Shown: positions 1-64,000 of the stretch, piece by piece
How the letters are laid out: every line of letters starts with the position of its first letter
Numbering within the stretch: position 1 is the first letter of the stretch
Assembly: GCF_002043005.1 (NCBI RefSeq)
Contig: NZ_CP020330.1
Coordinates: forward strand, 3,366,001-3,430,000
Origin: Martelella mediterranea DSM 17316
Lineage (GTDB): Bacteria > Pseudomonadota > Alphaproteobacteria > Rhizobiales > Rhizobiaceae
Length of the DNA stretch: 64,000 nucleotides
Direction: 5' to 3'
Notes under the pieces: model-generated
Seen by the model: only the letters and a program-made list of their open reading frames with translations
Database searches by the model: none
What the model was told of the DNA's origin: nothing
Program-made: the position numbers and the translations under genes

Positions 1-1359
1 CAGAATGGATCCGTCGATCGTCTGCCATGCCTCGTCGCTGTCGATGCAGCGCAGCGCGAGAATGACCGCGACGCCCAGCAGCGCCAGAATGCCGATGGGC
101 ATCACGTTGAAAGCGGCGAGCGCGACGATGCCCACAAGGGTCAAGACGGCGATCGGCGCCTGGCGCCGCCGAAACGCGCGACCGCCGGGTTCCGTCACGG
201 AAACGACGTCACCGACCCGCGACAGATCGCTGAACCCTTCGGAGGTGCCCTCGAGAAGCAGCTTGTCGGCGGGACGCAACTGAACATTCGACAAGTCCGG
301 CCCCGCCACGTGACTGGCGCGGTAGGCTCCGAGGACGCGCATGCCCACGCGCCTGCCGAGCGCCAGGTCCGCGATCCTTGCGCCGGAGCTTCTGCGCGAC
401 GGCGATACGATCACTTCGGCGACGCGCAACTCGGCATCTGGCTCCACGCCGACAGATCGCCGCAAGCCGACCTGCAATCCCGCCTGTTCCTCGAAGGTCA
501 GGAGCTCGGAGGTCGGGGCAATCAGTATCACCGCATCTCCCTGCTGGATGACATGTTCGGGCAATCCGCTTCTTTCGATGCTCGTTCCGCGCCGGATGCC
601 AGTGACGCGGACGCCGGTACGCTGAAAATCGCTGACCTCGGAGAGTGCTTTGCCAATCCCGTCATAGTCGGACAGGATGGTGATTTCGGACAGGAAGGGC
701 GTCTCCTCGTTTTCGACGTTCTGATCTGAGTCGCGATGCGGAAGCAGAAACTTGCCGAGCACGAAAACCGAAATGCCGCCGACGATCGCCGAAATAACGC
801 CGACCGGCGCGATCTCAAAAATGGAAAAAGGCTCGAGGCCGTTCTGCTGCGCAACGCCGGCCACCAGAAGATTGGTCGAGGTGCCGATCAAGGTGCAAGT
901 GCCGCCGAGAATGGCCGTGTAGGAAAGCGGTATCAGCAATCGGGTTGGCGCCATGCTGAGGCTTGCCGCGAGGCGCACCACGACCGGAATAAGCACGAGA
1001 ACAACCGGCGTACTGTTCATGAAGGCGGATGCCGATGCCGCCACGACGATGAAGATCGCAATCGCAAGCACCGGATGGGATTTGGCGCGCTCCACGATGA
1101 AGCCGGCAAGAGCATCCAGCACCCCCGTCCTGAGCAGAGCGCCGGACACCACGAACATCGCGCCGATGGTGATCGGGGCCGGACTGGAGAAAACCGCCAT
1201 CACATCATCGGTGGGCACAAGGCCCAGGACGATGAACACCGCGGCGCCGATGACCGCCGTGATATCCGGCGGATATTTTTCGATGGTGAAAGCGACGAAG
1301 AGAAGCCCAAGCAGCACCAGTGCCACGATGGATGGGGAAACGCCGATGAACTCGATCAT
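1..1359 (-). CDS. SLC13-family anion permease with two RCK_C domains (3' end outside window)
   Basis: A membrane transporter of the DASS/SLC13 type, a family that moves divalent anions such as sulfate, phosphate or dicarboxylates. Reading leftward from the ATG at 1359, 453 codons stay open to the window edge, so the C-terminus is missing. Hydrophobic segments fill residues 8-205. SLC13-like motifs are visible at FMNSTP (about 113-118) and GTSTN (about 159-163). Two hydrophilic TrkA-C/RCK_C-like modules lie at about 214-290 and 306-390, followed by renewed hydrophobic segments from 401. This permease-RCK_C-RCK_C-permease layout is typical of bacterial YfbS-type transporters, whose substrates are rarely known. 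The start is supported by GGAG 4 nt upstream. The substrate cannot be inferred here. No gene was found in the 275 bases up to the tRNA. Confidence 0.85.
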   Translation of the reverse strand, partial: MIEFIGVSPSIVALVLLGLLFVAFTIEKYPPDITAVIGAAVFIVLGLVPTDDVMAVFSSPAPITIGAMFVVSGALLRTGVLDALAGFIVERAKSHPVLAIAIFIVVAASASAFMNSTPVVLVLIPVVVRLAASLSMAPTRLLIPLSYTAILGGTCTLIGTSTNLLVAGVAQQNGLEPFSIFEIAPVGVISAIVGGISVFVLGKFLLPHRDSDQNVENEETPFLSEITILSDYDGIGKALSEVSDFQRTGVRVTGIRRGTSIERSGLPEHVIQQGDAVILIAPTSELLTFEEQAGLQVGLRRSVGVEPDAELRVAEVIVSPSRRSSGARIADLALGRRVGMRVLGAYRASHVAGPDLSNVQLRPADKLLLEGTSEGFSDLSRVGDVVSVTEPGGRAFRRRQAPIAVLTLVGIVALAAFNVMPIGILALLGVAVILALRCIDSDEAWQTIDGSIL

Positions 1360-1634
1360 GATTCTCCGTTCTGCTGTCCGGCATGGGAGCAAAGGCCGAT
1401 ATTCATTTCACCGCGTCCCGACAAGCTTAAAACGGGAAACCCACATCGCGTGTTCCATAGGCGCAGTCATCGGGCGCCTCGCGGTCTGCCTGCCGGAAAT
1501 TCCCATAGATCCCGGCCCGCCCGGATTGCGAAGGCGTTCGTGCTGCCGCGTGGCATCTTGCGAAAATAAAGTCACAAAAACGCACGCAGGAAAAGCCATA
1601 ACTTCCTGCAGCATAATGATTTTCTGAGAGAAAA

Positions 1635-1710
<76 letters not shown>

Positions 1711-1855
1711 ACGAGAACGGCGCGTTTGCGTCGTTGGAGGCGCATATAACGGGGATTCGGAGGCTTGTCCAGCGCCGCAGGTGAAATTTTCGGGTTTTCA
1801 TGAGCGACCAAGGACTTGTCGGCGAAAAACTGTCGCTCGCGCCTGTCGGAACGGC

Positions 1856-2764
1856 TCAAAGCAGCGTGCCGCGCGCGACACGGACCGCCTGTCCGCCGAT
1901 CCGGGCCGCGGTGATTTCGCCGGCCGCTCCGGTCTCCAGATTGAGCCGGATATAGGACGGACGGCCCATTTCCACGCCCTGCTCGATGACGAAGGTGTGC
2001 GACCCCTCGCCCGGCGCGTCAAAATGCTGGATCGCGCCCGAAAAGGCCGCGGCCGCCGAGCCGGTCGCCGGGTCCTCCTCGATCGTTTCGGCGGCGAACA
2101 TGCGGACATGGAATTGCGCGTCGTGGCGCACCCCGCCCCTGGTATAGGGATAGGCCCATACCGGCAGGCCGTCGACGAGCGGCGCGAAGGACAGCCATAG
2201 GCGCTGGTCGAATTCGATCTTTTCCGCCACCGAAAGATTGCGCAGCGGGATCATGGCGAAGGGAACGCCGGCCGACCAGATCGTCGGCACGTGATTCTCG
2301 AAGCCGATTTCGGACGGCGAGATGCCAAGCGCATCGGCAAGCTTCTCGCGTGCGATGACCTCCTCGGACCGGCGCGACAGCTTCGGCAGGTCGAATTCCG
2401 CGAAACTAGCGGCCCCCGGCTTGAGCTTCACGGCGCAGCGAACCGGGCCGATCTTTTCCGCCAGAACCGTGACCATATCGATGTCCGCATCCTCGCCGTG
2501 CTGACGCTCGGCAAGCGCGATCGAAGCGCCCACCGTCGGGTGGCCGGCAAACGGCAGTTCCCCGCCGGGCGTGAAAATGCGGACCGCGGCCGAATGCGAC
2601 ACGTGCTCCGGCGCGCTGAGGAAGATCGTCTCCGACAGGTTGAACTCGATGGCGATCGTCTGCATTTCGTCGTCGCTCAGCGCGTCTGCGCCGAAGACAA
2701 CGGCAAGCGGATTGCCCTTGTAGCGCTCGGCCGTGAACACATCATAGATCACATAATCCAGCAT
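1856..2764 (-). CDS. PhzF-family isomerase-like protein
   Basis: 302 aa, the usual length for the PhzF/diaminopimelate-epimerase fold (two similar halves). The N-terminus YDVFTAERYKGNPLAV and the segment NLSETIF are family hallmarks. The glutamate falls at residue 45, matching the catalytic Glu45 of PhzF. GHPTVG (about 96) and DPATGSAAAA (about 230) are the other conserved family loops. PhzF itself isomerises dihydro-hydroxyanthranilate, but most bacterial homologues lie outside phenazine loci and have unknown substrates. No phenazine genes are present here. The gene lies 7 nt downstream of the Nudix gene, and its strong Shine-Dalgarno AGGAGGTGA is formed by the last codons of that gene, so the two are translated from one message. 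Confidence 0.9.
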   Translation of the reverse strand: MLDYVIYDVFTAERYKGNPLAVVFGADALSDDEMQTIAIEFNLSETIFLSAPEHVSHSAAVRIFTPGGELPFAGHPTVGASIALAERQHGEDADIDMVTVLAEKIGPVRCAVKLKPGAASFAEFDLPKLSRRSEEVIAREKLADALGISPSEIGFENHVPTIWSAGVPFAMIPLRNLSVAEKIEFDQRLWLSFAPLVDGLPVWAYPYTRGGVRHDAQFHVRMFAAETIEEDPATGSAAAAFSGAIQHFDAPGEGSHTFVIEQGVEMGRPSYIRLNLETGAAGEITAARIGGQAVRVARGTLL

Positions 2765-2771
2765 TGTCTCG

Positions 2772-3518
2772 TCACCTCCTCAGGCCGCCATCGAAAAACA
2801 GTTCGAGCACGGGCAGCATCGAATAGGCGTAGTCGAACGCATCGCGATTGTCGCGCGTGATCGCCAGAACCGCGTCGATCTCCTGCTCGTCGTCGTGGCG
2901 CATATGCTCTCGCACATTGGCCATAAGATCATCGGCGTCAAGCGTCGCATGGAAAAACCGGTAGAACATGACAGCCTGGCGGAAATGCGCACAGTAATAG
3001 CCCGGCCGGGCTTCAAGGTCATCAAGCCGGAGCCCGGTTTCCTCCGCCGCCTCGCGCGCCATATTGGCGTCGATATCGACGCGGCCGTCGACCACGTCTG
3101 CGGGCTCGAGCGAACCGGACGCGCAATAGACCTTGCCGGCATTGGCGGTGGTGGAACTCATGCGGATCGCGATGATCGCGCCATCGGCCGAGATGATCAC
3201 CGGCATGGCGAAGGAATGAAAGGTCGGCGGGCGCGGCGCCTGCCGCCGCCACCACAGATGATAGGCGTAGGGAACGATCTGGCCGTTGGCGGTCACCGCG
3301 CCGTCTTCAAGGCGCACCTCGTTCAGCGTGATCAGCCGGCCGTTGAACAGGTGCGGATTGGCCGCGACCTCGCGCTCCCAGTTTTCCTGCACCTGCCCGT
3401 CGAAACGGGAAATGCTGGCCGAATCGCCCGCCTCCACCCGGATATCGATCGAGCGCACCGGAAAGGCGCGGCCCTCGGCCGGCCAGTCTTCAGAGATCAG
3501 GGAGTTGAAAGTCTGCAT
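2772..3518 (-). CDS. Nudix-like hydrolase
   Basis: 248 aa. The central part contains a Nudix-box-like segment beginning GSLEP at about residue 132 and continuing to REAAEETGL at about 154-162, matching the REUXEEXGU core. The expected glycine-to-REU spacing is stretched. The family hydrolyses nucleoside diphosphates linked to another moiety. This longer form with an N-terminal beta-rich half (residues 1-110) is found in rhizobial genomes with no assigned substrate. It is first in a two-gene unit with the PhzF-like gene. The start at 3518 is the first ATG in frame and has only a weak GGAA upstream. Function beyond the Nudix fold is not known. Confidence 0.8.
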   Translation of the reverse strand: MQTFNSLISEDWPAEGRAFPVRSIDIRVEAGDSASISRFDGQVQENWEREVAANPHLFNGRLITLNEVRLEDGAVTANGQIVPYAYHLWWRRQAPRPPTFHSFAMPVIISADGAIIAIRMSSTTANAGKVYCASGSLEPADVVDGRVDIDANMAREAAEETGLRLDDLEARPGYYCAHFRQAVMFYRFFHATLDADDLMANVREHMRHDDEQEIDAVLAITRDNRDAFDYAYSMLPVLELFFDGGLRR

Positions 3519-3593
3519 TCGGTTCCGGCTCTATATGCTGGCGCACGGACCAAGAGCCGCGCAAATCAGTTTCATTCAGGAGGGCAGGCTAAG

Positions 3594-3629
3594 ATGCATC
3601 GGCTCGATTTGGAAGCGCGCTTCGCGTGA
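3594..3629 (+). CDS. possible 11-codon leader-type ORF (MHRLDLEARFA)
   Basis: A very short reading frame between the Nudix gene and the mobile block. It is supported only by a strong Shine-Dalgarno-like AGGAGGG at 3578-3584, 9 nt before an ATG, and a TGA at 3627. It has no recognised relative. It could be a leader peptide, a remnant of a gene displaced by the mobile block, or chance. Confidence 0.25.
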   Translation: MHRLDLEARFA

Positions 3630-3681
3630 TTTTGGTATCAAGATGCGGTACGCGGGCTGAACGCGCCCAAGGCTTAACAAG

Positions 3682-3710
3682 AAAAAGCCCAGCGTCGAAA
3701 AACGCCGGGC
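3682..3710 (-). terminator. rho-independent terminator-like hairpin
   Basis: Arms 3687-3695 and 3702-3710 (8 of 9 pairs) around the loop CGAAAA, followed on the minus strand by five U residues (3682-3686). It would stop leftward transcription leaving the first IS110 transposase. Its sequence is nearly the same as part of the palindrome at 6146-6173 on the other side of the mobile block. Confidence 0.75.
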
Positions 3711-3749
3711 CCAGGCTGATTAAAAAGCCCACCCCACTCTCCTCCGTCA

Positions 3750-4685
3750 TCAACTCTGTTGGATGACTTTCTCTGTGAACCTTGCATTGAGGGTCACGAC
3801 GATTTTTCGCATGACTGCTGCGATCGCGACGATTGGCTTTTTGCCGGCTTCGACAAGGCGCTTGTAGAAGGCGGCGAACTCGCCCCTTCCGCGGGCGGCC
3901 TGCATGGCCGGCATGAACAGGATGGTGCGCATGACGGGTCTGCCGCCGCGCATTCTCCGGTAACCGATCTTGTTGCCGCTCTCGTTTGGGTGCGGCGCCA
4001 GGCCGGCCAGCGCCGCCGCCTTCTTTCGATCCAGCGTCCCGAGTTCGGGCATTGTGGCGATCAGGGCGGCGGCGGTTGTCTCCGCGATGCCGGTCATCGC
4101 CATTGCGATGCTGGCCCTGGCTGCAAAGGCTTCGCTGCGCATGAGCATGCGGATTTCCTTGTCGAGCAGCGCGATCTGGCGATTGATGGCAGCGAGCATG
4201 GCCTTGAAGGTGACGGCAAGTTCACGTCCGCCCGGCGCCATGGCGCGGTTTTGCTCGGCGACCCTGATGGCGACCAGATCGGCGCGGCGGCGCACAAGGG
4301 CCTTGAGCCTTGCCTCTTCAGGGTTTTCAGCCTGCCACAGGGACAGGCTTGCCCAGCGTTCCATGCCATAGGCGACCATTTCCCGGGCATCGATCGCATC
4401 GCTCTTGCCGACCCGTCCACGCGAACGAATGAAGGCCTTGAGCCTGCGCGTATCGGCCCGGTGAACGGCAAGGCCGCGCCGCAGGCACTCTTCGATCAGG
4501 ACGGTTTCATACCCGCCGGTGGGTTCGCAGATGACCAGATCTGCCTCGCAGTTTCGCAGGAAGCGACGAATATCCCTGCTGCGATTGGCGATGACGGTGG
4601 CCGGACCGCCGCAGGAAACGGCGATCGTGTCCTTTGCAACGTCGCAACCAAGACAGATGTGCGGAGGGTGATGCAAAACGACCAT
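3750..4685 (-). CDS. IS110-family transposase (RuvC-like DEDD), copy 1
   Basis: 311 aa and complete. The N-terminal DEDD/RuvC-like domain has D15 (CDVAK), E54 (CEPTGGYE) and D96/D99 (KSDAIDA). The C-terminal Transposase_20 domain has ESG with serine about 236, followed by the conserved MRGGRP. These are the residues known to catalyse RNA-guided recombination in IS110 enzymes such as that of IS621. A central helical linker (about 115-185) joins the domains. No frameshift or stop is seen, so it may be active. It differs clearly from the neighbouring copy-2 enzyme, so the two are not a recent tandem duplication. The start ATG at 4685 follows the non-coding region described separately. Confidence 0.93.
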   Translation of the reverse strand: MVVLHHPPHICLGCDVAKDTIAVSCGGPATVIANRSRDIRRFLRNCEADLVICEPTGGYETVLIEECLRRGLAVHRADTRRLKAFIRSRGRVGKSDAIDAREMVAYGMERWASLSLWQAENPEEARLKALVRRRADLVAIRVAEQNRAMAPGGRELAVTFKAMLAAINRQIALLDKEIRMLMRSEAFAARASIAMAMTGIAETTAAALIATMPELGTLDRKKAAALAGLAPHPNESGNKIGYRRMRGGRPVMRTILFMPAMQAARGRGEFAAFYKRLVEAGKKPIVAIAAVMRKIVVTLNARFTEKVIQQS

Positions 4686-4900
4686 GGCGATGCTATCCTT
4701 TCAAGGCATGCTTGGGATTGTTTGCGGGCGTGGCAATCAGCGGCCCAATCAACTCTTCAAGCGGTTGCTCGGTGCAACAGTGACCTTGATGACAGCGGGT
4801 ATTCCACCCAATACTCGGACGGTCGGCTGTTGCAGCAGCTGCGGGCAAGCCAACGGCCCGCAGCTGCATCACAACAATAGCGCAGATCCGACAAACAATC
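4686..4900 (-). ncRNA. candidate bridge-RNA region of IS110 copy 1
   Basis: 215 nt of non-coding DNA upstream of the transposase, the place where IS110-group elements encode their bridge RNA. It contains a strong hairpin: arms 4835-4846 and 4856-4867 pair perfectly over 12 bp around a 9-nt loop. It is extended across a small internal loop by 5 further pairs (4828-4832 with 4872-4876). Known bridge RNAs begin with a stem-loop and continue with two looped stems that pair with donor and target. The later loops were not resolved by eye. The function is inferred from position and structure only. Confidence 0.5.
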
Positions 4901-4967
4901 CTCGGGCTTGAACCGAGGATCCAGGCAGCGTTCTCCGTGTCGCCTGGATCCTCGGGTCAAGCCCGAG
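4901..4967. repeat. long palindromic intergenic repeat between the two IS110 elements
   Basis: Arms 4901-4926 and 4942-4967 match as inverted repeats at 25 of 26 positions around a 15-nt loop. The arm begins CTCGGGCTTG and includes GGATCCAGGC. Palindromes of this wording are frequent between genes in alphaproteobacteria. Here it lies exactly between the two insertion sequences, 18 nt from the stop codon of copy 2, as expected if such palindromes are IS110 targets. Confidence 0.8.
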
Positions 4968-4985
4968 CAACTGTGTGCTTTTCTG

Positions 4986-5927
4986 TCAAGTTGTTTGTGC
5001 ATTGAGGATCGGTCTTTGCTCCCGAATGGCTGTGTTGAGGGCGACGAGGAGCTTTCTGGCGATGGCGACGATCGCGGCTTTGGGTGCCTTGCCGCGGCTT
5101 CGCAGATGGTCGTAGTGCTGTTTCCACCGCCCGGTTCTGATCGCGGCAAGGGCGGCCATGTAGAGGGCATTGCGCACCCGCTTTCGCCCACCCTGGACAT
5201 GGCGTTTGCCGCGCATGAGGCCGGATTCGCGCGCGATCGGCGCCACGCCGGCCAGGGCGGCGATCGCGCGCCGATCGACACGTCCCAGTTCGGGCAGGCT
5301 GGCAAGGATGACGGCGGCGCAAACCGGCCCTACGCCTGCGGCCGAACGCAGCAGCGCCGCGTCCTGGGCGAGGTCGCAGGCGTTCTTGATGGCGCTGACG
5401 ATGCGTCGCTCAAGCGCGCGGATCTGGACGTCGAGCAGGGCGATCACGGCCTCCAGGCTTTCCGTCACCACCGGATCGGCGACGCCCTTCAGGCGGATAC
5501 GTTCGGCCTTGCGCATCGCGACCAACTGGTCGCGGCGGCTGTTGAGGCCCTGAAGCTTCAGCCGTTCGGGCGAAGCCGGGGCGGTGGCCGGCAGGTCGAG
5601 ATTGACGCCGTAAAGCGCCAGCATGCGCGCATCCACCGCATCGGTCTTGGCCAGCATGCCGATGGAGCGGGCAAAGTCCCGGGCGCGGCGGGGATTGGCG
5701 CGATGGAAGGAAAGCTCCGCCTTCTCAAGCGCCCGCACCAATGGCTGGTCCCACGGGGCGGTGGCTTCCAGCACCACGAACGCCCGGTGTTCGAGCGCAA
5801 GGCCGATCAGGGCGGCGATGCCCGCCGAATCGTTGGAAAAGCTGCACGACCTAGCAGCCGGGTGAAGATAAACATCGAGACGCCGACCGGAGACATCGCA
5901 ACCGATCGTGTTTTGTGGCAAGGTCAT
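4986..5927 (-). CDS. IS110-family transposase (RuvC-like DEDD), copy 2
   Basis: 313 aa and complete. The DEDD residues are D11 (GCDVSG), E54 (LEATAPWD) and D96/D99 (KTDAVDA). The C-terminal domain has ESG with serine about 235 and QGGRKRVR. The linker residues 115-185 are helical and charged. It is only distantly similar to copy 1, for example PWDQ replaces GGYE after the catalytic glutamate, so it is a separate IS110 lineage. The start has GGATGGG a few bases upstream. No disabling mutation was seen. Confidence 0.93.
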   Translation of the reverse strand: MTLPQNTIGCDVSGRRLDVYLHPAARSCSFSNDSAGIAALIGLALEHRAFVVLEATAPWDQPLVRALEKAELSFHRANPRRARDFARSIGMLAKTDAVDARMLALYGVNLDLPATAPASPERLKLQGLNSRRDQLVAMRKAERIRLKGVADPVVTESLEAVIALLDVQIRALERRIVSAIKNACDLAQDAALLRSAAGVGPVCAAVILASLPELGRVDRRAIAALAGVAPIARESGLMRGKRHVQGGRKRVRNALYMAALAAIRTGRWKQHYDHLRSRGKAPKAAIVAIARKLLVALNTAIREQRPILNAQTT

Positions 5928-6145
5928 GATCCCATCCTTGTCCTACGGGCTCGGCGCGCCAACGCCGGCCCCGGCAACTGTTCGGGGTGGTTGACGAAAG
6001 GCGGGCGGCGTTTCCAGCTCGGGCACGGTCGCATAACGACCAAGGATGACACGAAACACCGTCCGCCAATCAGACTGCCGCGTTCACGGCAGACGTCAAC
6101 AGACAAGGATGACGCCCGTAAAAGAGGCAGGTTTGTCAACAAAGT
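5928..6145 (-). ncRNA. candidate bridge-RNA region of IS110 copy 2
   Basis: 218 nt of non-coding DNA 5' of the transposase, with two small hairpins: GGTCG/CGACC at 6027-6041 (loop CATAA) and CTGCCG/CGGCAG at 6075-6092 (loop CGTTCA). A 10-nt direct repeat CAAGGATGAC occurs at 6041-6050 and 6104-6113. Position and structure fit an IS110 bridge RNA. The pairing to target or donor was not established. Confidence 0.42.
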
Positions 6146-6173
6146 GGGCCCGGCGTCGAGAGACGCCGGGCCC
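6146..6173 (-). terminator. perfect 12-bp hairpin after the nucleoside-transporter operon
   Basis: Arms 6146-6157 and 6162-6173 pair perfectly over 12 bp around the tetraloop GAGA (GNRA type). It lies 28 nt downstream of the BMP stop codon. The U-run after it is weak (ACTTTGTT), where the similar hairpin at 3682-3710 has a full one, so termination here may be partial. Confidence 0.65.
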
Positions 6174-6201
6174 AGGCTAAGCCAGTTCAGGAAACGAGCC
6201 C

Positions 6202-7278
6202 TTATTCCGACTTCGGCAGCGAGCCTTCCACGCCTTCAACCAGAACGTTGAGGCCGAGCAGCGTGCCGTCGTCGGCTTCTTCGCCTTCAGCAAGCCACGG
6301 CGTGCCGTCCTGCAGGGTAACCGGGCCGGTGAAGGGCTTGAGTTCGCCGGAAATGATTTTCGCTTCAGTCTCTTCGGCGAGTTTCTTCACGTCGTCCGGC
6401 ATGTTGGTGTAGGGCGCCATCGTCAGGATGCCGTCCTTCAGACCATCCCAGCTCTGCTCGGATTCCCAAGTGCCATTCTGAACGGCCTCGACGCGCTTGA
6501 TGTAGTAGGGCGCCCAGGTGTCGATGATGGCGGTAAGCTGGGTTTCCGGCCCGGCTTCGATCATGTCGGAAGCCTGACCGAAGGCCTTGATGCCGCGTTC
6601 GGCGGCGATCTGCATCGGCGCGGTGGTGTCGGTGTGCTGGGCGAGAACGTCGACACCCTGGTCGATCAGCGCCTTGGCGGCATCGGCTTCGCGGCCGGGA
6701 TCGAACCAGGTATTGGCCCAGACCACCTTGGTCTTGAAATCCGGATTGACCGACTGCGCGCCGAGCTGGAAGGCATCGATGCCCATGACCACTTCCGGGA
6801 TCGGGAACGAGCCGATATAGCCGCCAATGCCCGATTCGGAGATCGAGCCGGCGATCACGCCGGAGATATAGCGGCCTTCATAGAAGCGCGAATTGTAGGT
6901 CGCGACATTGTCGGCGGTCTTGAAGCCGGTGGCGTGCTCGAACTTCACGTCCGGATATTTCGCGGCAACCTTCAGCGTCGGCTCCATGAAGCCGAAGGAG
7001 GTGGTGAAGACGATGGTGCAGCCGGACCGCGCCATGCGCTCGATCGCGCGCTCGGCATCCGGGCCTTCCGGCACGTTTTCGATATAGGCGGTTTCGATGT
7101 CGAGCGTGGCCTCAAGCTCCTGCCGCGCGATGTCATGGGCCTGGGTCCAGCCGCCATCGGTTGCCGAGCCGACATAGACGAAGCAGGCCTTGACGTCTTC
7201 CTGGGCGCTGGCGCCGGTTGCATAAAGCCCGGCGATAATCGCCGCCGAGGCGGCCAGTGCGAAGTTCAGCGTTTTCAT
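6202..7278 (-). CDS. BMP-family nucleoside ABC transporter substrate-binding protein
   Basis: 358 aa periplasmic binding protein of the BMP/Med/PnrA family, which binds purine and pyrimidine nucleosides. A signal peptide covers about residues 1-25, ending TGASAQ. The segment FVYVGSATDGGWTQAHD is the family signature after the first strand. Other conserved pieces are FTTSFGFMEP and GIDAFQLGAQSVNP. Unlike spirochaete BmpA there is no lipobox, so the protein should be soluble in the periplasm. It is the last gene of the unit ATPase-permease-permease-BMP, 40 nt after the second permease, with a good GAGGTGAAC ribosome site. In other alphaproteobacteria such units feed nucleoside salvage. The exact ligand cannot be read from the sequence. 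Confidence 0.92.
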   Translation of the reverse strand: MKTLNFALAASAAIIAGLYATGASAQEDVKACFVYVGSATDGGWTQAHDIARQELEATLDIETAYIENVPEGPDAERAIERMARSGCTIVFTTSFGFMEPTLKVAAKYPDVKFEHATGFKTADNVATYNSRFYEGRYISGVIAGSISESGIGGYIGSFPIPEVVMGIDAFQLGAQSVNPDFKTKVVWANTWFDPGREADAAKALIDQGVDVLAQHTDTTAPMQIAAERGIKAFGQASDMIEAGPETQLTAIIDTWAPYYIKRVEAVQNGTWESEQSWDGLKDGILTMAPYTNMPDDVKKLAEETEAKIISGELKPFTGPVTLQDGTPWLAEGEEADDGTLLGLNVLVEGVEGSLPKSE

Positions 7279-7318
7279 CGTTCACCTCATTTGGTTTGAA
7301 GGGTTCAGTCTAATCCGC

Positions 7319-8236
7319 CTAGCGATCCGGGACAAAGGATTTCCCGAGCGAAGCGGGCGTATTGATGAGCGTCATCCTCCGGTTCTGGGAGATGATGACG
7401 AGCACGAGGACGGTGACCACATAGGGCAGCGCCGAGAGGAATTGCGACGGAACGGCAATGCCGAAGGCCTGGGCGTGAAGTTGGCCGATCGTGACCGCGC
7501 CGAACAGATAGCCGCCGACCAGCACGCCCAAGGGCCGCCAGGAGGCAAACACCACCAGCGCAAGCGCGATCCAGCCGCGCCCGGCCGCCATGTTCTCCGA
7601 CCATTGCGGGGTGTAGACCAGCGAAAGCTGCGCGCCTGCAAGCCCCGCACAGGCGCCACCGAACATCACCGCGAGATAGCGGATGCCGATGACGTTGATG
7701 CCGAGCGCATGGGCAGATGCATGATTGTCGCCGACCGAGCGCAGCACCAGACCGCGACGGGTCTTGAACAGGAACCAGGAAACGCCGGCCACGATCGCGA
7801 TCGAGAGATAGAAGAAGATATCCTGGTCGAACAGCAGCGGCCCGATGACGGGAATGTCGGACAGGACCGGTATATCGAGCGACGGCATCTTGACGCCCGG
7901 TCTGCCGACCAGTCCCTCGCCGATCATCGCCGAAAGCCCCTGCCCCAGGATCGTCAGCGCGAGCCCCGTCGCCACCTGGTTGGCGACCAGCGTCAGCGTC
8001 AGGAAGCCGAAGAGCAGCGAGAACACGGCACCCGTGATCATCCCGGCCATCATGCCGATCCAGGGCGAGCCGGTGGCATGCGCCGCGGTGAACGCGCCGA
8101 CCGCGCCCATGACCATCATGCCTTCAACGCCGAGATTGAGCACGCCGGCGCGCTCGCACACAAGTTCGCCGATGGCCGCCAGAACCAGCGGCGTCGAGGC
8201 CGTGATGATCGTGAGCAGAATGGCTTCGACAATCAT
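7319..8236 (-). CDS. nucleoside ABC transporter permease (NupC/YufQ type)
   Basis: 305 aa integral membrane protein of the BPD_transp_2 family. The segment ERAGVLNLGVEGMMVMGAVGAF at the N-terminus is typical of the shorter permease of BMP-linked transporters, and about eight hydrophobic segments follow. It forms the membrane channel together with the preceding permease. Its ATG overlaps the stop of that gene by 4 nt (ATGA), with GGAGAAAG as ribosome site, indicating translational coupling. Likely substrates are nucleosides, based on the companion BMP protein. Confidence 0.9.
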   Translation of the reverse strand: MIVEAILLTIITASTPLVLAAIGELVCERAGVLNLGVEGMMVMGAVGAFTAAHATGSPWIGMMAGMITGAVFSLLFGFLTLTLVANQVATGLALTILGQGLSAMIGEGLVGRPGVKMPSLDIPVLSDIPVIGPLLFDQDIFFYLSIAIVAGVSWFLFKTRRGLVLRSVGDNHASAHALGINVIGIRYLAVMFGGACAGLAGAQLSLVYTPQWSENMAAGRGWIALALVVFASWRPLGVLVGGYLFGAVTIGQLHAQAFGIAVPSQFLSALPYVVTVLVLVIISQNRRMTLINTPASLGKSFVPDR

Positions 8237-9345
8237 GACGCTTTCTCCTCAACAGGCTGGCCAGGCGGCGCTTCGGACGATTTGCCCGCAAAAATCACGC
8301 GCACCTTGTAAAGGATCAGCGTGTCGCAGGAGAGCACGAAGAACAGCAGCATGCCCTGGAACACGCGCGTGACCTTGTCGGAGACGCCCATGGTGAACTG
8401 CACCCCCTCGCCGCCGATATAGGTCAGTGCCAGAACGAGACCCGCGACGATCGCGCCCAGCGGATTGAGACGACCGAGAAAGGCGACGATGATCGCGGTG
8501 AAGCCGTAGCCCGGCGAAATCTGCGGCTGCAGATAGCCGAGCGCGCCCGAAATCTCGCTAATGCCGGCAAGCCCTGCCAGACCGCCGGACAGCAGAAAAC
8601 AGAACCATACCATGCGCCGCGAGGAAAAGCCCGCGAACCGCCCCGCGCGCTGCGACTGGCCGATGACGTTGACCTCGAAACCCTTCAGGGTGAAGCGCAT
8701 CATGAACCACACTGCAAGCGCTGCCAGAATGGCCAGCGCAAAGCCGTAATGGGCGCGGCCGGAAGCCATCATTTCCGGCAGCATCGCCGCGTCGACGAAG
8801 TCGCGGGTCTGCGGAAAATTATAGCCCTCGGGATTGCGCCACGGCCCGCGCACCAGCCAGTCGAGGAAAAGCTGGGCGACATAGACCAGCATCAGCGAGG
8901 TCAGGATTTCATTGGTGTTGAAATAGTTCTTCAAAAGCGCGGGGATGCCGGCATAAAGCGCGCCGCCGGCAATGCCCATCAGCAGCATGATCGGCAACAG
9001 CAGCGGCGAGGACCACTGATAGAAATAGACCGGCACGATCGAGCCGACGATCGCGCCGACCGTGAACTGACCTTCGGCGCCGATATTCCAGATATTGGAG
9101 CGGTAGCAGACCGACAGGCCGACCGCGATCATGATCAGGGGCGCGGCCTTGATCATCAGTTCATGCAGCGACCAGACATCGAACAGCGGCCAGATGAAGA
9201 ACTGGTAGAGCGCCTCCAGCGGATCCTTGCCGAGCGCCAGAAACATGATCGCCCCGAACACCACGGTCAGCGCGAAGGCGATCACCGGCGAGAGCAGCGA
9301 AAACAGCCGCGAGGCGCCCGGGCGTTTTTCAAGTTCAATGCGCAT
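8233..9345 (-). CDS. nucleoside ABC transporter permease (NupB/YufP type)
   Basis: 370 aa if translated from the ATG at 9345. That start has GAGGAG 7 nt upstream and overlaps the 3' end of the ATPase gene. A longer frame from 9363 has a poorer ribosome site. The protein is a BPD_transp_2 permease with about ten hydrophobic segments and a short basic N-terminus. CYRSNIWNIGAEGQFTVGAI at about residues 84-103 is the family signature. It pairs with the shorter permease downstream. The two permeases, the double ATPase and the BMP protein together make a complete importer. Confidence 0.9.
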   Translation of the reverse strand: MRIELEKRPGASRLFSLLSPVIAFALTVVFGAIMFLALGKDPLEALYQFFIWPLFDVWSLHELMIKAAPLIMIAVGLSVCYRSNIWNIGAEGQFTVGAIVGSIVPVYFYQWSSPLLLPIMLLMGIAGGALYAGIPALLKNYFNTNEILTSLMLVYVAQLFLDWLVRGPWRNPEGYNFPQTRDFVDAAMLPEMMASGRAHYGFALAILAALAVWFMMRFTLKGFEVNVIGQSQRAGRFAGFSSRRMVWFCFLLSGGLAGLAGISEISGALGYLQPQISPGYGFTAIIVAFLGRLNPLGAIVAGLVLALTYIGGEGVQFTMGVSDKVTRVFQGMLLFFVLSCDTLILYKVRVIFAGKSSEAPPGQPVEEKAS

Positions 9346-10924
9346 CGACCGTCTCCTCGCCATGGACGCCGCCCATCAGCAGGCCGATCTTCTCCAGCGT
9401 CATCGTCTCCGACGGATAGCTGTCGGAAAGCCTGCCCTCGGAAATCACGGCGATCCGGGTGGCGATCTCGAAAATCTCGTCGAGATCCTGCGAGATCACC
9501 AGCACGGCCGAGCCGGCGCGGGCAAGATCGACCAGCGACTGGCGGATATGGGCGGCGGCACCGGCATCCACGCCCCACGTCGGCTGATTGACGATGATGA
9601 CCTTGGGCTTGCGGTCCAGTTCGCGGCCGACGATGAACTTCTGCAGATTACCGCCGGAAAGCGAGCCGGCTGTCGGATCCTCGCCACTCTTGCGCACATC
9701 CATGAATTTGGAAATATCGCCGGTGCGCGCCCGCGCCACCGCGCGGCGGATCATCTTCAGCGGACCGCCCGCCAGAAACGTGCCAGCCTCCGCCTCGTTG
9801 CGGGCGAGCACGAGATTTTCGGAAAGCGGCAGGCTGGTAACGGCGGCATGGCCGTGGCGCTCCTCCGGCACGAAGGCCGCGCCCAACGCGCGGCGGAAAT
9901 TGATGCCCTTGGAGCCGACCGGCTTGCCGTCGATCAGAACGCTCTGTCCGTCAGCCACCGGGTATTCGCCCGAGAGCGCGTCGAACAGTTCCGACTGGCC
10001 GTTGCCGGCAACGCCCGCGATCGCCAGCACCTCGCCGGCCTTGACCTCGAGATAGATATCCTTCAGCGCGGCGGCAAAGGGCGTGCGCGACGGCGCGCTC
10101 AGGCCCTTGGCCTCGAGCAGCACCCGGCCCGTGGTCATGGCCTCGGGCCGCTTGATCTCGGAGACCTCGCCGCCAACCATCATGCGCGCCAGAGACGCCG
10201 CCGTTTCCTCGCGCGGCGTGCAGGCGCCGGTCACCTTGCCGTGGCGCAGTACGGTGGCCTTGTCGCAGATCCGCTGCACCTCCTCCAGCCGGTGGGAGAT
10301 ATAGAGCACCGAGCGGCCCTCGGCTCTGAGCTTGTTCAGCGTCTCGAACAGCCGGTCGGCCTCCTGCGGCGTCAGCACCGAGGTCGGCTCGTCCAGAATG
10401 ATGAGGCTCGGGTTCTGCAACAGCGCCCGCACGATCTCGATGCGCTGGCGCTCGCCGACCGACAGATCGGCCACATGGGCGCGCGGATCGAGCGGCAGGC
10501 CGTATTCCACCGAAAGCCGGCGCGATTCGTCGGAAATCTCGGCCAGCGAAATGCCGGGATCAAGCGAGAGCGCGATGTTTTCCGCCACCGTCAGCGCCTC
10601 GAACAGCGAGAAGTGCTGGAAAACCATGCCGATGCCGAGCCTACGCGCATGGGCTGGCGCTTCGATGCGCACCGGCTCGCCCTGCCAGACGATCTGGCCC
10701 GCCGACGGTTCCAGCACGCCGAACAGCATTTTCACCAGAGTGGATTTGCCCGCGCCGTTTTCCCCAAGCAGAGCGTGGATTTCACCCCTGTCGATTTCGA
10801 GGTCGATCCCGTCGCAAGCGGCGAATGTGCCGAAATACTTCGTGAGACCGGAAACCGCCAACAGCGGTTGACCCGCCGGTTTCTTTACTTCGTCCAAACC
10901 GCCCTCCGGCCGCCGGCACTGCAC
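9335..10924 (-). CDS. nucleoside ABC transporter ATP-binding protein (double ABC domain)
   Basis: 529 aa from a GTG at 10924. A TTG at 10897 (L10, LDEVKK) has the better ribosome site, GGAGG about 6 nt upstream, and may be the real start. The first ABC domain has Walker A GENGAGKST, signature LSVGERQ and Walker B LIILDEP. The second has a degenerate Walker A (GVAGNGQSE), signature SGGNLQK, and NQP in place of DEP after Walker B. This asymmetry is normal for BMP- and sugar-type importers, where one site is catalytically weak. It is the first gene of the four-gene unit. The AT-richer sequence at about 10965-11000 is the likely promoter region. Confidence 0.92.
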   Translation of the reverse strand: MQCRRPEGGLDEVKKPAGQPLLAVSGLTKYFGTFAACDGIDLEIDRGEIHALLGENGAGKSTLVKMLFGVLEPSAGQIVWQGEPVRIEAPAHARRLGIGMVFQHFSLFEALTVAENIALSLDPGISLAEISDESRRLSVEYGLPLDPRAHVADLSVGERQRIEIVRALLQNPSLIILDEPTSVLTPQEADRLFETLNKLRAEGRSVLYISHRLEEVQRICDKATVLRHGKVTGACTPREETAASLARMMVGGEVSEIKRPEAMTTGRVLLEAKGLSAPSRTPFAAALKDIYLEVKAGEVLAIAGVAGNGQSELFDALSGEYPVADGQSVLIDGKPVGSKGINFRRALGAAFVPEERHGHAAVTSLPLSENLVLARNEAEAGTFLAGGPLKMIRRAVARARTGDISKFMDVRKSGEDPTAGSLSGGNLQKFIVGRELDRKPKVIIVNQPTWGVDAGAAAHIRQSLVDLARAGSAVLVISQDLDEIFEIATRIAVISEGRLSDSYPSETMTLEKIGLLMGGVHGEETVDAH

Positions 10925-11058
10925 CCGGACGCGATATGCGCGCCCTGCCCGCCATGGATTGACTAAAAATTAGGACTTCCCCTGCCCTGCGTATAAATGA
11001 AGCACAAACCCCGGTCGATGCGCAACGGTTTTGGCCGCTCCGCAAACAGATTCTTCGT

Positions 11059-11808
11059 TCAGAATTCGGCGCGCGTTTCCGCACCTCGCGCGCCGAGCTT
11101 GGGCAGGAACTGCAATACCGCGCCGATGACATAGAGATAGATGCCGCTGGCGACGAACAGCGCCTCGATCAGTTTCGGCGCGTCAAAGGACGCAAGCAGC
11201 GCATAGAACCCGGTCGCGCACCAGATGCCGAAGACGGTCAGATTGAGCGGCCTCAGACGCTTGACGCGGACGGGATGCAGGAACTGCACGGGCGCGAAGG
11301 TGAGCCCCACCGACAAAAGCACGATCGCCATCGCCACGAGCGAGGACGGCTGAATGACGAAAAACGAGAACACCACCATGTTCCAGACCACCGGGAAGCC
11401 CGAGAAGAAGTTCTCGCCGGTCTTCATGCCGCTATCGGCGTAATAGATCGCGCTGGAAACCACGATCAGCGCGGCGGCAACGAAGGACAGCGGCTCCCCG
11501 ATCATATGCGACTGATAGAGCGCAAAGGCCGGAAGTAGGACATAGGTGACATAGTCGATGATGTTGTCGAGCATGACGCCGGACCAGCTCGGCAGCACTT
11601 CGGAAACCCTCAGCCGCCGGGCGATCGGTCCGTCAATGCCGTCGACGAGCAGCGCCAGCCCCAGCCACCAGAACATCGAGACGAATCGCCCCTCGGCGGC
11701 GGCCACGACGCCGAGAAACGCCAGGAACGAGCCTGAGGCCGTCAGTATGTGAACGGAAAACGCCCGGATTTCCGCGTATGGCACTTTTCGCTGACTGAAC
11801 AATCCCAT
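11059..11808 (-). CDS. pcs: phosphatidylcholine synthase
   Basis: 249 aa inner-membrane enzyme that condenses choline with CDP-diacylglycerol to phosphatidylcholine, a pathway characteristic of rhizobia, Brucella and relatives. The CDP-alcohol phosphotransferase motif is present: D56-x2-D59-G60-x2-A63-R64, then G77-x3-D81-x3-D85. The spacer between R64 and G77 is longer than in ordinary family members, as in known Pcs proteins. The flanks are about eight hydrophobic segments. The N-terminus KVPYAEIRAFSVHILTASG is typical of Pcs. It is divergent from the UbiH-like gene across a 193-nt intergenic region. No regulator is adjacent. Confidence 0.93.
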   Translation of the reverse strand: MGLFSQRKVPYAEIRAFSVHILTASGSFLAFLGVVAAAEGRFVSMFWWLGLALLVDGIDGPIARRLRVSEVLPSWSGVMLDNIIDYVTYVLLPAFALYQSHMIGEPLSFVAAALIVVSSAIYYADSGMKTGENFFSGFPVVWNMVVFSFFVIQPSSLVAMAIVLLSVGLTFAPVQFLHPVRVKRLRPLNLTVFGIWCATGFYALLASFDAPKLIEALFVASGIYLYVIGAVLQFLPKLGARGAETRAEF

Positions 11809-12001
11809 TCGATATCCGTTTGCTGCGTCGTGCGTTGCCGGCCTGTTCCGCCGGACAATCCGGCATGCCTACCGAATTTCAGTCCAGAATGCACCAGATC
11901 GATGCGTCCTGCGAAAAAAATCTTGGCTTTCCAGAATTTTTCGCAGCAGAAACAGCCTTGCCGCATTATATCGGTATCACAACAAATGACGAGGCTCGAT
12001 T

Positions 12002-13186
12002 ATGGCGGTGCATGAAATTGCAGTGATCGGCGGCGGACCCGCCGGTATGATTACGGCCCTGGCGCTGGCGCGTGCGGGACGCGACGTCGCGCTGGTGGCG
12101 CCCGCCCAAAGCAGCGGCGACCACCGCACCACCGCGCTCATGGACCACTCCATCGCCTTCATCAACCGGCTGGGCCTGTGGAAGGATATCAAGCCCGGGG
12201 CGGCCCCGCTCAAGACCATGCGGATCATCGATGGCACCGGCCGCCTGCTGCGCGCGCCGACCGTCAGCTTCCGCTCCGCCGAGATCGATCTGGAGGCCTT
12301 CGGCTACAATATTCCGAACAGCGTTCTGGTGGCAAAGCTTTCGCAAGCCGTCGAGAACGAGGCCAACATCACCCACTTTCAGGAAGCGGCAAGCGATATC
12401 GACATCGGCAAGGACGCGGTCGCGATCACGCTCGCCTCGGGCGAAAGCCTCAATGCAGCGCTGGTCGTCGGCGCAGATGGCCGCAAGTCCAAGGTGCGCG
12501 AGAGCGCGGATATCGGCACCCGCCAATGGAGCTACAAACAGTCCGCCGTCGTCCTGAATTTCGAGCACGGCCTGCCGCACGGCGATATCTCGACTGAGTT
12601 CCACACCCGCGGCGGCCCCTTCACCCAGGTGCCGCTGCCGGAGGCCAACCGTTCGAGCCTCGTCTGGGTCATGGCATCGGCAGATGCGGAGGCTATGGTT
12701 GAACGACCGCCGGAGGAAATCGCCGCGGCGATCGAGGAGCGCATGCAATTCCTGCTGGGCGCGGTGAAAATCGACGGCTCGGTGCAGAAGTGGCCGCTCT
12801 CCTCGCTGGTCGCCAACCGTTTCGGCAAGGGCCGGATGACGCTTGTCGGCGAGGCAGCCCACGCCTTTCCACCAATCGGCGCGCAGGGGCTGAACCTCAG
12901 CCTGCGCGACATCATGCGGCTTTCCCGCATGCTGGACGGCATTGACGGCTCGACCATCTCGTCACGCACCGGCGAGCGTTATGACTTCCTGCGCAAATCC
13001 GATGTCTGGAGCCGGACGGCAAGCGTGGACCTTCTGAACCGCTCGCTGCTGGCGGATTTCCTGCCGGCGCAGCTCGCGCGCTCTGCCGGGCTCTACGTGC
13101 TCTCCGCCGTGCCGCCGCTGCGCCAGTTCGCCATGCGCGAGGGCGTGCAGCCGATGCGCGGCATCAAGGCGCTGTTTGCAAGCTGA
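12002..13186 (+). CDS. UbiH/UbiF-family FAD-dependent hydroxylase
   Basis: 394 aa flavoprotein monooxygenase. Motifs in order are the FAD dinucleotide fold GGGPAG (residues 10-15), the GADGRKSKVR motif (about 158-167), and the second FAD motif GEAAHAFPPIGAQG (about 283-296). Relatives hydroxylate the ring of ubiquinone precursors. The short length and HRTTALMDHS segment place it with the alphaproteobacterial UbiH/UbiL group, but the ring position attacked cannot be read. It lies just ahead of the RibD-like gene (17 nt gap), so the two may be co-transcribed. A role in the neighbouring pteridine-like cluster is therefore possible but less likely than a quinone role. Confidence 0.85.
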   Translation: MAVHEIAVIGGGPAGMITALALARAGRDVALVAPAQSSGDHRTTALMDHSIAFINRLGLWKDIKPGAAPLKTMRIIDGTGRLLRAPTVSFRSAEIDLEAFGYNIPNSVLVAKLSQAVENEANITHFQEAASDIDIGKDAVAITLASGESLNAALVVGADGRKSKVRESADIGTRQWSYKQSAVVLNFEHGLPHGDISTEFHTRGGPFTQVPLPEANRSSLVWVMASADAEAMVERPPEEIAAAIEERMQFLLGAVKIDGSVQKWPLSSLVANRFGKGRMTLVGEAAHAFPPIGAQGLNLSLRDIMRLSRMLDGIDGSTISSRTGERYDFLRKSDVWSRTASVDLLNRSLLADFLPAQLARSAGLYVLSAVPPLRQFAMREGVQPMRGIKALFAS

Positions 13187-13203
13187 CAAGCACCCAGGAC
13201 GCC

Positions 13204-13977
13204 GTGACAGTAAACCCGATCAATATGAGCGACGAAACCTGGCGGCGGCTCCTTGCAGTGCGCGAAGGCAGCGCGCCGCCGCCGGGGCCCGAAGGCACGC
13301 TCTACGGGCCCATCGCCGCCGCCTCGGGGCGATTCGTTCTGGCGCAGGTCGGCCAGTCGCTGGACGGGCGGGTGGCGACGCCTTCGGGAGACGCGCGCGA
13401 TATTTCGGGACCGGAGGGTCTCGCGCATCTGCATCGATGTCGCGCCCTGGTTGATGCCGTGATTGTCGGGGAGAACACCGTCAGTTGCGACGATCCGCGC
13501 CTTTCCGTGCGCCTCGTCGACGGGCCGGACCCGGCGCGCGTGGTCATTGATTGCCATGCGCGGCTAAGCGGATCTGAGGGCCTTTTCCATGACGGCGGCG
13601 CGCGGGTGATCGTTTTCCAGAGCGCCGAGGCCCGCCGCAACGATCTTCGGAATGCCGAAATCATCCCGCTTCGCCCAGAGAAAAACGGGCTTTCGCCGCA
13701 GGAGATGCTGAAGGCGCTTTCCGGACTTGGCCTGCATCGCGTGCTGGTCGAGGGCGGGGCGCGCACGATTGCCCGCTTCATCGAGGCCGGGTTGGTGGAC
13801 CGGCTTCATGTCGCCGTTTCGCCGCTGATCATCGGATCGGGCCCGAGCGGAATTTCCCTCTCCCCGGTCGAGCGCCTTTCGAGCGCGCTCCGGCCAGAGG
13901 CACAGATCTACAGTCTGGGGAGCGACATCCTGTTCGATTGCCCGCTCAAGCCACTTGTCAGACCGGCAGGGCAATGA
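13204..13977 (+). CDS. RibD C-terminal-type (DHFR-like) reductase, stand-alone
   Basis: 257 aa, GTG start with AGGA 7 nt upstream. Residues about 43-250 form a RibD_C/dihydrofolate-reductase-like domain: GQSLDGRVAT, then the segment VIVGENTVSCDDPRLSVR, then VLVEGGARTIARFIE. In riboflavin synthesis this domain reduces the ribosyl chain of a pyrimidine intermediate using NADPH. The usual N-terminal zinc deaminase domain of RibD is absent, replaced by about 40 unrelated residues. The gene is therefore not an ordinary ribD and may act with the GTP cyclohydrolase II-like protein at 17.4 kb. Its 3' end overlaps the convergent methyltransferase gene by 20 nt. Confidence 0.85.
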   Translation: MTVNPINMSDETWRRLLAVREGSAPPPGPEGTLYGPIAAASGRFVLAQVGQSLDGRVATPSGDARDISGPEGLAHLHRCRALVDAVIVGENTVSCDDPRLSVRLVDGPDPARVVIDCHARLSGSEGLFHDGGARVIVFQSAEARRNDLRNAEIIPLRPEKNGLSPQEMLKALSGLGLHRVLVEGGARTIARFIEAGLVDRLHVAVSPLIIGSGPSGISLSPVERLSSALRPEAQIYSLGSDILFDCPLKPLVRPAGQ

Positions 13978-14752
13978 GATCGGTGTGACCGATCTCGCAG
14001 CGGCTTTCCGGCGCGGCTATGGCGGCCATGCGGAAGGCGAGCCAGTCCTCGATCTCGGCCTCGCCATGCATCGACATTTCCAGCAAGGGCCGACGAAATC
14101 CTGACAGAAAGGCCTTCTGCAGCGCCGCGTCCTTTCCGTCCAGCAACCATGGGCTCTTCATCACATCGACCTGGTATCCTCCGTCTTCCAGCAAAAGATG
14201 CAGACAGGGGCTTGCCCCGGGCCCGAGCGCCGTGCCGAAGCCCTTGTCGGTCTTCTGGTGGCGGTTGAAGGCCTCGACCATATCGTCATCGAGCGGATGA
14301 CGATGCGTCCAGCGTATGATGCCGTCATAGTTCAGCGCCGCATAAAGACCGCAGCCTTGAGCTACGATTCGATCACTGAAAGCTACACAGAAGTCTTCCG
14401 AAACCAGATCGAACAGGGCCGAGGCCGTCACCACCGAAACGCCTTCCAGCGGCAATTGCTCAAGGTGGTTGAGGTCGAACTGACTGAAGGCGACCGCCGC
14501 CTCGCCACCGATAGTGTTCTCCGCCTGCTCGAGCAGAAGCGGGTCATGGTCAAGCAGCAGCCAGCTTGTGCCTTCCGGCACATGGCCTTTCAGACAGCGC
14601 CATGTCGAGCCCGTGCCGCAGCCGATATCGACAATCGCCGGCGCTGGCATGGCCTGCAGATAGCGCGACAGCTTGTCGATCAGAGCCTGGGCGCGGGCGG
14701 CTTTGTCCGCCGGTTCGCGCAGCGTCAGCCATTCGGTTTCAAAGCCGCTCAT
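13958..14752 (-). CDS. class I SAM-dependent methyltransferase
   Basis: 264 aa. Motif I VDIGCGTGS at about residues 41-49 binds S-adenosylmethionine, and the acidic LLLDHD after the second strand is motif II. The rest resembles the Methyltransf_25/11 group, with no diagnostic acceptor site. It is the last gene of a tight leftward unit (dehydrogenase, PTPS-like, glycosyltransferase, methyltransferase), overlapping the glycosyltransferase by 4 nt. Its job is probably to methylate the product of that unit. Acceptor unknown. Confidence 0.85.
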   Translation of the reverse strand: MSGFETEWLTLREPADKAARAQALIDKLSRYLQAMPAPAIVDIGCGTGSTWRCLKGHVPEGTSWLLLDHDPLLLEQAENTIGGEAAVAFSQFDLNHLEQLPLEGVSVVTASALFDLVSEDFCVAFSDRIVAQGCGLYAALNYDGIIRWTHRHPLDDDMVEAFNRHQKTDKGFGTALGPGASPCLHLLLEDGGYQVDVMKSPWLLDGKDAALQKAFLSGFRRPLLEMSMHGEAEIEDWLAFRMAAIAAPESRCEIGHTDLIALPV

Positions 14753-15792
14753 GCGATCGCCTCCAGAGACTCGGAAATGGTGCGCGCCGTATCATCCCAT
14801 CCCGGCAATCTCTCGCCCGCGCGCCGGGCCGCTGCCGCCATTTCGGCGTGAAACGCCTTGTCTGTGATCATCTTTTCAAGGGCTTCGGCAAAACCCGCGC
14901 TGTCATCGACGGGCACCAGAATGCCGGCGTCCGGCGGCACCACGTCGGGAATGGCGCCGGCGCGGCAGGCAATCACGGGCACGCCCTGCGACAGCGCCTC
15001 GGCGAACACCATGCCATATCCCTCGTAGCGGCTGGCAAGCGCGAATATATCGGCGCTGGCAAGCAGCGCGCGGGTGTCGTCGCAGTCGCCGGCCAGCAGA
15101 ATTCTGTCGTGGAGCCCAAGCGCGGCGATCTGCCGTTCGAGCGCCCGCGCGGTCGGCGCGTCCATATCCCGGCTGCCGGCAATGGTCGCTCTCCAGGGAA
15201 GGTCTTCGATCAGCTTCAGGGCGTCGACCAGCACATCATGCGCCTTGCGCGGGATCAGCGAGCCGACGGAGACAATATGCGGCGGATCGCCATCGCAGGC
15301 TGATACCGGCGCGGGGTCCGTGCCGGGAAGCGCGACGGTGATGTCGTCCGGCGGTATCGCGAACCGGCTTTCAACCTCCCGCCCGGTCTCGGGCGATGTC
15401 ACGACGATATGGCGGGCAAGGGAAAGCGCCTTGTGCTCGCTCTCTTGCAGAACCGCCTGCAGGTCGGCGTCGAGCCCGGTTTCAAGCGCCAGCGGATGGT
15501 GGACCAGAGCGACAATTCTCAAACGGGCGGACTCGCGGGCCGCCCAGCCGTCCAGAATGCCGAAGGCGAGCCCGTCTATCATCACCAGCGCCCCGTCCGG
15601 CAGAGCCGAGAGCAGACGTTCGGCGTTCTGCTTCACCGCCGAAGCGGGATGCGGAAAGCCATCGCCAAGCGCCAGCAATTCCACGTCCCAGCCAAGCGTC
15701 TCCAGACCCGCAATCATCCGTCGGTCATAACCATAGCCGCCGGTTCTGGTTGAGAGATCGCCGGGATAGGCAAAGACAAGCTTGGCCGTCAA
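14749..15792 (-). CDS. GT4-family glycosyltransferase
   Basis: 347 aa with the two-Rossmann GT-B fold. The N-terminus YPGDLSTRTGGYGYDRRM is the acceptor-side glycine-rich loop. The C-terminal donor site has SVGSLIPRKAHD (about 192-203) and the E-x7-E motif EGYGMVFAE (about 260-268), typical of retaining GT4 enzymes. The acceptor and sugar cannot be deduced. It overlaps both neighbours by 4 nt and so is translationally coupled with the PTPS-like and methyltransferase genes. GT4 enzymes that glucosylate tetrahydropterins are known in cyanobacteria. That precedent and the PTPS-like neighbour make a pterin acceptor a reasonable guess. Confidence 0.88.
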   Translation of the reverse strand: MTAKLVFAYPGDLSTRTGGYGYDRRMIAGLETLGWDVELLALGDGFPHPASAVKQNAERLLSALPDGALVMIDGLAFGILDGWAARESARLRIVALVHHPLALETGLDADLQAVLQESEHKALSLARHIVVTSPETGREVESRFAIPPDDITVALPGTDPAPVSACDGDPPHIVSVGSLIPRKAHDVLVDALKLIEDLPWRATIAGSRDMDAPTARALERQIAALGLHDRILLAGDCDDTRALLASADIFALASRYEGYGMVFAEALSQGVPVIACRAGAIPDVVPPDAGILVPVDDSAGFAEALEKMITDKAFHAEMAAAARRAGERLPGWDDTARTISESLEAIA

Positions 15793-16187
15793 AGCGCGCC
15801 CTCATACCAGCCGCGGGCGGCATGGGATTCATGGAGCGTCACCCGGATTTTCGCAATGCGGTGGCTGCCCGGCCCGAGCTTTTTCTCGCCGACGGCCGCA
15901 GCGAGCCGGTCGAAGATATGTTTCGCGATCACCTCGGTGGTCGAAATCTTGCCGTTGAAGGCTTCGACTTCGTCCAGATTCTGATAGTTGAGCGGCTTCA
16001 GCACTTCGGCAAGCGTTTCGGTCGCCGCACCGATATCGACGGCAAGGCCGTCATCATCGACATCCTCGGTGAAGAAGGCGGCATCGACCACGAATGTGGC
16101 ACCGTGCATGCCCTGGGCAGGACCGAATACGGGTCGGGGGAGGCTGTGGGCGATCATGATGTGATCGCGAACTTCGACTGCAAACAT
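15789..16187 (-). CDS. PTPS/QueD-like (6-carboxytetrahydropterin synthase family) protein
   Basis: 132 aa from the ATG at 16187 (GAGAGAAG ribosome site). A longer frame exists but is less likely. The family converts dihydroneopterin triphosphate to tetrahydropterins with a zinc bound by three histidines. Here H14 (IAHSL) and H28 (MHGA) align with two ligands, but the expected HGH motif reads HGA, so the third ligand is replaced by alanine 30. The later family motifs ISTTEVIAKHI and LHESH are kept. The usual catalytic cysteine region before HGH lacks a cysteine (FGPAQGMHG). The protein is thus probably an altered enzyme with another substrate. It lies 13 nt after the dehydrogenase gene and 4 nt into the glycosyltransferase. 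Confidence 0.82.
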   Translation of the reverse strand: MFAVEVRDHIMIAHSLPRPVFGPAQGMHGATFVVDAAFFTEDVDDDGLAVDIGAATETLAEVLKPLNYQNLDEVEAFNGKISTTEVIAKHIFDRLAAAVGEKKLGPGSHRIAKIRVTLHESHAARGWYEGAL

Positions 16188-16200
16188 GGCTTCTCTCTTT

Positions 16201-17199
16201 TTAGTATCGGATACGGTGGCAGAGCGTTTCCGGATCATCGATGATGTCGGGATAGGCCGCCGCGATGTCCTCAAACGCGGTCTCGCCGGAGATCAGCGCA
16301 TCGAGGCGGTCGTCTTCAAGCAGGGCAATCGCCTTGGCCAGACGACGGGCAAAGGTCCAGCGGGCGCGTCGAGCGGGCGGCAGCGCGCCGACCTGCGAAC
16401 CGACGATCGACAGCCGCTGCGAATGGAAGGCCCCGCCGAGCGGCAGCGTCAATTTTCTGTCGCCGTACCAGCTCGCCTCGACAATCCGGGCCTCGAAGCC
16501 CGCGTGATCCAGCGCCTCCGCGAGCGCTTCGCCGGAGGCCGAGGCGTTGATCAGCACATCGAATTCGCCGTCAAGCGCACCGCTCTCGGCAAAGGTCACG
16601 CCGAGCCTCTCGGCAAGCGTCGGCCGCGCCGGATTGCGGTCGACCAGCACGACGTCCGTGCCGATGATCGCGGTGGCGAGGAAGGCACTCAGCGCGCCGA
16701 CAACGCCCGCGCCGAACACCGCCACCCGGTCGCCGGGCATGATTCCGGCATCCCAGACAATGTTGAGCGCCGTCTCCATATTGGCTGCCAGGATGGCGCG
16801 TTCGGGCGGCAGCGATCCTGGTAGCGGCGTGACCATGGCTTCGGCCACGATGGCCGCGCTTTGATGCGGGTGCAGGCAAAAGACGTTGCGGCCGGCCAGA
16901 TGTTCCGGCCCGGTCTCCACGCGACCCACCAGCGCATAGCCATATTTCACCGGAAACGGGAAAACGCCCGCCATGTGCGGTCCGCGCATGCGATCGCGCT
17001 CGCTTTCAGGAACCAGACCGTTGAAAACCAGTGATTCCGTGCCCCGGCTGATGCCGCTGAAAAGCGTCCTGAGCATTACCGAACCCTCGTTGACCGCGCC
17101 GAGTTGTTCCACTTGCAACGCGCAGGTCCGCGACGCCGGAAACCAGAGCGCCCGCGCCGTGTGGCCCGCGCGGTCATCATCGCCAAAACTTCCCTTCAA
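16201..17199 (-). CDS. zinc-type alcohol dehydrogenase-like (MDR) protein
   Basis: 332 aa medium-chain dehydrogenase/reductase. The catalytic-domain segment LFSGISRGTE replaces the usual cysteine zinc ligand by serine, as in the BchC-like subgroup. The nucleotide-binding fold shows GDRVAVFGAGVVG at about 155-167 with LVDRNP after it, suggesting NAD(H). The start is a TTG at 17199 with AAGGAG 9 nt upstream; no in-frame ATG lies nearby. It is the first gene of the four-gene leftward unit, and the divergent promoter region with palindromes (17200-17420) precedes it. The substrate is unknown. An oxidation or reduction step on the side chain made by the PTPS-like protein would fit. Confidence 0.82.
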   Translation of the reverse strand: MKGSFGDDDRAGHTARALWFPASRTCALQVEQLGAVNEGSVMLRTLFSGISRGTESLVFNGLVPESERDRMRGPHMAGVFPFPVKYGYALVGRVETGPEHLAGRNVFCLHPHQSAAIVAEAMVTPLPGSLPPERAILAANMETALNIVWDAGIMPGDRVAVFGAGVVGALSAFLATAIIGTDVVLVDRNPARPTLAERLGVTFAESGALDGEFDVLINASASGEALAEALDHAGFEARIVEASWYGDRKLTLPLGGAFHSQRLSIVGSQVGALPPARRARWTFARRLAKAIALLEDDRLDALISGETAFEDIAAAYPDIIDDPETLCHRIRY

Positions 17200-17239
17200 T
17201 TTTCGACGCTCCTTCCGGCGAACACTTTTTTGTTAAAGT

Positions 17240-17260
17240 CCAGTCGCAGCGTGCGACTGG
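17240..17260. promoter_or_regulatory. palindrome in the divergent promoter between dehydrogenase and ribA-like gene
   Basis: Perfect 9-bp arms (CCAGTCGCA at 17240-17248 and its complement at 17252-17260) around GCG; one more pair can be added outside. A second inverted repeat, GGAACC at 17259-17264 and GGTTCC at 17293-17298, follows. The position between two divergent units suggests a regulator-binding site. No FMN-riboswitch-like sequence was seen in this region. Confidence 0.5.
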
Positions 17261-17420
17261 AACCAATCCACTTACGCGCTAATTACGTATTAGGTTCCAA
17301 TGACTTCGACGCTCTGCCCGTTTGTGAACCGGGACGAGTCGATGGTTTTGTGACAAAACGATGATGCCGCCAGGCGGCGGAATCATACGCGTGCAACATA
17401 GCAGATCAACGCAGGAACAG

Positions 17421-18518
17421 ATGGATAGGTTCAGTTTTCGAGTTTGCACCCCGGCAATGGAGATCGAACGGGCCGTCGCCGAACTGCGCTTCGGGCGCCC
17501 GGTCATTCTGGAGAGTGGCAAGGAAAAGCATGCCGTGCTGGCGCTCGATTGCGCCGCGCCGGAGACCTATGATGCCTTCGCGGCCGCAAGTGAGGATCGT
17601 CACGCGCTGTTCGTCACGGCGCAGCGGGCCCATTGCCTGGGCATTTCATCGAGCCTCGGCATCGCCGTGCCCGCCGAAGGGATGTCGTTCGATGCCGCGG
17701 CGAGGCTTTCCTATGCCCTGGATGCCAAAGCCCCGGGAGAATGGCGTGAGGCCGATCCGGCCATGTCGGCCGCCGCGGAGCTGGCGCGCATGGCGCTGCT
17801 GCTGCCGGCCATGGTATGCACGGAAATCAAGGGTATCGAGGATCGTTTCGAAGCCTGCCACAGGCTCGACTGCGCCCACCTTTCCGATACCAGGCACGCC
17901 CGCCAGGACTTCACCGAGGTCGTGCGCACGCGGGTTCCGCTCAAAGACCTCGGCGATGCGCAGTTTGCGGTGTTTCGCGGCGGGCTTGCGCAGAAGGATC
18001 AGATCGCAATCATCGTCGGAGATCCGGATTTCAGCCGTCCGGTGTCCGTGCGCATTCACTCCTCATGCCTCACCGGCGACCTGTGCGGCTCGCTGAAGTG
18101 CGATTGCGGCGACCAGTTGCGCAACGGCCTCGCCAATCTGAGGGCGGCAGGCGGCGGCGTGCTGATCTATCTCGATCAGGAAGGTCGCGGCACCGGCATC
18201 GGCTCCAAGATGCGGGCCTATGGCTATCAGCACCAGGGCCTCGACACGATCGATGCCGACGCCGAGCTCGGTCTCGAGCCCGACCATCGCCGCTACGAGG
18301 CGGCGATCGCGATCCTGCGGCTGCTGGGCATCTCAAGCGTCGTTCTGCACACCAACAACCCGACCAAGATCGCGGCGATCAATGCCGCGGGCATAAAGGT
18401 GGTGGGGCGGATGCCGACTCATGGCAAGATCACCGCGGAGAACCTGAATTACCTGCGCACAAAGGCGTCGAAGGCCGATCACATATTCGACCCCGAAATG
18501 CTCGCGGCAACGAAATAA
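17421..18518 (+). CDS. GTP cyclohydrolase II with degenerate RibB-like N-terminal domain
   Basis: 365 aa from the ATG at 17421 (AGGA 6 nt upstream); an upstream in-frame ATG at 17361 has no good ribosome site. The C-terminal half is a clear GTP cyclohydrolase II: zinc cysteines C216, C227 and C229 with the spacing of RibA, then DQEGRGTGIG (about 252-261) and LGLEPDHRRY (about 284-293). It should open the GTP imidazole ring to a diaminopyrimidine. Residues 1-180 resemble RibB in outline (IERAVAELRFGRPVIL), but the acidic DDEDRENEGD active site is missing, so dihydroxybutanone phosphate synthase activity is unlikely. The gene is probably a specialised paralogue. It is followed 13 nt later by a phosphotransferase gene. 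Confidence 0.88.
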   Translation: MDRFSFRVCTPAMEIERAVAELRFGRPVILESGKEKHAVLALDCAAPETYDAFAAASEDRHALFVTAQRAHCLGISSSLGIAVPAEGMSFDAAARLSYALDAKAPGEWREADPAMSAAAELARMALLLPAMVCTEIKGIEDRFEACHRLDCAHLSDTRHARQDFTEVVRTRVPLKDLGDAQFAVFRGGLAQKDQIAIIVGDPDFSRPVSVRIHSSCLTGDLCGSLKCDCGDQLRNGLANLRAAGGGVLIYLDQEGRGTGIGSKMRAYGYQHQGLDTIDADAELGLEPDHRRYEAAIAILRLLGISSVVLHTNNPTKIAAINAAGIKVVGRMPTHGKITAENLNYLRTKASKADHIFDPEMLAATK

Positions 18519-18531
18519 CCCCGAGAGCCGC

Positions 18532-19275
18532 ATGACCGACAAGCCGAGCCCCGCACCGCCGCCGCACCTCAAAGCCAGCGCGTTTCTGGTGCTGGGCGTC
18601 GTGTTCGTCGCCGCGCTGGTTTTCTATCAGATGCTGGGCCCGCACCTGATGCTCGGACGCTGGGCGGTGATGTTCGCGGCGTTGCTGCTGTTTGCGATCT
18701 TCACCGTCGTTCTCAGCGCCCTGCCCTATCACCCGCACAGGTCTTTCGGCGCGGCCAACGCGATCACCGCGATCCGGACGGCGATCGTCAGCCTGGTGAC
18801 GGCCTTCGTGTTTTTCGCCGCAGACATGGACGAGCATTCGGCGGTCTGGATCCTGATCGCGCTCGTGGTGGCGGCCTTCGTCCTCGATGGCTTCGATGGC
18901 TATCTCGCCCGACGCTTCGGCCAGGAATCCGCCCTTGGCGCCCGTTTCGACATGGAGGTCGATGCGCTGCTCATACTGGTCCTGTCGGAGGCGGCGCTGC
19001 TGCTGGGCAAGGCCGGTTGGTGGGTGCTTTTGATCGGGCTGATGCGCTATCTCTTCGTCGGCGCGCAATATTTCATGCCGGCGCTGGGTGAGCCCCTGCC
19101 CCCGTCATTTCGCCGGAAGCTGATCTGCGTGGTTCAGGTGGCAACGCTGTGTGTCATCCTCGTGCCGACGATCGTCCCGCCGGTCTCGACGGCGGCGGCG
19201 CTCATCGCGCTGGCTCTGCTGGCCTATTCATTCGCGGCCGACATCCTCTATCTGCTGCGCAAGAGCCGGTCATGA
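18532..19275 (+). CDS. CDP-alcohol phosphotransferase family membrane protein
   Basis: 247 aa with about six hydrophobic segments. The catalytic motif is complete: D119-x2-D122-G123-x2-A126-R127-x8-G136-x3-D140-x3-D144. Members join an alcohol to a CDP-activated lipid or small molecule at the membrane. The long hydrophobic N-terminus (residues 15-62) sets it apart from PgsA and Pcs. The alcohol and CDP donor are not known. Its close spacing after the GTP cyclohydrolase II-like gene suggests one transcript and a shared pathway, which would put the pathway product on a lipid or polyol phosphate. Confidence 0.88.
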   Translation: MTDKPSPAPPPHLKASAFLVLGVVFVAALVFYQMLGPHLMLGRWAVMFAALLLFAIFTVVLSALPYHPHRSFGAANAITAIRTAIVSLVTAFVFFAADMDEHSAVWILIALVVAAFVLDGFDGYLARRFGQESALGARFDMEVDALLILVLSEAALLLGKAGWWVLLIGLMRYLFVGAQYFMPALGEPLPPSFRRKLICVVQVATLCVILVPTIVPPVSTAAALIALALLAYSFAADILYLLRKSRS

Positions 19276-19286
19276 GGTCGCCCGTC

Positions 19287-20213
19287 TCAGGATTTGGCGA
19301 TCCTGCCCCGGTAGAGCGAAACGGCAAACGATATGCCGCCGGGCACGGCAGCGCCCGCCAGCGATATCACCCCATAAAGCAGGCTTGCGGCCACGCCCTC
19401 GGCGCTGGTGAAGCCGAAGAGCGGCCAGAGTGCGGCGGCGGCGGCCTCGCGCGTGCCCCAGCCGCCGATGCCGGCGGGAATAAGCATGGTCATCAGACAA
19501 AGCGGAATGGCTGTGACGGCCGCGATCGCCGGCAAGGGCGCGCCGACCGCGCGCGACGCGATCAGGAATACCGCGATATAGCCGCAGACGATCAACACGC
19601 TGAGGCCGCCCTGCACCACAAACGCCCGGTCTTTCCAGAACACGGCGGCAATATCCGCCCCCACGGCGCGGAAGCGCTGCGGCAGCCATTCCGCCCAGAA
19701 CACGGCGGCAATCACAATGCCGACGATGACAACCGCGCTGACGCCCCATATCAGCGCATCGGCCTGATCCGGCAGGCGTTCGCTCAGGAACAGGGGCCAG
19801 GCCAGAAGACCGATGCAACTCAGGGCGAAAAAGGCGATCTGGCCGGACAGTCTTTCCAGAAACACCGCCGCCGCCGGCCGCTTCCAGCCGCCAACGCCCT
19901 CCATCCGGCTGCGATAGGCCCGCACGGCATCGCCCGCCATGCCGCCCGGCAGGACCAGATTAAGCGCGCTGCTGATGTAGTATTCGCGAATGGCAAGGCC
20001 GAGACCGATCTCCTGTCCGAGCCTTTTGGCCGTGAACCGCCAGCGGTAGGCCGACGCTATGATCTGCACCTGCACCAATGCGAGCGACAGAATAACGAGG
20101 GCGGGCGGCACATCGCGCAAGGCCGCCACCAGACGTTCCGGGCCGGTCAGAGCGATGAGCCCGGCAAGCAGCGCCAGACAGGCGATAACCGAAACGGCGG
20201 CAAGTTTGTTCAA
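19287..20213 (-). CDS. UPF0104 / lysylphosphatidylglycerol-synthase-TM-like membrane protein
   Basis: About 308 aa from a TTG at 20213 with AAGGA 8 nt upstream; the frame is open further upstream but would run into the divergent gene. It has about eight hydrophobic segments. Typical family pieces are YRWRFTAKRLG, ALNLVLPGGMAGDAVRAYR and PAGIGGWGTREAAAAAL. The family includes the flippase-like half of MprF and AglD-type proteins. The catalytic lysyl-transfer domain is absent, so a lipid-translocating or scaffold role is more likely than aminoacylation. It is convergent with the phosphotransferase gene (11-nt gap) and divergent from the sulfatase gene. Confidence 0.85.
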   Translation of the reverse strand: MNKLAAVSVIACLALLAGLIALTGPERLVAALRDVPPALVILSLALVQVQIIASAYRWRFTAKRLGQEIGLGLAIREYYISSALNLVLPGGMAGDAVRAYRSRMEGVGGWKRPAAAVFLERLSGQIAFFALSCIGLLAWPLFLSERLPDQADALIWGVSAVVIVGIVIAAVFWAEWLPQRFRAVGADIAAVFWKDRAFVVQGGLSVLIVCGYIAVFLIASRAVGAPLPAIAAVTAIPLCLMTMLIPAGIGGWGTREAAAAALWPLFGFTSAEGVAASLLYGVISLAGAAVPGGISFAVSLYRGRIAKS

Positions 20214-20293
20214 GCTCTGGTCCTTCGCAACATGCGGGCAGAAATTGCGCGCGCCGCATCTCAATGTAACGTATGGTGCGCGGTGATGGTTTG

Positions 20294-21940
20294 ATGACAA
20301 CAAGCGACAGGCCTGACAAGGGGCGAACCGTCTCATCCCGCGCGGGCTGGATCGCGTTCGTATTTTTCGTCATCCTCAGCTTTGCCGCGCTGATCCTGCC
20401 GGATCACCCGGGCGCGTTCTACGGCGCCGCTTTCCTGCGGTTTCAGCTGGAAGTTCCCATCATGGTGCTGGCGCTGCTGGTGCTGCCGCGACGGATCGCG
20501 ACCGTGCTGGCCGTCCTGTTTGCGTTGGCCATCTTCACGCTGCTGTTCCTGAAGATCGCCGATATCGGCGTGCAATCTGCCTTCCAGCGGCGGTTCAACC
20601 CCTATCTCGACATGAAGATGCTGGCCGATGGCTGGAATGTTTTTTCCGGAACGCTGGGCGCTTGGAAGGCAGGCGTCGCGATCGGGGCGGTCCTTACGGG
20701 CTTTATCGGCCTTCTCGCGCTTTACTTCGGGGCGGAACGGCGGCTGATAAGACTGAGCAAGGCGCAAAAGCGCGGACCGGTGATCGTTGCGCTCACCCTG
20801 CTAGCCATCGGGACCGCGCTCCAGTTCGTCGAGACCCCTGTGCGGGCGGAGATGAAGGCCGTCGCCTATCTCGGCAACCGGCTGGCGCTGGTGCAGAAAT
20901 CGGTCGCGGATATGCAGCGGTTCGAGCGCGATCTGGCCGCCGCTGACGAGATCGGTTCCAGAAACGATCTGTTTGGCGCGATCAGGGGCCGCGACGTCAT
21001 TCTCGTCTTCATCGAATCCTACGGGCGCAGCGCCGTGGAAGATCCGCTCTACAGTCCGGTGACGGTGCCGAGGCTCGACAATGTCGAAGCCGAACTCACC
21101 GAAGCGGGCTTCTCCTCTGCGTCCGACTGGCTGGTCTCGCCCACCATGGGCGGCTTGAGCTGGCTTGCCCATGGCACGTTTCTCTCCGGCCTGTGGACCG
21201 ACAGCCAGGCCCGCTACGACCGGCTGATGATCAGCGACCGGCAAAGCCTGAACAACCTGTTCCGCCAGGCCGGATGGCGCACGGCTGCGGTCATGCCGGC
21301 AATCACCATGGACTGGCCGGAAGCCGCCTATTACGGCTATGACGAGGTTTTCGCGTCGGGCGATCTCGGCTATCTCGGCAAGCCCTTCAACTGGATCACC
21401 ATGCCGGATCAATACACGCTATCGGCGTTTGATCGCTTGGTGCGCCAGCCCGCCCGTGCCGAGGGCAAACCGCTGATGGCGGAAATCGCGCTGATCTCAA
21501 GCCATGCGCCATGGACGCCGGTGCCGAGCCTGATCGACTGGAACGATGTCGGCGACGGCACGGTGTTCGACAGTCAGGCGGAAAGCGGAAAATCACCGCA
21601 GGAAGTGTGGTCGAACCGAGACGATATCCGCGATCACTATATCCGAACCATCGACTATTCGCTGCAGACGGTCGGCGATTACATCGCCCGCTTCGGCGAC
21701 GACGCCGTCTTCATCGTTCTCGGCGACCATCAGCCGGCGCCGGTCGTCACGGGACCCGAGGCATCGCGGGCGGTTCCGGTGCATGTCATCAGCCGGGATG
21801 CCCCCCTCATCGAACACTTCGAGGCGGATGGCTTCACCCCCGGCATGATCCCGGCCCCGGACGCGCCGGAAACGGGGATGGACACGATGCGGGCGAAGCT
21901 CATCGATATCTTTGGCGGACATTCCGGACCGGCGATGTAG
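20294..21940 (+). CDS. membrane-anchored sulfatase / phosphoglycerol-transferase-like protein
   Basis: 548 aa from the ATG at 20294 (another ATG at 20273 would add 7 residues). About five N-terminal membrane segments (residues 12-190) are followed by a periplasmic alkaline-phosphatase-superfamily domain. FIESYGRSAV at about 230 holds the likely nucleophile and metal site, and LGDHQPAP at about 475 the conserved metal-binding Asp-His. The layout resembles LtaS, OpgB and EptA enzymes that move phospho-alcohol groups between lipids and glycans outside the membrane. No Cys/Ser-x-Pro-x-Arg arylsulfatase motif was seen, so transferase or phosphodiesterase chemistry is more likely than true sulfatase. 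It lies at the edge of the pteridine/lipid cluster. Confidence 0.82.
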   Translation: MTTSDRPDKGRTVSSRAGWIAFVFFVILSFAALILPDHPGAFYGAAFLRFQLEVPIMVLALLVLPRRIATVLAVLFALAIFTLLFLKIADIGVQSAFQRRFNPYLDMKMLADGWNVFSGTLGAWKAGVAIGAVLTGFIGLLALYFGAERRLIRLSKAQKRGPVIVALTLLAIGTALQFVETPVRAEMKAVAYLGNRLALVQKSVADMQRFERDLAAADEIGSRNDLFGAIRGRDVILVFIESYGRSAVEDPLYSPVTVPRLDNVEAELTEAGFSSASDWLVSPTMGGLSWLAHGTFLSGLWTDSQARYDRLMISDRQSLNNLFRQAGWRTAAVMPAITMDWPEAAYYGYDEVFASGDLGYLGKPFNWITMPDQYTLSAFDRLVRQPARAEGKPLMAEIALISSHAPWTPVPSLIDWNDVGDGTVFDSQAESGKSPQEVWSNRDDIRDHYIRTIDYSLQTVGDYIARFGDDAVFIVLGDHQPAPVVTGPEASRAVPVHVISRDAPLIEHFEADGFTPGMIPAPDAPETGMDTMRAKLIDIFGGHSGPAM

Positions 21941-21959
21941 CGCCGGCCCGGATTAACGC

Positions 21960-24900
21960 CTATGCCGATGCTGAGCCTTCAGGGCTCGCAGCGGCACTCT
22001 CCCGCCCGTCTCCCCGCAGCACGACGTAGATCGCCGGAATGATCAGCACGGTCAGCGCCGTGGAGGAGGCAAGGCCGAACAGCAGCGAGATCGCCAGCCC
22101 CTGGAAGATCGGGTCGGTCAGGATCACGGCGGCCCCGATCATCGCGGCAAGCGCGGTGAGCAGGATCGGCTTGAAGCGGATCGCGCCGGCTTCGAGAAGC
22201 ACGTCGATCAGCGGTCTGCCAGGCGTGCGCGCATGGCGGATGAAATCGACCAGCAGGATCGAGTTGCGCACGATGATGCCCGCAAGCGCGATGAAGCCGA
22301 TCATCGAGGTCGCGGTGAACGGCGCGCCGAACAGCCAGTGACCGCCGAGAATACCGATGAAGGTCAGCGGGATCGGCGTCAGGATCACGAGCGGCAGCTT
22401 GAACGAGCCGAACTGGGCGACGACAAGGATATAAATCCCGATGATCGCCACCATGAAGGCGGCGCCCATGTCGCGGAAGGTCACCCAGGTCACCTCCCAT
22501 TCGCCGTCCCAGAGCAGCGTCGGATGGGTCTCGTCGTCGGGCTGGCCGTGGAGGACGATGTCCGGCTTCGGCAGATCGCCCCAGTCCATGGCATCGATCG
22601 CATCCTGCACCGCCAGCATGCCGTAGATCGGCGCCTCATACGCACCGGCGAGCTCGGCCATCACCATTTCGGCGGCGCGGCCATTGTGGCGGAACACCGG
22701 ATAGGATGCGGGTTCCTGCGTGACGCTGACGACATCGCCAAGTTCGACCACGCCGCGCCCGCCCGGCAGCGCATTGGCCGGCACCGGGGTCGAGAGCGCG
22801 CGTTCATCGAGCGTGTCGTGCTCCTTCGGCAGCGCAAGCCGGATCGGGATCGGCTGACGCCCGTCGCCGCGATGCGAATAGCCGACCGTTGCCCCGCCAT
22901 AGAGATAGCTGAGCGTGTCGTAGACATCCGATTGTTCGACCCGGTAATATTCGAGATTGTCCTGATCGATGGCAACCCGCATCCGTTCCGGCCGGTTGTG
23001 ATAGCTGTCGTCAAGATCGACGATGAAGGGCACGCTTTCGAAAGCCTCGCGCACCTTGTCCGCCACAGCGCGCCGTGTCTCGGGGTCCGGGCCGTAGATC
23101 TCGGCAAGCAGCGTCCCCATGACCGGCGGGCCGGGCGGCGGCTCCACCACCTTCACCACCGTGCCCTGCGGCAGGTCGAGGCCGTCGAGCCGTTCGCGCA
23201 TGTCGAGCGCGATGGCGTGGCTCGCCCGGTCGCGATCGCCCTTTGGCAACAGGTTGACGGCGACCTGCCCCTGCTCGGGATTGGCCCTCAGGTAATAATG
23301 GCGTACCAGCCCGTTGAAATCGAAGGGCGCGGCGGTGCCGGCATAGGTCTGGAAGGAGACGATTTCTGGCATCTCCGCAAGCCTGTCGACAACCGATTGC
23401 AGCGCCCGGTCGGTGTCCTCGACGGAAGCGCCTTTCGGCAGGTCGAGCACGACCTGGAGGTCGGACTTGTTGTCGAAGGGCAGCAGCTTGACCGTGACAT
23501 CCTTGGTGTAGAACAGCGCAAGCGAGGCAAACGTCGCCAGCGCCACCAGGATGATGAAGGTCCACGCCCGCGCCCGGCTTTTCAGGACAGGCCGCGCGAC
23601 CGCGACATAGAACCGGCCGAGACGGCCGCCGCCGGCAGCACCGTGGGCAGCGCCATCGCCATGAGCTACCGCCTTGCCGCCGAGCTTGATCATCAGCCAC
23701 GGCGTCAGAATGACGGCGACGAAGAACGAGAACAGCATGGCCGCCGAGGCATTGGCGGGGATCGGGCTCATATAGGGGCCCATCATGCCCGAGACGAACA
23801 TCATCGGCAGCAGGGCCGCGATCACCGTCAGCGTGGCGACGATGGTGGGATTGCCCACCTCGGCAACGGCATCGATCGCCGACTGAACGCGCGAGCGGTC
23901 ATCCTGCATCGCCCAGTGGCGGGCAATGTTTTCGATCACCACGATGGCGTCATCGACCAGGATGCCGATGGAAAAGATCAGCGCAAACAGCGAGACGCGG
24001 TTGATCGTGTAACCCATGATCCACGAGGCGAAGAAGGTCAGAAGAATGGTCGTCGGAATGACGACCGCGACCACCAGCGCCTCGCGCCAGCCGATGGCGA
24101 TGCCCACGAGCACGACGATCGAAACGGTCGCAAGCGCCAGATGGAACAGCAGCTCGTTGGCCTTCTCGTTGGCGGTCTCGCCGTAATTGCGCGTGACCGT
24201 CATTTCCACATCGGCGGGGAAAATCTGGCCGCGCACCTGCTCCAGCCGGTGCACGATCTCCTCGGCGATCACCACCGCATTGGTGCCGGGACGCTTGGCA
24301 ATCGCCAATGAGACGGCGGCAGCGCGATCCAGCCCGTCATCGGTGCGGCGGATATCGGTGACGCGGTGTTCGGCCGGCGATGTCGCCAGTACCACATCGG
24401 CGACGTCGCGAACATAGACCGGGCGGCCGTCGCGCGCCGTCAGCAGCAGATTGCCGATCTCGGGCAAGGACTGCAGCGTCTGGCCGGCGACGACGGGAAG
24501 CTGGCCGCCATCCTCGCGGATGGTGCCGACCCGGAAGGACCGATTGGCGCCCTGCACCTTGGCGGCGAGCTGCTGCAGCGTGATGCCGAACAGCGACAGG
24601 CGCTCGGGATCCGGCTCCACGCGGAACTGTTCGGGCTGTTCGCCGACAATATAGGTGAGCCCGATATCCGGCAGTTTGGAGACTTCCACCTGCAGTTCGC
24701 GGGCAAGCCGGGTCAGGTCGTTTTCCGTCCAGCGCCCGGCGGCCTCAGGCGTCGGCCTGAGCGTAACGACGACCGCGGCCACGTCGTCGATGCCGCGACC
24801 GACGATCAGCGGCTCCGGGACGCCGACCGGAATACGGTCCATATTGGCGCGGATTTTCTCATGCACCCGTAATATCGCGGTATCGGCGTTGGTGCCGACC

Positions 24901-25202
24901 TCGAAACGGGCGGTGACGAGCGCGCCGTCGTCATCCGTCTGCGAATAGACATGCTCGACGCCGTCAATGCTCTTAACGATGGTTTCCAGCGGCTCGGTGA
25001 CGAGCTTGACGGCGTCCTCGGCCTTCAGCCCGTTGGCGTTGACATGAATGTCGACCATCGGCACCGAAATCTGCGGCTCCTCCTCGCGCGGCAGCGAGAC
25101 GAGCGCGATCAGGCCAAGCGCAATCGCGGCCAGCAGCAGCAGCGGCGTGAGTGGCGACGTGATGAAGGTGCGGGTGAGCCCGCCTGCGATACCGAGCTTC
25201 AT
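21960..25202 (-). CDS. RND efflux transporter permease
   Basis: 1080 aa inner-membrane pump of the RND/HAE family. The first membrane helix at about 14-36 is followed by a large periplasmic loop, then the helix cluster around 350-480 containing GILVDDAIVVIENIARH with the paired aspartates of the proton relay. A second half repeats the pattern, with a loop at about 560-870 and a terminal helix cluster at about 895-1065. It pairs with the adaptor encoded just upstream (4-nt overlap). No outer-membrane channel gene is adjacent, so a shared TolC-like partner is expected. The divergent ArsR gene suggests control by sulfur species rather than drugs. Confidence 0.93.
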   Translation of the reverse strand: MKLGIAGGLTRTFITSPLTPLLLLAAIALGLIALVSLPREEEPQISVPMVDIHVNANGLKAEDAVKLVTEPLETIVKSIDGVEHVYSQTDDDGALVTARFEVGTNADTAILRVHEKIRANMDRIPVGVPEPLIVGRGIDDVAAVVVTLRPTPEAAGRWTENDLTRLARELQVEVSKLPDIGLTYIVGEQPEQFRVEPDPERLSLFGITLQQLAAKVQGANRSFRVGTIREDGGQLPVVAGQTLQSLPEIGNLLLTARDGRPVYVRDVADVVLATSPAEHRVTDIRRTDDGLDRAAAVSLAIAKRPGTNAVVIAEEIVHRLEQVRGQIFPADVEMTVTRNYGETANEKANELLFHLALATVSIVVLVGIAIGWREALVVAVVIPTTILLTFFASWIMGYTINRVSLFALIFSIGILVDDAIVVIENIARHWAMQDDRSRVQSAIDAVAEVGNPTIVATLTVIAALLPMMFVSGMMGPYMSPIPANASAAMLFSFFVAVILTPWLMIKLGGKAVAHGDGAAHGAAGGGRLGRFYVAVARPVLKSRARAWTFIILVALATFASLALFYTKDVTVKLLPFDNKSDLQVVLDLPKGASVEDTDRALQSVVDRLAEMPEIVSFQTYAGTAAPFDFNGLVRHYYLRANPEQGQVAVNLLPKGDRDRASHAIALDMRERLDGLDLPQGTVVKVVEPPPGPPVMGTLLAEIYGPDPETRRAVADKVREAFESVPFIVDLDDSYHNRPERMRVAIDQDNLEYYRVEQSDVYDTLSYLYGGATVGYSHRGDGRQPIPIRLALPKEHDTLDERALSTPVPANALPGGRGVVELGDVVSVTQEPASYPVFRHNGRAAEMVMAELAGAYEAPIYGMLAVQDAIDAMDWGDLPKPDIVLHGQPDDETHPTLLWDGEWEVTWVTFRDMGAAFMVAIIGIYILVVAQFGSFKLPLVILTPIPLTFIGILGGHWLFGAPFTATSMIGFIALAGIIVRNSILLVDFIRHARTPGRPLIDVLLEAGAIRFKPILLTALAAMIGAAVILTDPIFQGLAISLLFGLASSTALTVLIIPAIYVVLRGDGRESAAASPEGSASA

Positions 25203-26203
25203 GGCAGCACAACCCGATCACCGGCGCGCAGGCCGGACAGGACCTCGATCCGTTCCGCGTCATTGTCGCGCACGATCTCGCCGAGAACGACCACGACATC
25301 CATCTCGCCGTCCGCTGTCGCGATCCGCACATAGTCGACGCCGTGCACGGTCTTGACGGCTTCCGGGGGCACGACGAGGGCTGCCCGCTTGCCGACCGGG
25401 ATCGACACCAGCGTGCGCTCGTTGACGAAATAATCGCCGACGCTCTCGATCTCGACATCGGCGATCACGCGGCCATCGGCGATTTCCGGATATACCTTGC
25501 TGATGCGCCCGGTGCTGACGGCCGGCAGCTCGCCTGCCCCGCGCACAAGATCACGCTCGCCGACCTGCACCTCGGCGCCCTCGACGATTTCGGCCGCATG
25601 CCGCTCCGGCAGCGACAGGCGCAGATAGTACGGCCCCGGCGCGATGCGGGCGACATTCTCGCCCGCCATCACGACCGAGCCCAGCGTTACCGGCACGGTC
25701 AGCACCCTGCCCGTTGCCGGCGCCAGAACCTCGCCCTCCTTGGCGCGCTGCTCCACGACCGCCTTTTCGGCAATGGCGGCAGCAACCTGATTGGTGGCGA
25801 CGTCGAACTGCATCGTGGCCTGATCGAGACGGGCCTGGGTGCCGGAGCCGGAGGTGCGCAACTGCTGGGCGCGATCGAGTTCGGTGCGTGCGTTCGCGAG
25901 CTGCGAATTCAAAGCCTCGAGCCTCGCATCGGCAGCCTTGAGTTCGAGCGCGATCTTGTCGTCGACGATCACCGCGATGGTGTCGCCCTTGGCGACATTA
26001 TCGCCCTCGCCGACCCGAACGTCCTCGACAACGCCGCCGATCCGGGCGCGCGCCGGCACCACGATCCGGCTTTCCACCCGGCCGAAAACGGCCTTCATCT
26101 CGGTCACGGTCACGGGTTCGACGGTAAATTCGGCGGCAGCCGCAGCCGAGGCGACAAGCGTCGTCACGGCAAGGGCGGCGGTCAATCGGAAAACGGCTTT
26201 CAG
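25199..26203 (-). CDS. RND efflux periplasmic adaptor subunit (membrane fusion protein)
   Basis: 334 aa from the ATG at 26203 (AGGAG about 10 nt upstream); a longer frame is open but unsupported. The signal peptide covers about residues 1-23 (LVASAAAAAEF). The order barrel-lipoyl-hairpin-lipoyl is visible: ARIGGVVEDVRVGEGDNV at about 55-72, an alpha-helical coiled coil at about 90-145, then VLAPATGRVLTVPV at about 150-163. It should bridge the RND permease to an outer-membrane channel. The stop overlaps the permease start by 4 nt. Confidence 0.92.
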   Translation of the reverse strand: MKAVFRLTAALAVTTLVASAAAAAEFTVEPVTVTEMKAVFGRVESRIVVPARARIGGVVEDVRVGEGDNVAKGDTIAVIVDDKIALELKAADARLEALNSQLANARTELDRAQQLRTSGSGTQARLDQATMQFDVATNQVAAAIAEKAVVEQRAKEGEVLAPATGRVLTVPVTLGSVVMAGENVARIAPGPYYLRLSLPERHAAEIVEGAEVQVGERDLVRGAGELPAVSTGRISKVYPEIADGRVIADVEIESVGDYFVNERTLVSIPVGKRAALVVPPEAVKTVHGVDYVRIATADGEMDVVVVLGEIVRDNDAERIEVLSGLRAGDRVVLP

Positions 26204-26282
26204 CATGGGACCAAAGCTCCTCCCGGCGGCAGAGTTTAACCTCCGCGCCCGGGATAAATGTGTGATAACGAGGCTGGCGCGG

Positions 26283-26486
26283 TTATTCGAACGCCGAACC
26301 CGACTTGACTCCGAGCTTCCGGAACACAATTGCAGCAGGACAGAAACCTGTCACCGATGCCTGGATCAGGTTGAGACCGACAAAGGCATTGAGCAGGAAC
26401 CACCACGGCGAGACATAAAAGCCGAGCGCCAAGGAGATAAGAACCATGAAACCCGCGAACATCATCACGGCACGATCGAGCGTCAT
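26283..26486 (-). CDS. DUF2892 (YgaP-type) small membrane protein
   Basis: 67 aa with two hydrophobic segments (about 6-24 and 26-48) and the family-typical GFCPAA near residue 47-52, followed by KLG. The same domain forms the membrane part of YgaP, a rhodanese involved in handling persulfide sulfur. Here the rhodanese domain is absent. It lies between the ArsR gene and the adaptor gene and is read in the same direction as the pump, so it is probably the first gene of the DUF2892-adaptor-permease unit. Its role is unknown, but its company with BigR-type regulators is well known. Confidence 0.88.
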   Translation of the reverse strand: MTLDRAVMMFAGFMVLISLALGFYVSPWWFLLNAFVGLNLIQASVTGFCPAAIVFRKLGVKSGSAFE

Positions 26487-26595
26487 TTGACCATTCCTTC
26501 TGTTGGATCAATACGTTGCGCAAAGGACGGCGCGGTTGGAACCTCCCGGCTCAACGCCGTTCGCACGACAACGTAATCGCATGGCTTGCATATAA

Positions 26596-26628
26596 CATTC
26601 AAAAATATTAAATTCAAGAACATGAATG
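26596..26628. promoter_or_regulatory. AT-rich inverted repeat at the arsR-type gene start
   Basis: CATTCA at 26596-26601 and TGAATG at 26623-26628 frame a very AT-rich core (AATATTAAATT) in otherwise GC-rich DNA, overlapping the regulator's start codon. BigR/SqrR repressors bind AT-rich imperfect palindromes in this position. The assignment is inferred. Confidence 0.5.
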
Positions 26629-26921
26629 TCACAGAGATGATCCCCGCCGCCGAAGCGGCCGCCGAACTGATGAGCAGTCTTTCCCATCCGCAAAGGCTGC
26701 TGGTGCTTTGCGCGCTTGTCGATGGCGAGAAATCGGTCGCCGAATTGCGCCGGGAACTCGGCATCGAACAGGTGCCGATGTCGCAGCAACTCATGCGCCT
26801 GAGGGCCGACGGACTTGTCGAGTCCAGGCGGGAGGGCACCACGGTATACTACGCCATCACCCGGCCGGAGGTGTTGACCGTGATCAACGCGCTCCACGGC
26901 GCTTTTTGCAGGAAAGAATAG
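26622..26921 (+). CDS. ArsR-family repressor of the persulfide-sensing BigR/SqrR/YgaV type
   Basis: 99 aa winged-helix regulator. The start is taken at 26622; an upstream TTG and a later ATG (26637) are alternatives. The recognition helix region is VAELRRELGIEQVPMSQQLMRL. It has exactly two cysteines, C30 (LVLCALVDGE) and C96 (HGAFCRKE), 66 residues apart. That is the spacing of the redox pair C42/C108 in BigR and C41/C107 in SqrR, which form a disulfide or polysulfide bridge and release DNA. The metal-binding ELCVCD motif of arsenic or cadmium sensors is absent. It most likely represses the divergent DUF2892-adaptor-RND unit and itself. Confidence 0.88.
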   Translation: MNVTEMIPAAEAAAELMSSLSHPQRLLVLCALVDGEKSVAELRRELGIEQVPMSQQLMRLRADGLVESRREGTTVYYAITRPEVLTVINALHGAFCRKE

Positions 26922-27117
26922 CGGCGTGGCATGGGGTGATATGCCGGTCCGCCAGCGCTCCGCGGCATTCCGTTGCGGCGCCGATTGGTGTAATGCGTTG
27001 CGCAGGCCGGCTGCATCAGTTCAACATTTCTGATGAGCGTGAAACCGCAGCCCCACAATAAGATCACGCGGTTCCGCATTCTCGGAAAAGCTGAACCGTT
27101 GGGGGGATTGGAATATC

Positions 27118-28707
27118 ATGGTCATGCGAGACTTCATGGCGCCGGGGAAGTCCGTCGCGCTTGCCGAAAACGCGATGGCAGCGACATCGCATCCGCAGGC
27201 GACGCTGGCGGCGCTCGATATCCTGCGCGCCGGCGGCAATGCGGTCGATGCAGCGATCGCGGCGGTCGCCCTGCAGGGCGTGGTCGATCCGCACATGACC
27301 GGCATCGGCGGCGATTGCTTCGCCCTGTTCACGCCCGCCGGCGGCAGGCCGGTCGCGCTCAACGGTTCCGGCCGCGCCCCCGCAGCGGCCCATCTGGAAT
27401 TTTTCCGGGAACAGGGGATAACCGCGATCTCCGATCTCTCGGTGCATTCGGTCACCGTGCCGGGCGCCGTCGGGGCGTGGGACTATCTGAGCGAAACATT
27501 CGGGCGGATCGGGCTCGACGCGATCCTTCAGCCGGCGATCAGGGCCGCGCGCGACGGCTTCACAATTACGCCGCGCGTCGCGCACGACTGGGCGCGCTAT
27601 GCCGAGAGGCTGCGCCGGCACGAACCCGCCGCGCGCCAGTTCTTGCCGGGCGGCAAGGCCCCTGTGACAGGGGACCGGCTCTACAATCCCGCGCTTGCCG
27701 ACACGCTCGAAAAGATCGCGCGCGAGGGGCGCAAGGGCTTCTACGAAGGCGCGGTGGCCGAGGATATCGTTGCCACCCTCAATGCGCTCGGCGGGCTTCA
27801 CACGCTCGCCGATTTCGATCGCAATCGACCGGATGTCACCGAACCCATCGAAGCGGACTACCGAGGTTACCGGCTGCTGGAATGCCCGCCCAACGGCCAG
27901 GGCCTCGCCGCGCTGCTGATGGCGCGCATTCTGGACGGGTTCGACCTTGGCGAGGGCAAGGTCTCGGCGGCGGACCGCATTCATCTTCTGGCGGAGGCCG
28001 CGAAATCGGCCTACCGCCAGCGCGACCTCCATATCGCCGATCCGGCCCACATGGCCGTGTCGGTGGAAGCGCTTCTGGACGAGAACCGGATCGCGGCCAT
28101 TCGCTCCGCCATCGCCCTCGACCGCGCCTCGCCTGCCGAGGCGCTCGACATACCGATCCACAAGGACACGGTCTATGTCAGCGTCGTCGATCGCAACGGC
28201 AATGCCGTGTCGCTGATCAACTCGATCTTCGCCTCATTCGGCAGCGGCATCTATGCCGAAGGGTCCGGCGTGCTGCTGCAGAACAGAGGCAGCGGCTTTT
28301 CCCTGGCCGACGGCCATGCCAATTGCATCGGCCCCTCCAAACGCCCCTTCCACACGATCATTCCGGCCATGATGTTTGACGGCGACAAGCCCTATCTCTC
28401 TTTCGGAGTCATGGGCGGGCAGTATCAGGCGAACGGCCACGCCCATTTCATCTCGCAAGTCATCGATCGCGGCTTCGATATCCAGATGGCCTCCGATCAG
28501 CCGCGCAGCTTCTTCACCGAAGGCGTGATCACTCTGGAACCGACCATTTCCGACGAGACAAGGCGCGATCTAGAGCGGCGCGGCCACCTGACCCGGATCG
28601 CCGAAGAGCCGCTCGGCGGCTGCCAGGCGATCATGATCGACCACAAGCGCGGCATATTGTGGGGCGCGTCGGACCACCGCAAGGATGGCATCGCGCTCGG
28701 CTATTAG
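27118..28707 (+). CDS. ggt: gamma-glutamyltransferase / glutathione hydrolase family protein
   Basis: 529 aa proenzyme of the N-terminal-nucleophile family that cleaves gamma-glutamyl bonds (glutathione or gamma-glutamyl compounds). Conserved pieces are AATSHPQATLAALDILRAGGNAVDAAIA at the N-terminus, MTGIGGDCFAL at about 60-70, and the self-cleavage site before T351 (HKDTVYVSVVDRNGNAVS), which becomes the nucleophile. SGSGI-type and GSLGG-type later loops are altered, as in the cytoplasmic YwrD-like group. There is no signal peptide, so it acts in the cytoplasm. It is convergent with the enolase-superfamily gene. The start is ATG at 27118 with GGGGGA upstream. Confidence 0.88.
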   Translation: MVMRDFMAPGKSVALAENAMAATSHPQATLAALDILRAGGNAVDAAIAAVALQGVVDPHMTGIGGDCFALFTPAGGRPVALNGSGRAPAAAHLEFFREQGITAISDLSVHSVTVPGAVGAWDYLSETFGRIGLDAILQPAIRAARDGFTITPRVAHDWARYAERLRRHEPAARQFLPGGKAPVTGDRLYNPALADTLEKIAREGRKGFYEGAVAEDIVATLNALGGLHTLADFDRNRPDVTEPIEADYRGYRLLECPPNGQGLAALLMARILDGFDLGEGKVSAADRIHLLAEAAKSAYRQRDLHIADPAHMAVSVEALLDENRIAAIRSAIALDRASPAEALDIPIHKDTVYVSVVDRNGNAVSLINSIFASFGSGIYAEGSGVLLQNRGSGFSLADGHANCIGPSKRPFHTIIPAMMFDGDKPYLSFGVMGGQYQANGHAHFISQVIDRGFDIQMASDQPRSFFTEGVITLEPTISDETRRDLERRGHLTRIAEEPLGGCQAIMIDHKRGILWGASDHRKDGIALGY

Positions 28708-28725
28708 AGCATCAGCGTCGGGCGG

Positions 28726-30075
28726 TTAACGTCCGAATCCCGGGCCGAACAGCGAGCCGATGGCGACCGTGCCATCCTCGATGCGCAGGTCGATACGGCC
28801 GTCATTCCTGCGGTAGAGATCGGGATGGGCGGCAAGCAGCCGCGCCTTTTCGAGATCGTCATAACCCTGCAGACCGCCGCCGAAATGGTGGCCGTTGCGC
28901 TCCACATCGCGGCAGCCGAGCGTTGCCGCCACCAGCGTATCCTGCTGCCAGCAAAGGCCGGGCTGGCAGGTCAGGTCTTCCGCCGAGATGAACAGGCGTT
29001 TTCCGTGGGCCCGGCCATCGACCTTCCGGGCATAGTTCAGGAGCGCGCGCAGCACGCCCTTGCAGCTCTTGATCGAGGTGCCGGACCAGCCATAGGCAAT
29101 CGCGGTGGCGAAGGCGTCGTCATGGTCGTCGCTCTCGTCGATGATCAGCGGGAAGGCGGAAAGCGCCGGCGTGATCTCAAGCGTCAGCGCCGTCTCGCGG
29201 GCGAAGGGCTGTTCGATGAAGGCGATCGAATTGCGCAATCGCGAGAGCCTTGGATCGCCCTGCAGGCGGTCGAGAAAGGCGGCGAAACGGTCGGGCAGAT
29301 ACTGCTCGTTTGCGTCGAGCGTGACGCGGTAATTGTCCGTCTGGTCGACCAGCGTGGCAATATGCGCCAGCCGGTCGATATCGGCATCCGGCTCGCCCTT
29401 GAGCTTGATCTTGAAGGCGCGGATACCGGTGGCGCGGATGATCGCTTCGAGGCTTACCGGCAGCCCGTCATCGGCCCTGTCCGCCTCGCCCGAAAATATC
29501 GGCGCGTCGAAACCGACGGTCTGGCGCGGCGAGATCGCCGGCAGCGGCGTGATCCCGGCAAGCGCGCCGGTGATGGCGGCAGAAGAAATATCGGGCGCGG
29601 CAAGCGTACTGACGCCGAACAGGTCGGCCTTTGCGGCCTGCGGAAAATTGAGGCCATGCGCGCGACAGACCGCGTCGATCAACGCCATTTCGACGAGCGC
29701 CGGGCCGAAATGGGCGGCGAGCCTTGGCGTGCCCTCCGGCATGGCGGCCTCGACCGCGTGGCGCATGCGGGTCGTGGCGGCGGCGATGGTTTCGGACGCG
29801 ATGTCCTCGGCCGATCGACAGGCAAACTCCAGCGAGCGCTTCAGATCGGCGACGGTGTCCTCATTCGTCCGGCTCGCACGCTTGTCGAACCAGCGCGGCA
29901 CCATGAGCTGGGCCGCGTGGCCCTCCGCTATCTGTCCATCGACTTCGACAGTCACCGAAACGAAGCCCTGATCGGTTTCCGTGACAACGGTATTGCCGAA
30001 ATGGAACGGCAGGCGGAACCGGACCGGCCGGGTGCGAAACGCGATCGCCTTGAGCGAAATCCGTGCGGCGCTCAT
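28726..30075 (-). CDS. enolase-superfamily enzyme, muconate-lactonizing-enzyme subgroup type
   Basis: 449 aa from the ATG at 30075, overlapping the preceding stop by 4 nt with GGAGGG upstream. The C-terminal barrel shows the residues of the MLE subgroup: K222-x-K224 (FKIKLKG), metal ligands D254 (TLDANEQ), E288 (IEQP) and D313 (IIDESDD), and K336 (TSIKSCKG). Family members remove a proton alpha to a carboxylate, giving cycloisomerase, racemase, dipeptide epimerase or dehydratase reactions. The substrate is not predictable here. As last gene of the transporter-regulator unit it should process an acid imported by TctCBA, or an intermediate derived from it. Confidence 0.85.
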   Translation of the reverse strand: MSAARISLKAIAFRTRPVRFRLPFHFGNTVVTETDQGFVSVTVEVDGQIAEGHAAQLMVPRWFDKRASRTNEDTVADLKRSLEFACRSAEDIASETIAAATTRMRHAVEAAMPEGTPRLAAHFGPALVEMALIDAVCRAHGLNFPQAAKADLFGVSTLAAPDISSAAITGALAGITPLPAISPRQTVGFDAPIFSGEADRADDGLPVSLEAIIRATGIRAFKIKLKGEPDADIDRLAHIATLVDQTDNYRVTLDANEQYLPDRFAAFLDRLQGDPRLSRLRNSIAFIEQPFARETALTLEITPALSAFPLIIDESDDHDDAFATAIAYGWSGTSIKSCKGVLRALLNYARKVDGRAHGKRLFISAEDLTCQPGLCWQQDTLVAATLGCRDVERNGHHFGGGLQGYDDLEKARLLAAHPDLYRRNDGRIDLRIEDGTVAIGSLFGPGFGR

Positions 30076-30917
30076 GACATCGCCCTCCCATGGGTTTGCA
30101 GATGGGCCCGTGTGGTGGCCGACGCGATGGCAAGCGTCACTTCCGCGCTGACGCAGGTGGTGAACGGTTCGACCGAAAGGTCCCCGCCATATCCGCTCGC
30201 GATCAGCGCGGCGATGATGGCCGAAAAATCGTCGGCTCCGGTGCCCGGCGCGCCGCGATTGCTGTCGTTGAGATGCACATGGGCAATCAGCCCGCTCGGC
30301 ATCCATTTTTCGATCAGCGCCGGCACGCTTTCCTCTTCGGTAAGGGCCGCCGAGGAACAGTCGAGCATGGTCTTGAACACCGGCGACCCGACCATCTCGA
30401 CAAGCCGGCGGGCGTCCGCCAGCGTGTTGATGAACGGCGTCTGGTCGCGCGAAAGCGGCTCGATGCAATAGGTGAGACCAGCGTCATGACAGGCGCGGGC
30501 AACGGGCGCGAACAGTTTCGCCGCATGGTCATAGGTCGCCGCATCCGCGATGCCGGCAAGCGGGCGGCGCTGCTGGGGCGAGCCGTGGATGAGCACATGG
30601 CCGCCGAGCGCGGCGCAGATGTCAACGAGCCTCAGCAGATAGTCCGTCGTCTCTCCAGCCACCGCGGGGTTGGTAATCGAGAGCGCCGGGGCGGAGGACA
30701 GCAGCCAGTGCAGGCCGGCAATTTCCATGCCTTCATCGGCCGCCGTCTGCCGCATCGCCCTCACCTCACTCTCCGAAAGGCGGAGAGGGTCAGCGGGAAA
30801 GCTCTCGATCGCAAGCTCCAGCGCGTCAAAGCCGACGGCCTTCGCGAACCGGCACTGCGCCCGAAAATCGAGACCTTCCCGGCTCAGCAGTTCGTTGCAG
30901 CAGACAAGGCGGGGCAT
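30072..30917 (-). CDS. sugar phosphate isomerase/epimerase-like TIM-barrel protein
   Basis: 281 aa from the ATG at 30917, which shares one base with the stop of the TetR gene; longer frames have no support. It is of the xylose-isomerase-like AP_endonuc_2 fold. Likely metal ligands are E in CIEPLS (about 150), D in MLDCSSA (about 183), H in HVHLND (about 210) and E in LSVEPF (about 246). The family isomerises or epimerises keto-sugars and also acts on related acids. It lies directly before the enolase-superfamily gene, so both probably act in one degradative route. Confidence 0.85.
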   Translation of the reverse strand: MPRLVCCNELLSREGLDFRAQCRFAKAVGFDALELAIESFPADPLRLSESEVRAMRQTAADEGMEIAGLHWLLSSAPALSITNPAVAGETTDYLLRLVDICAALGGHVLIHGSPQQRRPLAGIADAATYDHAAKLFAPVARACHDAGLTYCIEPLSRDQTPFINTLADARRLVEMVGSPVFKTMLDCSSAALTEEESVPALIEKWMPSGLIAHVHLNDSNRGAPGTGADDFSAIIAALIASGYGGDLSVEPFTTCVSAEVTLAIASATTRAHLQTHGRAMS

Positions 30918-31573
30918 CAGCTTTCGCCTTTCTGTTTGAGCCAGCCGACGACCGCCTCCGTGGCGCGGCGGGCATGGGCGTTGAGGCCCTCTTCGCTCGC
31001 GTCGAAGCCGAAGACCTCGGCCAGCGTGAAGCGGTTGGAGACAGGAAAATAGCAGAGCGAGGCGATCATCAGATAGACTTCCACCGGCTCGGCCTTCCGC
31101 AGGAAAACGCCGTCTTTCCAACCCCTTTTGAGCACTTCCTCAAGCTTGATCAGAAGCTTCGACTGGATCTCGCGCCGGTCGCCGATCTTGCCGACGGAGG
31201 AACCCTGCCGCAGGTTCTCGGTGTTCAGCATGGTGATGAACCAGGGCCGGGTGCGGAAATGGGTCATGGTGAACATCACCAGCGCCGCGACCGCATCCTC
31301 CGGCGAGAGCGCCTCGAGCGCCAGCTTCTCCTCGCCCGCGCGGATCTGCACATAGGCCTCGCGCAGCGCCGCCTTGTAGAGTTCGTCCTTGTCGCCGAAA
31401 TAGTCGTAGAGCAGCGGCTTGGAGAGGCCGGCCTCGGCGGCGATGCGGTCGACGCGGGCGCCGTCATAGCCGACCGACGAGAATTCATCGAGCGCCGCCT
31501 GGAGGATTGCCGCGCGCGAAGCCTCCGCATCGCGCGTTCCCCGTTTCGTCTTTACCGCTGTCCGCCTCGCCAC
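30917..31573 (-). CDS. TetR-family transcriptional regulator
   Basis: 218 aa, GTG start with AAGGAG 8 nt upstream. The N-terminal helix-turn-helix is classical: AILQAALDEFSSVGYDGARVDRIAAEAGLSK then LLYDYFGDKDELY. The C-terminal ligand domain is of no diagnostic group. It begins 12 nt after the TctA stop, inside the transporter unit, so it is probably a local repressor. The similar motifs in front of tctC and the Gfo/Idh gene are candidate binding sites. Confidence 0.9.
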   Translation of the reverse strand: MARRTAVKTKRGTRDAEASRAAILQAALDEFSSVGYDGARVDRIAAEAGLSKPLLYDYFGDKDELYKAALREAYVQIRAGEEKLALEALSPEDAVAALVMFTMTHFRTRPWFITMLNTENLRQGSSVGKIGDRREIQSKLLIKLEEVLKRGWKDGVFLRKAEPVEVYLMIASLCYFPVSNRFTLAEVFGFDASEEGLNAHARRATEAVVGWLKQKGES

Positions 31574-31585
31574 GCCCGTTTCTCC

Positions 31586-33124
31586 TTATTTCGTGTTCGC
31601 GTCTTCCCCGTTAGCATCGCCGCGCCAGCGTTTGAAGCTTGCAAGCCGGCGGACGGCGGGTATCGAGAACAGGATGGTCAGCGCGATCAGCACCGCGAAA
31701 CCGGCCGACACAGGCCGCGTGAAGAAGGCTGTGATATCGCCATTGGACAGGATCAGCCCGCGTCGCAAGCTCTTGTCCAGCAGGGCGCCGAGGATGATGC
31801 CGAGCACCAGCGGCGCCATCGGGTAGTTCAGGCGGCGCAGGATATAGCCGCCGACGCCGAAGGCGAACATCACCCAGATATCGAAAATCCGCTGGGACAG
31901 CGCATAGGGGCCGATGACGCAGAGCGTGAACACCATCGGCATCAGGATCGTGCGGGGGATCTGAAGCACCCTGACGAAGAGCGGCGTCAGCGCCATGCCG
32001 AACACGCCCATGGCGATGGTGGCGAAGATCAGCATCACGGCGATGGTGTAGATCATGTCGGGCTGGTCAAACATGATCATCGGGCCGGGGCGCACGCCAT
32101 GCAGGAACAGCGCCGCGATCAGCACGGCGGCCGATGCCGAACCCGGCACGCCGAGCGTCAGTGTCGGGATCAACGAGCCGGGCACCACCGCGGAATTGCC
32201 GGTTTCAGCCGCGATCAGCCCTTCCTGGCTGCCCTTGCCGAATTCGTCGCGCTCCTTCGAATGGCGCTTGGCCGCGGCATAGGAGCCCCAGGCGCCGATA
32301 TCCTCGCCCACACCCGGAATGATGCCGACCAACGTGCCGATGATGCCGGATTCCAGCACCGTGCGCTTGTAGCGCCAGACGCTGGAGAACAGCTCCTTCA
32401 GCGGCGCGGGCACGGATTTGCTGCGGGCGAGTTCGGCCGCGGGCAGCGTCATCGCGAACAGCACTTCGGCAAACCCGAACGCGCCGACCATGGCCGGAAT
32501 CAGTTCGATCCCGCCATTCATCTGCTGGACGCCGAAATTGAAGCGGACATAGGAATGAATTCCTTCCGAGCCGATCATCGCGACCGAGAGCCCGATCAGA
32601 CCGGCCATATAGCCCTTCAGCGGTTCGCCGGAATGGGTGAGCTGGCCGGAGATGATGATGCCGAACAGCGCCAGCCAGAAGAACTCATAGGAGCCGAAGC
32701 CGAAGGCGGCTTCCGCCAGCGGCGGCGCGATCAGCACCAGCATGGCGATGCCGACCAGCGTGCCGAGCATTGAGCCGAGCGTGGCGATTGCCATGGCGAG
32801 CGAGCCCTTGCCCTTGCGCACCAGCGGAAAGCCGTCGAGCGCGGTGGCGGCGCTCGCCGGCGTTCCCGGAATATTGAGCAGGATGGCGCTGCGCGAGCCG
32901 CCGTAGATCGCGCCGACATACATGCAGATCAGCACCATGATCGCGGTGTTGCGGTCGAGCGAATAGGTGAGCGTCGTCAGGAGCGCCACGCCCATGGTCG
33001 CCGTCAGGCCGGGCAGCGCGCCGACGAAGATGCCGAGCAGCGTCGCCCAAGCGACATTGAACAGCATCATCGGCGTTGTGAGTTCGGCAAAGGCGCTTGA
33101 GAGCGCGTCGATGACAGGGGTCAT
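31586..33124 (-). CDS. tctA: tripartite tricarboxylate transporter, large permease TctA
   Basis: 512 aa with about eleven hydrophobic segments. The segments GALPGLTATMGVALL (about 36-50), YGGSRSAILLNIPGTPAS (about 74-91) and the symmetry-related GIIPGVGEDIGAW and SALLPxxTLGVPGS-like LIPTLTLGVPGS are TctA hallmarks. It is the transport channel of a secondary importer driven by ion gradients and fed by the TctC binding protein. The start overlaps TctB by 4 nt. Substrates in the family include citrate and other carboxylates; this one is not known. Confidence 0.94.
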   Translation of the reverse strand: MTPVIDALSSAFAELTTPMMLFNVAWATLLGIFVGALPGLTATMGVALLTTLTYSLDRNTAIMVLICMYVGAIYGGSRSAILLNIPGTPASAATALDGFPLVRKGKGSLAMAIATLGSMLGTLVGIAMLVLIAPPLAEAAFGFGSYEFFWLALFGIIISGQLTHSGEPLKGYMAGLIGLSVAMIGSEGIHSYVRFNFGVQQMNGGIELIPAMVGAFGFAEVLFAMTLPAAELARSKSVPAPLKELFSSVWRYKRTVLESGIIGTLVGIIPGVGEDIGAWGSYAAAKRHSKERDEFGKGSQEGLIAAETGNSAVVPGSLIPTLTLGVPGSASAAVLIAALFLHGVRPGPMIMFDQPDMIYTIAVMLIFATIAMGVFGMALTPLFVRVLQIPRTILMPMVFTLCVIGPYALSQRIFDIWVMFAFGVGGYILRRLNYPMAPLVLGIILGALLDKSLRRGLILSNGDITAFFTRPVSAGFAVLIALTILFSIPAVRRLASFKRWRGDANGEDANTK

Positions 33125-33621
33125 GGCAGGCGCACCAGGAAAAGATCTTCAAAAAGGTATGACACAGCGCCGCCGAAAAGGATCGCAATCACCAGCGCGC
33201 GAAGGATGGTGATGATCATGGCGCGCCGCGGCATGCCGGGCGAGAGCTCGAAGACGAGCATGAAGGTGGCGACGAACAGGCTGCTCGCCACCCAGAAATG
33301 CACGCGCCCCACCAGCACGATCGCGTAAATCGCGCAAAGGGCAATGAGCCCGGAAAGCCGCACCAGTTCCTCGCGGGTCACCATGCCGCTCGCCCGGCGT
33401 TCGTCGTCGCCATCCCGGCTGCGCAGGAGGCCGATGAGCTGAAGACCGGCCACGATGGTCATGGCGATGCCAAGCACGATCGGCAACAGGCCCGGGAAGC
33501 TTGCCGGCGGAATGTGCCGGACTTCCAGCCGGTCCATGGTGTAGCCACCAATAAGCTGGGCGATCCCGACGGCGAGCAGGATGGTCGAGACGGCAATGTC
33601 GACGGAGCGGATTTTCAGCAT
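33121..33621 (-). CDS. tctB: tripartite tricarboxylate transporter, small permease TctB
   Basis: 166 aa, four hydrophobic segments (about 8-24, 37-60, 88-106, 110-160), the size and pattern of TctB. It is the poorly conserved small partner of TctA. Sequence clues are few, so the call rests mainly on position directly before tctA with a 4-nt overlap. Confidence 0.9.
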   Translation of the reverse strand: MLKIRSVDIAVSTILLAVGIAQLIGGYTMDRLEVRHIPPASFPGLLPIVLGIAMTIVAGLQLIGLLRSRDGDDERRASGMVTREELVRLSGLIALCAIYAIVLVGRVHFWVASSLFVATFMLVFELSPGMPRRAMIITILRALVIAILFGGAVSYLFEDLFLVRLP

Positions 33622-33938
33622 GAAGCCTCCGAGGAAACGGGATGAGGCGGCGGCACCGCCGCCCCGGTTTGTTTTGACGTTTCGCGAGGCCGGATTGCTC
33701 CCTCCGCACAGCCCCCCAATCTTCTCGCCCCGGAGGGGAGAGATGTCGCGAAAGCGACAGTGAGGGGGGAACTTATCCTTACGGACGCCCTCACGAACGG
33801 AAATGCTGCATCACCCTCGCTGCCCCTTTCGGGGCATCTCTCCCGCAAGCGGGAGAGAATATTGGGAGCGAGACCGAAGGCCATCTGCGATTGCTCTCCC
33901 CCTCAAGGGGAAGATCGGGTATTGCTCCTAAGCCACCC
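33622..33938. repeat. 317-bp gap between tctC and tctB with rhizobial-type palindromes
   Basis: No gene is seen. The stretch holds several perfect hairpins: 33745-33758 (5 bp, loop GAAA), 33821-33836 (6 bp, loop TTTC) and 33837-33858 (10 bp, loop AA). They are set in sequence of the CTCCC...GGGAGAG type typical of intergenic repeat families in rhizobia. The element splits tctC from tctB, an unusual place within a transporter unit, and may reduce read-through to the permeases. Confidence 0.7.
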
Positions 33939-34949
33939 TTATTCCGGGCAGGTCAGGCCGACTTCGGACGGGTCCTTGACCGCCTCGCCGCGGGCCTTCA
34001 AGGCACAGGCCTCGTTGGTCGCAACCGGAATGGCGCGGGCGCGGGCCTCGTCGCCATAGCTCGGCGCAAAGCTCGCGCCGCGCTCATTGGCATATTTCTT
34101 CAACGCCTCGGAGTTCATTACCTTGTCGGCCCAGACCTGGTCGACCGTGTCATAGACCTCCTGCGGCGCGCCCTTCGGGATGAAGACGCCGAAATAGTCC
34201 GGGGCGACATCGATATCGAGCCATTCGGTGACCGGCGGAACCGGGTCGATGCCTTCGATTTCGAGCGGCGTGTCGGAGAGCACGGCGAGCGGGCGCAGGC
34301 GGCCGGCCTTGATCATTTCGGTCTGCTCCACGGCAAGCTGGGTCGTCATGTCGACCTCGCCGGAAGCCGCGGCGATAACGGCCGGATTGCCGCCGTCATA
34401 GGCGACCATGCGGGCAGACAAGTTGCCGCCCATCGCATCCTGTAGCGTGGCAAAGGCCGTACCGCCGGACGAGGTGACGCCGGCGGTCCCGACGGTCACA
34501 TCGCCGGTTTTCATCGCCTCCATCAGTTCGGCGAAATCCTTGTAGGGCGCATCGGCGTTCACCGAGATCAGCGGCGCATTGGCGACGTGGAGGTAGATCC
34601 GGTAATCGTCGATGTTGGACTCTTCGAGCAGGCCGGAAACGGCATAGGTGGCGTTGTTGGCGATCGCGTTCGCGGTCCAGGTATAACCGTCACGCGGGGC
34701 GTCCATCGCCGCCTTGGTGCCGATCGATCCGGATGCGCCCGGCTGGTTGACCACAACGACTTCCGTGCCGAGCGCTTCGGCAAGGATCGGAGCAACGACG
34801 CGGGTGACTTGGTCGGTCGAACCGCCCGCCGACCACGGCACGATGATGTTGATCGGCCGGTCGGGCTGCCAGGTTTGGGCGGTGGCCGCGCCGGCGGCGA
34901 ACATGGCGATTGCGGCTGCGGAAACAGCCAGTTTCGAAAGCATGGACAT
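33939..34949 (-). CDS. tctC: tripartite tricarboxylate transporter substrate-binding protein TctC (Bug family)
   Basis: 336 aa periplasmic binding protein. The signal peptide covers about residues 1-25 (FAAGAATAQ). The Bug-family start PDRPINIIVPWSAGGSTDQVTR follows, then VVVVNQPGASGSIGT and GTAGVTSSGG, which form the carboxylate-binding pocket. It delivers an unknown organic acid to TctAB. AGGAG lies 7 nt before the ATG. It has its own promoter-like region with an overlapping operator-like motif (34967-35007). Confidence 0.92.
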   Translation of the reverse strand: MSMLSKLAVSAAAIAMFAAGAATAQTWQPDRPINIIVPWSAGGSTDQVTRVVAPILAEALGTEVVVVNQPGASGSIGTKAAMDAPRDGYTWTANAIANNATYAVSGLLEESNIDDYRIYLHVANAPLISVNADAPYKDFAELMEAMKTGDVTVGTAGVTSSGGTAFATLQDAMGGNLSARMVAYDGGNPAVIAAASGEVDMTTQLAVEQTEMIKAGRLRPLAVLSDTPLEIEGIDPVPPVTEWLDIDVAPDYFGVFIPKGAPQEVYDTVDQVWADKVMNSEALKKYANERGASFAPSYGDEARARAIPVATNEACALKARGEAVKDPSEVGLTCPE

Positions 34950-34966
34950 GATAGTCTCCTCCCTTG

Positions 34967-35007
34967 ACTACTGGATAGTAGGTTACGGGCACCTGACCTC
35001 ATGTCAA
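34967..35007 (-). promoter_or_regulatory. tctC promoter with overlapping operator-like motif
   Basis: Read leftward, TTGACA (35007-35002) is followed after 16 nt by TAACCT as a possible -10. A palindromic motif at 34967-34986 (plus strand ACTACTGGATAGTAGGTTAC, CTACT/AGTAG arms) overlaps the -10 and the likely start site. It matches the motif before the Gfo/Idh gene at 13 of 20 positions. Confidence 0.5.
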
Positions 35008-35039
35008 GTGACCGGGCTCCGCAGTTTCCGGCCGATCCG

Positions 35040-35099
35040 CCAGGGAAGCGCTCCTCTCGCTCTTCCCTGGCCTACCGGCCGCCTGCCTGCGCAAGCAGG
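35040..35099 (-). terminator. two hairpins between the isomerase-like gene and tctC
   Basis: Arms 35040-35048/35062-35070 pair perfectly over 9 bp, and 35086-35090/35095-35099 over 5 bp with a GCAA tetraloop. There is no clear U-run. They lie after the upstream three-gene unit and before the tctC promoter, so they probably separate two transcripts. Confidence 0.5.
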
Positions 35100-35109
35100 T
35101 AATTCAAAC

Positions 35110-35937
35110 TCAGCAGCAGCCGGCTGCGCGTTCGATGATGACCTGCATCACCGCGTCCGGATCGCGCTTCCACCAGTTCTCCGCTGAAAAAATCTCAACC
35201 TCGTTCAATCCGGAAAAGCCCTCGGCCTCCACGGCTGCGCGAAGGTCCGGGATATCGATGACGCCATCGCCCATCATGCCGCGGTCGTTCAGCATGTCGG
35301 TGGTCGGCACCAGCCAGTCGCAAAGGTGAAACGCCATCAGCCGCGCCTTCCCCGCGCGGGCGATCTGGGCTTTCACCTCGGGGTCCCACCAGATGTGGTA
35401 GACGTCGGCGGCAACGCCGATGCCGTCACCGAGCCGGTCACAGATGTCGAGCGCCTGCGCCATGGTGTTCACCGCTGCCCGGTCGGCCGCATACATCGGA
35501 TGCAGCGGCTCGATGGCGATCTTCACCCCGACAGTGCGGGCATAGTCGAGCGTTTTGGCCAGCCCTTCCTCGATCATGGCGCGGGCGCCGTCGAGATCGC
35601 GGCTTCCCTTGGGCAGACCTCCGACCACCATGACGAGGCATTCGGCGCCGATGGTGGCGGCCTCGTCCACGGCAAGGCGATTGTCCTCCAGAACGGCGTC
35701 CGTCAGCGCGCCTTCGGCCGTATACCATCCGCCGCGGCAAAGGCCGGAAACGGCAAGCCCGGCATCGCGGATCTGGCGGGCGGCCTTCTCCGCACCGAGC
35801 GCCTGCAGCTGATCGCGCCATGGCGACAGGCCGCCGAACCCGTGGCGGGCGCAGCCTTCGATCGCCTGATCGAGCTTCCATTGCGCCCGCGTGGTCGCTG
35901 TGTTCAGCGAAAGCCTTTCGGGGGTGATCACCGCCAT
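35110..35937 (-). CDS. sugar phosphate isomerase/epimerase-like TIM-barrel protein
   Basis: 275 aa of the xylose-isomerase-like barrel. Likely metal ligands are the glutamates and histidines in IAIEPLHPM (about 140-148), VAADVYHIWWD (about 174-184), AFHLCDW (about 203-209) and NEVEIFSAENWW (about 245-256). It ends in two cysteines. It is the third gene of the unit Gfo/Idh-DUF993-isomerase, 4 nt after the DUF993 stop. It differs from the isomerase at 30.1 kb, so the region carries two such enzymes. Confidence 0.86.
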   Translation of the reverse strand: MAVITPERLSLNTATTRAQWKLDQAIEGCARHGFGGLSPWRDQLQALGAEKAARQIRDAGLAVSGLCRGGWYTAEGALTDAVLEDNRLAVDEAATIGAECLVMVVGGLPKGSRDLDGARAMIEEGLAKTLDYARTVGVKIAIEPLHPMYAADRAAVNTMAQALDICDRLGDGIGVAADVYHIWWDPEVKAQIARAGKARLMAFHLCDWLVPTTDMLNDRGMMGDGVIDIPDLRAAVEAEGFSGLNEVEIFSAENWWKRDPDAVMQVIIERAAGCC

Positions 35938-35941
35938 GCCG

Positions 35942-37099
35942 TCAGACCCCGATGCCGTGGGTGGCCATCACCCGCGCGGTGCGGGCTGCGGCCATCTCGG
36001 TATCCGCGATCAACCCCGCCGCATCGGCAAGGCGCACGATCTCGGCCAGGTGCTGCGCCGAGCGGGCGCTCTGCTGGCCGCCGAGCATGGTGAAATGGTC
36101 CTGATGGCCCATCAGATAGGCGAGGAAGACGACGCCGGTCTTGTAGTAGCGCGTCGGCGCCTTGAAGATGTGGCGCGACAGCGGCACGGTCGGCTCCATC
36201 ACCGCGCCCCAGCGCTGCATGTCACCTTTCGCCAACGCCGCAAGCCCGGTCGCGGCAACCGGCGCGATCGGATCGAAGATGCCAAGCAAAGCATGGCTAT
36301 AGCCGTGATCGTCGCCGGCGATCAGCTCCGGATAGTTGAAGTCGTCGCCGGTATACATTTTCACACCATCCGGCAGGCGGCGGCGCATGGCGATTTCCTT
36401 TTCGGCCGAAAGCAGCGAAATCTTGATGCCGTCGACCTTGTCGGCATTGTCCTCGATGATCTTGAGGCAGGTATCCATCGCCGCCATGTGGTCGGCGCTC
36501 GCCCAGTAGCCTTGAAGCGCCGGGTCGAACATCTCGCCGAGCCAGTGCAGCACGGCCGGCTGCTTCAGGCCGGAAAGGATGCGGCCATAGACGCGGGCGT
36601 AATCGTCAGCGCTGTTCGCGACCTTGCAGAGCGCGCGCGACGCCATCAGGATCACCTGACCGCCGGTGGCCTCCACCGCCTCGCACTGCATTTCGTAAGC
36701 CGCGATCACGTCGTCGATGGTCTTGGCATCCGCCGGATCAAGGTGGTCGGTGCCCGCGCCGCAAGCAATCGAATGACCGCCGGCTTTCGCTTCCTTCACG
36801 GAACGCTGGATCAGCTCCAGAGAGGTCGGCCAGTCCATGCCCATGCCGCGCTGGGCGGTGTCCATGGCTTCCGCCACGCCAAAGCCGAGCGACCAGAGAT
36901 GGCGGCGAAATGCCATCGTCTTGTCCCAGTCGACATTGCAGTCCGACCACGGATTGTTGTCGGCGAGCGGATCGACCACGACATGGGCGGCGGCGAACAC
37001 CTTGCGGTTCCACGGGCCCCTGTCCGGCGTCACGCCGGCGCCGGAAAAGGAGAAGGTCTCGATGCCGCCGGAAGCGGTCGGAAGCTTGATAGCGCTCAT
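35942..37099 (-). CDS. DUF993 dihydrodipicolinate-synthase-like (aldolase-type) protein
   Basis: 385 aa from the ATG at 37099; the open frame starts earlier without support. The fold is predicted as a DHDPS/NAL-type barrel by family membership. Recognisable pieces are ADNNPWSDCNVDWDKTM, CGAGTDHLDP and DGIKISLLSAEKE, whose lysine is the probable Schiff-base residue. DUF993 proteins have no established reaction that I can name with confidence. They are regularly found beside Gfo/Idh oxidoreductases and TIM-barrel isomerases, as here, which points to carbon-carbon cleavage of a sugar-derived acid. It begins 2 nt before the end of the Gfo/Idh gene. Confidence 0.85.
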   Translation of the reverse strand: MSAIKLPTASGGIETFSFSGAGVTPDRGPWNRKVFAAAHVVVDPLADNNPWSDCNVDWDKTMAFRRHLWSLGFGVAEAMDTAQRGMGMDWPTSLELIQRSVKEAKAGGHSIACGAGTDHLDPADAKTIDDVIAAYEMQCEAVEATGGQVILMASRALCKVANSADDYARVYGRILSGLKQPAVLHWLGEMFDPALQGYWASADHMAAMDTCLKIIEDNADKVDGIKISLLSAEKEIAMRRRLPDGVKMYTGDDFNYPELIAGDDHGYSHALLGIFDPIAPVAATGLAALAKGDMQRWGAVMEPTVPLSRHIFKAPTRYYKTGVVFLAYLMGHQDHFTMLGGQQSARSAQHLAEIVRLADAAGLIADTEMAAARTARVMATHGIGV

Positions 37100-37101
37100 G
37101 A

Positions 37102-38256
37102 TCAGATTCCCAGATCTTCGAGGTCGACCCAACGGCGTTCGCGGGCGCTTTTATATCCGGCCTCCGCAAGCTGCACGCCCTTGGCGCCCTCGGTCAGCGT
37201 ATAGGCCCAGGGACCGTCTTCCAGGACATGGCGCAGGAACTGCTCCCACTGCACCTTGAAGCCGTTGTCGAAGACGGTGTTGTCCGGCACGTCCTGCCAG
37301 TCCTCGAAGAAGTTCATCTTCTGCGGTTCGTCGGGGTTCCACACCGGCTTCGGCGTATTGGCGCGGTGCTGACTGTAGCACTTGTGCAACCCGGCAACGG
37401 CGGAGCCGTGGGTGCCGTCGATCTGGAAGGTTACGAGATCGTCGCGGCGAACGCGGGTGCACCAGCTTGAATTGATATGCGCGACGATATCGCCTTCCAG
37501 CATGAAGGTCGCATAGGCAGCGTCATCGGCGGTTGCCTTGTATTCCCTGCCCTGTTCATCAATGCGGGCCGGGATATGGGTCGCGGTGGTGCAGGAGACC
37601 GACTTGACCGGGGCGACGACATTATCCAGCACGTAGCGCCAATGGCAGAGCATGTCGGAAACCATGCCGCCGCCATCCTCGGCGCGGTAGTTCCAGCTCG
37701 GACGCTGCGCCGGCTGGTCCTCGCCGGTAAACACCCAGTAGCCGAATTCGCCCTTCACCGACAGGATCTTGCCGAAGAAGCCATTGTCGCGCAGGCGCTT
37801 CAGCTTGACGAGGCCCGGCAGATCGAGCTTGTCGTGAACGATGCCGTTCTTGACGCCCTTTTCCTTGGCATAGCGCGCGATCTCGACGGCCTCTTCCAGA
37901 CCCTCGGAGACCGGCTTTTCGGAATAGACATGCTTGCCGGCATCGATCGCCTTTTTCAGCAACGTCGGGCGCAGCTTGGTGGAGGCGGCATCGAAGAAGA
38001 TGACATTGTAAGGGTCGGCAAGCGCCGCATCGAGATCGGTGGTGACGCGCTCAACGCCGTGGCGCTTCGCCAGTTCCTCGATCTTGGCGGCATTGCGGCC
38101 GACGATGATCGGGTCCGGCATCACAAGCGAGCCGTCACTCAAACGCAGACCGCCCTGATCACGGATCGCGAGCACCGAGCGGATAAGATGCTGGTTCATT
38201 CCCATGCGGCCGGTGACGCCGTGCATGATGATCCCGATACGATTGGTATCAGCCAT
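37102..38256 (-). CDS. Gfo/Idh/MocA-family oxidoreductase
   Basis: 384 aa. The N-terminal Rossmann domain starts RIGIIMHGVTGRMG (about 6-19), and EKPVSEG (about 113-119) is the family EKP motif. The C-terminal sheet domain carries GGGMVSDMLCHW (about 194-205) with the catalytic histidine. These NAD(P) enzymes oxidise or reduce sugar and cyclitol hydroxyls. It is the first gene of a three-gene unit, with GGAGG before the ATG and an operator-like motif at 38280-38299. The substrate is unknown. Confidence 0.9.
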   Translation of the reverse strand: MADTNRIGIIMHGVTGRMGMNQHLIRSVLAIRDQGGLRLSDGSLVMPDPIIVGRNAAKIEELAKRHGVERVTTDLDAALADPYNVIFFDAASTKLRPTLLKKAIDAGKHVYSEKPVSEGLEEAVEIARYAKEKGVKNGIVHDKLDLPGLVKLKRLRDNGFFGKILSVKGEFGYWVFTGEDQPAQRPSWNYRAEDGGGMVSDMLCHWRYVLDNVVAPVKSVSCTTATHIPARIDEQGREYKATADDAAYATFMLEGDIVAHINSSWCTRVRRDDLVTFQIDGTHGSAVAGLHKCYSQHRANTPKPVWNPDEPQKMNFFEDWQDVPDNTVFDNGFKVQWEQFLRHVLEDGPWAYTLTEGAKGVQLAEAGYKSARERRWVDLEDLGI

Positions 38257-38279
38257 AGAATTCCTCCCTGAACTTGCTC

Positions 38280-38299
38280 ATTACCTACCAGTTAGTAAT
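38280..38299. promoter_or_regulatory. operator-like palindrome before the Gfo/Idh unit
   Basis: Imperfect palindrome TTACCTAC-CA-GTTAGTAA (6 of 8 arm positions). On the minus strand a TTGACG box lies upstream of it, so the motif covers the spacer and -10. It is similar to the tctC motif (shared ACCTAC-N-A-N3-AGTA), suggesting one regulator for both units. Confidence 0.5.
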
Positions 38300-38391
38300 A
38301 AACGCGTCAACACGGCAGACTGACAAAAATTGATAGCGCGGAAGCGGTAGACATGTGGATGCTCTTGCGAGCGAAACCGGACAGGAAAACG

Positions 38392-38418
38392 CCGGCGGCG
38401 ATGTTACGTCGGCGCCGG
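38392..38418 (-). terminator. rho-independent terminator after ugd
   Basis: Arms 38392-38401 and 38409-38418 pair at 9 of 10 positions around a 7-nt loop, followed on the minus strand by UUUUCC. It lies 57 nt downstream of the ugd stop codon and separates that gene from the Gfo/Idh promoter. Confidence 0.7.
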
Positions 38419-38474
38419 AGAGCCGCAGATTGATGGTCGCCGGTTCGGGTTTCTCGTGACGCGGTTGCGGCCGA

Positions 38475-39641
38475 TCAGTCGGCGCCGAAAAGGTCGCGGG
38501 TGAAGACCTTTTCGGCGACATCGCGGATTTCATCGGTCATTCTGTTCGCAACGATCAGGTCGGCATTGTTCTTGAAAGCGTCCAGATCCCTGCTCACAGG
38601 CGAATTGAAGAAGGAAGCGTCCTTCAGCGCCGGTTCGTAGACGGTGACCGGTATGCCCTTGGCCTTGATCCGCTTCATGATGCCCTGAACGGAGGATTGG
38701 CGGAAATTGTCGGAACCCGCCTTCATCACCAGCCGGTAGATGCCGACCGACTTCGGCTTCAGCGCGATGATGCGTTCGGCGATGAAGTCCTTGCGGGTGG
38801 TATTGGCGTCGACGATGGCGCGAATCAGGTTCTGCGGCACCTCCGAATAATTGGCCAGAAGCTGCCTTGTGTCCTTGGGAAGGCAGTAGCCGCCATAGCC
38901 GAAGGATGGGTTGTTGTAATGGTCGCCGATGCGCGGATCGAGGCCGATGCCCTCGATGATCTGCCGCGAATCCATGCCGTGGGTGACGGCATAGCTGTCG
39001 AGTTCGTTGAAATAGGCGACGCGCATGGCGAGATAGGTGTTGGCGAACAGCTTGATCGCCTCGGCCTCCGACTCCCCGGTGTAGAGCACCGGAACATCCT
39101 TCTTCAGCGCGCCCTCGACCAGAAGGCCGACAAAGGTCTCCGCCCGGGCGGAACGCTCGCCGATGACGATGCGCGAAGGATTGAGGTTGTCGAAAAGCGC
39201 CCGCCCCTCGCGCAGGAATTCCGGGGAGAAGATGATGCGGTCGCTTTGAAAGGCAAGCCGCGTGCGGTCGGTAAAGCCCACCGGCACGGTGGATTTGATG
39301 ATGATCGTCGCGGCGCTGCCCGAGGCCAGCACATCACTTATAACCCTGGTCACCGACGAGGTGTCGAAGTGATTGGTCTCGGGATCGTAATTGGTCGGCG
39401 TGGCGACGATCACGAAATCGGCATCGCGATAGGCGGCCGCCGCTTCGGTCGTCGCCTTCAGCCGCAGCGGCTTTTCCGCCAGATAGCGTTCGATCTCACT
39501 GTCAACGATCGGACTCCTGCCGGCATTCAGCCCATCCACCCGCCCCGGATCGATATCGATCGCCACCACCTCGTGGTTCTGCGCCAGCAGGACCGCGTTC
39601 GAAAGCCCGACATAGCCGATACCGGCAACCGCGATTTTCAT
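38475..39641 (-). CDS. ugd: UDP-glucose 6-dehydrogenase
   Basis: 388 aa, the length of the short enterobacterial Ugd form. It oxidises UDP-glucose twice to UDP-glucuronate for exopolysaccharide or capsule. The NAD fold begins [24 protein letters not shown] (about 138-146) and the catalytic cysteine in [14 protein letters not shown] (about 251-264) are diagnostic, with the [19 protein letters not shown] helix in between. It stands alone, divergent from lexA, with its own terminator. No polysaccharide genes are adjacent. Confidence 0.93.
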
Positions 39642-39866
39642 GTTTCACTCCAGATCGATCCAGTGGCCCGGTCACGCTCGCCGGTTTATCGCCCACGACA
39701 CATGAATTGGCAAGCCGCCCGGCACGCGCTCAGGCTGCCAACTGGACGGCTTTCGGCATGGAATGGCTTTTGAGACGAGACTGGCCTGCCGGTTTGTCGA
39801 TTCGGCGCCCGACCCGCATCGGCGGTGCGAAACCCCTTGATTGCCGGGCCTGGGGGCGGACTTGCG

Positions 39867-39881
39867 GAACACAGTGAGAAC
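39867..39881. promoter_or_regulatory. SOS box (LexA operator) before lexA
   Basis: GAAC at 39867-39870 and GAAC at 39878-39881, separated by 7 nt. This is the direct-repeat operator used by alphaproteobacterial LexA. It lies 46 nt before the lexA start and just upstream of TATATT, a likely -10, giving autorepression. Confidence 0.9.
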
Positions 39882-39926
39882 ATGTATATTCGTTCTGGAT
39901 TTGTTTCGAAGGGCCAGGGGCAGGAA

Positions 39927-40634
39927 ATGCTGACACGCAAACAACAGGAATTGCTGTATTTCATTCACGAACGGATGAAAGAGACCGGTATTCCGCCATC
40001 CTTCGACGAAATGAAGGAAGCGCTGGACCTCGCGTCGAAATCCGGCATTCACCGGTTGATCACCGCGCTGGAGGAACGCGGCTTCATCCGCCGGCTCCCC
40101 AACCGCGCGCGGGCGCTTGAAATCCTGCGCATGCCGGACAGCGTCATCGGCCAGCAGCCGCGCCGGGGCTTTTCGCCAAGCGTGATCGAGGGCTCGCTCG
40201 GCAAGAAACAGGAAGAGCCAAAGGCGCCGGCCAGCGCCAATGACGGCGGCTCGACCGGTATTCCGGTCATGGGTCGGATTGCCGCCGGCGTGCCGATTTC
40301 GGCGATCCAGGAAAACACCCATCAGATCATCGTGCCGGCGGAAATGCTGGGCGCGGGCGAACATTACGCGCTGGAGGTGCAAGGCGATTCGATGATCGAG
40401 GCCGGGATTTTCGACGGCGACACCGTGATCATCCGCAATATCTCCACCGCCTCGCCCGGCGATATCGTCGTGGCGCTCGTCAATGACGAGGAGGCGACGC
40501 TGAAGCGGTTCCGCCGCAAGGGCGCGTCGATCGCGCTGGAAGCGGCCAACCCCGCTTACGAGACCCGCATTTTCGCCGCCAACCAGGTCAAGGTGCAGGG
40601 CAAGCTGGTCGGCCTGATCCGCCGTTACCACTGA
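39927..40634 (+). CDS. lexA: LexA repressor
   Basis: 235 aa. The start [13 protein letters not shown] at 39927 has GGGCAGGAA before it; the frame is open upstream but those residues do not fit LexA. The N-terminal winged helix (1-65) recognises the SOS box. Self-cleavage occurs at A120-G121 (RIAAGVPIS). The catalytic dyad is S155 (GDSMIEAG) and K193 (EATLKRF). Activated RecA triggers cleavage and induces DNA repair genes. The alpha-type extended linker (70-115) is present. Its 3' end overlaps the convergent comEC gene by 47 nt. Confidence 0.97.
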
Positions 40635-43194
40635 AGGTCAGGGTCTCAGGAACCGCGATGACCGGCAGGTATTCGCCGGAGCGCCAGTCATAGAGCCGGT
40701 GCCTGTTCCACGGGCGCGTGAGCGCTCTGACCGACGTGCTGATTGAGAGTGTCATGGGGCCGCAGGGCGATTGTGATGGCGTGGACGGCGGAGCTGCGGC
40801 GTCCGCTTTGCCTACTCTCAGCGGATTGGCATTGCTTGCTTGCTGAACGATTGCCTCACCCCTGTCCGGCTCCGCAACCGAGCGCCGTATGTCGCCATCG
40901 TCCCTAGTTCGACTGGCAGTCGGCGGCAGCGTGAATTGGAAGGCGCCGTGCTGGCGGCGCATCGCCGGCGTGACGAGGTATGCGCCGGAGCGGCAGATCT
41001 GGAAACCGGGGCGGTAGCGGCTAACGACGATATCGGCATTGTCGCAGGCAAGGCCGGCAAAGGCCGGCCGGTCGACCGTCATGAGCCTGAGTTCCATGAA
41101 GAGCCCGTAGCACCATGCATCCTTCTTGCAGTGGAAGATGCCGGGCGTTCGACCTGCTTCGGTGATCGTATCGCGGAGCGCCCGCGCGGCGCTCGCCATA
41201 TCCGCTGCTTCCAGCCGCGCGAAGCGATCCTCCTCATCCAGCACCAGCGCGCTTTCTTCCACAGGCGGCAGCGTCTCTGCGAGCGCAAGCGCCGTTTCCC
41301 ATTGCTCGAACACGAAGGATGGTGGCCGCTTCGTTGTGAGCGCCGCGACATCGCCGGTGACGAATGCGACGAGGTTGCCATCATCCGCCACCAGGATTTG
41401 CGACGGCGAAGGCTCGCGCGGCCATGAAATCAGTGCAACGGAAACCGCCATTGGGATCACGCCGAGAAGCCGCAGCCGCGTGCGCAACAGCACGAGCGGC
41501 AGGAAGCCGGCCAGGAACAACAGCAGAAATCCCTCCGGAGCGCGACCAGTGGTAAACGCGCCGCCGAGGCCGTCGACCCATGTCGCCGCCCGCATCACCC
41601 AATCAAGCCCCCAGCCCATGACGAACAGAAACGGCGCGTGAAGGTTGAGCGGCATGGCGATGAGCGACAACAAGCCCGCCGGCATGACGATGAAGGTGAC
41701 GACCGGCATGGCGAGCAGATTGCCGAGGAGCCCGTAGCCGGCAATACGCGAAAAGTGATGGATAGCGAAGGGCGTCGTCGACAATCCGCCGATCAGCGCG
41801 GTGAGGACGATGCCGGAGGCCGCGATCCAGAGCCAGCGGAGCGGTCCCCGGCTTTGGCGAAAGCCTTCAGCGGGCCGGCGCTGCCATGCGCCATAGCCCG
41901 CGATCAGCGCGAGCGTGGCGGCAAAGGACATCTGCATGCCCGGCCCCACCACTTCGGCGGGCGTCACGATCAGGATCACGAGCGCGGCAAGCGCCACATT
42001 GCGCAGGCTGATCGCCGGCCGGTCGAAGATCGCCGCCGCCAGCATGACGGCCAGCATGATGAAGGCCCGTTCGGCGGACACCTGCATGCCCGAGATCAGC
42101 AGATAGAACAGCGCCGCCGCGATCGCCGCCGCCGCTGCGATCTTCTTCGTCGAAACCGCCTCGGCGGCGCGCGGCGACAGCGCCAGCAACAGCCTGAGGC
42201 TGGAGAAGAAAATGCCGGCGGCCAGCGCCATATGCAGGCCGGAAATGGCAATGATGTGGGCAAGGCCGGCGTTGCGCAGCGCATCGAGCATGTCGTCGCT
42301 CAGCGCCCGGCGCTCGCCGGTGATGATCGCATTGGCAAAGGCGCCGGTGTCGCCCGCAAGCACCGCACGAGTGCGCCCGGCAATGCCGTCGCGTATCCGC
42401 TCGATCGCAAAACCCGCCCGCGCATTGAGGCCCGGCGCGGGCGCGACGCCGATATCCGCCGGCGGCCCATAGAAGAAACCCACCGCGCCAATGCCGTCGA
42501 AATAGGACAGGAACCCGAAATCAACCAGGCCGGGCATGACCGGCGCGGAAGGCGGCAGCAACCGGCCAAGCCCCTGAATGGCGTGCCCGATGCCAACAGG
42601 CGGCAAATTGCCGCGGGCGACAAGCGTGACGCGTTCGGGCGGGCGATGGATCACGGGGTCGTCCGTCGCCGTCACCTGCACCAAGTAGCGCCAGCCGGTT
42701 TCCGTCGGCTCGCGGCTCTCAACGACGCCGGTGATATGGGTGGTCACGGCCGAATCGAGCATCACAGTTGCGCGCCGCGCCGTCTCCAGCTCCGCAAGCA
42801 GCGCGCCGCAGAGGAACAGCGCGATGCAGGCGCTGGCAACGGGCAGCAAGCCTCTGCCGTTGCGCAGCAAGACGGCCGCGAACACCGCCAGACCGCCATA
42901 GATTCCAAGGCCCAGCGAAGACGGGCTCTCGGCGAGCGAAAACCACCAGCCTATTCCCGCTGCCAGCGCCACCGGCACCATGAGGAACGGACGACCGAAT
43001 GCCTGCTCCTCGCGCCACAGTGCGGCTATATCGAACCGCCCGGCCCGGCCCGCGTCACGCTGATAAAAATCGGCCTCGCGCTCGCCTTTCGGTTGGCGCT
43101 TTCTGAAGGCCGCCCGAAACCGGGCGGGCACCGCGCGTCGGCTCTCCGCACCGTCTATCTCGCTCGTGCCTGCCCCGCTCCCGCGCATCCGCAA
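40588..43194 (-). CDS. comEC: ComEC/Rec2-family DNA-uptake channel protein
   Basis: 868 aa inner-membrane protein. A cytoplasmic N-terminus (1-70) is followed by two hydrophobic segments and a DUF4131-type periplasmic domain (about 130-260). The Competence domain with many hydrophobic segments (about 275-575) follows, including [15 protein letters not shown]. The C-terminal domain (about 600-830) lies where other ComEC proteins have a metallo-beta-lactamase-like nuclease, but no HxHxDH motif is present, so nuclease activity is unlikely. Natural transformation is rarely shown in this group, and the role may be different. The final 47 nt overlap lexA on the other strand. Confidence 0.88.
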
Positions 43195-43344
43195 TCACCG
43201 CCCCACAACTTTTACATGTTGTGGCCAATGCTAATCGATTGCAATGCAAGCGCTGGCGGCAGAAGCAAAATTTTCCTTTTCTAAACCCCGTAAAACTTGC
43301 TAAACGCAGATATTACTCATCACCCGCCGCGCGGCTTCGTCGGC

Positions 43345-43362
43345 TTGGCAACACCCTGCCAA
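43345..43362. promoter_or_regulatory. palindrome upstream of gltA
   Basis: TTGGCA-N6-TGCCAA, perfect 6-bp arms, 68 nt before the gltA start. It could bind a regulator of citrate synthase. The binding protein is unknown, and the site does not fit a sigma-54 promoter. Confidence 0.4.
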
Positions 43363-43429
43363 TCCTATAGCTAATGAAAATCCCGATTGGCTTCGACAGC
43401 GTATTCGCGCCGGAAATTTGGAGGATAGG

Positions 43430-44716
43430 ATGACGGAAACTGGAAAACTAAAACTCGACGGTCAGGAATTCGAACTGTCGGTGGAAGAAGGCACGTTCGG
43501 CCCCAAGGTCATCGACATCGCGTCGCTCTACAAGCAGTCGGGCATGTTCACCTACGACCCGGGTTTCACCTCGACGGCCTCGTGCAAATCCAAGATCACC
43601 TATATCGACGGCGACAACGGCATTCTGCTGCACCGCGGCTATCCGATCGACCAGCTCGCCGAAAACGCCGACTTCCTGGAGGTTTGCTATCTGCTGCTGT
43701 TCGGCGAACTGCCGACGGCCACGCAGAAGAAGGATTTCGATTTCCGCGTGACCCATCACACGATGATTCACGATCAACTCACGAGGCTCTTTACCGGTTT
43801 CCGCCGTGATGCCCATCCCATGGCCATCATCTGCGGCGCCGTTGGAGCCATGTCTGCCTTCTACCACGACTCGATCGACATCTCCGATCCCTACAAGCGC
43901 GAGATCGCCAGCATCCGCATGATCGCCAAGATCCCGACGATCGCGGCCATGGCCTACAAATACCACGTCGGCGAGCCCTTCGTGTATCCGCGCAACGACC
44001 TCGGCTATGCCGCCAACTTCCTGCACATGTGCTTCGCCACGCCGTGCGAGGAATACAAGGTCAATCCGATTCTTTCGCGCGCGCTCGACCGCATCTTCAT
44101 CCTTCATGCCGATCACGAGCAGAACGCCTCGACCTCGACCGTGCGGCTTGCCGGTTCCTCGGGCGCCAATCCGTTCGCCTGCATCGCGGCCGGCATCGCC
44201 TGCCTGTGGGGTCCGGCTCATGGCGGCGCCAACGAGGCTGCGCTCAACATGCTGCAGGAAATCGGCTCGGTCGAGCGCATCCCGGAATATATCAACCGCG
44301 CCAAGGACCGCGATGATCCCTTCCGCCTGATGGGCTTCGGTCACCGCGTCTACAAGAACTACGATCCGCGCGCCAAGATCATGCAGACCACCTGCCATGA
44401 AGTTCTCAAGGAACTCGGCATCAAGGACGATCCGCTGCTGGACGTTGCGATGGAACTGGAAAAGATCGCGCTTACGGACGAGTACTTCATCGAGAAGAAG
44501 CTCTACCCGAATATCGACTTCTATTCCGGTATCACGCTGAAGGCGCTGGGCTTCCCCACCACCATGTTCACCGTGCTGTTCGCGCTCGCGCGCACCGTCG
44601 GCTGGATCGCGCAGTGGGCGGAAATGATCGAGGATCCGGAACAGCGCATCGGTCGTCCGCGCCAGCTCTACACCGGCGCTCCCGAACGCGATTTCGTGGA
44701 AATTTCCAAGCGCTGA
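43430..44716 (+). CDS. gltA: citrate synthase (type II, hexameric)
   Basis: 428 aa, ATG at 43430 with GGAGG 5 nt upstream. It condenses acetyl-CoA and oxaloacetate to citrate, the entry of the TCA cycle. The N-terminal beta region (1-50) marks the large NADH-type enzymes. Active-site pieces are [12 protein letters not shown] (about 223-234), [12 protein letters not shown] (about 264-275), [16 protein letters not shown] (about 304-319) and the later DFYSGI (about 363). It is a single-gene unit with its own terminator and is convergent with lpxB. Confidence 0.97.
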
Positions 44717-44736
44717 TAGACGCTTGGCGAGATGAT

Positions 44737-44765
44737 AAAGGCCGGTCCAGCGACCGGCCTTTTTT
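44737..44765 (+). terminator. rho-independent terminator of gltA
   Basis: Arms GGCCGGTC (44740-44747) and its complement (44752-44759) pair perfectly around CAGC and are followed by six T residues. It lies 20 nt after the gltA stop. Confidence 0.92.
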
Positions 44766-44798
44766 GTGTCTTGTGGGGAACAACCGCAGGCGGGCGGC

Positions 44799-45959
44799 CT
44801 ACTTCACAGCGCCCTTTTCCGCCAGCACATCGAGAACGATGGCCGCGGCGCGCTCGCCGGGCGGGATGTCGGTTTGCATCAGCGCGATAACGCGCTCGAA
44901 GCCTTCGATCATGCCGCGTCGCTGGAAACTGTCCTTTGTCAGAAGCTCCATCCAGCGCGCCAGCGCGCCGGCGCGAATCGTGTCGTTGAAGTATTCCGGC
45001 ACCAGCGGCGCATCGGCGATCAGGTTCGGCAGCGATGCCGACCAGACTGTGATCTTGTTCAGCATGAAGCGACCGATAAAATCCGCCTTGTAGGCGGAGA
45101 CGGCGGGAATGCCCGAAAGCGCCAACTCCAGCACAACCGTGCCAGAGGCGGCGACCGCGGCATCGGCCATGGCGAAGGCCTTCCACTTGGCCTCCTCGCC
45201 GACGAAAAGCTCCGGCTGCACCGGCCAGTCTGCAATTGCCGCGCGCACCTGCTGCTCCCTGCGCGTCACCGTCGGCAGGATAATGCGGCACCCGTCATTG
45301 CGCGCCGCGAACGTCGCCGCGACATCGCGGAACACCGGCGCGAGCGCGTTGATCTCGGATTTGCGCGAACCCGGCAGCAGCATGATGGTCGGCTTCGTCT
45401 GCGACCGTTCAAGCCGGTTCTGGCGGCGGGCCGCAAGCACGCCCGGCTCCTCGGTCAGCCGGTGGCCGACAAAGGTGGTCGGCGGCCCGCCGAGCCGCTC
45501 CATCGCCGCCGGCTCGAAGGGCAGCACCGCCAGCACGTGGTCGACATAGGCCAGCATGTCGCGGGCGCGATATTCCTTCCACGCCCACACGCTGGGGCAG
45601 ACATAATCGACGATCGGGATATCGGGTGCTGCGGCGCGCACGCGCCTCGCCACGCGGTGTGTGAAATCCGGGCTGTCGATGATGACGATGATATCCGGTT
45701 TCGCCGCGATCAGCGCGTCAGCTGTCTGGCGGATGCGGCGCAGCAATTGCGGCAGGCGGGCGATCACCTGGGTAAACCCCATGATCGACAACTCGCTGTA
45801 GTCGAACAGCGAGTTCAGCCCCTCCCCGGCAAGGCCGTCGCCGCCAACGCCGACAAGTTCCACCGACCCGCCATGCGCCATCTTGAGCGCGGCGACGAGG
45901 TTCGCGCCCAGAAGGTCGCCCGAAACCTCGCCGGCCACAATCCCGATTTTCAAAGCCAC
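44799..45959 (-). CDS. lpxB: lipid-A-disaccharide synthase
   Basis: 386 aa peripheral membrane GT-B glycosyltransferase (family GT19). It joins UDP-diacylglucosamine and lipid X into the lipid A disaccharide. The N-terminal GEVSGDLLGANL (about 10-21), YVCPSVWAWKEYR (about 112-124), LLPGSRKSEI and the C-terminal ASGTVVLELALSGIPAV are diagnostic. It is the last gene of the leftward lpx unit, 11 nt after lpxI, and convergent with gltA. Confidence 0.96.
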   Translation of the reverse strand: MALKIGIVAGEVSGDLLGANLVAALKMAHGGSVELVGVGGDGLAGEGLNSLFDYSELSIMGFTQVIARLPQLLRRIRQTADALIAAKPDIIVIIDSPDFTHRVARRVRAAAPDIPIVDYVCPSVWAWKEYRARDMLAYVDHVLAVLPFEPAAMERLGGPPTTFVGHRLTEEPGVLAARRQNRLERSQTKPTIMLLPGSRKSEINALAPVFRDVAATFAARNDGCRIILPTVTRREQQVRAAIADWPVQPELFVGEEAKWKAFAMADAAVAASGTVVLELALSGIPAVSAYKADFIGRFMLNKITVWSASLPNLIADAPLVPEYFNDTIRAGALARWMELLTKDSFQRRGMIEGFERVIALMQTDIPPGERAAAIVLDVLAEKGAVK

Positions 45960-45970
45960 ATCCCGCTCCC

Positions 45971-46840
45971 TTATGATCGAAGGTCAGGCTCCAGCCCGTA
46001 GACGAACAGACCGGCTGTGTCGGCCGCCCGCAGCGTCTCTTCGCGCCCGAGCACAAGCGACCGCCCGGCCTCCACCGCAATGCCGGAGAGCCCCGCTGCC
46101 GCCGCCAATCGCACCGTATTGGCGCCGATCGATGGCAGATCGGCGCGCAGATCCTGCTGCGGCTTGCACACCTTCACCAGCACGCCGCGACGCCGGGCGC
46201 TGATGCGGCCGGACTTGCGCAGCGCCGCCACGCGCTGCAGCATCTGGTCGGTGCCTTCCGCGCTCTCGAGCGCCACCACCCGACCGCCGACGCTGACGGC
46301 ACCCTGTCCGATATCCATCGCGCCGATCGTGCGCGCGGCATTCGCGGCGGCTTCGATATCGCCCTCGGCCTCTCGATCCGGCGCGTGCCGGCCAAGCGCG
46401 CCGGCCTCCGCCAGCAGATCGCCCGCGATCGACTGCGCGGCCACCACCTCGAAGCCGTGCTTTTCGAACAGCGCAATCACCATGCGCAGGACCTTGTCAT
46501 CCCCGCCGCTGCGCAGCTTGGCGAGAATCGCGGGAATGGAGGCGAGCACCGAAAGCGTGGGGCGCAGGCTCAAGAGTTCAGGCCGGCTGTTCACGCCGCC
46601 CGACAAAACGATCTTCTCTATGCGGCGTTTGCGCAGCGCCATCACCACCGGCCGGAAGCCGCCGATATCGGCTTCCATCTGCTCGAAGCCCGACCAGTCG
46701 TTTCCGCCCTCGCCGCGCAGTTGTACGATGAAGGGCCGGTGGCCGGCATCGCGCGCCGCCTTCGCCACATAAAAGGGCAAAAGCCCGTTGCCCGCGATGA
46801 TCGCGATCGGCTCCTTTTCGGAGACCGCCGCGGAATTCAC
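45971..46840 (-). CDS. lpxI: UDP-2,3-diacylglucosamine pyrophosphatase LpxI
   Basis: 289 aa (DUF1009). It hydrolyses UDP-2,3-diacylglucosamine to lipid X, replacing the unrelated LpxH of enterobacteria, as usual in alphaproteobacteria. IAIIAGNGLLPFYVAKAAR at the N-terminus and KPQQDLRADLPSIG near residue 232-245, containing the metal-binding aspartates, are typical. Its ATG overlaps the lpxA stop by 4 nt. Confidence 0.95.
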   Translation of the reverse strand: MNSAAVSEKEPIAIIAGNGLLPFYVAKAARDAGHRPFIVQLRGEGGNDWSGFEQMEADIGGFRPVVMALRKRRIEKIVLSGGVNSRPELLSLRPTLSVLASIPAILAKLRSGGDDKVLRMVIALFEKHGFEVVAAQSIAGDLLAEAGALGRHAPDREAEGDIEAAANAARTIGAMDIGQGAVSVGGRVVALESAEGTDQMLQRVAALRKSGRISARRRGVLVKVCKPQQDLRADLPSIGANTVRLAAAAGLSGIAVEAGRSLVLGREETLRAADTAGLFVYGLEPDLRS

Positions 46841-47667
46841 GCCGCGCCCTTGCGCCGCCTGGATCCCGGCGTCGTTAGCGAGCGTTCGGCCTCGCGTTCG
46901 AGTATGAAACGCAGCATCTCGTCCACGGCATGGCTCTTTCCGCCGAATTCAGCGCGCGCCAGTTCGGCGTTTTCCAGAATCAGGCCCGAAGAGAAAATCG
47001 TCTTGTAAGCCTTGCGGACGAGATGAATCTCCTCACGCTCGATGCCGGCGCGCTGCATGCCGACGACATTCAGCCCGCCCATCATCGCCGGATTATCGAC
47101 GATCATCGCATAGGGGATGACATCGTTGACCACGCCGGCCAGCCCGCCCACGAAGGCCTGTCGCCCAATCTGGACGAACTGGTGGATCGCGGCGCCGCCG
47201 CTGAGGATCACCTTGTCATGCACGACAACGTGGCCGCCGATCATGACATTGTTGGACAGAATGACGCCATTGCCGATCCGGCAATCATGACCGACATGGG
47301 AATTGGCCAGAAACAGGTTGTCGTCGCCAACGACCGTGATGCCGCCGCCATGCGACGAACCGGTGTTGATCGTGACGCCCTCGCGGAAGATGCAATTCCG
47401 GCCGACCTCGAGCCGGGTCTGGCTGGCATCGTGGCGCACGCTCTGCGGCGCGCCGCCGATTACCGCCATGGGAAACACCTGGCAGCCCGGCCCAAGCCGG
47501 GTCGCGCCCTCCACGGTGGCGTGATGCATCAGTTGGACGCCGTCGCCCAGCACAACATCCGCACCGACATAGGACAACGGTCCTATGATGGCGTTCTCAC
47601 CGATAACGGCCCCGTCCTCCACGACCGCTTTCGGGTCGATCCGGGCGGAGCTGGCAATTCTGGTCAT
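46837..47667 (-). CDS. lpxA: acyl-ACP--UDP-N-acetylglucosamine O-acyltransferase
   Basis: 276 aa, a left-handed beta-helix built of hexapeptide repeats (about residues 3-190) followed by a helical tail. It adds the first 3-hydroxyacyl chain to UDP-GlcNAc. The catalytic histidine is in [11 protein letters not shown] (about 122-132). [13 protein letters not shown] near the start of the tail is typical. It overlaps fabZ and lpxI by 4 nt each. Confidence 0.96.
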
Positions 47668-48131
47668 TCTTCATCCTTGCGCACCATCATGGCGCCGATG
47701 TCAGCTTCCGCGACGAGTTGTCCGTCGACCGTCGCCTCGCAGTGAAATTTCCACACCCGACGGCGCTGCTTGTGCTTGACGACCTTGTAGCGCAACTGGT
47801 CGCCCGGCACCACCGGCTTGCGAAAGCGCGCATTGTCGATGGTCATGAAGTAGACCAGATTGTCGACCTCGTTGGCCTTGCGCGCACAGATCGCGCCCGC
47901 CGTCTGGGCCATGCCCTCGACAATAAGCACGCCGGGCATGATCGGCATGGACGGGAAATGTCCCGTGAAATGGGGTTCATTCGCCGTTACGTTTTTGACG
48001 CCGACCGCGCTGTCGTCGCCTTCGATCTCGATAATCCTGTCGACCAGCAGAAACGGATAGCGATGCGGCAGGAACTTCATAATCTCCAGAAGTTCCATGT
48101 GCTCCAAAGTCTTAGTCACAGCCTCATTCAC
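47664..48131 (-). CDS. fabZ: 3-hydroxyacyl-ACP dehydratase FabZ
   Basis: 155 aa hot-dog-fold enzyme that dehydrates 3-hydroxyacyl-ACP in fatty acid elongation. The active site [23 protein letters not shown] (about 54-76) contains the catalytic His and Glu. Its place between lpxD and lpxA is conserved and lets flux divide between fatty acids and lipid A. The start overlaps the lpxD stop by 8 nt. Confidence 0.96.
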
Positions 48132-49176
48132 CTTGCTCGTCCCCCCCTGTCTGAGCCCGTCTGCTCAGTTCCGCAAGTTCGCGCAGATAGAGTTTCATCG
48201 GACGCGCCGGAATGCCGCCGACGCGCGATCCAGGCTCGATCGACGAGAGAACGCCACTTCTCGCGGCAATCTGCACGCCGCTGCCGATCTCGAGATGACC
48301 ATTGACCCCTGCCTGTCCGCCGATCATCACGCCATCGCCGATCTTCACGCTGCCGGCGATACCCACCTGGCTGACAATACCGCAATGACGACCGATCTGC
48401 ACATTATGGCCGATCTGAACCAGATTATCGATCTTGGTCCCCTCGCCGATCACGGTATCGTCCATCGCGCCGCGGTCGATCGTGGTATTGGCGCCGATCT
48501 CGACATCGTCCTGAATGATCACGCGTCCGACCTGCGGCAGCTTGACCATGCCCGTCGGGCTTCCGGCATAGCCGAAGCCATCCTGGCCGATCCTCGCGCC
48601 GGTATGGATGATGACATTGTTGCCGATGAGCGCGTTGGTGATGCTGACATGGGCGCCGATCGTCGCATTGCGCCCGATCTTCACATCCGCACCGATGACG
48701 GCGCCGCTCAGGATTCGGGTCCCCGCGCCGATTTCCGCGCGCGCGCCGATCACGGCGAATGGGGATACCTCGACCCCCGCTTCAAGCGCGGCCGTCGAAT
48801 CCACCGAAGCCTGCGGCGAAACCTCGCCATCGCCCACAAGCGACTGCGGCCGCATCGCGGCAGGATACAACAGCGCCGAAGCGCGGGCAAAAGCAAGCTG
48901 CGGATTGTTGGACACAAGCGCCGTCAGCCCGTCCGGCAGAAGCGAAACCAACGCCTCGGGGCAGATGATCGCGGCCGCCCGGCAGGTCTTCAGATAATCC
49001 GCCGAACTCCTTGATTGTATATAACAGATGTCTTTGGGCCCGGCGCGGGAGATCGGCGCGACTGATTCCACCAGACGATCACTCGCCGTGGCTTGCGACA
49101 GTAAAGCGCCGATTCGGCCGGCAAGCTCACCCAGAGGGATCGCCTGCCGTGCGCCGAAAAACTGGTTCTGATCCAT
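48124..49176 (-). CDS. lpxD: UDP-3-O-(3-hydroxyacyl)glucosamine N-acyltransferase
   Basis: 350 aa. A uridine-binding N-terminal domain (about 1-105) precedes a left-handed beta-helix of hexapeptide repeats (about 110-305). The catalytic histidine lies in [10 protein letters not shown] (about 250). It adds the second acyl chain in lipid A synthesis. It lies 45 nt after bamA. No skp/ompH gene is found between them, whereas enterobacteria have one. Confidence 0.96.
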
Positions 49177-49221
49177 ATCCGTTCTCCAGAACAGTTAAGC
49201 TTTGAGTTCTGGAAACAGATA

Positions 49222-51561
49222 TCAGAACGTGTTGGCGATGCCGAAACGGAAACGCTGGGTTTCGTCGAAATCTTCCTTGGCGAACGGAACCGCGTAATCG
49301 AACCGGAGATCACCAAAGGGCGAATTCCAGATCAGACCTACACCCGCCGAAGCGCGGATCGAGAAATCGGTGCCCTCGATCTGAGTCCCGGTGACTTCCA
49401 CGGCGTTACCCCAAGCCGACCCGGCGTCAACATAGGCCGCGCCGCGAAGATTGATGTCTTCCGGAATACCCGGCAACGGGAAGTTGGTCTCCGCCGAAAG
49501 CGTGGCGTAGTACTGTGAACCAAGCGCATCATTGGTGCCCACGGTACGCGGACCGATACCGTTCTGCTTGAAGCCGCGGATCTGCTGGCCACCGATCGTG
49601 AACTGGTCGAAGACATTCAGATTGTCGTCGAACGGCGTGACGAAACCGCCGCGCGCCGTCAGCGAGCCGATGATATCGGCCTGATCGGAGATCATCTGAT
49701 ACCAGCGCGCCTTGCCGTCCAGCTTGTAGTAATGCGAATCGCCGCCAAGACCGGCAAATGTGTTGTTCAGCGTGGCCAGCACGCCTTCGCGCGGCATCTG
49801 CCGGTTATCGACAGTCGAGAAGTTGAAGGACTGCTGCAGCGACGACACCACCCACGGGCTGCCGTTGATCAGGTCCTGATAGACCTGCGAAACATTGTTC
49901 AGGTTCTGCCAGTCGCCGCGACCGTCATATTCGAACTGCTGGTAGGAATACCTGACCGTCGAATAGAGATTGTCGGTCAGCGGCGCGGTCAGGCGGATAG
50001 CGCCCGCCGTTTCGGCATAGTTATAGTATTCCTGGGTCGAGGACGATGCGCGATAGATATCGAAACCGGCAGCCAGTCGATAGCCGAGGAAGAAGGGTTC
50101 GGTAAAGCTGAAGTTGTAGATCTGCGAGTCGTCATCGCCGAGACCGGCGGAGGCGCGGATATACTGGCCGCGACCGAGGAAGTTGCGCTCCTCGACCGAG
50201 AGTTCCAGAACCAACGAATCGCCTTCGGCGTCATAACCGGCGCCGATCGAGAACGAGCCGGTGGGCTCATCCACGACATCGACCTCGAGAACCACGCGAT
50301 CGGGCGCGCTGCCCGGCAGCGTCTTGATCTCGACCGAGCTGAAATAGCCCAGCGCCTCGAGCCGGCGCTTGGTGCGCGCGATCATCTCGCGGTTATAGGC
50401 ATCGCCTTCGGCCAGATCGAACTCGCGGCGAATGACGTAGTCGCGGGTACGGGTGTTGCCGACGATATCGATCCGCTCGATATAGGCCTTCATGCCCTGA
50501 TCGATCTCGTAGTTCACCGAATAGGTATCATTGGTGAAGCTGCGGTCGCCGCGCGGATTGACCTGCGCGAATGGATAGCCCTGGGAGGATACCGAGGCGG
50601 CAATCGATTCCGACGTCTTCTGGATGTCGTCGGCGTCATAGATCTTGCCGGTCCTGGTCTTGATATCGCCCTTCAGGTTCGAGATGTCGACGCCCTCGAC
50701 CGTGGTCTCGACGCCGATATCCCCGAATTTGTAGCGATCGCCCTCCGAAATATTGAAGGTGATCGAATAGGAATTGTCGGTTTCGTCATAGTCGACGTCG
50801 GTCGACAGAAGACGATAGTCCGGGAAGCCGTGATTGTTGTAGAAATCGCGCAGCAGCTTTTCATCCTGGCGCAGCTTGTCGGGATTGTAGATATCCTTGC
50901 GCGTCAGGAACGACAGCGGCGTCGAGCGCTTGGTCAGGATGACCGAGGCGAGCCGCGCATCGCCGAAGGTGTTGTTGCCTTCGAAATTGATCTTCCGGGT
51001 CTTGGTGCGTCCGCCCTCATCGATGACGAAGGCGACGTTGATGCGGTTGTCCTGAACGGTCGCCGTCTGGATCGTGACCTCGACATCGGAACGACCGATG
51101 GAGGCGTAGGCGTCCTTGATGTTCTGGATGTCAACCTGCGCCTGGGCCTGGTTATACGGACCGAGCGAATGAAGCTGCACAACGCCTTCGAGCTTCTTGT
51201 CGGAAACCTTGCGATTGCCGTTGAAGACGACCTGGTTGATGAGCTGGTTCTCGGTGACGTTCACGACCAGCGTCGAGCCAGAAACCGAAATCTTGACGTC
51301 GGAGAAATAGCCGGAGCTGTAGAGATTGCGGATCGACTGATTGATGTCGGCATCGGTGAAGCTCTGGCCGGGCTTGATCGTCAGTTTTGACTTTATCGCG
51401 TCGGAGCCGGCCTGACCGGTTCCGTTGACGGTGATGTTCCTGACGACGGCGGCATATGCGTCTGCAGGCACAGCAACGGCGGCAACGACCCCCCCGGAAA
51501 CGGCGACCGCAAACGAAAGCGCCGCACCTGAAACTGTGTTCAAAAATCTTGAACCGGCCAT
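49222..51561 (-). CDS. bamA: outer membrane protein assembly factor BamA
   Basis: 779 aa. The signal peptide covers about 1-37 (cleavage after ADAYA). Five POTRA repeats fill about 38-430, and an Omp85 beta-barrel follows to the C-terminal phenylalanine. GAGYDAEGDSLVLELSV and the LxPR-type and VRGF-related IRGFKQNGIGPR (barrel loop 6) fit the family. It folds and inserts outer-membrane proteins. It is flanked by rseP and lpxD in the usual order. Its promoter probably lies in the 328-nt gap upstream. Confidence 0.97.
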   Translation of the reverse strand: MAGSRFLNTVSGAALSFAVAVSGGVVAAVAVPADAYAAVVRNITVNGTGQAGSDAIKSKLTIKPGQSFTDADINQSIRNLYSSGYFSDVKISVSGSTLVVNVTENQLINQVVFNGNRKVSDKKLEGVVQLHSLGPYNQAQAQVDIQNIKDAYASIGRSDVEVTIQTATVQDNRINVAFVIDEGGRTKTRKINFEGNNTFGDARLASVILTKRSTPLSFLTRKDIYNPDKLRQDEKLLRDFYNNHGFPDYRLLSTDVDYDETDNSYSITFNISEGDRYKFGDIGVETTVEGVDISNLKGDIKTRTGKIYDADDIQKTSESIAASVSSQGYPFAQVNPRGDRSFTNDTYSVNYEIDQGMKAYIERIDIVGNTRTRDYVIRREFDLAEGDAYNREMIARTKRRLEALGYFSSVEIKTLPGSAPDRVVLEVDVVDEPTGSFSIGAGYDAEGDSLVLELSVEERNFLGRGQYIRASAGLGDDDSQIYNFSFTEPFFLGYRLAAGFDIYRASSSTQEYYNYAETAGAIRLTAPLTDNLYSTVRYSYQQFEYDGRGDWQNLNNVSQVYQDLINGSPWVVSSLQQSFNFSTVDNRQMPREGVLATLNNTFAGLGGDSHYYKLDGKARWYQMISDQADIIGSLTARGGFVTPFDDNLNVFDQFTIGGQQIRGFKQNGIGPRTVGTNDALGSQYYATLSAETNFPLPGIPEDINLRGAAYVDAGSAWGNAVEVTGTQIEGTDFSIRASAGVGLIWNSPFGDLRFDYAVPFAKEDFDETQRFRFGIANTF

Positions 51562-51889
51562 GCTACTATCTACCCTTTATAATCGCTCGGTATAAGCGGT
51601 TTTCGGCAACGTGGTCTAAAGTTCTAAAGACTTCGCGTCCCCACGCAATAGAAAGCCGCCCCTCAGACGCAACTTCCGCCCCGAGCGTGACCAAATCGCC
51701 ACGTTCTTTTGCGTTTATGGTAAACCGAACGCTACGGAATACGTAAACAGCACGACGGAGATGCTCCCTCGGGGGTTTCCTATCATCTCCGACGCCAAAG
51801 GCAAGGCCACATTTGCACAAGAAACCGTTTGCGGCAAGATGAGAGCGCGCGCACGGTTAACCAAATAGTGTCAAGGGGTTAAATTCACC
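51562..51889. other. 328-bp gap between rseP and bamA; no gene recognised
   Basis: No coding signal is convincing. An 84-codon frame exists on the minus strand (51566-51820) but lacks a ribosome site and recognisable similarity. The AT-richer stretch near 51570-51660 is the likely promoter and leader of bamA. No clear hairpin terminator for rseP was found. Confidence 0.5.
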
Positions 51890-53014
51890 CTACCCCATCC
51901 GCCCGATCGTGTCGTTCCAGGTGGCGAACACCATCAGCGCCAGCACCAGGAAAAGACCGATCCGGAAGGCGAATTCCTGCACGCGTGCCGAAAGCGGCCG
52001 CCCCCGCACGGCCTCGATCGCGTAGAACATCAAATGCCCGCCATCGAGCATGGGAACCGGCAGCAGATTGAACAAGCCGACCGAAACCGAAAGAATTGCT
52101 GCAAAATTAGCAAATGCGACAATACCAAGCGAGGCCATCTGGCCCGCCATCGTCGCCACCCGCACCGGCCCGCCGATCTGGTCGGCCTTCATCCGGCCGG
52201 CGAAGACATTGACGATATAATCATAGGTGCTGACCACGATATGCCAGCTCTGCAGCGCACCCTGGCCGATGGCGGCAACCGGGCCGTAGCGCTCGACGCG
52301 GAAATTACCCGAATCACGCGTACCGACGACGCCGATGCGACCGAGCTCCATCTCATTGCCGAATCGATCCTCGGTCTCCACCCGCTCCGGCACCACCGTC
52401 AGTTCGACAGGTGCGCCGTTCCGCTCCACAGTCAACACCACCGGCACGCCCGGTCGCACGCTGATATAGCGCACCACCGCATCGAAGGTGTCGATGGGCT
52501 GGCCGTCGAGCGCCGCCATGACGTCGCCGGGCTGAACGCCGGCCGCCGCGGCGGGGCTGTCGGGTGTCACCTCGCCCACCACCGGATCGGAAACCGCACG
52601 GCCATAGACCATGAAGATCACGGCGAAGATCGCGATCGCCAGCAGGAAGTTTGCGATCGGCCCGGCCGCCACGGTGGCGGCGCGCTTCCACAGCGCCGCG
52701 CCGTTCAGCGTGCGGGCGCGCTCCTCTTCCGGCAGCGTTTCCAGGCCCTTGAAATCCGAACGGCTTGCGACATCCTCATCGCCGTAAAACCGGACATAGC
52801 CGCCAAGCGGAATGGCGCACAGCTTCCAGCGCGTGCCGTGGCGATCGGTGCGACCGACGATCTCCGGCCCGAAGCCGAGGGAGAACGCCAGAATGCGGAT
52901 GCCGCACCAGCGCCCGACCAGGTAGTGCCCGAGTTCGTGAAAGAACACGAGAAAGGAGATCGCCACGATAAAGGCGACGATCATTCCCGGGGCATTGGTA
53001 AAGGCGAACTGCAA
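51890..53014 (-). CDS. rseP: RIP metalloprotease RseP (site-2 protease)
   Basis: 374 aa membrane zinc protease. HELGH at residues 26-30 binds zinc and the second ligand lies in NLLPVPMLDGGHL (about 325-337). A PDZ domain occupies about 120-200 (PDSPAAAAGVQPGDVM). Family members cut anti-sigma factors within the membrane in envelope stress. It lies 2 nt after cdsA, the conserved order. Confidence 0.95.
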   Translation of the reverse strand: MQFAFTNAPGMIVAFIVAISFLVFFHELGHYLVGRWCGIRILAFSLGFGPEIVGRTDRHGTRWKLCAIPLGGYVRFYGDEDVASRSDFKGLETLPEEERARTLNGAALWKRAATVAAGPIANFLLAIAIFAVIFMVYGRAVSDPVVGEVTPDSPAAAAGVQPGDVMAALDGQPIDTFDAVVRYISVRPGVPVVLTVERNGAPVELTVVPERVETEDRFGNEMELGRIGVVGTRDSGNFRVERYGPVAAIGQGALQSWHIVVSTYDYIVNVFAGRMKADQIGGPVRVATMAGQMASLGIVAFANFAAILSVSVGLFNLLPVPMLDGGHLMFYAIEAVRGRPLSARVQEFAFRIGLFLVLALMVFATWNDTIGRMG

Positions 53015-53016
53015 GG

Positions 53017-53898
53017 TCAGGCTCCATTCATCGGAGCGGCAAGACCGCTCCAGTTCATCAGCATGTCGCCCGCAAAACCCTCATGGCCGGCAAGCGCCAC
53101 CAGAACGACGACAACATACATCGCAAATGCCGCGGCGACGAGCCCGTCCACGCGATCCATCACGCCGCCATGACCAGGAATGAGATGGCTGGAATCCTTG
53201 GCCCCGCAGCGCCGCTTCAGGGCCGATTCGAACAGGTCGCCGACCTGGCTGCAAACGGACAGGAAAAGCGCGAGAAGGCCGATCGCGATCGTCGGAGAGC
53301 CGCCATAGGACCAGCACAGCGCAAAGGCCGCGGCAACGGCGAAGACCGCCCCGCCAATTGCGCCCGACCACGTTTTGCCCGGCGATATCGATGGCGCAAG
53401 CTTGGGGCCGCCGAGGGCGCGGCCCACGAAATAGGCCATGATATCGGTGCTCCAGACCACGGCGAACAGAAACAGGATTGCGAAAAGCCCCGCCTCCCCG
53501 CCATTCCTGAGCGCCGCAAGCGCGATCATGCTGCCCGCGGCATAGATCACCGAACCCGCAAACCAGAACGGCATGGCCGCGCGGCGCCCCAGGAACCAGA
53601 ACGCCGCCGCGCCGAAACAGGCGAGCGCCAGCGCCAATCCGAAAAGTTCGAGAAACACCAGAATGGCCACGGCGATCATGACCGCGATGCCGCCAAGCAC
53701 CGGCGTGCTCCACCGGCCGATCGAAGGCCGATCCCGAGCATCGCGCGCCCGGCTCATCTCCAGCCATTCATGGAAAACCAGAAACCCGATCGCGACCGCA
53801 AGCAGATTGAAGAGACCGCCGCCGGCCCAGGTGATCAGCAGAACCACCGCCGCCAGCACGGCTCCCGAAACGATGCGCAGCCTCAGTTCCTGGGTCAT
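53017..53898 (-). CDS. cdsA: phosphatidate cytidylyltransferase
   Basis: 293 aa. The start is at 53898, sharing one base with the uppS stop; a longer frame overlapping uppS is not supported. About eight hydrophobic segments precede the CdsA signature SALKRR...KDSSHLIPGHGG then DRVD near the C-terminus (about 225-255). It makes CDP-diacylglycerol, the precursor of all phospholipids here, including the substrate of Pcs at 11 kb. Confidence 0.95.
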   Translation of the reverse strand: MTQELRLRIVSGAVLAAVVLLITWAGGGLFNLLAVAIGFLVFHEWLEMSRARDARDRPSIGRWSTPVLGGIAVMIAVAILVFLELFGLALALACFGAAAFWFLGRRAAMPFWFAGSVIYAAGSMIALAALRNGGEAGLFAILFLFAVVWSTDIMAYFVGRALGGPKLAPSISPGKTWSGAIGGAVFAVAAAFALCWSYGGSPTIAIGLLALFLSVCSQVGDLFESALKRRCGAKDSSHLIPGHGGVMDRVDGLVAAAFAMYVVVVLVALAGHEGFAGDMLMNWSGLAAPMNGA

Positions 53899-54644
53899 CA
53901 GGTATCCGTCAACGCCGCCTGCGGCGCGGAAAGCGCGCCGAAGCGTCTGTTTCTCCGGGCATATTCCGAAAGCGCTTCGAAAAACATCTCCCGGCTGAAA
54001 TCCGGCCAGTTGCACGGCAGGAACACCAGTTCCGAATAGGCCGTCTGCCAGAGCAGGAAGTTGGAAAGCCGCTGTTCCCCGCTGGTGCGGATGACCAGGT
54101 CGGGATCGGGCAGACCGGCGGTATCGAGATGCTCGCCGATGGCGGCCTCATCGATATCATCCGGGTTGAGCCGGCCCTCCGCCACTTTTTTCGCAAGCGC
54201 GCGCGCCGCACCGGCAATCTCCGCGCGCGAACCGTAATTGACGGCGACGACCACGTGAAGACCGGTATTATTGCGGGTCCGCTCCTCGGCGACCTCGAGG
54301 GCCCTCAGGATTTTAGCCGACAGGCCGCTGCGCTCGCCGATCATCTGGAAGCGCATGTTCTGACGATGGTAATTGTCGAGTTCGCGATGGATGAAGGTCG
54401 CAATGAGCTCCATGATGCCATCGACCTCATCGGCAGGCCGCTTCCAGTTTTCGGAAGAGAAGGCAAACAGCGTCAGATAGCTGATCCCGCTCTCGCGCGC
54501 CGCATCGACCGTGCGGCGAACGGCCTCGACGCCCTTGCGATGACCGAACAACCGCCCGAGCCCGCGCCCGAGAGCCCAGCGTCCATTGCCATCCATGATG
54601 ATTGCGACATGGCGCGGAATGGCTGGGTCTATAATTTTGTTCAT
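53898..54644 (-). CDS. uppS: isoprenyl (undecaprenyl) diphosphate synthase
   Basis: 248 aa cis-prenyltransferase making the C55 lipid carrier for cell wall and polysaccharide. The first motif IIMDGNGRWA (about 15-24) holds the catalytic aspartate, and GHRKGVEAV, FAFSSENW (about 66-73) and the C-terminal RTSGEQRLSNFLLWQ and YSELVF motifs are all present. It lies 39 nt after frr. Confidence 0.96.
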   Translation of the reverse strand: MNKIIDPAIPRHVAIIMDGNGRWALGRGLGRLFGHRKGVEAVRRTVDAARESGISYLTLFAFSSENWKRPADEVDGIMELIATFIHRELDNYHRQNMRFQMIGERSGLSAKILRALEVAEERTRNNTGLHVVVAVNYGSRAEIAGAARALAKKVAEGRLNPDDIDEAAIGEHLDTAGLPDPDLVIRTSGEQRLSNFLLWQTAYSELVFLPCNWPDFSREMFFEALSEYARRNRRFGALSAPQAALTDT

Positions 54645-54683
54645 AAGGGCGACCGAGTCTTTTTCAAAAGAACAGAGTGGTAA

Positions 54684-55244
54684 CTAAACCTGCATGATTT
54701 CTTTTTCTTTGTCGGCGAGCAAGTCATCAATGCGAGAAATGGACTCGTCGGTCAATTTTTGTACGTCCTCGGAAAGCGACCGGCTGTCGTCCTGACTGAT
54801 GTCGCCATCCTTTTCCGCCTTCTTCAATCCGTCCATGCCGTCGCGACGCACGTGACGGATCGCCACCCTCGCCTTTTCAGCATATTCATGGGCAACCTTG
54901 ACCAGAGAACGGCGACGTTCCTCATTCAGTTCCGGAAGCGGAATGCGCAGCGTCTGCCCGTCCATGATCGGGTTGAGGCCAAGATGCGATTCGCGGATCG
55001 CGCGATCGACGGCGTTGACCATCGACTTGTCCCAGATATTCACCGAAAGCATCCGCGATTCCGGCACGGTGATGTTGGCGACCTGATTGAGCGGCACTTT
55101 CGAGCCATAAGCGTCAACCTGCACCGGATCGAGAATATTGGCGGACGCCCGCCCGGTGCGCAGCGAGGTGATATCGCCGATATAGGCGTTGATCGCGCCT
55201 TCCATGCGGCGCTTCAGATCGTTCAGGTCGGTTGGATCGCTCAT
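54684..55244 (-). CDS. frr: ribosome recycling factor
   Basis: 186 aa. The start is placed at 55244, 7 nt after GGAG; an ATG one codon earlier is equally in frame. RRF releases ribosomes after termination with EF-G. Typical pieces are [19 protein letters not shown] (about 31-49), [15 protein letters not shown], and the long helix ENRRRxLVK-like [18 protein letters not shown]. Confidence 0.96.
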
Positions 55245-55289
55245 CATCTGTCTCCCGTCACGCATGTGCCCGAAGCGGGCAAGACGTGA

Positions 55290-56009
55290 TCATTCTTCAG
55301 TTACGATTGTCTTGCGGCCGCCGCCGGCCATGATCTGGCCGAAACCGCCGCGTTCGTGAATGGAAAAAACGATAATCGGTATGCTGTTTTCACGGGCGAC
55401 CGCCACAGCGGCAACATCCATCACCTGCAGCCCGCGTTCAAGCACCTGCCGATGGGTCAGGGCGTCGAAACGGGTGGCGTCCGGATCCTTTTTCGGGTCG
55501 GCGGAATAGATGCCGTCGACCTGCGTGCCCTTGAAGATCGCCTCCGCGCCGATTTCGGCTGCACGGAGCGCTGCCGCGGAATCGGTGGTGAAGAACGGGT
55601 TGCCGGTGCCTCCGGCAAAGATCACCACCCTGCCCGCTTCCATATGGCTGCGGGTCGCGCGCTGGGAAAACGACTGACAGATCTCCGGCATCGCGATCGC
55701 CGAAAGAACCACGGTGTCGACCTGCATCTTGCGCAGCGAGGTGGCGAGCGCCAGCGCGTTGATGACGGTGCCCAGCATGCCCATGTGGTCGCCGGTAACG
55801 CGCTCGCCGCCCTTGGAGGCCACGGCCACGCCCCGGAAAATATTGCCGCCGCCGACGACGATGCCGATTTCCACGCCCATGGAGCGAACCTGGGCAATAT
55901 CGGAAGCGATGCGGTCCGCGACGTTGACATCGATGCCGAAGCCCTGGTCGCCCATCAGCGCCTCACCGGAAACCTTCAGCAAAACACGGTTGAAAATCGG
56001 TTTCGTCAA
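55290..56009 (-). CDS. pyrH: UMP kinase
   Basis: 239 aa amino-acid-kinase fold enzyme that phosphorylates UMP. VLLKVSGEALMG (about 9-20), GIVVGGGNIFRG (about 48-59) and FAGGTGNPFFTTDSAA (about 133-148) are diagnostic. The start is a TTG at 56009 with GGGAG upstream. It has the usual place between tsf and frr. Confidence 0.96.
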   Translation of the reverse strand: MTKPIFNRVLLKVSGEALMGDQGFGIDVNVADRIASDIAQVRSMGVEIGIVVGGGNIFRGVAVASKGGERVTGDHMGMLGTVINALALATSLRKMQVDTVVLSAIAMPEICQSFSQRATRSHMEAGRVVIFAGGTGNPFFTTDSAAALRAAEIGAEAIFKGTQVDGIYSADPKKDPDATRFDALTHRQVLERGLQVMDVAAVAVARENSIPIIVFSIHERGGFGQIMAGGGRKTIVTEE

Positions 56010-56053
56010 CGCCGCAAACTCCCTTACAAAGCAATGCCATCCCGATACACGAA

Positions 56054-56079
56054 GGGCGCCGCAATGTCACGCGGCGCCC
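56054..56079 (-). terminator. hairpin between tsf and pyrH
   Basis: Arms 56054-56062 and 56071-56079 pair perfectly over 9 bp around an 8-nt loop. The U-run is weak, so it may act as a partial terminator or processing signal that lowers expression after tsf. Confidence 0.6.
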
Positions 56080-56128
56080 CGGGGATTTCAACGGCTGATC
56101 CTGAAATGAACCAGACGGACGGAAGGGC

Positions 56129-57055
56129 TCAGCCCTTGGCCGTGGCGGCGACTTCCGCCGCAAAGTCGGATTCTTCCTTCTCGACGCCTTCGCCAAGCGC
56201 CAGACGGGCGATGGCGACAACCTTGATCGGCGCGCCGGCGTCCTTTTCCGCTTCCTTGACAGCCTGTTCGACGGTCAGGTCAGGGTTGATGACGAACTGC
56301 TGGGAAAGCAGCGCCACTTCCTGGAAGAACTTGCGCATGCGGCCTTCCACCATCTTTTCGGCGATGGCGGCGGGTTTGCCGGATTCCTTGGCCTGCTCCA
56401 GGAACACCGAACGCTCGCGATCGGCGATTTCGGCGTCAACTTCTTCCGGGCGCACGGCGAGCGGGTTGGTGGCGGCGACATGCATGGCGACCTGGCGGCC
56501 GATCGCGTTCAGCGCGTCCTTGTCGCCAGTCGATTCGAGCGCAACCAGAACGCCGAGCTTGCCGAGACCATCGCCGACGGCATTGTGCATGTAGGTCGCG
56601 ACAACGCCCGAGCCGACCGAAAGCTTGGTCGCGCGACGCAGCGTCATGTTTTCGCCGATCGTGCCGATCGCGTCCTTGATGGTGTCGGCAACCGACTTGC
56701 CCGACTTCGGATAGGTCGCCGCGGCGATGGCGTCGACGGAGCCGTCGGTGCCAAGCGCCACTTCGGCAATGCCGGAAACGAGTTGCTGGAAGGCGTCGTT
56801 GCGGGCAACGAAGTCGGTCTCGGAGTTGACCTCGACGACGACGGCTTCCGCGTCGCCGGCGGCAATGCCGATCAGACCTTCGGCGGCCGTGCGGCCGGAC
56901 TTCTTGTCAGCCTTGGAGATCCCTTTGGCGCGCAGCCAGTCGATGGCTGCTTCCATGTCGCCGCCGGTCTCGGCGAGCGCCTTCTTGCAATCCATCATGC
57001 CTGCGCCGCTCTTTTCGCGCAGTTCCTTCACCATTGCTGCCGTAATCGTGCTCAT
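56129..57055 (-). CDS. tsf: elongation factor Ts
   Basis: 308 aa from the ATG at 57055; the frame extends upstream but those residues are not EF-Ts. It is the nucleotide exchange factor for EF-Tu. [19 protein letters not shown] (about 9-27) and ETDFVARN (about 79-86) are diagnostic. It follows rpsB as in most bacteria. Confidence 0.96.
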
Positions 57056-57194
57056 AACTTGCCTCTCGTCCATTCGCTGGGCGGCGCTGTCGGGCGCGCC
57101 GGTCGGGAGTGTACCCGTGTCTGTGACAGGGTGATGAAGCTCATCCCCTGACGGCCATGCCGTTTTCGCGGCTGGCGCGATGAAAATATGCATC

Positions 57195-57259
57195 GGACGG
57201 CCCTTTTTGAAGGCCGTCCTCATTCCTGAAACCCAATGGCGGCGCCGTTAACGCCGCCA
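57195..57259 (-). terminator. two hairpins in the rpsB-tsf gap
   Basis: Arms 57237-57244/57252-57259 (8 bp) and 57195-57202/57212-57219 (8 bp) pair perfectly. They fall in a 251-nt gap between rpsB and tsf. Neither has a strong U-run, so they may act as attenuator or RNA-stability elements that set the S2 to EF-Ts ratio. Confidence 0.55.
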
Positions 57260-57306
57260 TAGAAAGGTCCCGTCGCGTCAGGCACGCGGGCCTGATGCCG
57301 TTCGCC

Positions 57307-58116
57307 TTACTCGGCGGGCTTTTCAGCAGCCGATTCGTCGACGACGGCTTCCTCGGCGGGCGCCTCTTCAAGCGCCGGCTCGACCGGTGCTTCGGCGGCA
57401 GCGCCGAGATCCATGCCCGAAGCGCCCTGCTGACGGGCAATGCCGTCGATGGCGGCGCGCGAGATCAGGTCGCAGTAAAGCGCGATGGCACGCGACGCAT
57501 CGTCGTTGCCGGGGATCGGATAATCGACTTCGTCCGGATCGCAGTTCGAATCGACGATCGCCACAACCGGAATGCCGAGACGCTTGGCTTCCTCGATCGC
57601 GATCTTTTCCTTGTTGGTGTCGATGATCACGATCAGGTCCGGCACGCCGCCCATGTCGCGAATACCGCCAAGGGCGCGGTCGAGCTTTTCACGCTCGCGG
57701 TCGAGGTTCAGGCGCTCTTTCTTGGTGAAACCCTGCGCTTCGTTGGCGAGGATTTCGTCGAGCTTGCGCAGGCGCTGGATCGAGTTCGAAATCGTGCGCC
57801 AGTTGGTCAGCATGCCGCCGAGCCAGCGGGCGTTGACGTAGTACTGCGCCGAACGCTGGGCGCTGTCGGCAACGATTTCCGAAGCCTGACGCTTGGTGCC
57901 GACCATCAGCACGCGGCCGTTGCGGGCGACGGTGTCGGACACGACCTGAAGGGCGCGCTGCAGCATCGGCACGGTCTGTGCGAGGTCGATGATGTGGATG
58001 TTGTTGCGGTCGCCAAAGATGTAGGGCTTCATCTTCGGGTTCCAGCGGTGGGTCTGGTGACCAAAATGGACGCCTGCCTCAAGCAGCTGGCGCATGGTAA
58101 AGTCGGGCAATGCCAT
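57307..58116 (-). CDS. rpsB: 30S ribosomal protein S2
   Basis: 269 aa from the ATG at 58116 (GGAG ribosome site). [22 protein letters not shown] and [19 protein letters not shown] are S2 hallmarks. An Ala/Glu-rich C-terminal tail (about 245-269) is typical of alphaproteobacterial S2. It is the first gene of the rpsB-tsf-pyrH-frr cluster. The promoter should lie in the 212 nt upstream. Confidence 0.97.
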
Positions 58117-58328
58117 TGCCTTGTCTCCTTTTCCGGTTGAACCTCCGCAGACCTGAGAACGGACGGAAACCCGTCCGGCACCGGCGGAGCGCACCGGATT
58201 TCTCCCGGAACACCCCATGGCCTGCGTGTGGAATGCGGGCGCGATAGCCTGTTTTGAGACGGATTGCAAGTGCCGCGGCGATTTACGCCGTGACGACAAG
58301 CGCGCCTGGGAGCCCCTGCCGGGCGCGC

Positions 58329-59141
58329 TCAGCGCTGCGAGGCGGCCGTCGTCGGCAGGCCTTCACAAGCGGCGGGGTCAAGCATTTCGAGCTTGTCGAG
58401 GTGACCGGCCATCTTGAAGTTGCCGAAATCCATCAGCAGGTCACGGCTGACGCCGTTTGCCGCCAGCGTCATGGAGACGGTATAATCCGGCGTCTGGTCA
58501 CCGTCCTGCGATGCGATCGGAAAATAGGCGGTGGTGACCGGCCACTGGTCGGGCCCGCTGCCGACGCCCTTCTCGCGATCGCCGATCAGCGTGACCGCGC
58601 GCATCACCTCCTCGCCAGAGCCATCGAAGGAGGCTGCCTCGTAAACGTGTTTGCCGGCGGCGGCCGCATCCAGAACATTAGCGAGATATTCCGTCGGGAA
58701 CTGCGCCTTGCCGATATCGAACGGGTTCTGGTCGCCAAGCTTTACCGCGATCATGTGATCGGCGGCGCGGTTGGCCTCGCCCGCGGTCTCCGATTGCAGG
58801 CTGTAATCGGAAAACATCTTGCTGGAAAAGCTGAAGGCGCCCTTTTCCAGATCCTCGAAGGATGAGGATGTCTGGTCGGTGACCATCGCGCCGTGCTCGC
58901 GGGCGATATCCGTCACCATCCGCATTTCGGTGACATAACCCTCGCAGGGCGCGCCGGTGAAGGAATAGACGAAACGGCCATGCAGCCCCTCGATGCCGGA
59001 CTGGCCGGACGCCCAGGCGAGCGTCAGGTCATAGACCGCGCGGTGGGGCTCGAGCGTCACCCCGGGTTGCGGCGGCATGCCGGCCGCAGCCGTCATTGCG
59101 AAGGTGGAGCAGAAAATTCCTGTAACGGCCAGTGTCCGCAT
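58329..59141 (-). CDS. eipB: EipB-like periplasmic envelope-integrity protein (DUF1849)
   Basis: 270 aa from the ATG at 59141, which has GGGG 7 nt upstream; an ATG two codons earlier is too close to it. A signal peptide covers about 1-20 (MTAAAG). The mature protein carries the DUF1849 beta-spiral domain. Two cysteines, C66 (GAPCEGY) and C259 (AACEGL), correspond to the conserved disulfide pair of Brucella EipB. EipB maintains envelope integrity and works with a periplasmic TPR protein in Brucella. It is read in the same direction as rpsB but is probably an independent unit. Confidence 0.88.
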
Positions 59142-59226
59142 CGACATTCCCCTTGGCTTTGAACACCGATGGTATAGAAAAGTCCCCGCTCTGCCAATCA
59201 TCATCCCACCCTATCTGGAGCAGAAA

Positions 59227-59694
59227 ATGTCCGACGCCATCGAAGACAGGCTCAAGGCGCTGTCGATCAAGTTGCCGGAGGCCGCCGCACCCGCCGCCAA
59301 TTACGTCCCTTACGTCATTTCCGGGAACCTGCTTTATATATCCGGGCAGTTGCCGACCGAGGCCGGCCGGATGGTCGCAACCGGTCATCTCGGCGCGAAT
59401 GTATCGCTGGAGGATGGCCAGAAGGCGGCGCGCGCCTGCGCCATCAACATCATCGCCCAGGCGAAAGCGGCGCTTGGCGGCGATCTCGGCCGGGTGACCC
59501 GTATCCTGCGCATCAACGGCTTCGTCGCCTCGACGCCGGATTTCACCGAGCAGCACCTCGTCATCAACGGCGCGTCCGGCCTTCTGGCCGAGGTCTTCGG
59601 GGAGGCAGGCAAACACAGCCGCGCGGCCGTCGGCATGGCAGCCTTGCCGCTGGGTGCGGCCGTCGAGATCGACGCCATTCTGGAAGTCGCCTGA
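59227..59694 (+). CDS. RidA-family protein
   Basis: 155 aa, GGAG before the ATG. This is the YjgF/YER057c/UK114 fold. LLYISGQLP (about 38-46) and SRAAVGMAALPLGAAVEI (about 136-153), which includes the arginine needed for imine hydrolysis in RidA, are kept. Members remove reactive enamine/imine intermediates, though some branches have other roles. The stop shares a base with the next start (TGATG), so it forms a unit with the phosphodiesterase gene. Confidence 0.9.
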   Translation: MSDAIEDRLKALSIKLPEAAAPAANYVPYVISGNLLYISGQLPTEAGRMVATGHLGANVSLEDGQKAARACAINIIAQAKAALGGDLGRVTRILRINGFVASTPDFTEQHLVINGASGLLAEVFGEAGKHSRAAVGMAALPLGAAVEIDAILEVA

Positions 59695-60413
59695 TGCGCA
59701 CCTGGCTGACTGCCAATCCCATCGCCCATCGCGGCTATCACGACATGAACCGCGCGATCTGGGAGAATACCCTGCCTGCCTTCCAGCGCGCGATCGATGC
59801 CGGTTTCGCGATCGAATGCGATATCCACCTTTCCGCCGACGGCGTGCCGCTGGTGTTTCACGATGACGAGCTGCAACGGCTCTGTGGCCGCGACGGCGCG
59901 ATCGAAGACCTCACGGCCGCCGAAGCGAAGACCATCGCTGTCGGGGGAACGGGGGCGACGATCCCGACGCTTACCGATCTTTTCGATGTCTGCGGCGGTC
60001 GGGTGCCGCTGGTCATCGAGTTGAAGGCAAGCCGCGCCGATCCGCAGGCCTTCGCCGAGGCCACGCTTGCCGCGCTCTCCGGCTATGACGGCCCGGTCGC
60101 GCTGATGAGCTTCGATGCCGCCCTCCTCTCAGCCCTCAAACAAGCTGGTGCGGCACAGCCGCTCGGTTTGACAGCCGAGGGCAAAAGCGAGGAAGCCCTG
60201 GCGGCCCATCGGAAAGCCTTTGCAATCGGCCTTGATTTCGTCTCCTATTATTACGATCATCTGCCCAACGAATTCGTTGCCGGGCTTCGGGCGAAGAGCG
60301 TGCCGGTGATCACATGGACCGTGCGCGACGAAGACGCCCGCAGACGCACGTTTCTAAACGCCGACCAGATGACCTTCGAAGGTTTCGACCCCCGCCAGAG
60401 CGCTCCGCTCTGA
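59694..60413 (+). CDS. glycerophosphodiester phosphodiesterase
   Basis: 239 aa without signal peptide, so cytoplasmic. Catalytic H12-R13 (AHRGYH), E24-N25 (WENT), E41 and D43 (ECDIH) and H56 (VFHDD) fit the GDPD barrel. It hydrolyses glycerophosphodiesters from phospholipid turnover to glycerol-3-phosphate and an alcohol. Confidence 0.93.
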   Translation: MRTWLTANPIAHRGYHDMNRAIWENTLPAFQRAIDAGFAIECDIHLSADGVPLVFHDDELQRLCGRDGAIEDLTAAEAKTIAVGGTGATIPTLTDLFDVCGGRVPLVIELKASRADPQAFAEATLAALSGYDGPVALMSFDAALLSALKQAGAAQPLGLTAEGKSEEALAAHRKAFAIGLDFVSYYYDHLPNEFVAGLRAKSVPVITWTVRDEDARRRTFLNADQMTFEGFDPRQSAPL

Positions 60414-60474
60414 ACACACGGGATTTGAGACCGGGCAGGACAGACAGTTCCAAGACTGCAATCCGAGAGATTTC

Positions 60475-61674
60475 TTGAGCGAAAACCTGCAGATCCGTAT
60501 CGAAAACAGCTTCGCGAATATCGATCGCGCGGCCTGGGACAGCCTTGCCGCGACCACGCCCTCGCTCACCGGCGACGGATTCTACAGCCCGTTCCTGTCG
60601 CATGCCTACCTGTCGGCGCTGGAAGAATCGGGCTCGGCGACCGCCGACACCGGCTGGCTCGGCCATCACCTTCTGCTGGAAACCGAAGAGGGTCGCCTGA
60701 TCGGCGCGGTGCCCTGCTACCTGAAGAACCACAGCCAGGGCGAATATGTCTTCGACCATGGCTGGGCCGATGCCTTCGAACGCGCCGGCGGGCGCTATTA
60801 TCCGAAGCTCCAGGCCTCGCTCCCGTTCACGCCGGCGACCGCGCCGCATCTTCTGGTGCGCGACGGCTATGATCACGCGACCGTCGCCAAGGTGCTCGCA
60901 GAGGGGTTGCAGGCCGTCAACGACAGGCTTGACGTCTCCTCCACCCATGTCACCTTCGTGCCGGAAGACGAGATTGGCATATTCGAGCAGGCAGGCTTCC
61001 TGCATCGCACCGACCAGCAATTCCACTTCCTCAACCCGGGCTATGACAGCTACGACGCCTTCCTCGACACGCTTGCCTCGCGCAAGCGCAAGGCGCTGAA
61101 GAAGGAGCGCCGCACCGCACTCGAAGCCGGCATCGAGATCGACTGGCTGACCGGTTCCGATCTCACCGAGGAGATCTGGGACCAGTTCTACACCTTCTAC
61201 ATGGATACCGGCAGCCGCAAATGGGGCCGGCCCTACCTGACGCGGGACTTCTATTCGCTGATCGGCGAGCGCATGGCGAAGGACATCCTGCTGGTGATGG
61301 CGAAGCGCGAGGGCCGCTATATCGCCGGCGCGATCAATTTCATCGGCTCCGACGCGCTCTACGGGCGCCACTGGGGCTGCATCGAGGATCATCGCTTCCT
61401 GCACTTCGAGGTCTGCTACCACCAGGCGATCGACTATGCGATCGTCCATGGCCTGCAGCGCGTTGAGGCCGGTGCCCAGGGCGAGCACAAGCTGGCGCGC
61501 GGATACCTCCCTGTCACGACCCATTCCGCGCACTATATCGCCCATGAGGGGCTGAGGCGCGCGGTTGCCGATTTCCTCGCGCATGAGCGCGAGGATGTCG
61601 CCCGTTTCAATGATATTCTCGTCGACCACGGACCCTACAAGAAAGCTGGCGGCGAACGCATCGAGGAGGACTGA
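60475..61674 (+). CDS. FemAB-like / GNAT-type acyltransferase (pfam04339 group)
   Basis: 399 aa, TTG start with GAGAGA upstream and no nearer ATG. The family is annotated as peptidogalycan or GNAT-like. The C-terminal half (about 190-380) has SRKRKALKKERRTALEAG and GAINFIGSDALYGRHWGC, with CYHQAIDYAI after. Its real substrate is not known. It is the third gene of the rightward unit, 3 nt before the HIT gene. Confidence 0.86.
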   Translation: MSENLQIRIENSFANIDRAAWDSLAATTPSLTGDGFYSPFLSHAYLSALEESGSATADTGWLGHHLLLETEEGRLIGAVPCYLKNHSQGEYVFDHGWADAFERAGGRYYPKLQASLPFTPATAPHLLVRDGYDHATVAKVLAEGLQAVNDRLDVSSTHVTFVPEDEIGIFEQAGFLHRTDQQFHFLNPGYDSYDAFLDTLASRKRKALKKERRTALEAGIEIDWLTGSDLTEEIWDQFYTFYMDTGSRKWGRPYLTRDFYSLIGERMAKDILLVMAKREGRYIAGAINFIGSDALYGRHWGCIEDHRFLHFEVCYHQAIDYAIVHGLQRVEAGAQGEHKLARGYLPVTTHSAHYIAHEGLRRAVADFLAHEREDVARFNDILVDHGPYKKAGGERIEED

Positions 61675-61677
61675 ACC

Positions 61678-62109
61678 ATGGCCGAGTACGACAACGACAA
61701 TATCTTCGCCAAGCTGCTGCGCGGCGAAATCCCCGCCATCCGGCTTTACGAGGACGAACACGCGGTGGCGATCATGGATGTGATGCCGCAGGCGCCGGGG
61801 CATGTTCTGGTGATCCCGCGCGCGCCGTCACGCAACCTGCTCGACGCCGATCCCGACGTGCTGGCAAAGACGATCCCCGTGGTCCAGAAGCTTGCTCGCG
61901 CCGTCAAGGCGGCCTTCGATGCCGATGGCGTGTTTGTCGGCCAGTTCAACGAGGCGGCCGCCGGCCAGACCGTCTATCACCTGCATTTCCACGTCGTTCC
62001 GCGCCATGAGGGCATCGAGATGAAGCGCCACAGCGACGGCATGGAAGACATGGAGGTGCTGAAGGCCAATGCGGAAAAGATCCTGACGGCCCTGAAGGCG
62101 TCGCCATGA
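61678..62109 (+). CDS. HIT-family nucleotide-binding protein
   Basis: 143 aa. The histidine triad YHLHFHVVP (about 99-107) is complete. FAKLLRGEIPAIRLYEDEHAVAIMDV at the N-terminus is the usual HinT-like start. Members hydrolyse AMP-linked compounds. The stop overlaps the MgtC-like start by 4 nt. Confidence 0.94.
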   Translation: MAEYDNDNIFAKLLRGEIPAIRLYEDEHAVAIMDVMPQAPGHVLVIPRAPSRNLLDADPDVLAKTIPVVQKLARAVKAAFDADGVFVGQFNEAAAGQTVYHLHFHVVPRHEGIEMKRHSDGMEDMEVLKANAEKILTALKASP

Positions 62110-62618
62110 CGCAATTTCTGGCCGAAGAGTTCAAAAACGCCTTTTCCGCCGATCACATCATCATGTTTGTGCGGCTGATCGGGGCCGCGATCTTCGGCGG
62201 GCTGATCGGCTTCGAACGCGAGATCCATCGCCATCCGGCGGGGCTCAGAACCCATATCCTGGTGAGCATGGCGGCGGCCCTGTTCGTGCTTGTCGCCATC
62301 GAGGTGCCGGAGATCATGCGCAGCGACCGCGACGTGCTGCGCGTCGATCCCACCCGCGTGGTGCAGTCGATCACCGAGGGCGTGGCCTTCCTCGCCGCCG
62401 GCATCGTGTTCTTGCAGAAAGGCACGGTGAAGGGGCTGACGACCGGGGCCGGGCTCTGGTTTTCCGGCGCGATCGGGCTGACGATCGGCCTTGGCCTCTG
62501 GAGCCTCGGCATATTCGCCTCGATGCTGGGACTTGTGGTCCTGTTCGTGCTCAGGCGTCTGGAAATCAACACAAATCTAAGCAAACGCAAGAGCTTGTCC
62601 GACGAGGCTCAGGAATAA
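62106..62618 (+). CDS. MgtC/SapB-family membrane protein
   Basis: 170 aa with about five hydrophobic segments. RLIGAAIFGGLIGFEREIHRHPAGLRTH (about 23-50) is the conserved MgtC N-terminal motif, and GTVKGLTTGAGLW (about 116-128) the later one. There is no C-terminal ACT-like domain, so it is of the short SapB type. Virulence MgtC acts on F-ATPase and magnesium stress; the role here is not known. It is last in the rightward unit. Confidence 0.9.
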   Translation: MTQFLAEEFKNAFSADHIIMFVRLIGAAIFGGLIGFEREIHRHPAGLRTHILVSMAAALFVLVAIEVPEIMRSDRDVLRVDPTRVVQSITEGVAFLAAGIVFLQKGTVKGLTTGAGLWFSGAIGLTIGLGLWSLGIFASMLGLVVLFVLRRLEINTNLSKRKSLSDEAQE

Positions 62619-62620
62619 GT

Positions 62621-64000
62621 TCAGCTCCGCTCCAGCGTTATGATGTCGGCCGACTCGCCCAATTCCCTGCGGGCGATCTCCACCATGCTCGACTCGTGGG
62701 TAAAGAGGATGGTTTGCAACCCCGCAAGACCGGCGAGCGCATTAAGGCCGGCCGCGCTGCGGGCGTCGTCGAAGGTCTGGAAGATATCGTCGACGATCAG
62801 CGGCGCGGGCTCGTTGCGGCTGGCGTAATCCTCCAGAAAGGCAAGCCGGAGCGCGAGATAGAGCTGGTCGCGGGTGCCGTCGCTCAACCCCTCGACCCGG
62901 ATCGCATCGCCGCCGGTACGCACGGCTGAAAGCACCAGCGCATCTTGCTCGCCATACGCCTGTGACAGGCCCTCGAAACCGTTACGGGTCAGCGTGCGGA
63001 AATGCCGTCCCGCCGCCGCCAAAATCGGATCGGACCGGCTTTCCCGGTAGCGCTCCAGCGCGCCATCCAGCAACCGGCCGGCCAGCTTCAGCACCACCCA
63101 CTCACGGGCAAGCGCCTGCGCCTCTGCCTCTGCCGAAGCGCGATCGAAGGCGGCGGTCTCGCTTCCCGGCCCGGTCTCCAGCGCCTGCTTGCGATGACGC
63201 AGCGCCATGCGCCGCTCCCGCAACGCCTCGATCTCGGCCGCATCCTCTCCGGCATCGGCCTTCAGATGCGCGAGCTCCTGACGGCAATCGACCTCGTCCA
63301 GCGTTTCGGCGAGCGTCCGGATCTCCTCCACCGAGGCTCCGTCGCTGATGCCGGAAAACCGCTGCCGCGCTTCGGCCAGCGCCTGCCGCGATGCCGCCCG
63401 CTGCCGCAACCGCGCCGAAAGACCGTCGATCGCGACGCCTTCCGGCAAGGTGGCGGCGATGGCTGCCATCCGGCCGTCGATCTCTTCCCGCGCGCCCGTG
63501 TCGGTCGCAAGTTCGGTGCGAAGCCGCTCGGCGCTTTCCGTAAGCGTTGCCCGCTGCGCCGCGCGCGTTGCATGATCGGCGGCGCGCTCGGCAAGTGCGT
63601 GGACGATCCGCGATGCCGGTTCGCCAGCGATATCCGCCGCCACGGCTTCCGCCAGTTGCAGAGCGGCGGCGTCGAACGCGGCGACGCGCTTGCTGTCGGC
63701 CTCTGCCTCCTGCACCAGCCGCGTCCGGTCCGCGAAAAGCGATGGCAGGTCCGCCCAAAGCGCCAGCGCCGCCTCCGCGCCGGCCAGGCCGGTTTCGCCC
63801 GGCAGGCCGACACTTTCGAGACTCGCGGCAAAACGCTCGCCCAAGGCTTTCTCCCCGACCCGCAACCGATCAAGCTGCTCCGCGCCCTTTTCGGCTGCCT
63901 GCCGCGCTGCCTTGAGCGCGCCCGCATGCTCCCGCGCCTCCGTCCAGCGTTCGCCAAGGCGGTCGAGCGCCGTGCCGACATCGCGCGCAAGGGCGCCAAG
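62621..64000 (-). CDS. YhaN-like AAA/SMC-type ATPase, C-terminal part (5' end outside window)
   Basis: 460 codons are open from the window edge to the stop at 62621, so the start is missing. Long coiled-coil sequence rich in Ala, Arg and Glu fills most of it. The C-terminal ATPase half follows: GLSDGTRDQLYLALRLA is the signature motif, PAPLIVDDIFQTFDDAR the Walker B, and ILFTHESS the switch region. It resembles RecN/SbcC-like proteins, usually paired with a DNA phosphoesterase. Its partner would lie to the right, outside the window. The head is convergent with the MgtC gene, 2 nt apart. Confidence 0.85.
   Translation of the reverse strand, partial: LGALARDVGTALDRLGERWTEAREHAGALKAARQAAEKGAEQLDRLRVGEKALGERFAASLESVGLPGETGLAGAEAALALWADLPSLFADRTRLVQEAEADSKRVAAFDAAALQLAEAVAADIAGEPASRIVHALAERAADHATRAAQRATLTESAERLRTELATDTGAREEIDGRMAAIAATLPEGVAIDGLSARLRQRAASRQALAEARQRFSGISDGASVEEIRTLAETLDEVDCRQELAHLKADAGEDAAEIEALRERRMALRHRKQALETGPGSETAAFDRASAEAEAQALAREWVVLKLAGRLLDGALERYRESRSDPILAAAGRHFRTLTRNGFEGLSQAYGEQDALVLSAVRTGGDAIRVEGLSDGTRDQLYLALRLAFLEDYASRNEPAPLIVDDIFQTFDDARSAAGLNALAGLAGLQTILFTHESSMVEIARRELGESADIITLERS

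Follow-up and report, generated by a model that had tools for sequence, protein, structure and literature searches.

A conserved gene neighbourhood around a PTPS-IV protein in Martelella mediterranea: a candidate cluster for a glycosylated, methylated pteridine or pyrimidine

Background

PTPS-IV proteins constitute a subfamily of COG0720 (AGeNNT cluster-node 62), described in 2017 by an FGPAQ signature and by neighbouring genes of the families PF00925 and PF01872 (PMC5445326). In the text section devoted to them, PF00925 is called GTP cyclohydrolase I/FolE2, no product is named, and neither a dehydrogenase, a GT4 glycosyltransferase, a methyltransferase nor envelope genes are mentioned. On plasmid records the PTPS-IV genes are annotated as 6-carboxytetrahydropterin synthase, an enzyme of queuosine synthesis.

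Two other systems are close in their chemistry. In the pseudoiodinine and toxoflavin clusters, GTP cyclohydrolase II (GCHII), RibD and methyltransferases have been proposed to divert a riboflavin precursor to a secondary metabolite (PMC9911603). The seven psd genes of pseudoiodinine encode, among others, sulfatase-modifying-factor and WD-40 proteins and a RibD interpreted as a deaminase; PTPS, GT4, dehydrogenase and envelope genes, which the cluster studied here has, are missing from the list given there. A two-step opening of GTP, by a GTP-opening enzyme and a separate formamidase, is described for the archaeal and rhizobial enzymes ArfA/ArfB and BrbF, the latter being a member of the creatininase family that serves riboflavin synthesis and deformylates AFRPP to 2,5-diamino-6-ribosylamino-pyrimidinone 5'-phosphate (DARoPP) (PMC9478397).

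In this work we followed up a prediction made for a locus of Martelella mediterranea DSM 17316, according to which nine neighbouring genes would build a modified pterin or diaminopyrimidine glycoside, perhaps lipid-linked and exported, by a pathway that is not known to have a name. No title or abstract in the searched literature, outside which most subscription papers lie, describes a product of such a cluster. The novelty is nevertheless partial, as the 2017 paper (PMC5445326) already places PTPS-IV beside GCHII and RibD_C, and a PTPS-IV structure (3d7j) is in the PDB.

Methods

The window analysed is a stretch of 64,000 nucleotides of contig NZ_CP020330.1, in which the cluster occupies positions 13204 to 21940. 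At least 580 PTPS-IV loci were confirmed in a collection with one genome per species, and the neighbourhood counts refer to the 63 loci with full flanks among the best 80 of these. A protein search with PTPS-IV gave at least 7999 candidates and was used only to view near relatives. A first clustering of neighbours was dominated by antisense ORFs and was left out of the results. Copy numbers of GCHII were compared across 150 genomes belonging to the same order as Martelella.

Results and discussion

All nine predicted ORFs were found at or very near their expected positions, each with a match to a profile of its family:

13204..13977, + strand: RibD C-terminal-type reductase without deaminase domain (PF01872, 131.5 bits)
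13958..14752, - strand: class I SAM-dependent methyltransferase (PF13649, Methyltransf_25, 28.9 bits, cut-off 27)
14749..15792, - strand: GT4 glycosyltransferase (PF13692/PF00534)
15789..16187, - strand: PTPS-IV, T-fold protein (PF01242, 74.5 bits)
16201..17199, - strand: BchC-like medium-chain dehydrogenase (TIGR01202 bchC, 56.7 bits, below cut-off)
17361..18518, + strand: GCHII with a degenerate N-terminal RibB-like domain (PF00925, 168.8 bits)
18532..19275, + strand: CDP-alcohol phosphotransferase (PF01066, CDP-OH_P_transf, 72.7 bits)
19287..20336, - strand: UPF0104/LPG_synthase_TM flippase-like membrane protein (PF03706, 142 bits; TIGR00374, 46 bits, cut-off 43.2)
20273..21940, + strand: membrane sulfatase-fold protein, probable distant relative of lipoteichoic acid primase (PF00884, 31.8 bits)

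Because of the starts of their homologs, the PTPS probably begins at 16187 (132 aa), the GCHII at 17421 rather than 17361 and the sulfatase-like gene at 20294 rather than 20273; the true start of the flippase-like gene probably lies downstream of 20336. The leftward unit runs in the order dehydrogenase, PTPS, GT4 and methyltransferase. The 4-nt overlaps attributed to it exist on both sides of the GT4 gene, with PTPS (15789-15792) and with the methyltransferase (14749-14752), but the dehydrogenase and PTPS genes are separated by a 13-nt gap. The RibD-type and methyltransferase genes converge with a 20-nt overlap. The divergent region is present as well; of the divergent promoter proposed there, the promoter scan recovered a single weak site, leftward only (17409-17382, 9 of 12 matches, against a mean of 0.1 in shuffles).

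The window PTPS carries the FGPAQ signature, which places it in PTPS-IV, and both neighbour families of the published description, PF00925 and PF01872, are present in the window. Of 92 sequences including that of the window, 91 read FGPAQ..HGA and one FGSAQ..HGA. The nearest PDB match of the window protein is 3d7j (E 6.7e-38), the closest solved structure, which was deposited as an uncharacterized protein (SCO6650 of Streptomyces coelicolor) and which we take to be without zinc and without PTPS activity. With Escherichia coli QueD, a PTPS-I protein, the window PTPS shares the Pfam PTPS family and 25% identity. In the alignment the QueD motif CxxxHGH is not preserved, its Cys and the second His of HGH being replaced, and so are the Asp-His pair and one zinc His; the Glu that anchors the pterin in QueD is retained. 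These roles (catalytic triad, zinc His, anchoring Glu) are those that we assume for QueD.

In the 63 full loci, the BchC-like dehydrogenase was found near PTPS-IV in 62, the RibD reductase in 48, the CDP-alcohol phosphotransferase in 33 and GCHII in 31; for the methyltransferase (62/63) and GT4 (54/63), both of them broad families, presence was scored by blastp only. The core genes also lie together in Gammaproteobacteria and Actinomycetota, and dehydrogenase, PTPS, GT4 and methyltransferase are grouped on plasmids of Streptomyces, Microbacterium and Thiodictyon. Chance does not account for the clustering, which recurs in dozens of relatives; the genes are not scattered, an arrangement that would have spoken against the prediction. 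In these 63 best-flanked of the top-scoring 80 loci PTPS-IV nearly always sits with the core, despite the queuosine label on plasmid records, and this context offers PTPS-IV a testable role. Its carriers may amount to up to several hundred sequenced species. The distribution is patchy, with a strong PTPS-IV match in none of the four other same-family genomes of the 150-genome set. On two Streptomyces plasmids PTPS-IV stands without the rest of the cluster; at the plasmid loci of Microbacterium, Thiodictyon and Methylosinus no GCHII was found nearby, and no RibD at the Streptomyces fungicidicus locus (L009). The plasmid of Methylosinus trichosporium OB3b does hold RibD, together with PTPS, the dehydrogenase, GT4 and the methyltransferase.

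The GCHII residues C236, C247, C249 and Y287 are invariant in 31 of 31 aligned sequences including the window's; Y287 aligns with E. coli Y105, and we assume for them the functional roles of the zinc cysteines and the tyrosine of GCHII. Among 40 cluster GCHII ORFs the Tyr was recognised in 34 by pattern and in three more by eye (L050, L062, L082), two have Met (L009, L102) and one is ambiguous (L087). By hhalign the N-terminal part resembles RibB, structures of which also turn up in the fold search with the whole model. The acidic-loop and HTE motifs of RibB (DHBPS) occur in none of the 31 cluster GCHIIs, and both are present in the housekeeping RibBA, whose gene adjoins that of a bifunctional RibD at another genomic site. 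The cluster GCHII thus appears not to be a bifunctional RibBA, and because the genome holds this separate RibBA beside RibD and the RibB-like domain of the cluster protein lacks the motifs, it is not the housekeeping enzyme; the fear that it might be the only GCHII of the genome proved unfounded. Two or more GCHIIs were counted in 30 of the 39 genomes that have a strong PTPS-IV match and in 33 of the 111 that do not (Fisher p 4e-7, relatedness ignored); nine of the 39 have a single GCHII. For at least 17 of these 39 genomes the matches listed place a GCHII within 10 kb of PTPS-IV, counted by eye.

The deaminase zinc motif is absent from all 66 cluster RibD ORFs, and the window protein is RibD_C only in Pfam. 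Its top PDB matches, ahead of all bifunctional RibDs listed, are 6p8c, deposited as 2,5-diamino-6-ribosylamino-4(3H)-pyrimidinone 5'-phosphate reductase, and 2azn, a putative 5-amino-6-(5-phosphoribosylamino)uracil reductase of 219 aa.

The remaining proteins are less specific. The dehydrogenase matches zinc-dehydrogenase and BchC profiles weakly, both below the curated cut-offs, and the positions of what we take to be the canonical zinc-ligand motif are not conserved in an alignment of 23 sequences including the window's. The glycosyltransferase sequence resolves to the GT4 family only, to which pterin-glucosylating enzymes of cyanobacteria also belong. The AlphaFold model of the methyltransferase (pLDDT 96.5) resembles many small-molecule methyltransferases, all generic matches. 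The CDP-alcohol phosphotransferase reads DGFDGYLARRFGQESALGARFDMEVD at what we assume to be the family motif. In the sulfatase-fold protein E248, S296, D485 and H486 are invariant in 16 aligned sequences including the window's; these residues may correspond to the metal-binding Glu, the Asp-His and the Thr/Ser nucleophile of the lipoteichoic acid synthase group, the nucleophile being putative; the match to 4uop is weak.

On balance we favour, with some reserve, a dedicated biosynthetic cluster, a duplication set apart from riboflavin synthesis, that would convert GTP to a reduced pteridine or pyrimidine bearing a sugar and a methyl group. As in the original prediction, its product is best read as a modified pterin or diaminopyrimidine glycoside. 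The cluster GCHII would open GTP to DARoPP. The RibD-type reductase, acting on DARoPP or on a pterin formed later, would reduce its substrate but not deaminate it, which would preserve the 2-amino group. The BchC-like dehydrogenase and PTPS-IV may form a pair that acts on the side chain or closes the ring, giving a pteridine or a modified diaminopyrimidine, which GT4 would glycosylate and the methyltransferase methylate. Attachment to a lipid and outward transport may in this lineage fall to the CDP-alcohol phosphotransferase and to the flippase-like and sulfatase-fold proteins. We infer all of these reactions and their order from the sequences; a reductive RibD step and an Amadori-type ring closure would conflict if both used one intermediate, so either their order or one of the substrates has to be different. 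The cluster suggests a further use of GCHII chemistry, beyond flavins and toxoflavin-type antibiotics.

The locus may instead unite two neighbouring functions, a soluble pteridine glycoside pathway and an independent phospholipid or glycan modification set, which agrees with the core of this proposal and is incompatible with its lipid step; we consider this quite possible, a little short of an even chance. It would account for the lower frequency of the envelope genes, each of which has PTPS-IV as a neighbour in 25 to 33 of the 63 full loci, against 62 for the dehydrogenase and the methyltransferase, and for an MdoH-like glycosyltransferase adjoining the core in 18 of the 63. It fits less well with the recurrence of the CDP-alcohol gene in clusters of Alpha- and Gammaproteobacteria, two Streptomyces plasmids and one Microbacterium plasmid, with a flippase-like gene in all three actinobacterial plasmid clusters (scores weak in Streptomyces), or with sulfatase-like genes being in 29 of 33 loci with the CDP-alcohol gene and 0 of 30 without. 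Lipid attachment is the weakest step of our proposal, plausible if doubtful. Still less probable is its fullest form, a lipid-anchored, glycosylated, methylated pteridine flipped across the membrane to its outer side and common to Proteobacteria and Actinomycetota; we know of no class of envelope molecules with a pterin headgroup. If the envelope genes do belong, pterin chemistry would be linked to membrane lipids.

The starting compound might also be a dihydroneopterin-type pterin from the housekeeping folate enzymes, GCHII and RibD being optional and supplying riboflavin or redox power. No GCHII was found nearby at 32 of the 63 full loci and no RibD at 15, PTPS-IV retains the anchoring Glu, and RibD_C, which has a DHFR-like fold, could reduce a pterin; the enrichment of extra GCHIIs in PTPS-IV genomes, the missing RibB motifs of the cluster GCHII and the pairing of the Streptomyces GCHII with a creatininase make this origin unlikely. 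A mere duplication boosting flavin supply, for instance for secretion, would explain why GCHII and RibD_C belong to riboflavin enzyme families, but it is very improbable and not supported, given the missing RibB (0/31) and deaminase (0/66) motifs and the separate housekeeping genes; moreover, a Pfam scan of ten ORFs between 12002 and 21940 gave no match to RibB, RibE or RibH. Least credible of all is a branch of F420-type deazaflavin synthesis, in the archaeal form of which PTPS-IV has been stated, with reference to unpublished work, to act (PMC5041015). This reading is not supported, as CofH does not co-occur with PTPS-IV: it scored above the cut-off in 4 of the 39 genomes with a strong PTPS-IV and in 10 of the remaining 111, with no match in the Martelella genome.

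The MdoH-like glycosyltransferase and the CDP-alcohol/sulfatase genes were also considered as mutually exclusive modules. The raw counts (both 2, MdoH only 16, CDP-alcohol/sulfatase only 31, neither 14; p=4.5e-5) are suggestive, but a paired test on the dehydrogenase tree found four independent pairs on the starred branches and no significance, and the idea was rejected. In this tree L009, L044 and L078 are on artefactual long branches, probably from poor trimming, and the rows L049 and L068 are less than half filled.

A variant form was seen in Streptomyces. No creatininase gene was found near any of the 80 genome loci, and around five more creatininase loci (L103-L107), on actinobacterial plasmids, no cluster is annotated. 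In S. coelicolor, SCO6655 presumably makes a formylated intermediate. The window GCHII keeps its Tyr and has no creatininase nearby, unlike the BrbF system (PMC9478397). In both Streptomyces clusters (two loci) the Tyr of GCHII is replaced by Met and a creatininase gene stands beside it, an arrangement that resembles the pairing of a GTP-opening enzyme with a separate formamidase.

Gene organisation and the PTPS-IV protein

Open reading frame and family searches of the window bore out the nine genes and gene families of the original prediction. The leftward unit runs in the order dehydrogenase, PTPS-like protein, GT4 glycosyltransferase and methyltransferase; the 4-nt overlaps ascribed to it are present at two of its three joints and absent from the remaining one. 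The rightward genes encode a RibD-type reductase, a GTP cyclohydrolase II (GCHII), a CDP-alcohol phosphotransferase and a sulfatase-fold protein, with a leftward flippase-like gene between the last two. Judged by homologs, the true starts are likely at 16187 (PTPS), 17421 (GCHII) and 20294 (sulfatase-like). A phosphatidylcholine synthase gene (11059-11808; NF045884, 416.6 bits) lies 1.4 kb from the cluster and was not assigned to it.

In an alignment with E. coli QueD, the window PTPS has other residues at the positions of the catalytic Cys, of the Asp-His pair and of one zinc His, and retains the anchoring Glu. The nearest solved structure is that of SCO6650 (3d7j), which reportedly lacks both zinc and PTPS activity; SCO6655 reportedly makes a formylated intermediate. 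Among the PTPS matches listed, the top one is 98% identical (Martelella mediterranea IOP_24), and another protein named for the species is 84% identical. The window PTPS carries FGPAQ, described as the PTPS-IV signature in PMC5445326, and all 92 sequences compared, that of the window among them, have FG[P/S]AQ..HGA.

Conservation of the neighbourhood

A scan of the genome collection gave at least 580 PTPS-IV relatives, of which only the best-scoring 80 were kept, so that the sample leans to relatives of the window. Neighbours were scored by best blastp match (E 1e-8) within 9 kb of PTPS-IV at the 63 loci where the sequence extended 6.5 kb or more on each side, the other 17 being too short. The dehydrogenase (62), methyltransferase (62), GT4 (54) and RibD (48) genes were the most frequent, followed by the CDP-alcohol phosphotransferase (33), GCHII (31), sulfatase-like (29) and flippase-like (25) genes; the single counts for GT4 and methyltransferase, both broad families, may take in unrelated members. 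FkbM methyltransferase (30), cytochrome b561 (29), MdoH-like glycosyltransferase (18) and inositol-monophosphatase-like (15) genes also recurred. Direct same-strand adjacency among the 80 loci was observed for dehydrogenase-PTPS (66), PTPS-GT4 (51), GT4-methyltransferase (49) and PTPS-methyltransferase (26).

At some loci (e.g. L069-L074, L084, L094) the MdoH-like membrane glycosyltransferase gene is divergent beside the dehydrogenase, and CDP-alcohol and sulfatase genes were not found there. In two Rhodobacterales loci (L015, L092) the core has as neighbours a gene of PfkB/ribokinase type and a homolog of methylthioribose-1-phosphate isomerase. Locus L056, on a contig titled Aquiluna (an actinobacterium), sits in a starred dehydrogenase-tree clade of 15 otherwise Rhodobacterales rows and may be mis-binned.

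PTPS-IV matches came from 20 plasmid records, 11 of which were examined. In nine of these 11 (Peteryoungia, Methylosinus, Palleronia, a Rhodobacteraceae strain, Thiodictyon, Microbacterium, Arthrobacter, Streptomyces fungicidicus and S. globisporus) the dehydrogenase adjoins PTPS-IV together with further core genes, the Arthrobacter locus holding dehydrogenase, PTPS and GT4 only. In the other two, both from Streptomyces (L011, L108), PTPS-IV occurs without the cluster, near cupin, MBL-fold hydrolase, MEKHLA-domain, sigma-70 and BTAD-regulator genes, which suggests a second context for the family.

Among 150 genomes of the window's order, 39 had a strong PTPS-IV match (partial in one, scoring at least 184 bits in the other 38), nine with weak matches only being scored negative. 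Occurrence is patchy. Four other genomes of the window's family were listed; three had no match and the fourth a weak one. PTPS-IV has been assigned to archaeal F420 from unpublished work, as stated in PMC5041015; in these 150 genomes CofH showed no association with it (4/39 versus 10/111), and this role was not supported here.

Two GTP cyclohydrolases II

The host genome (5.69 Mb, four contigs) has two GCHII genes. The second (C1:4421462-4421947) is part of a RibBA in which RENEGD and HTE are still present in the RibB part; next to it lies a bifunctional RibD, whose start is cut off by the locus end. The cluster gene is therefore not the sole GCHII, and the objection that it might be the only copy, serving riboflavin, fails. 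Two or more GCHII genes were found in 30 of the 39 PTPS-IV genomes versus 33 of the 111 others (Fisher p 4e-7, kinship ignored).

All 31 aligned cluster GCHII sequences, window included, have the zinc cysteines as well as the Tyr that corresponds to E. coli Y105. The N-terminal part matched the RibB part of the host RibBA (hhalign probability 91.8, E 7.5e-7). Foldseek matches to the full-length model (pLDDT 89.4), in a listing without aligned ranges, included RibBA 4i14 (E 4.6e-17); for the RibB structures that were also among them, E was about 4e-6 and TM, by target length, 0.5-0.57. Since the RibB acidic-loop and HTE motifs occur in none of the 31 sequences and the GCHII residues are kept, the protein looks like a RibBA derivative retaining only the GTP-opening half.

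In both Streptomyces plasmid clusters GCHII has Met in the position of the Tyr and adjoins a gene of the creatininase family; no such gene was found nearby in the best 80 of at least 580 genome loci, and neither GCHII nor a creatininase-family gene was found at the Microbacterium and Arthrobacter plasmid loci. BrbF of Sinorhizobium meliloti, a creatininase-family enzyme, converts the formyl intermediate AFRPP to 2,5-diamino-6-ribosylamino-pyrimidinone 5'-phosphate (DARoPP), according to PMC9478397. From these two loci we infer that GCHII-Tyr and GCHII-Met with creatininase would both deliver DARoPP.

Proposed pathway

GCHII would open GTP to DARoPP, which the RibD-type reductase, for which the top PDB hit is an entry deposited as DARoPP reductase, would reduce without deamination. 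The dehydrogenase and PTPS-IV may then act on the side chain or ring, and glycosylation and methylation would be the last core modifications; in some Rhodobacterales the inositol-monophosphatase-like gene might remove the phosphate. We hold this whole route to a GTP-derived, glycosylated and methylated pteridine or pyrimidine with moderate confidence, slightly lowered because several of the 11 plasmid loci examined had no GCHII near PTPS-IV.

The presence of the CDP-alcohol, flippase-like and sulfatase-fold genes suggests a further lipid step through their products. Sulfatase-like genes were found at 29 of the 33 loci with the CDP-alcohol gene versus none of the 30 without it. The alternative that best survives is a soluble pteridine pathway with the envelope genes next to it serving a function of their own.

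Clustering of PTPS-IV with GCHII and RibD_C has already been published (PMC5445326), and none of the papers found describes a product. Among described pathways, pseudoiodinine/toxoflavin synthesis comes nearest in its logic; its genes, as listed in PMC9911603, lack PTPS, GT4 and the envelope set. We therefore rate the cluster as GCHII-initiated secondary metabolism, a known kind, in a new gene combination.
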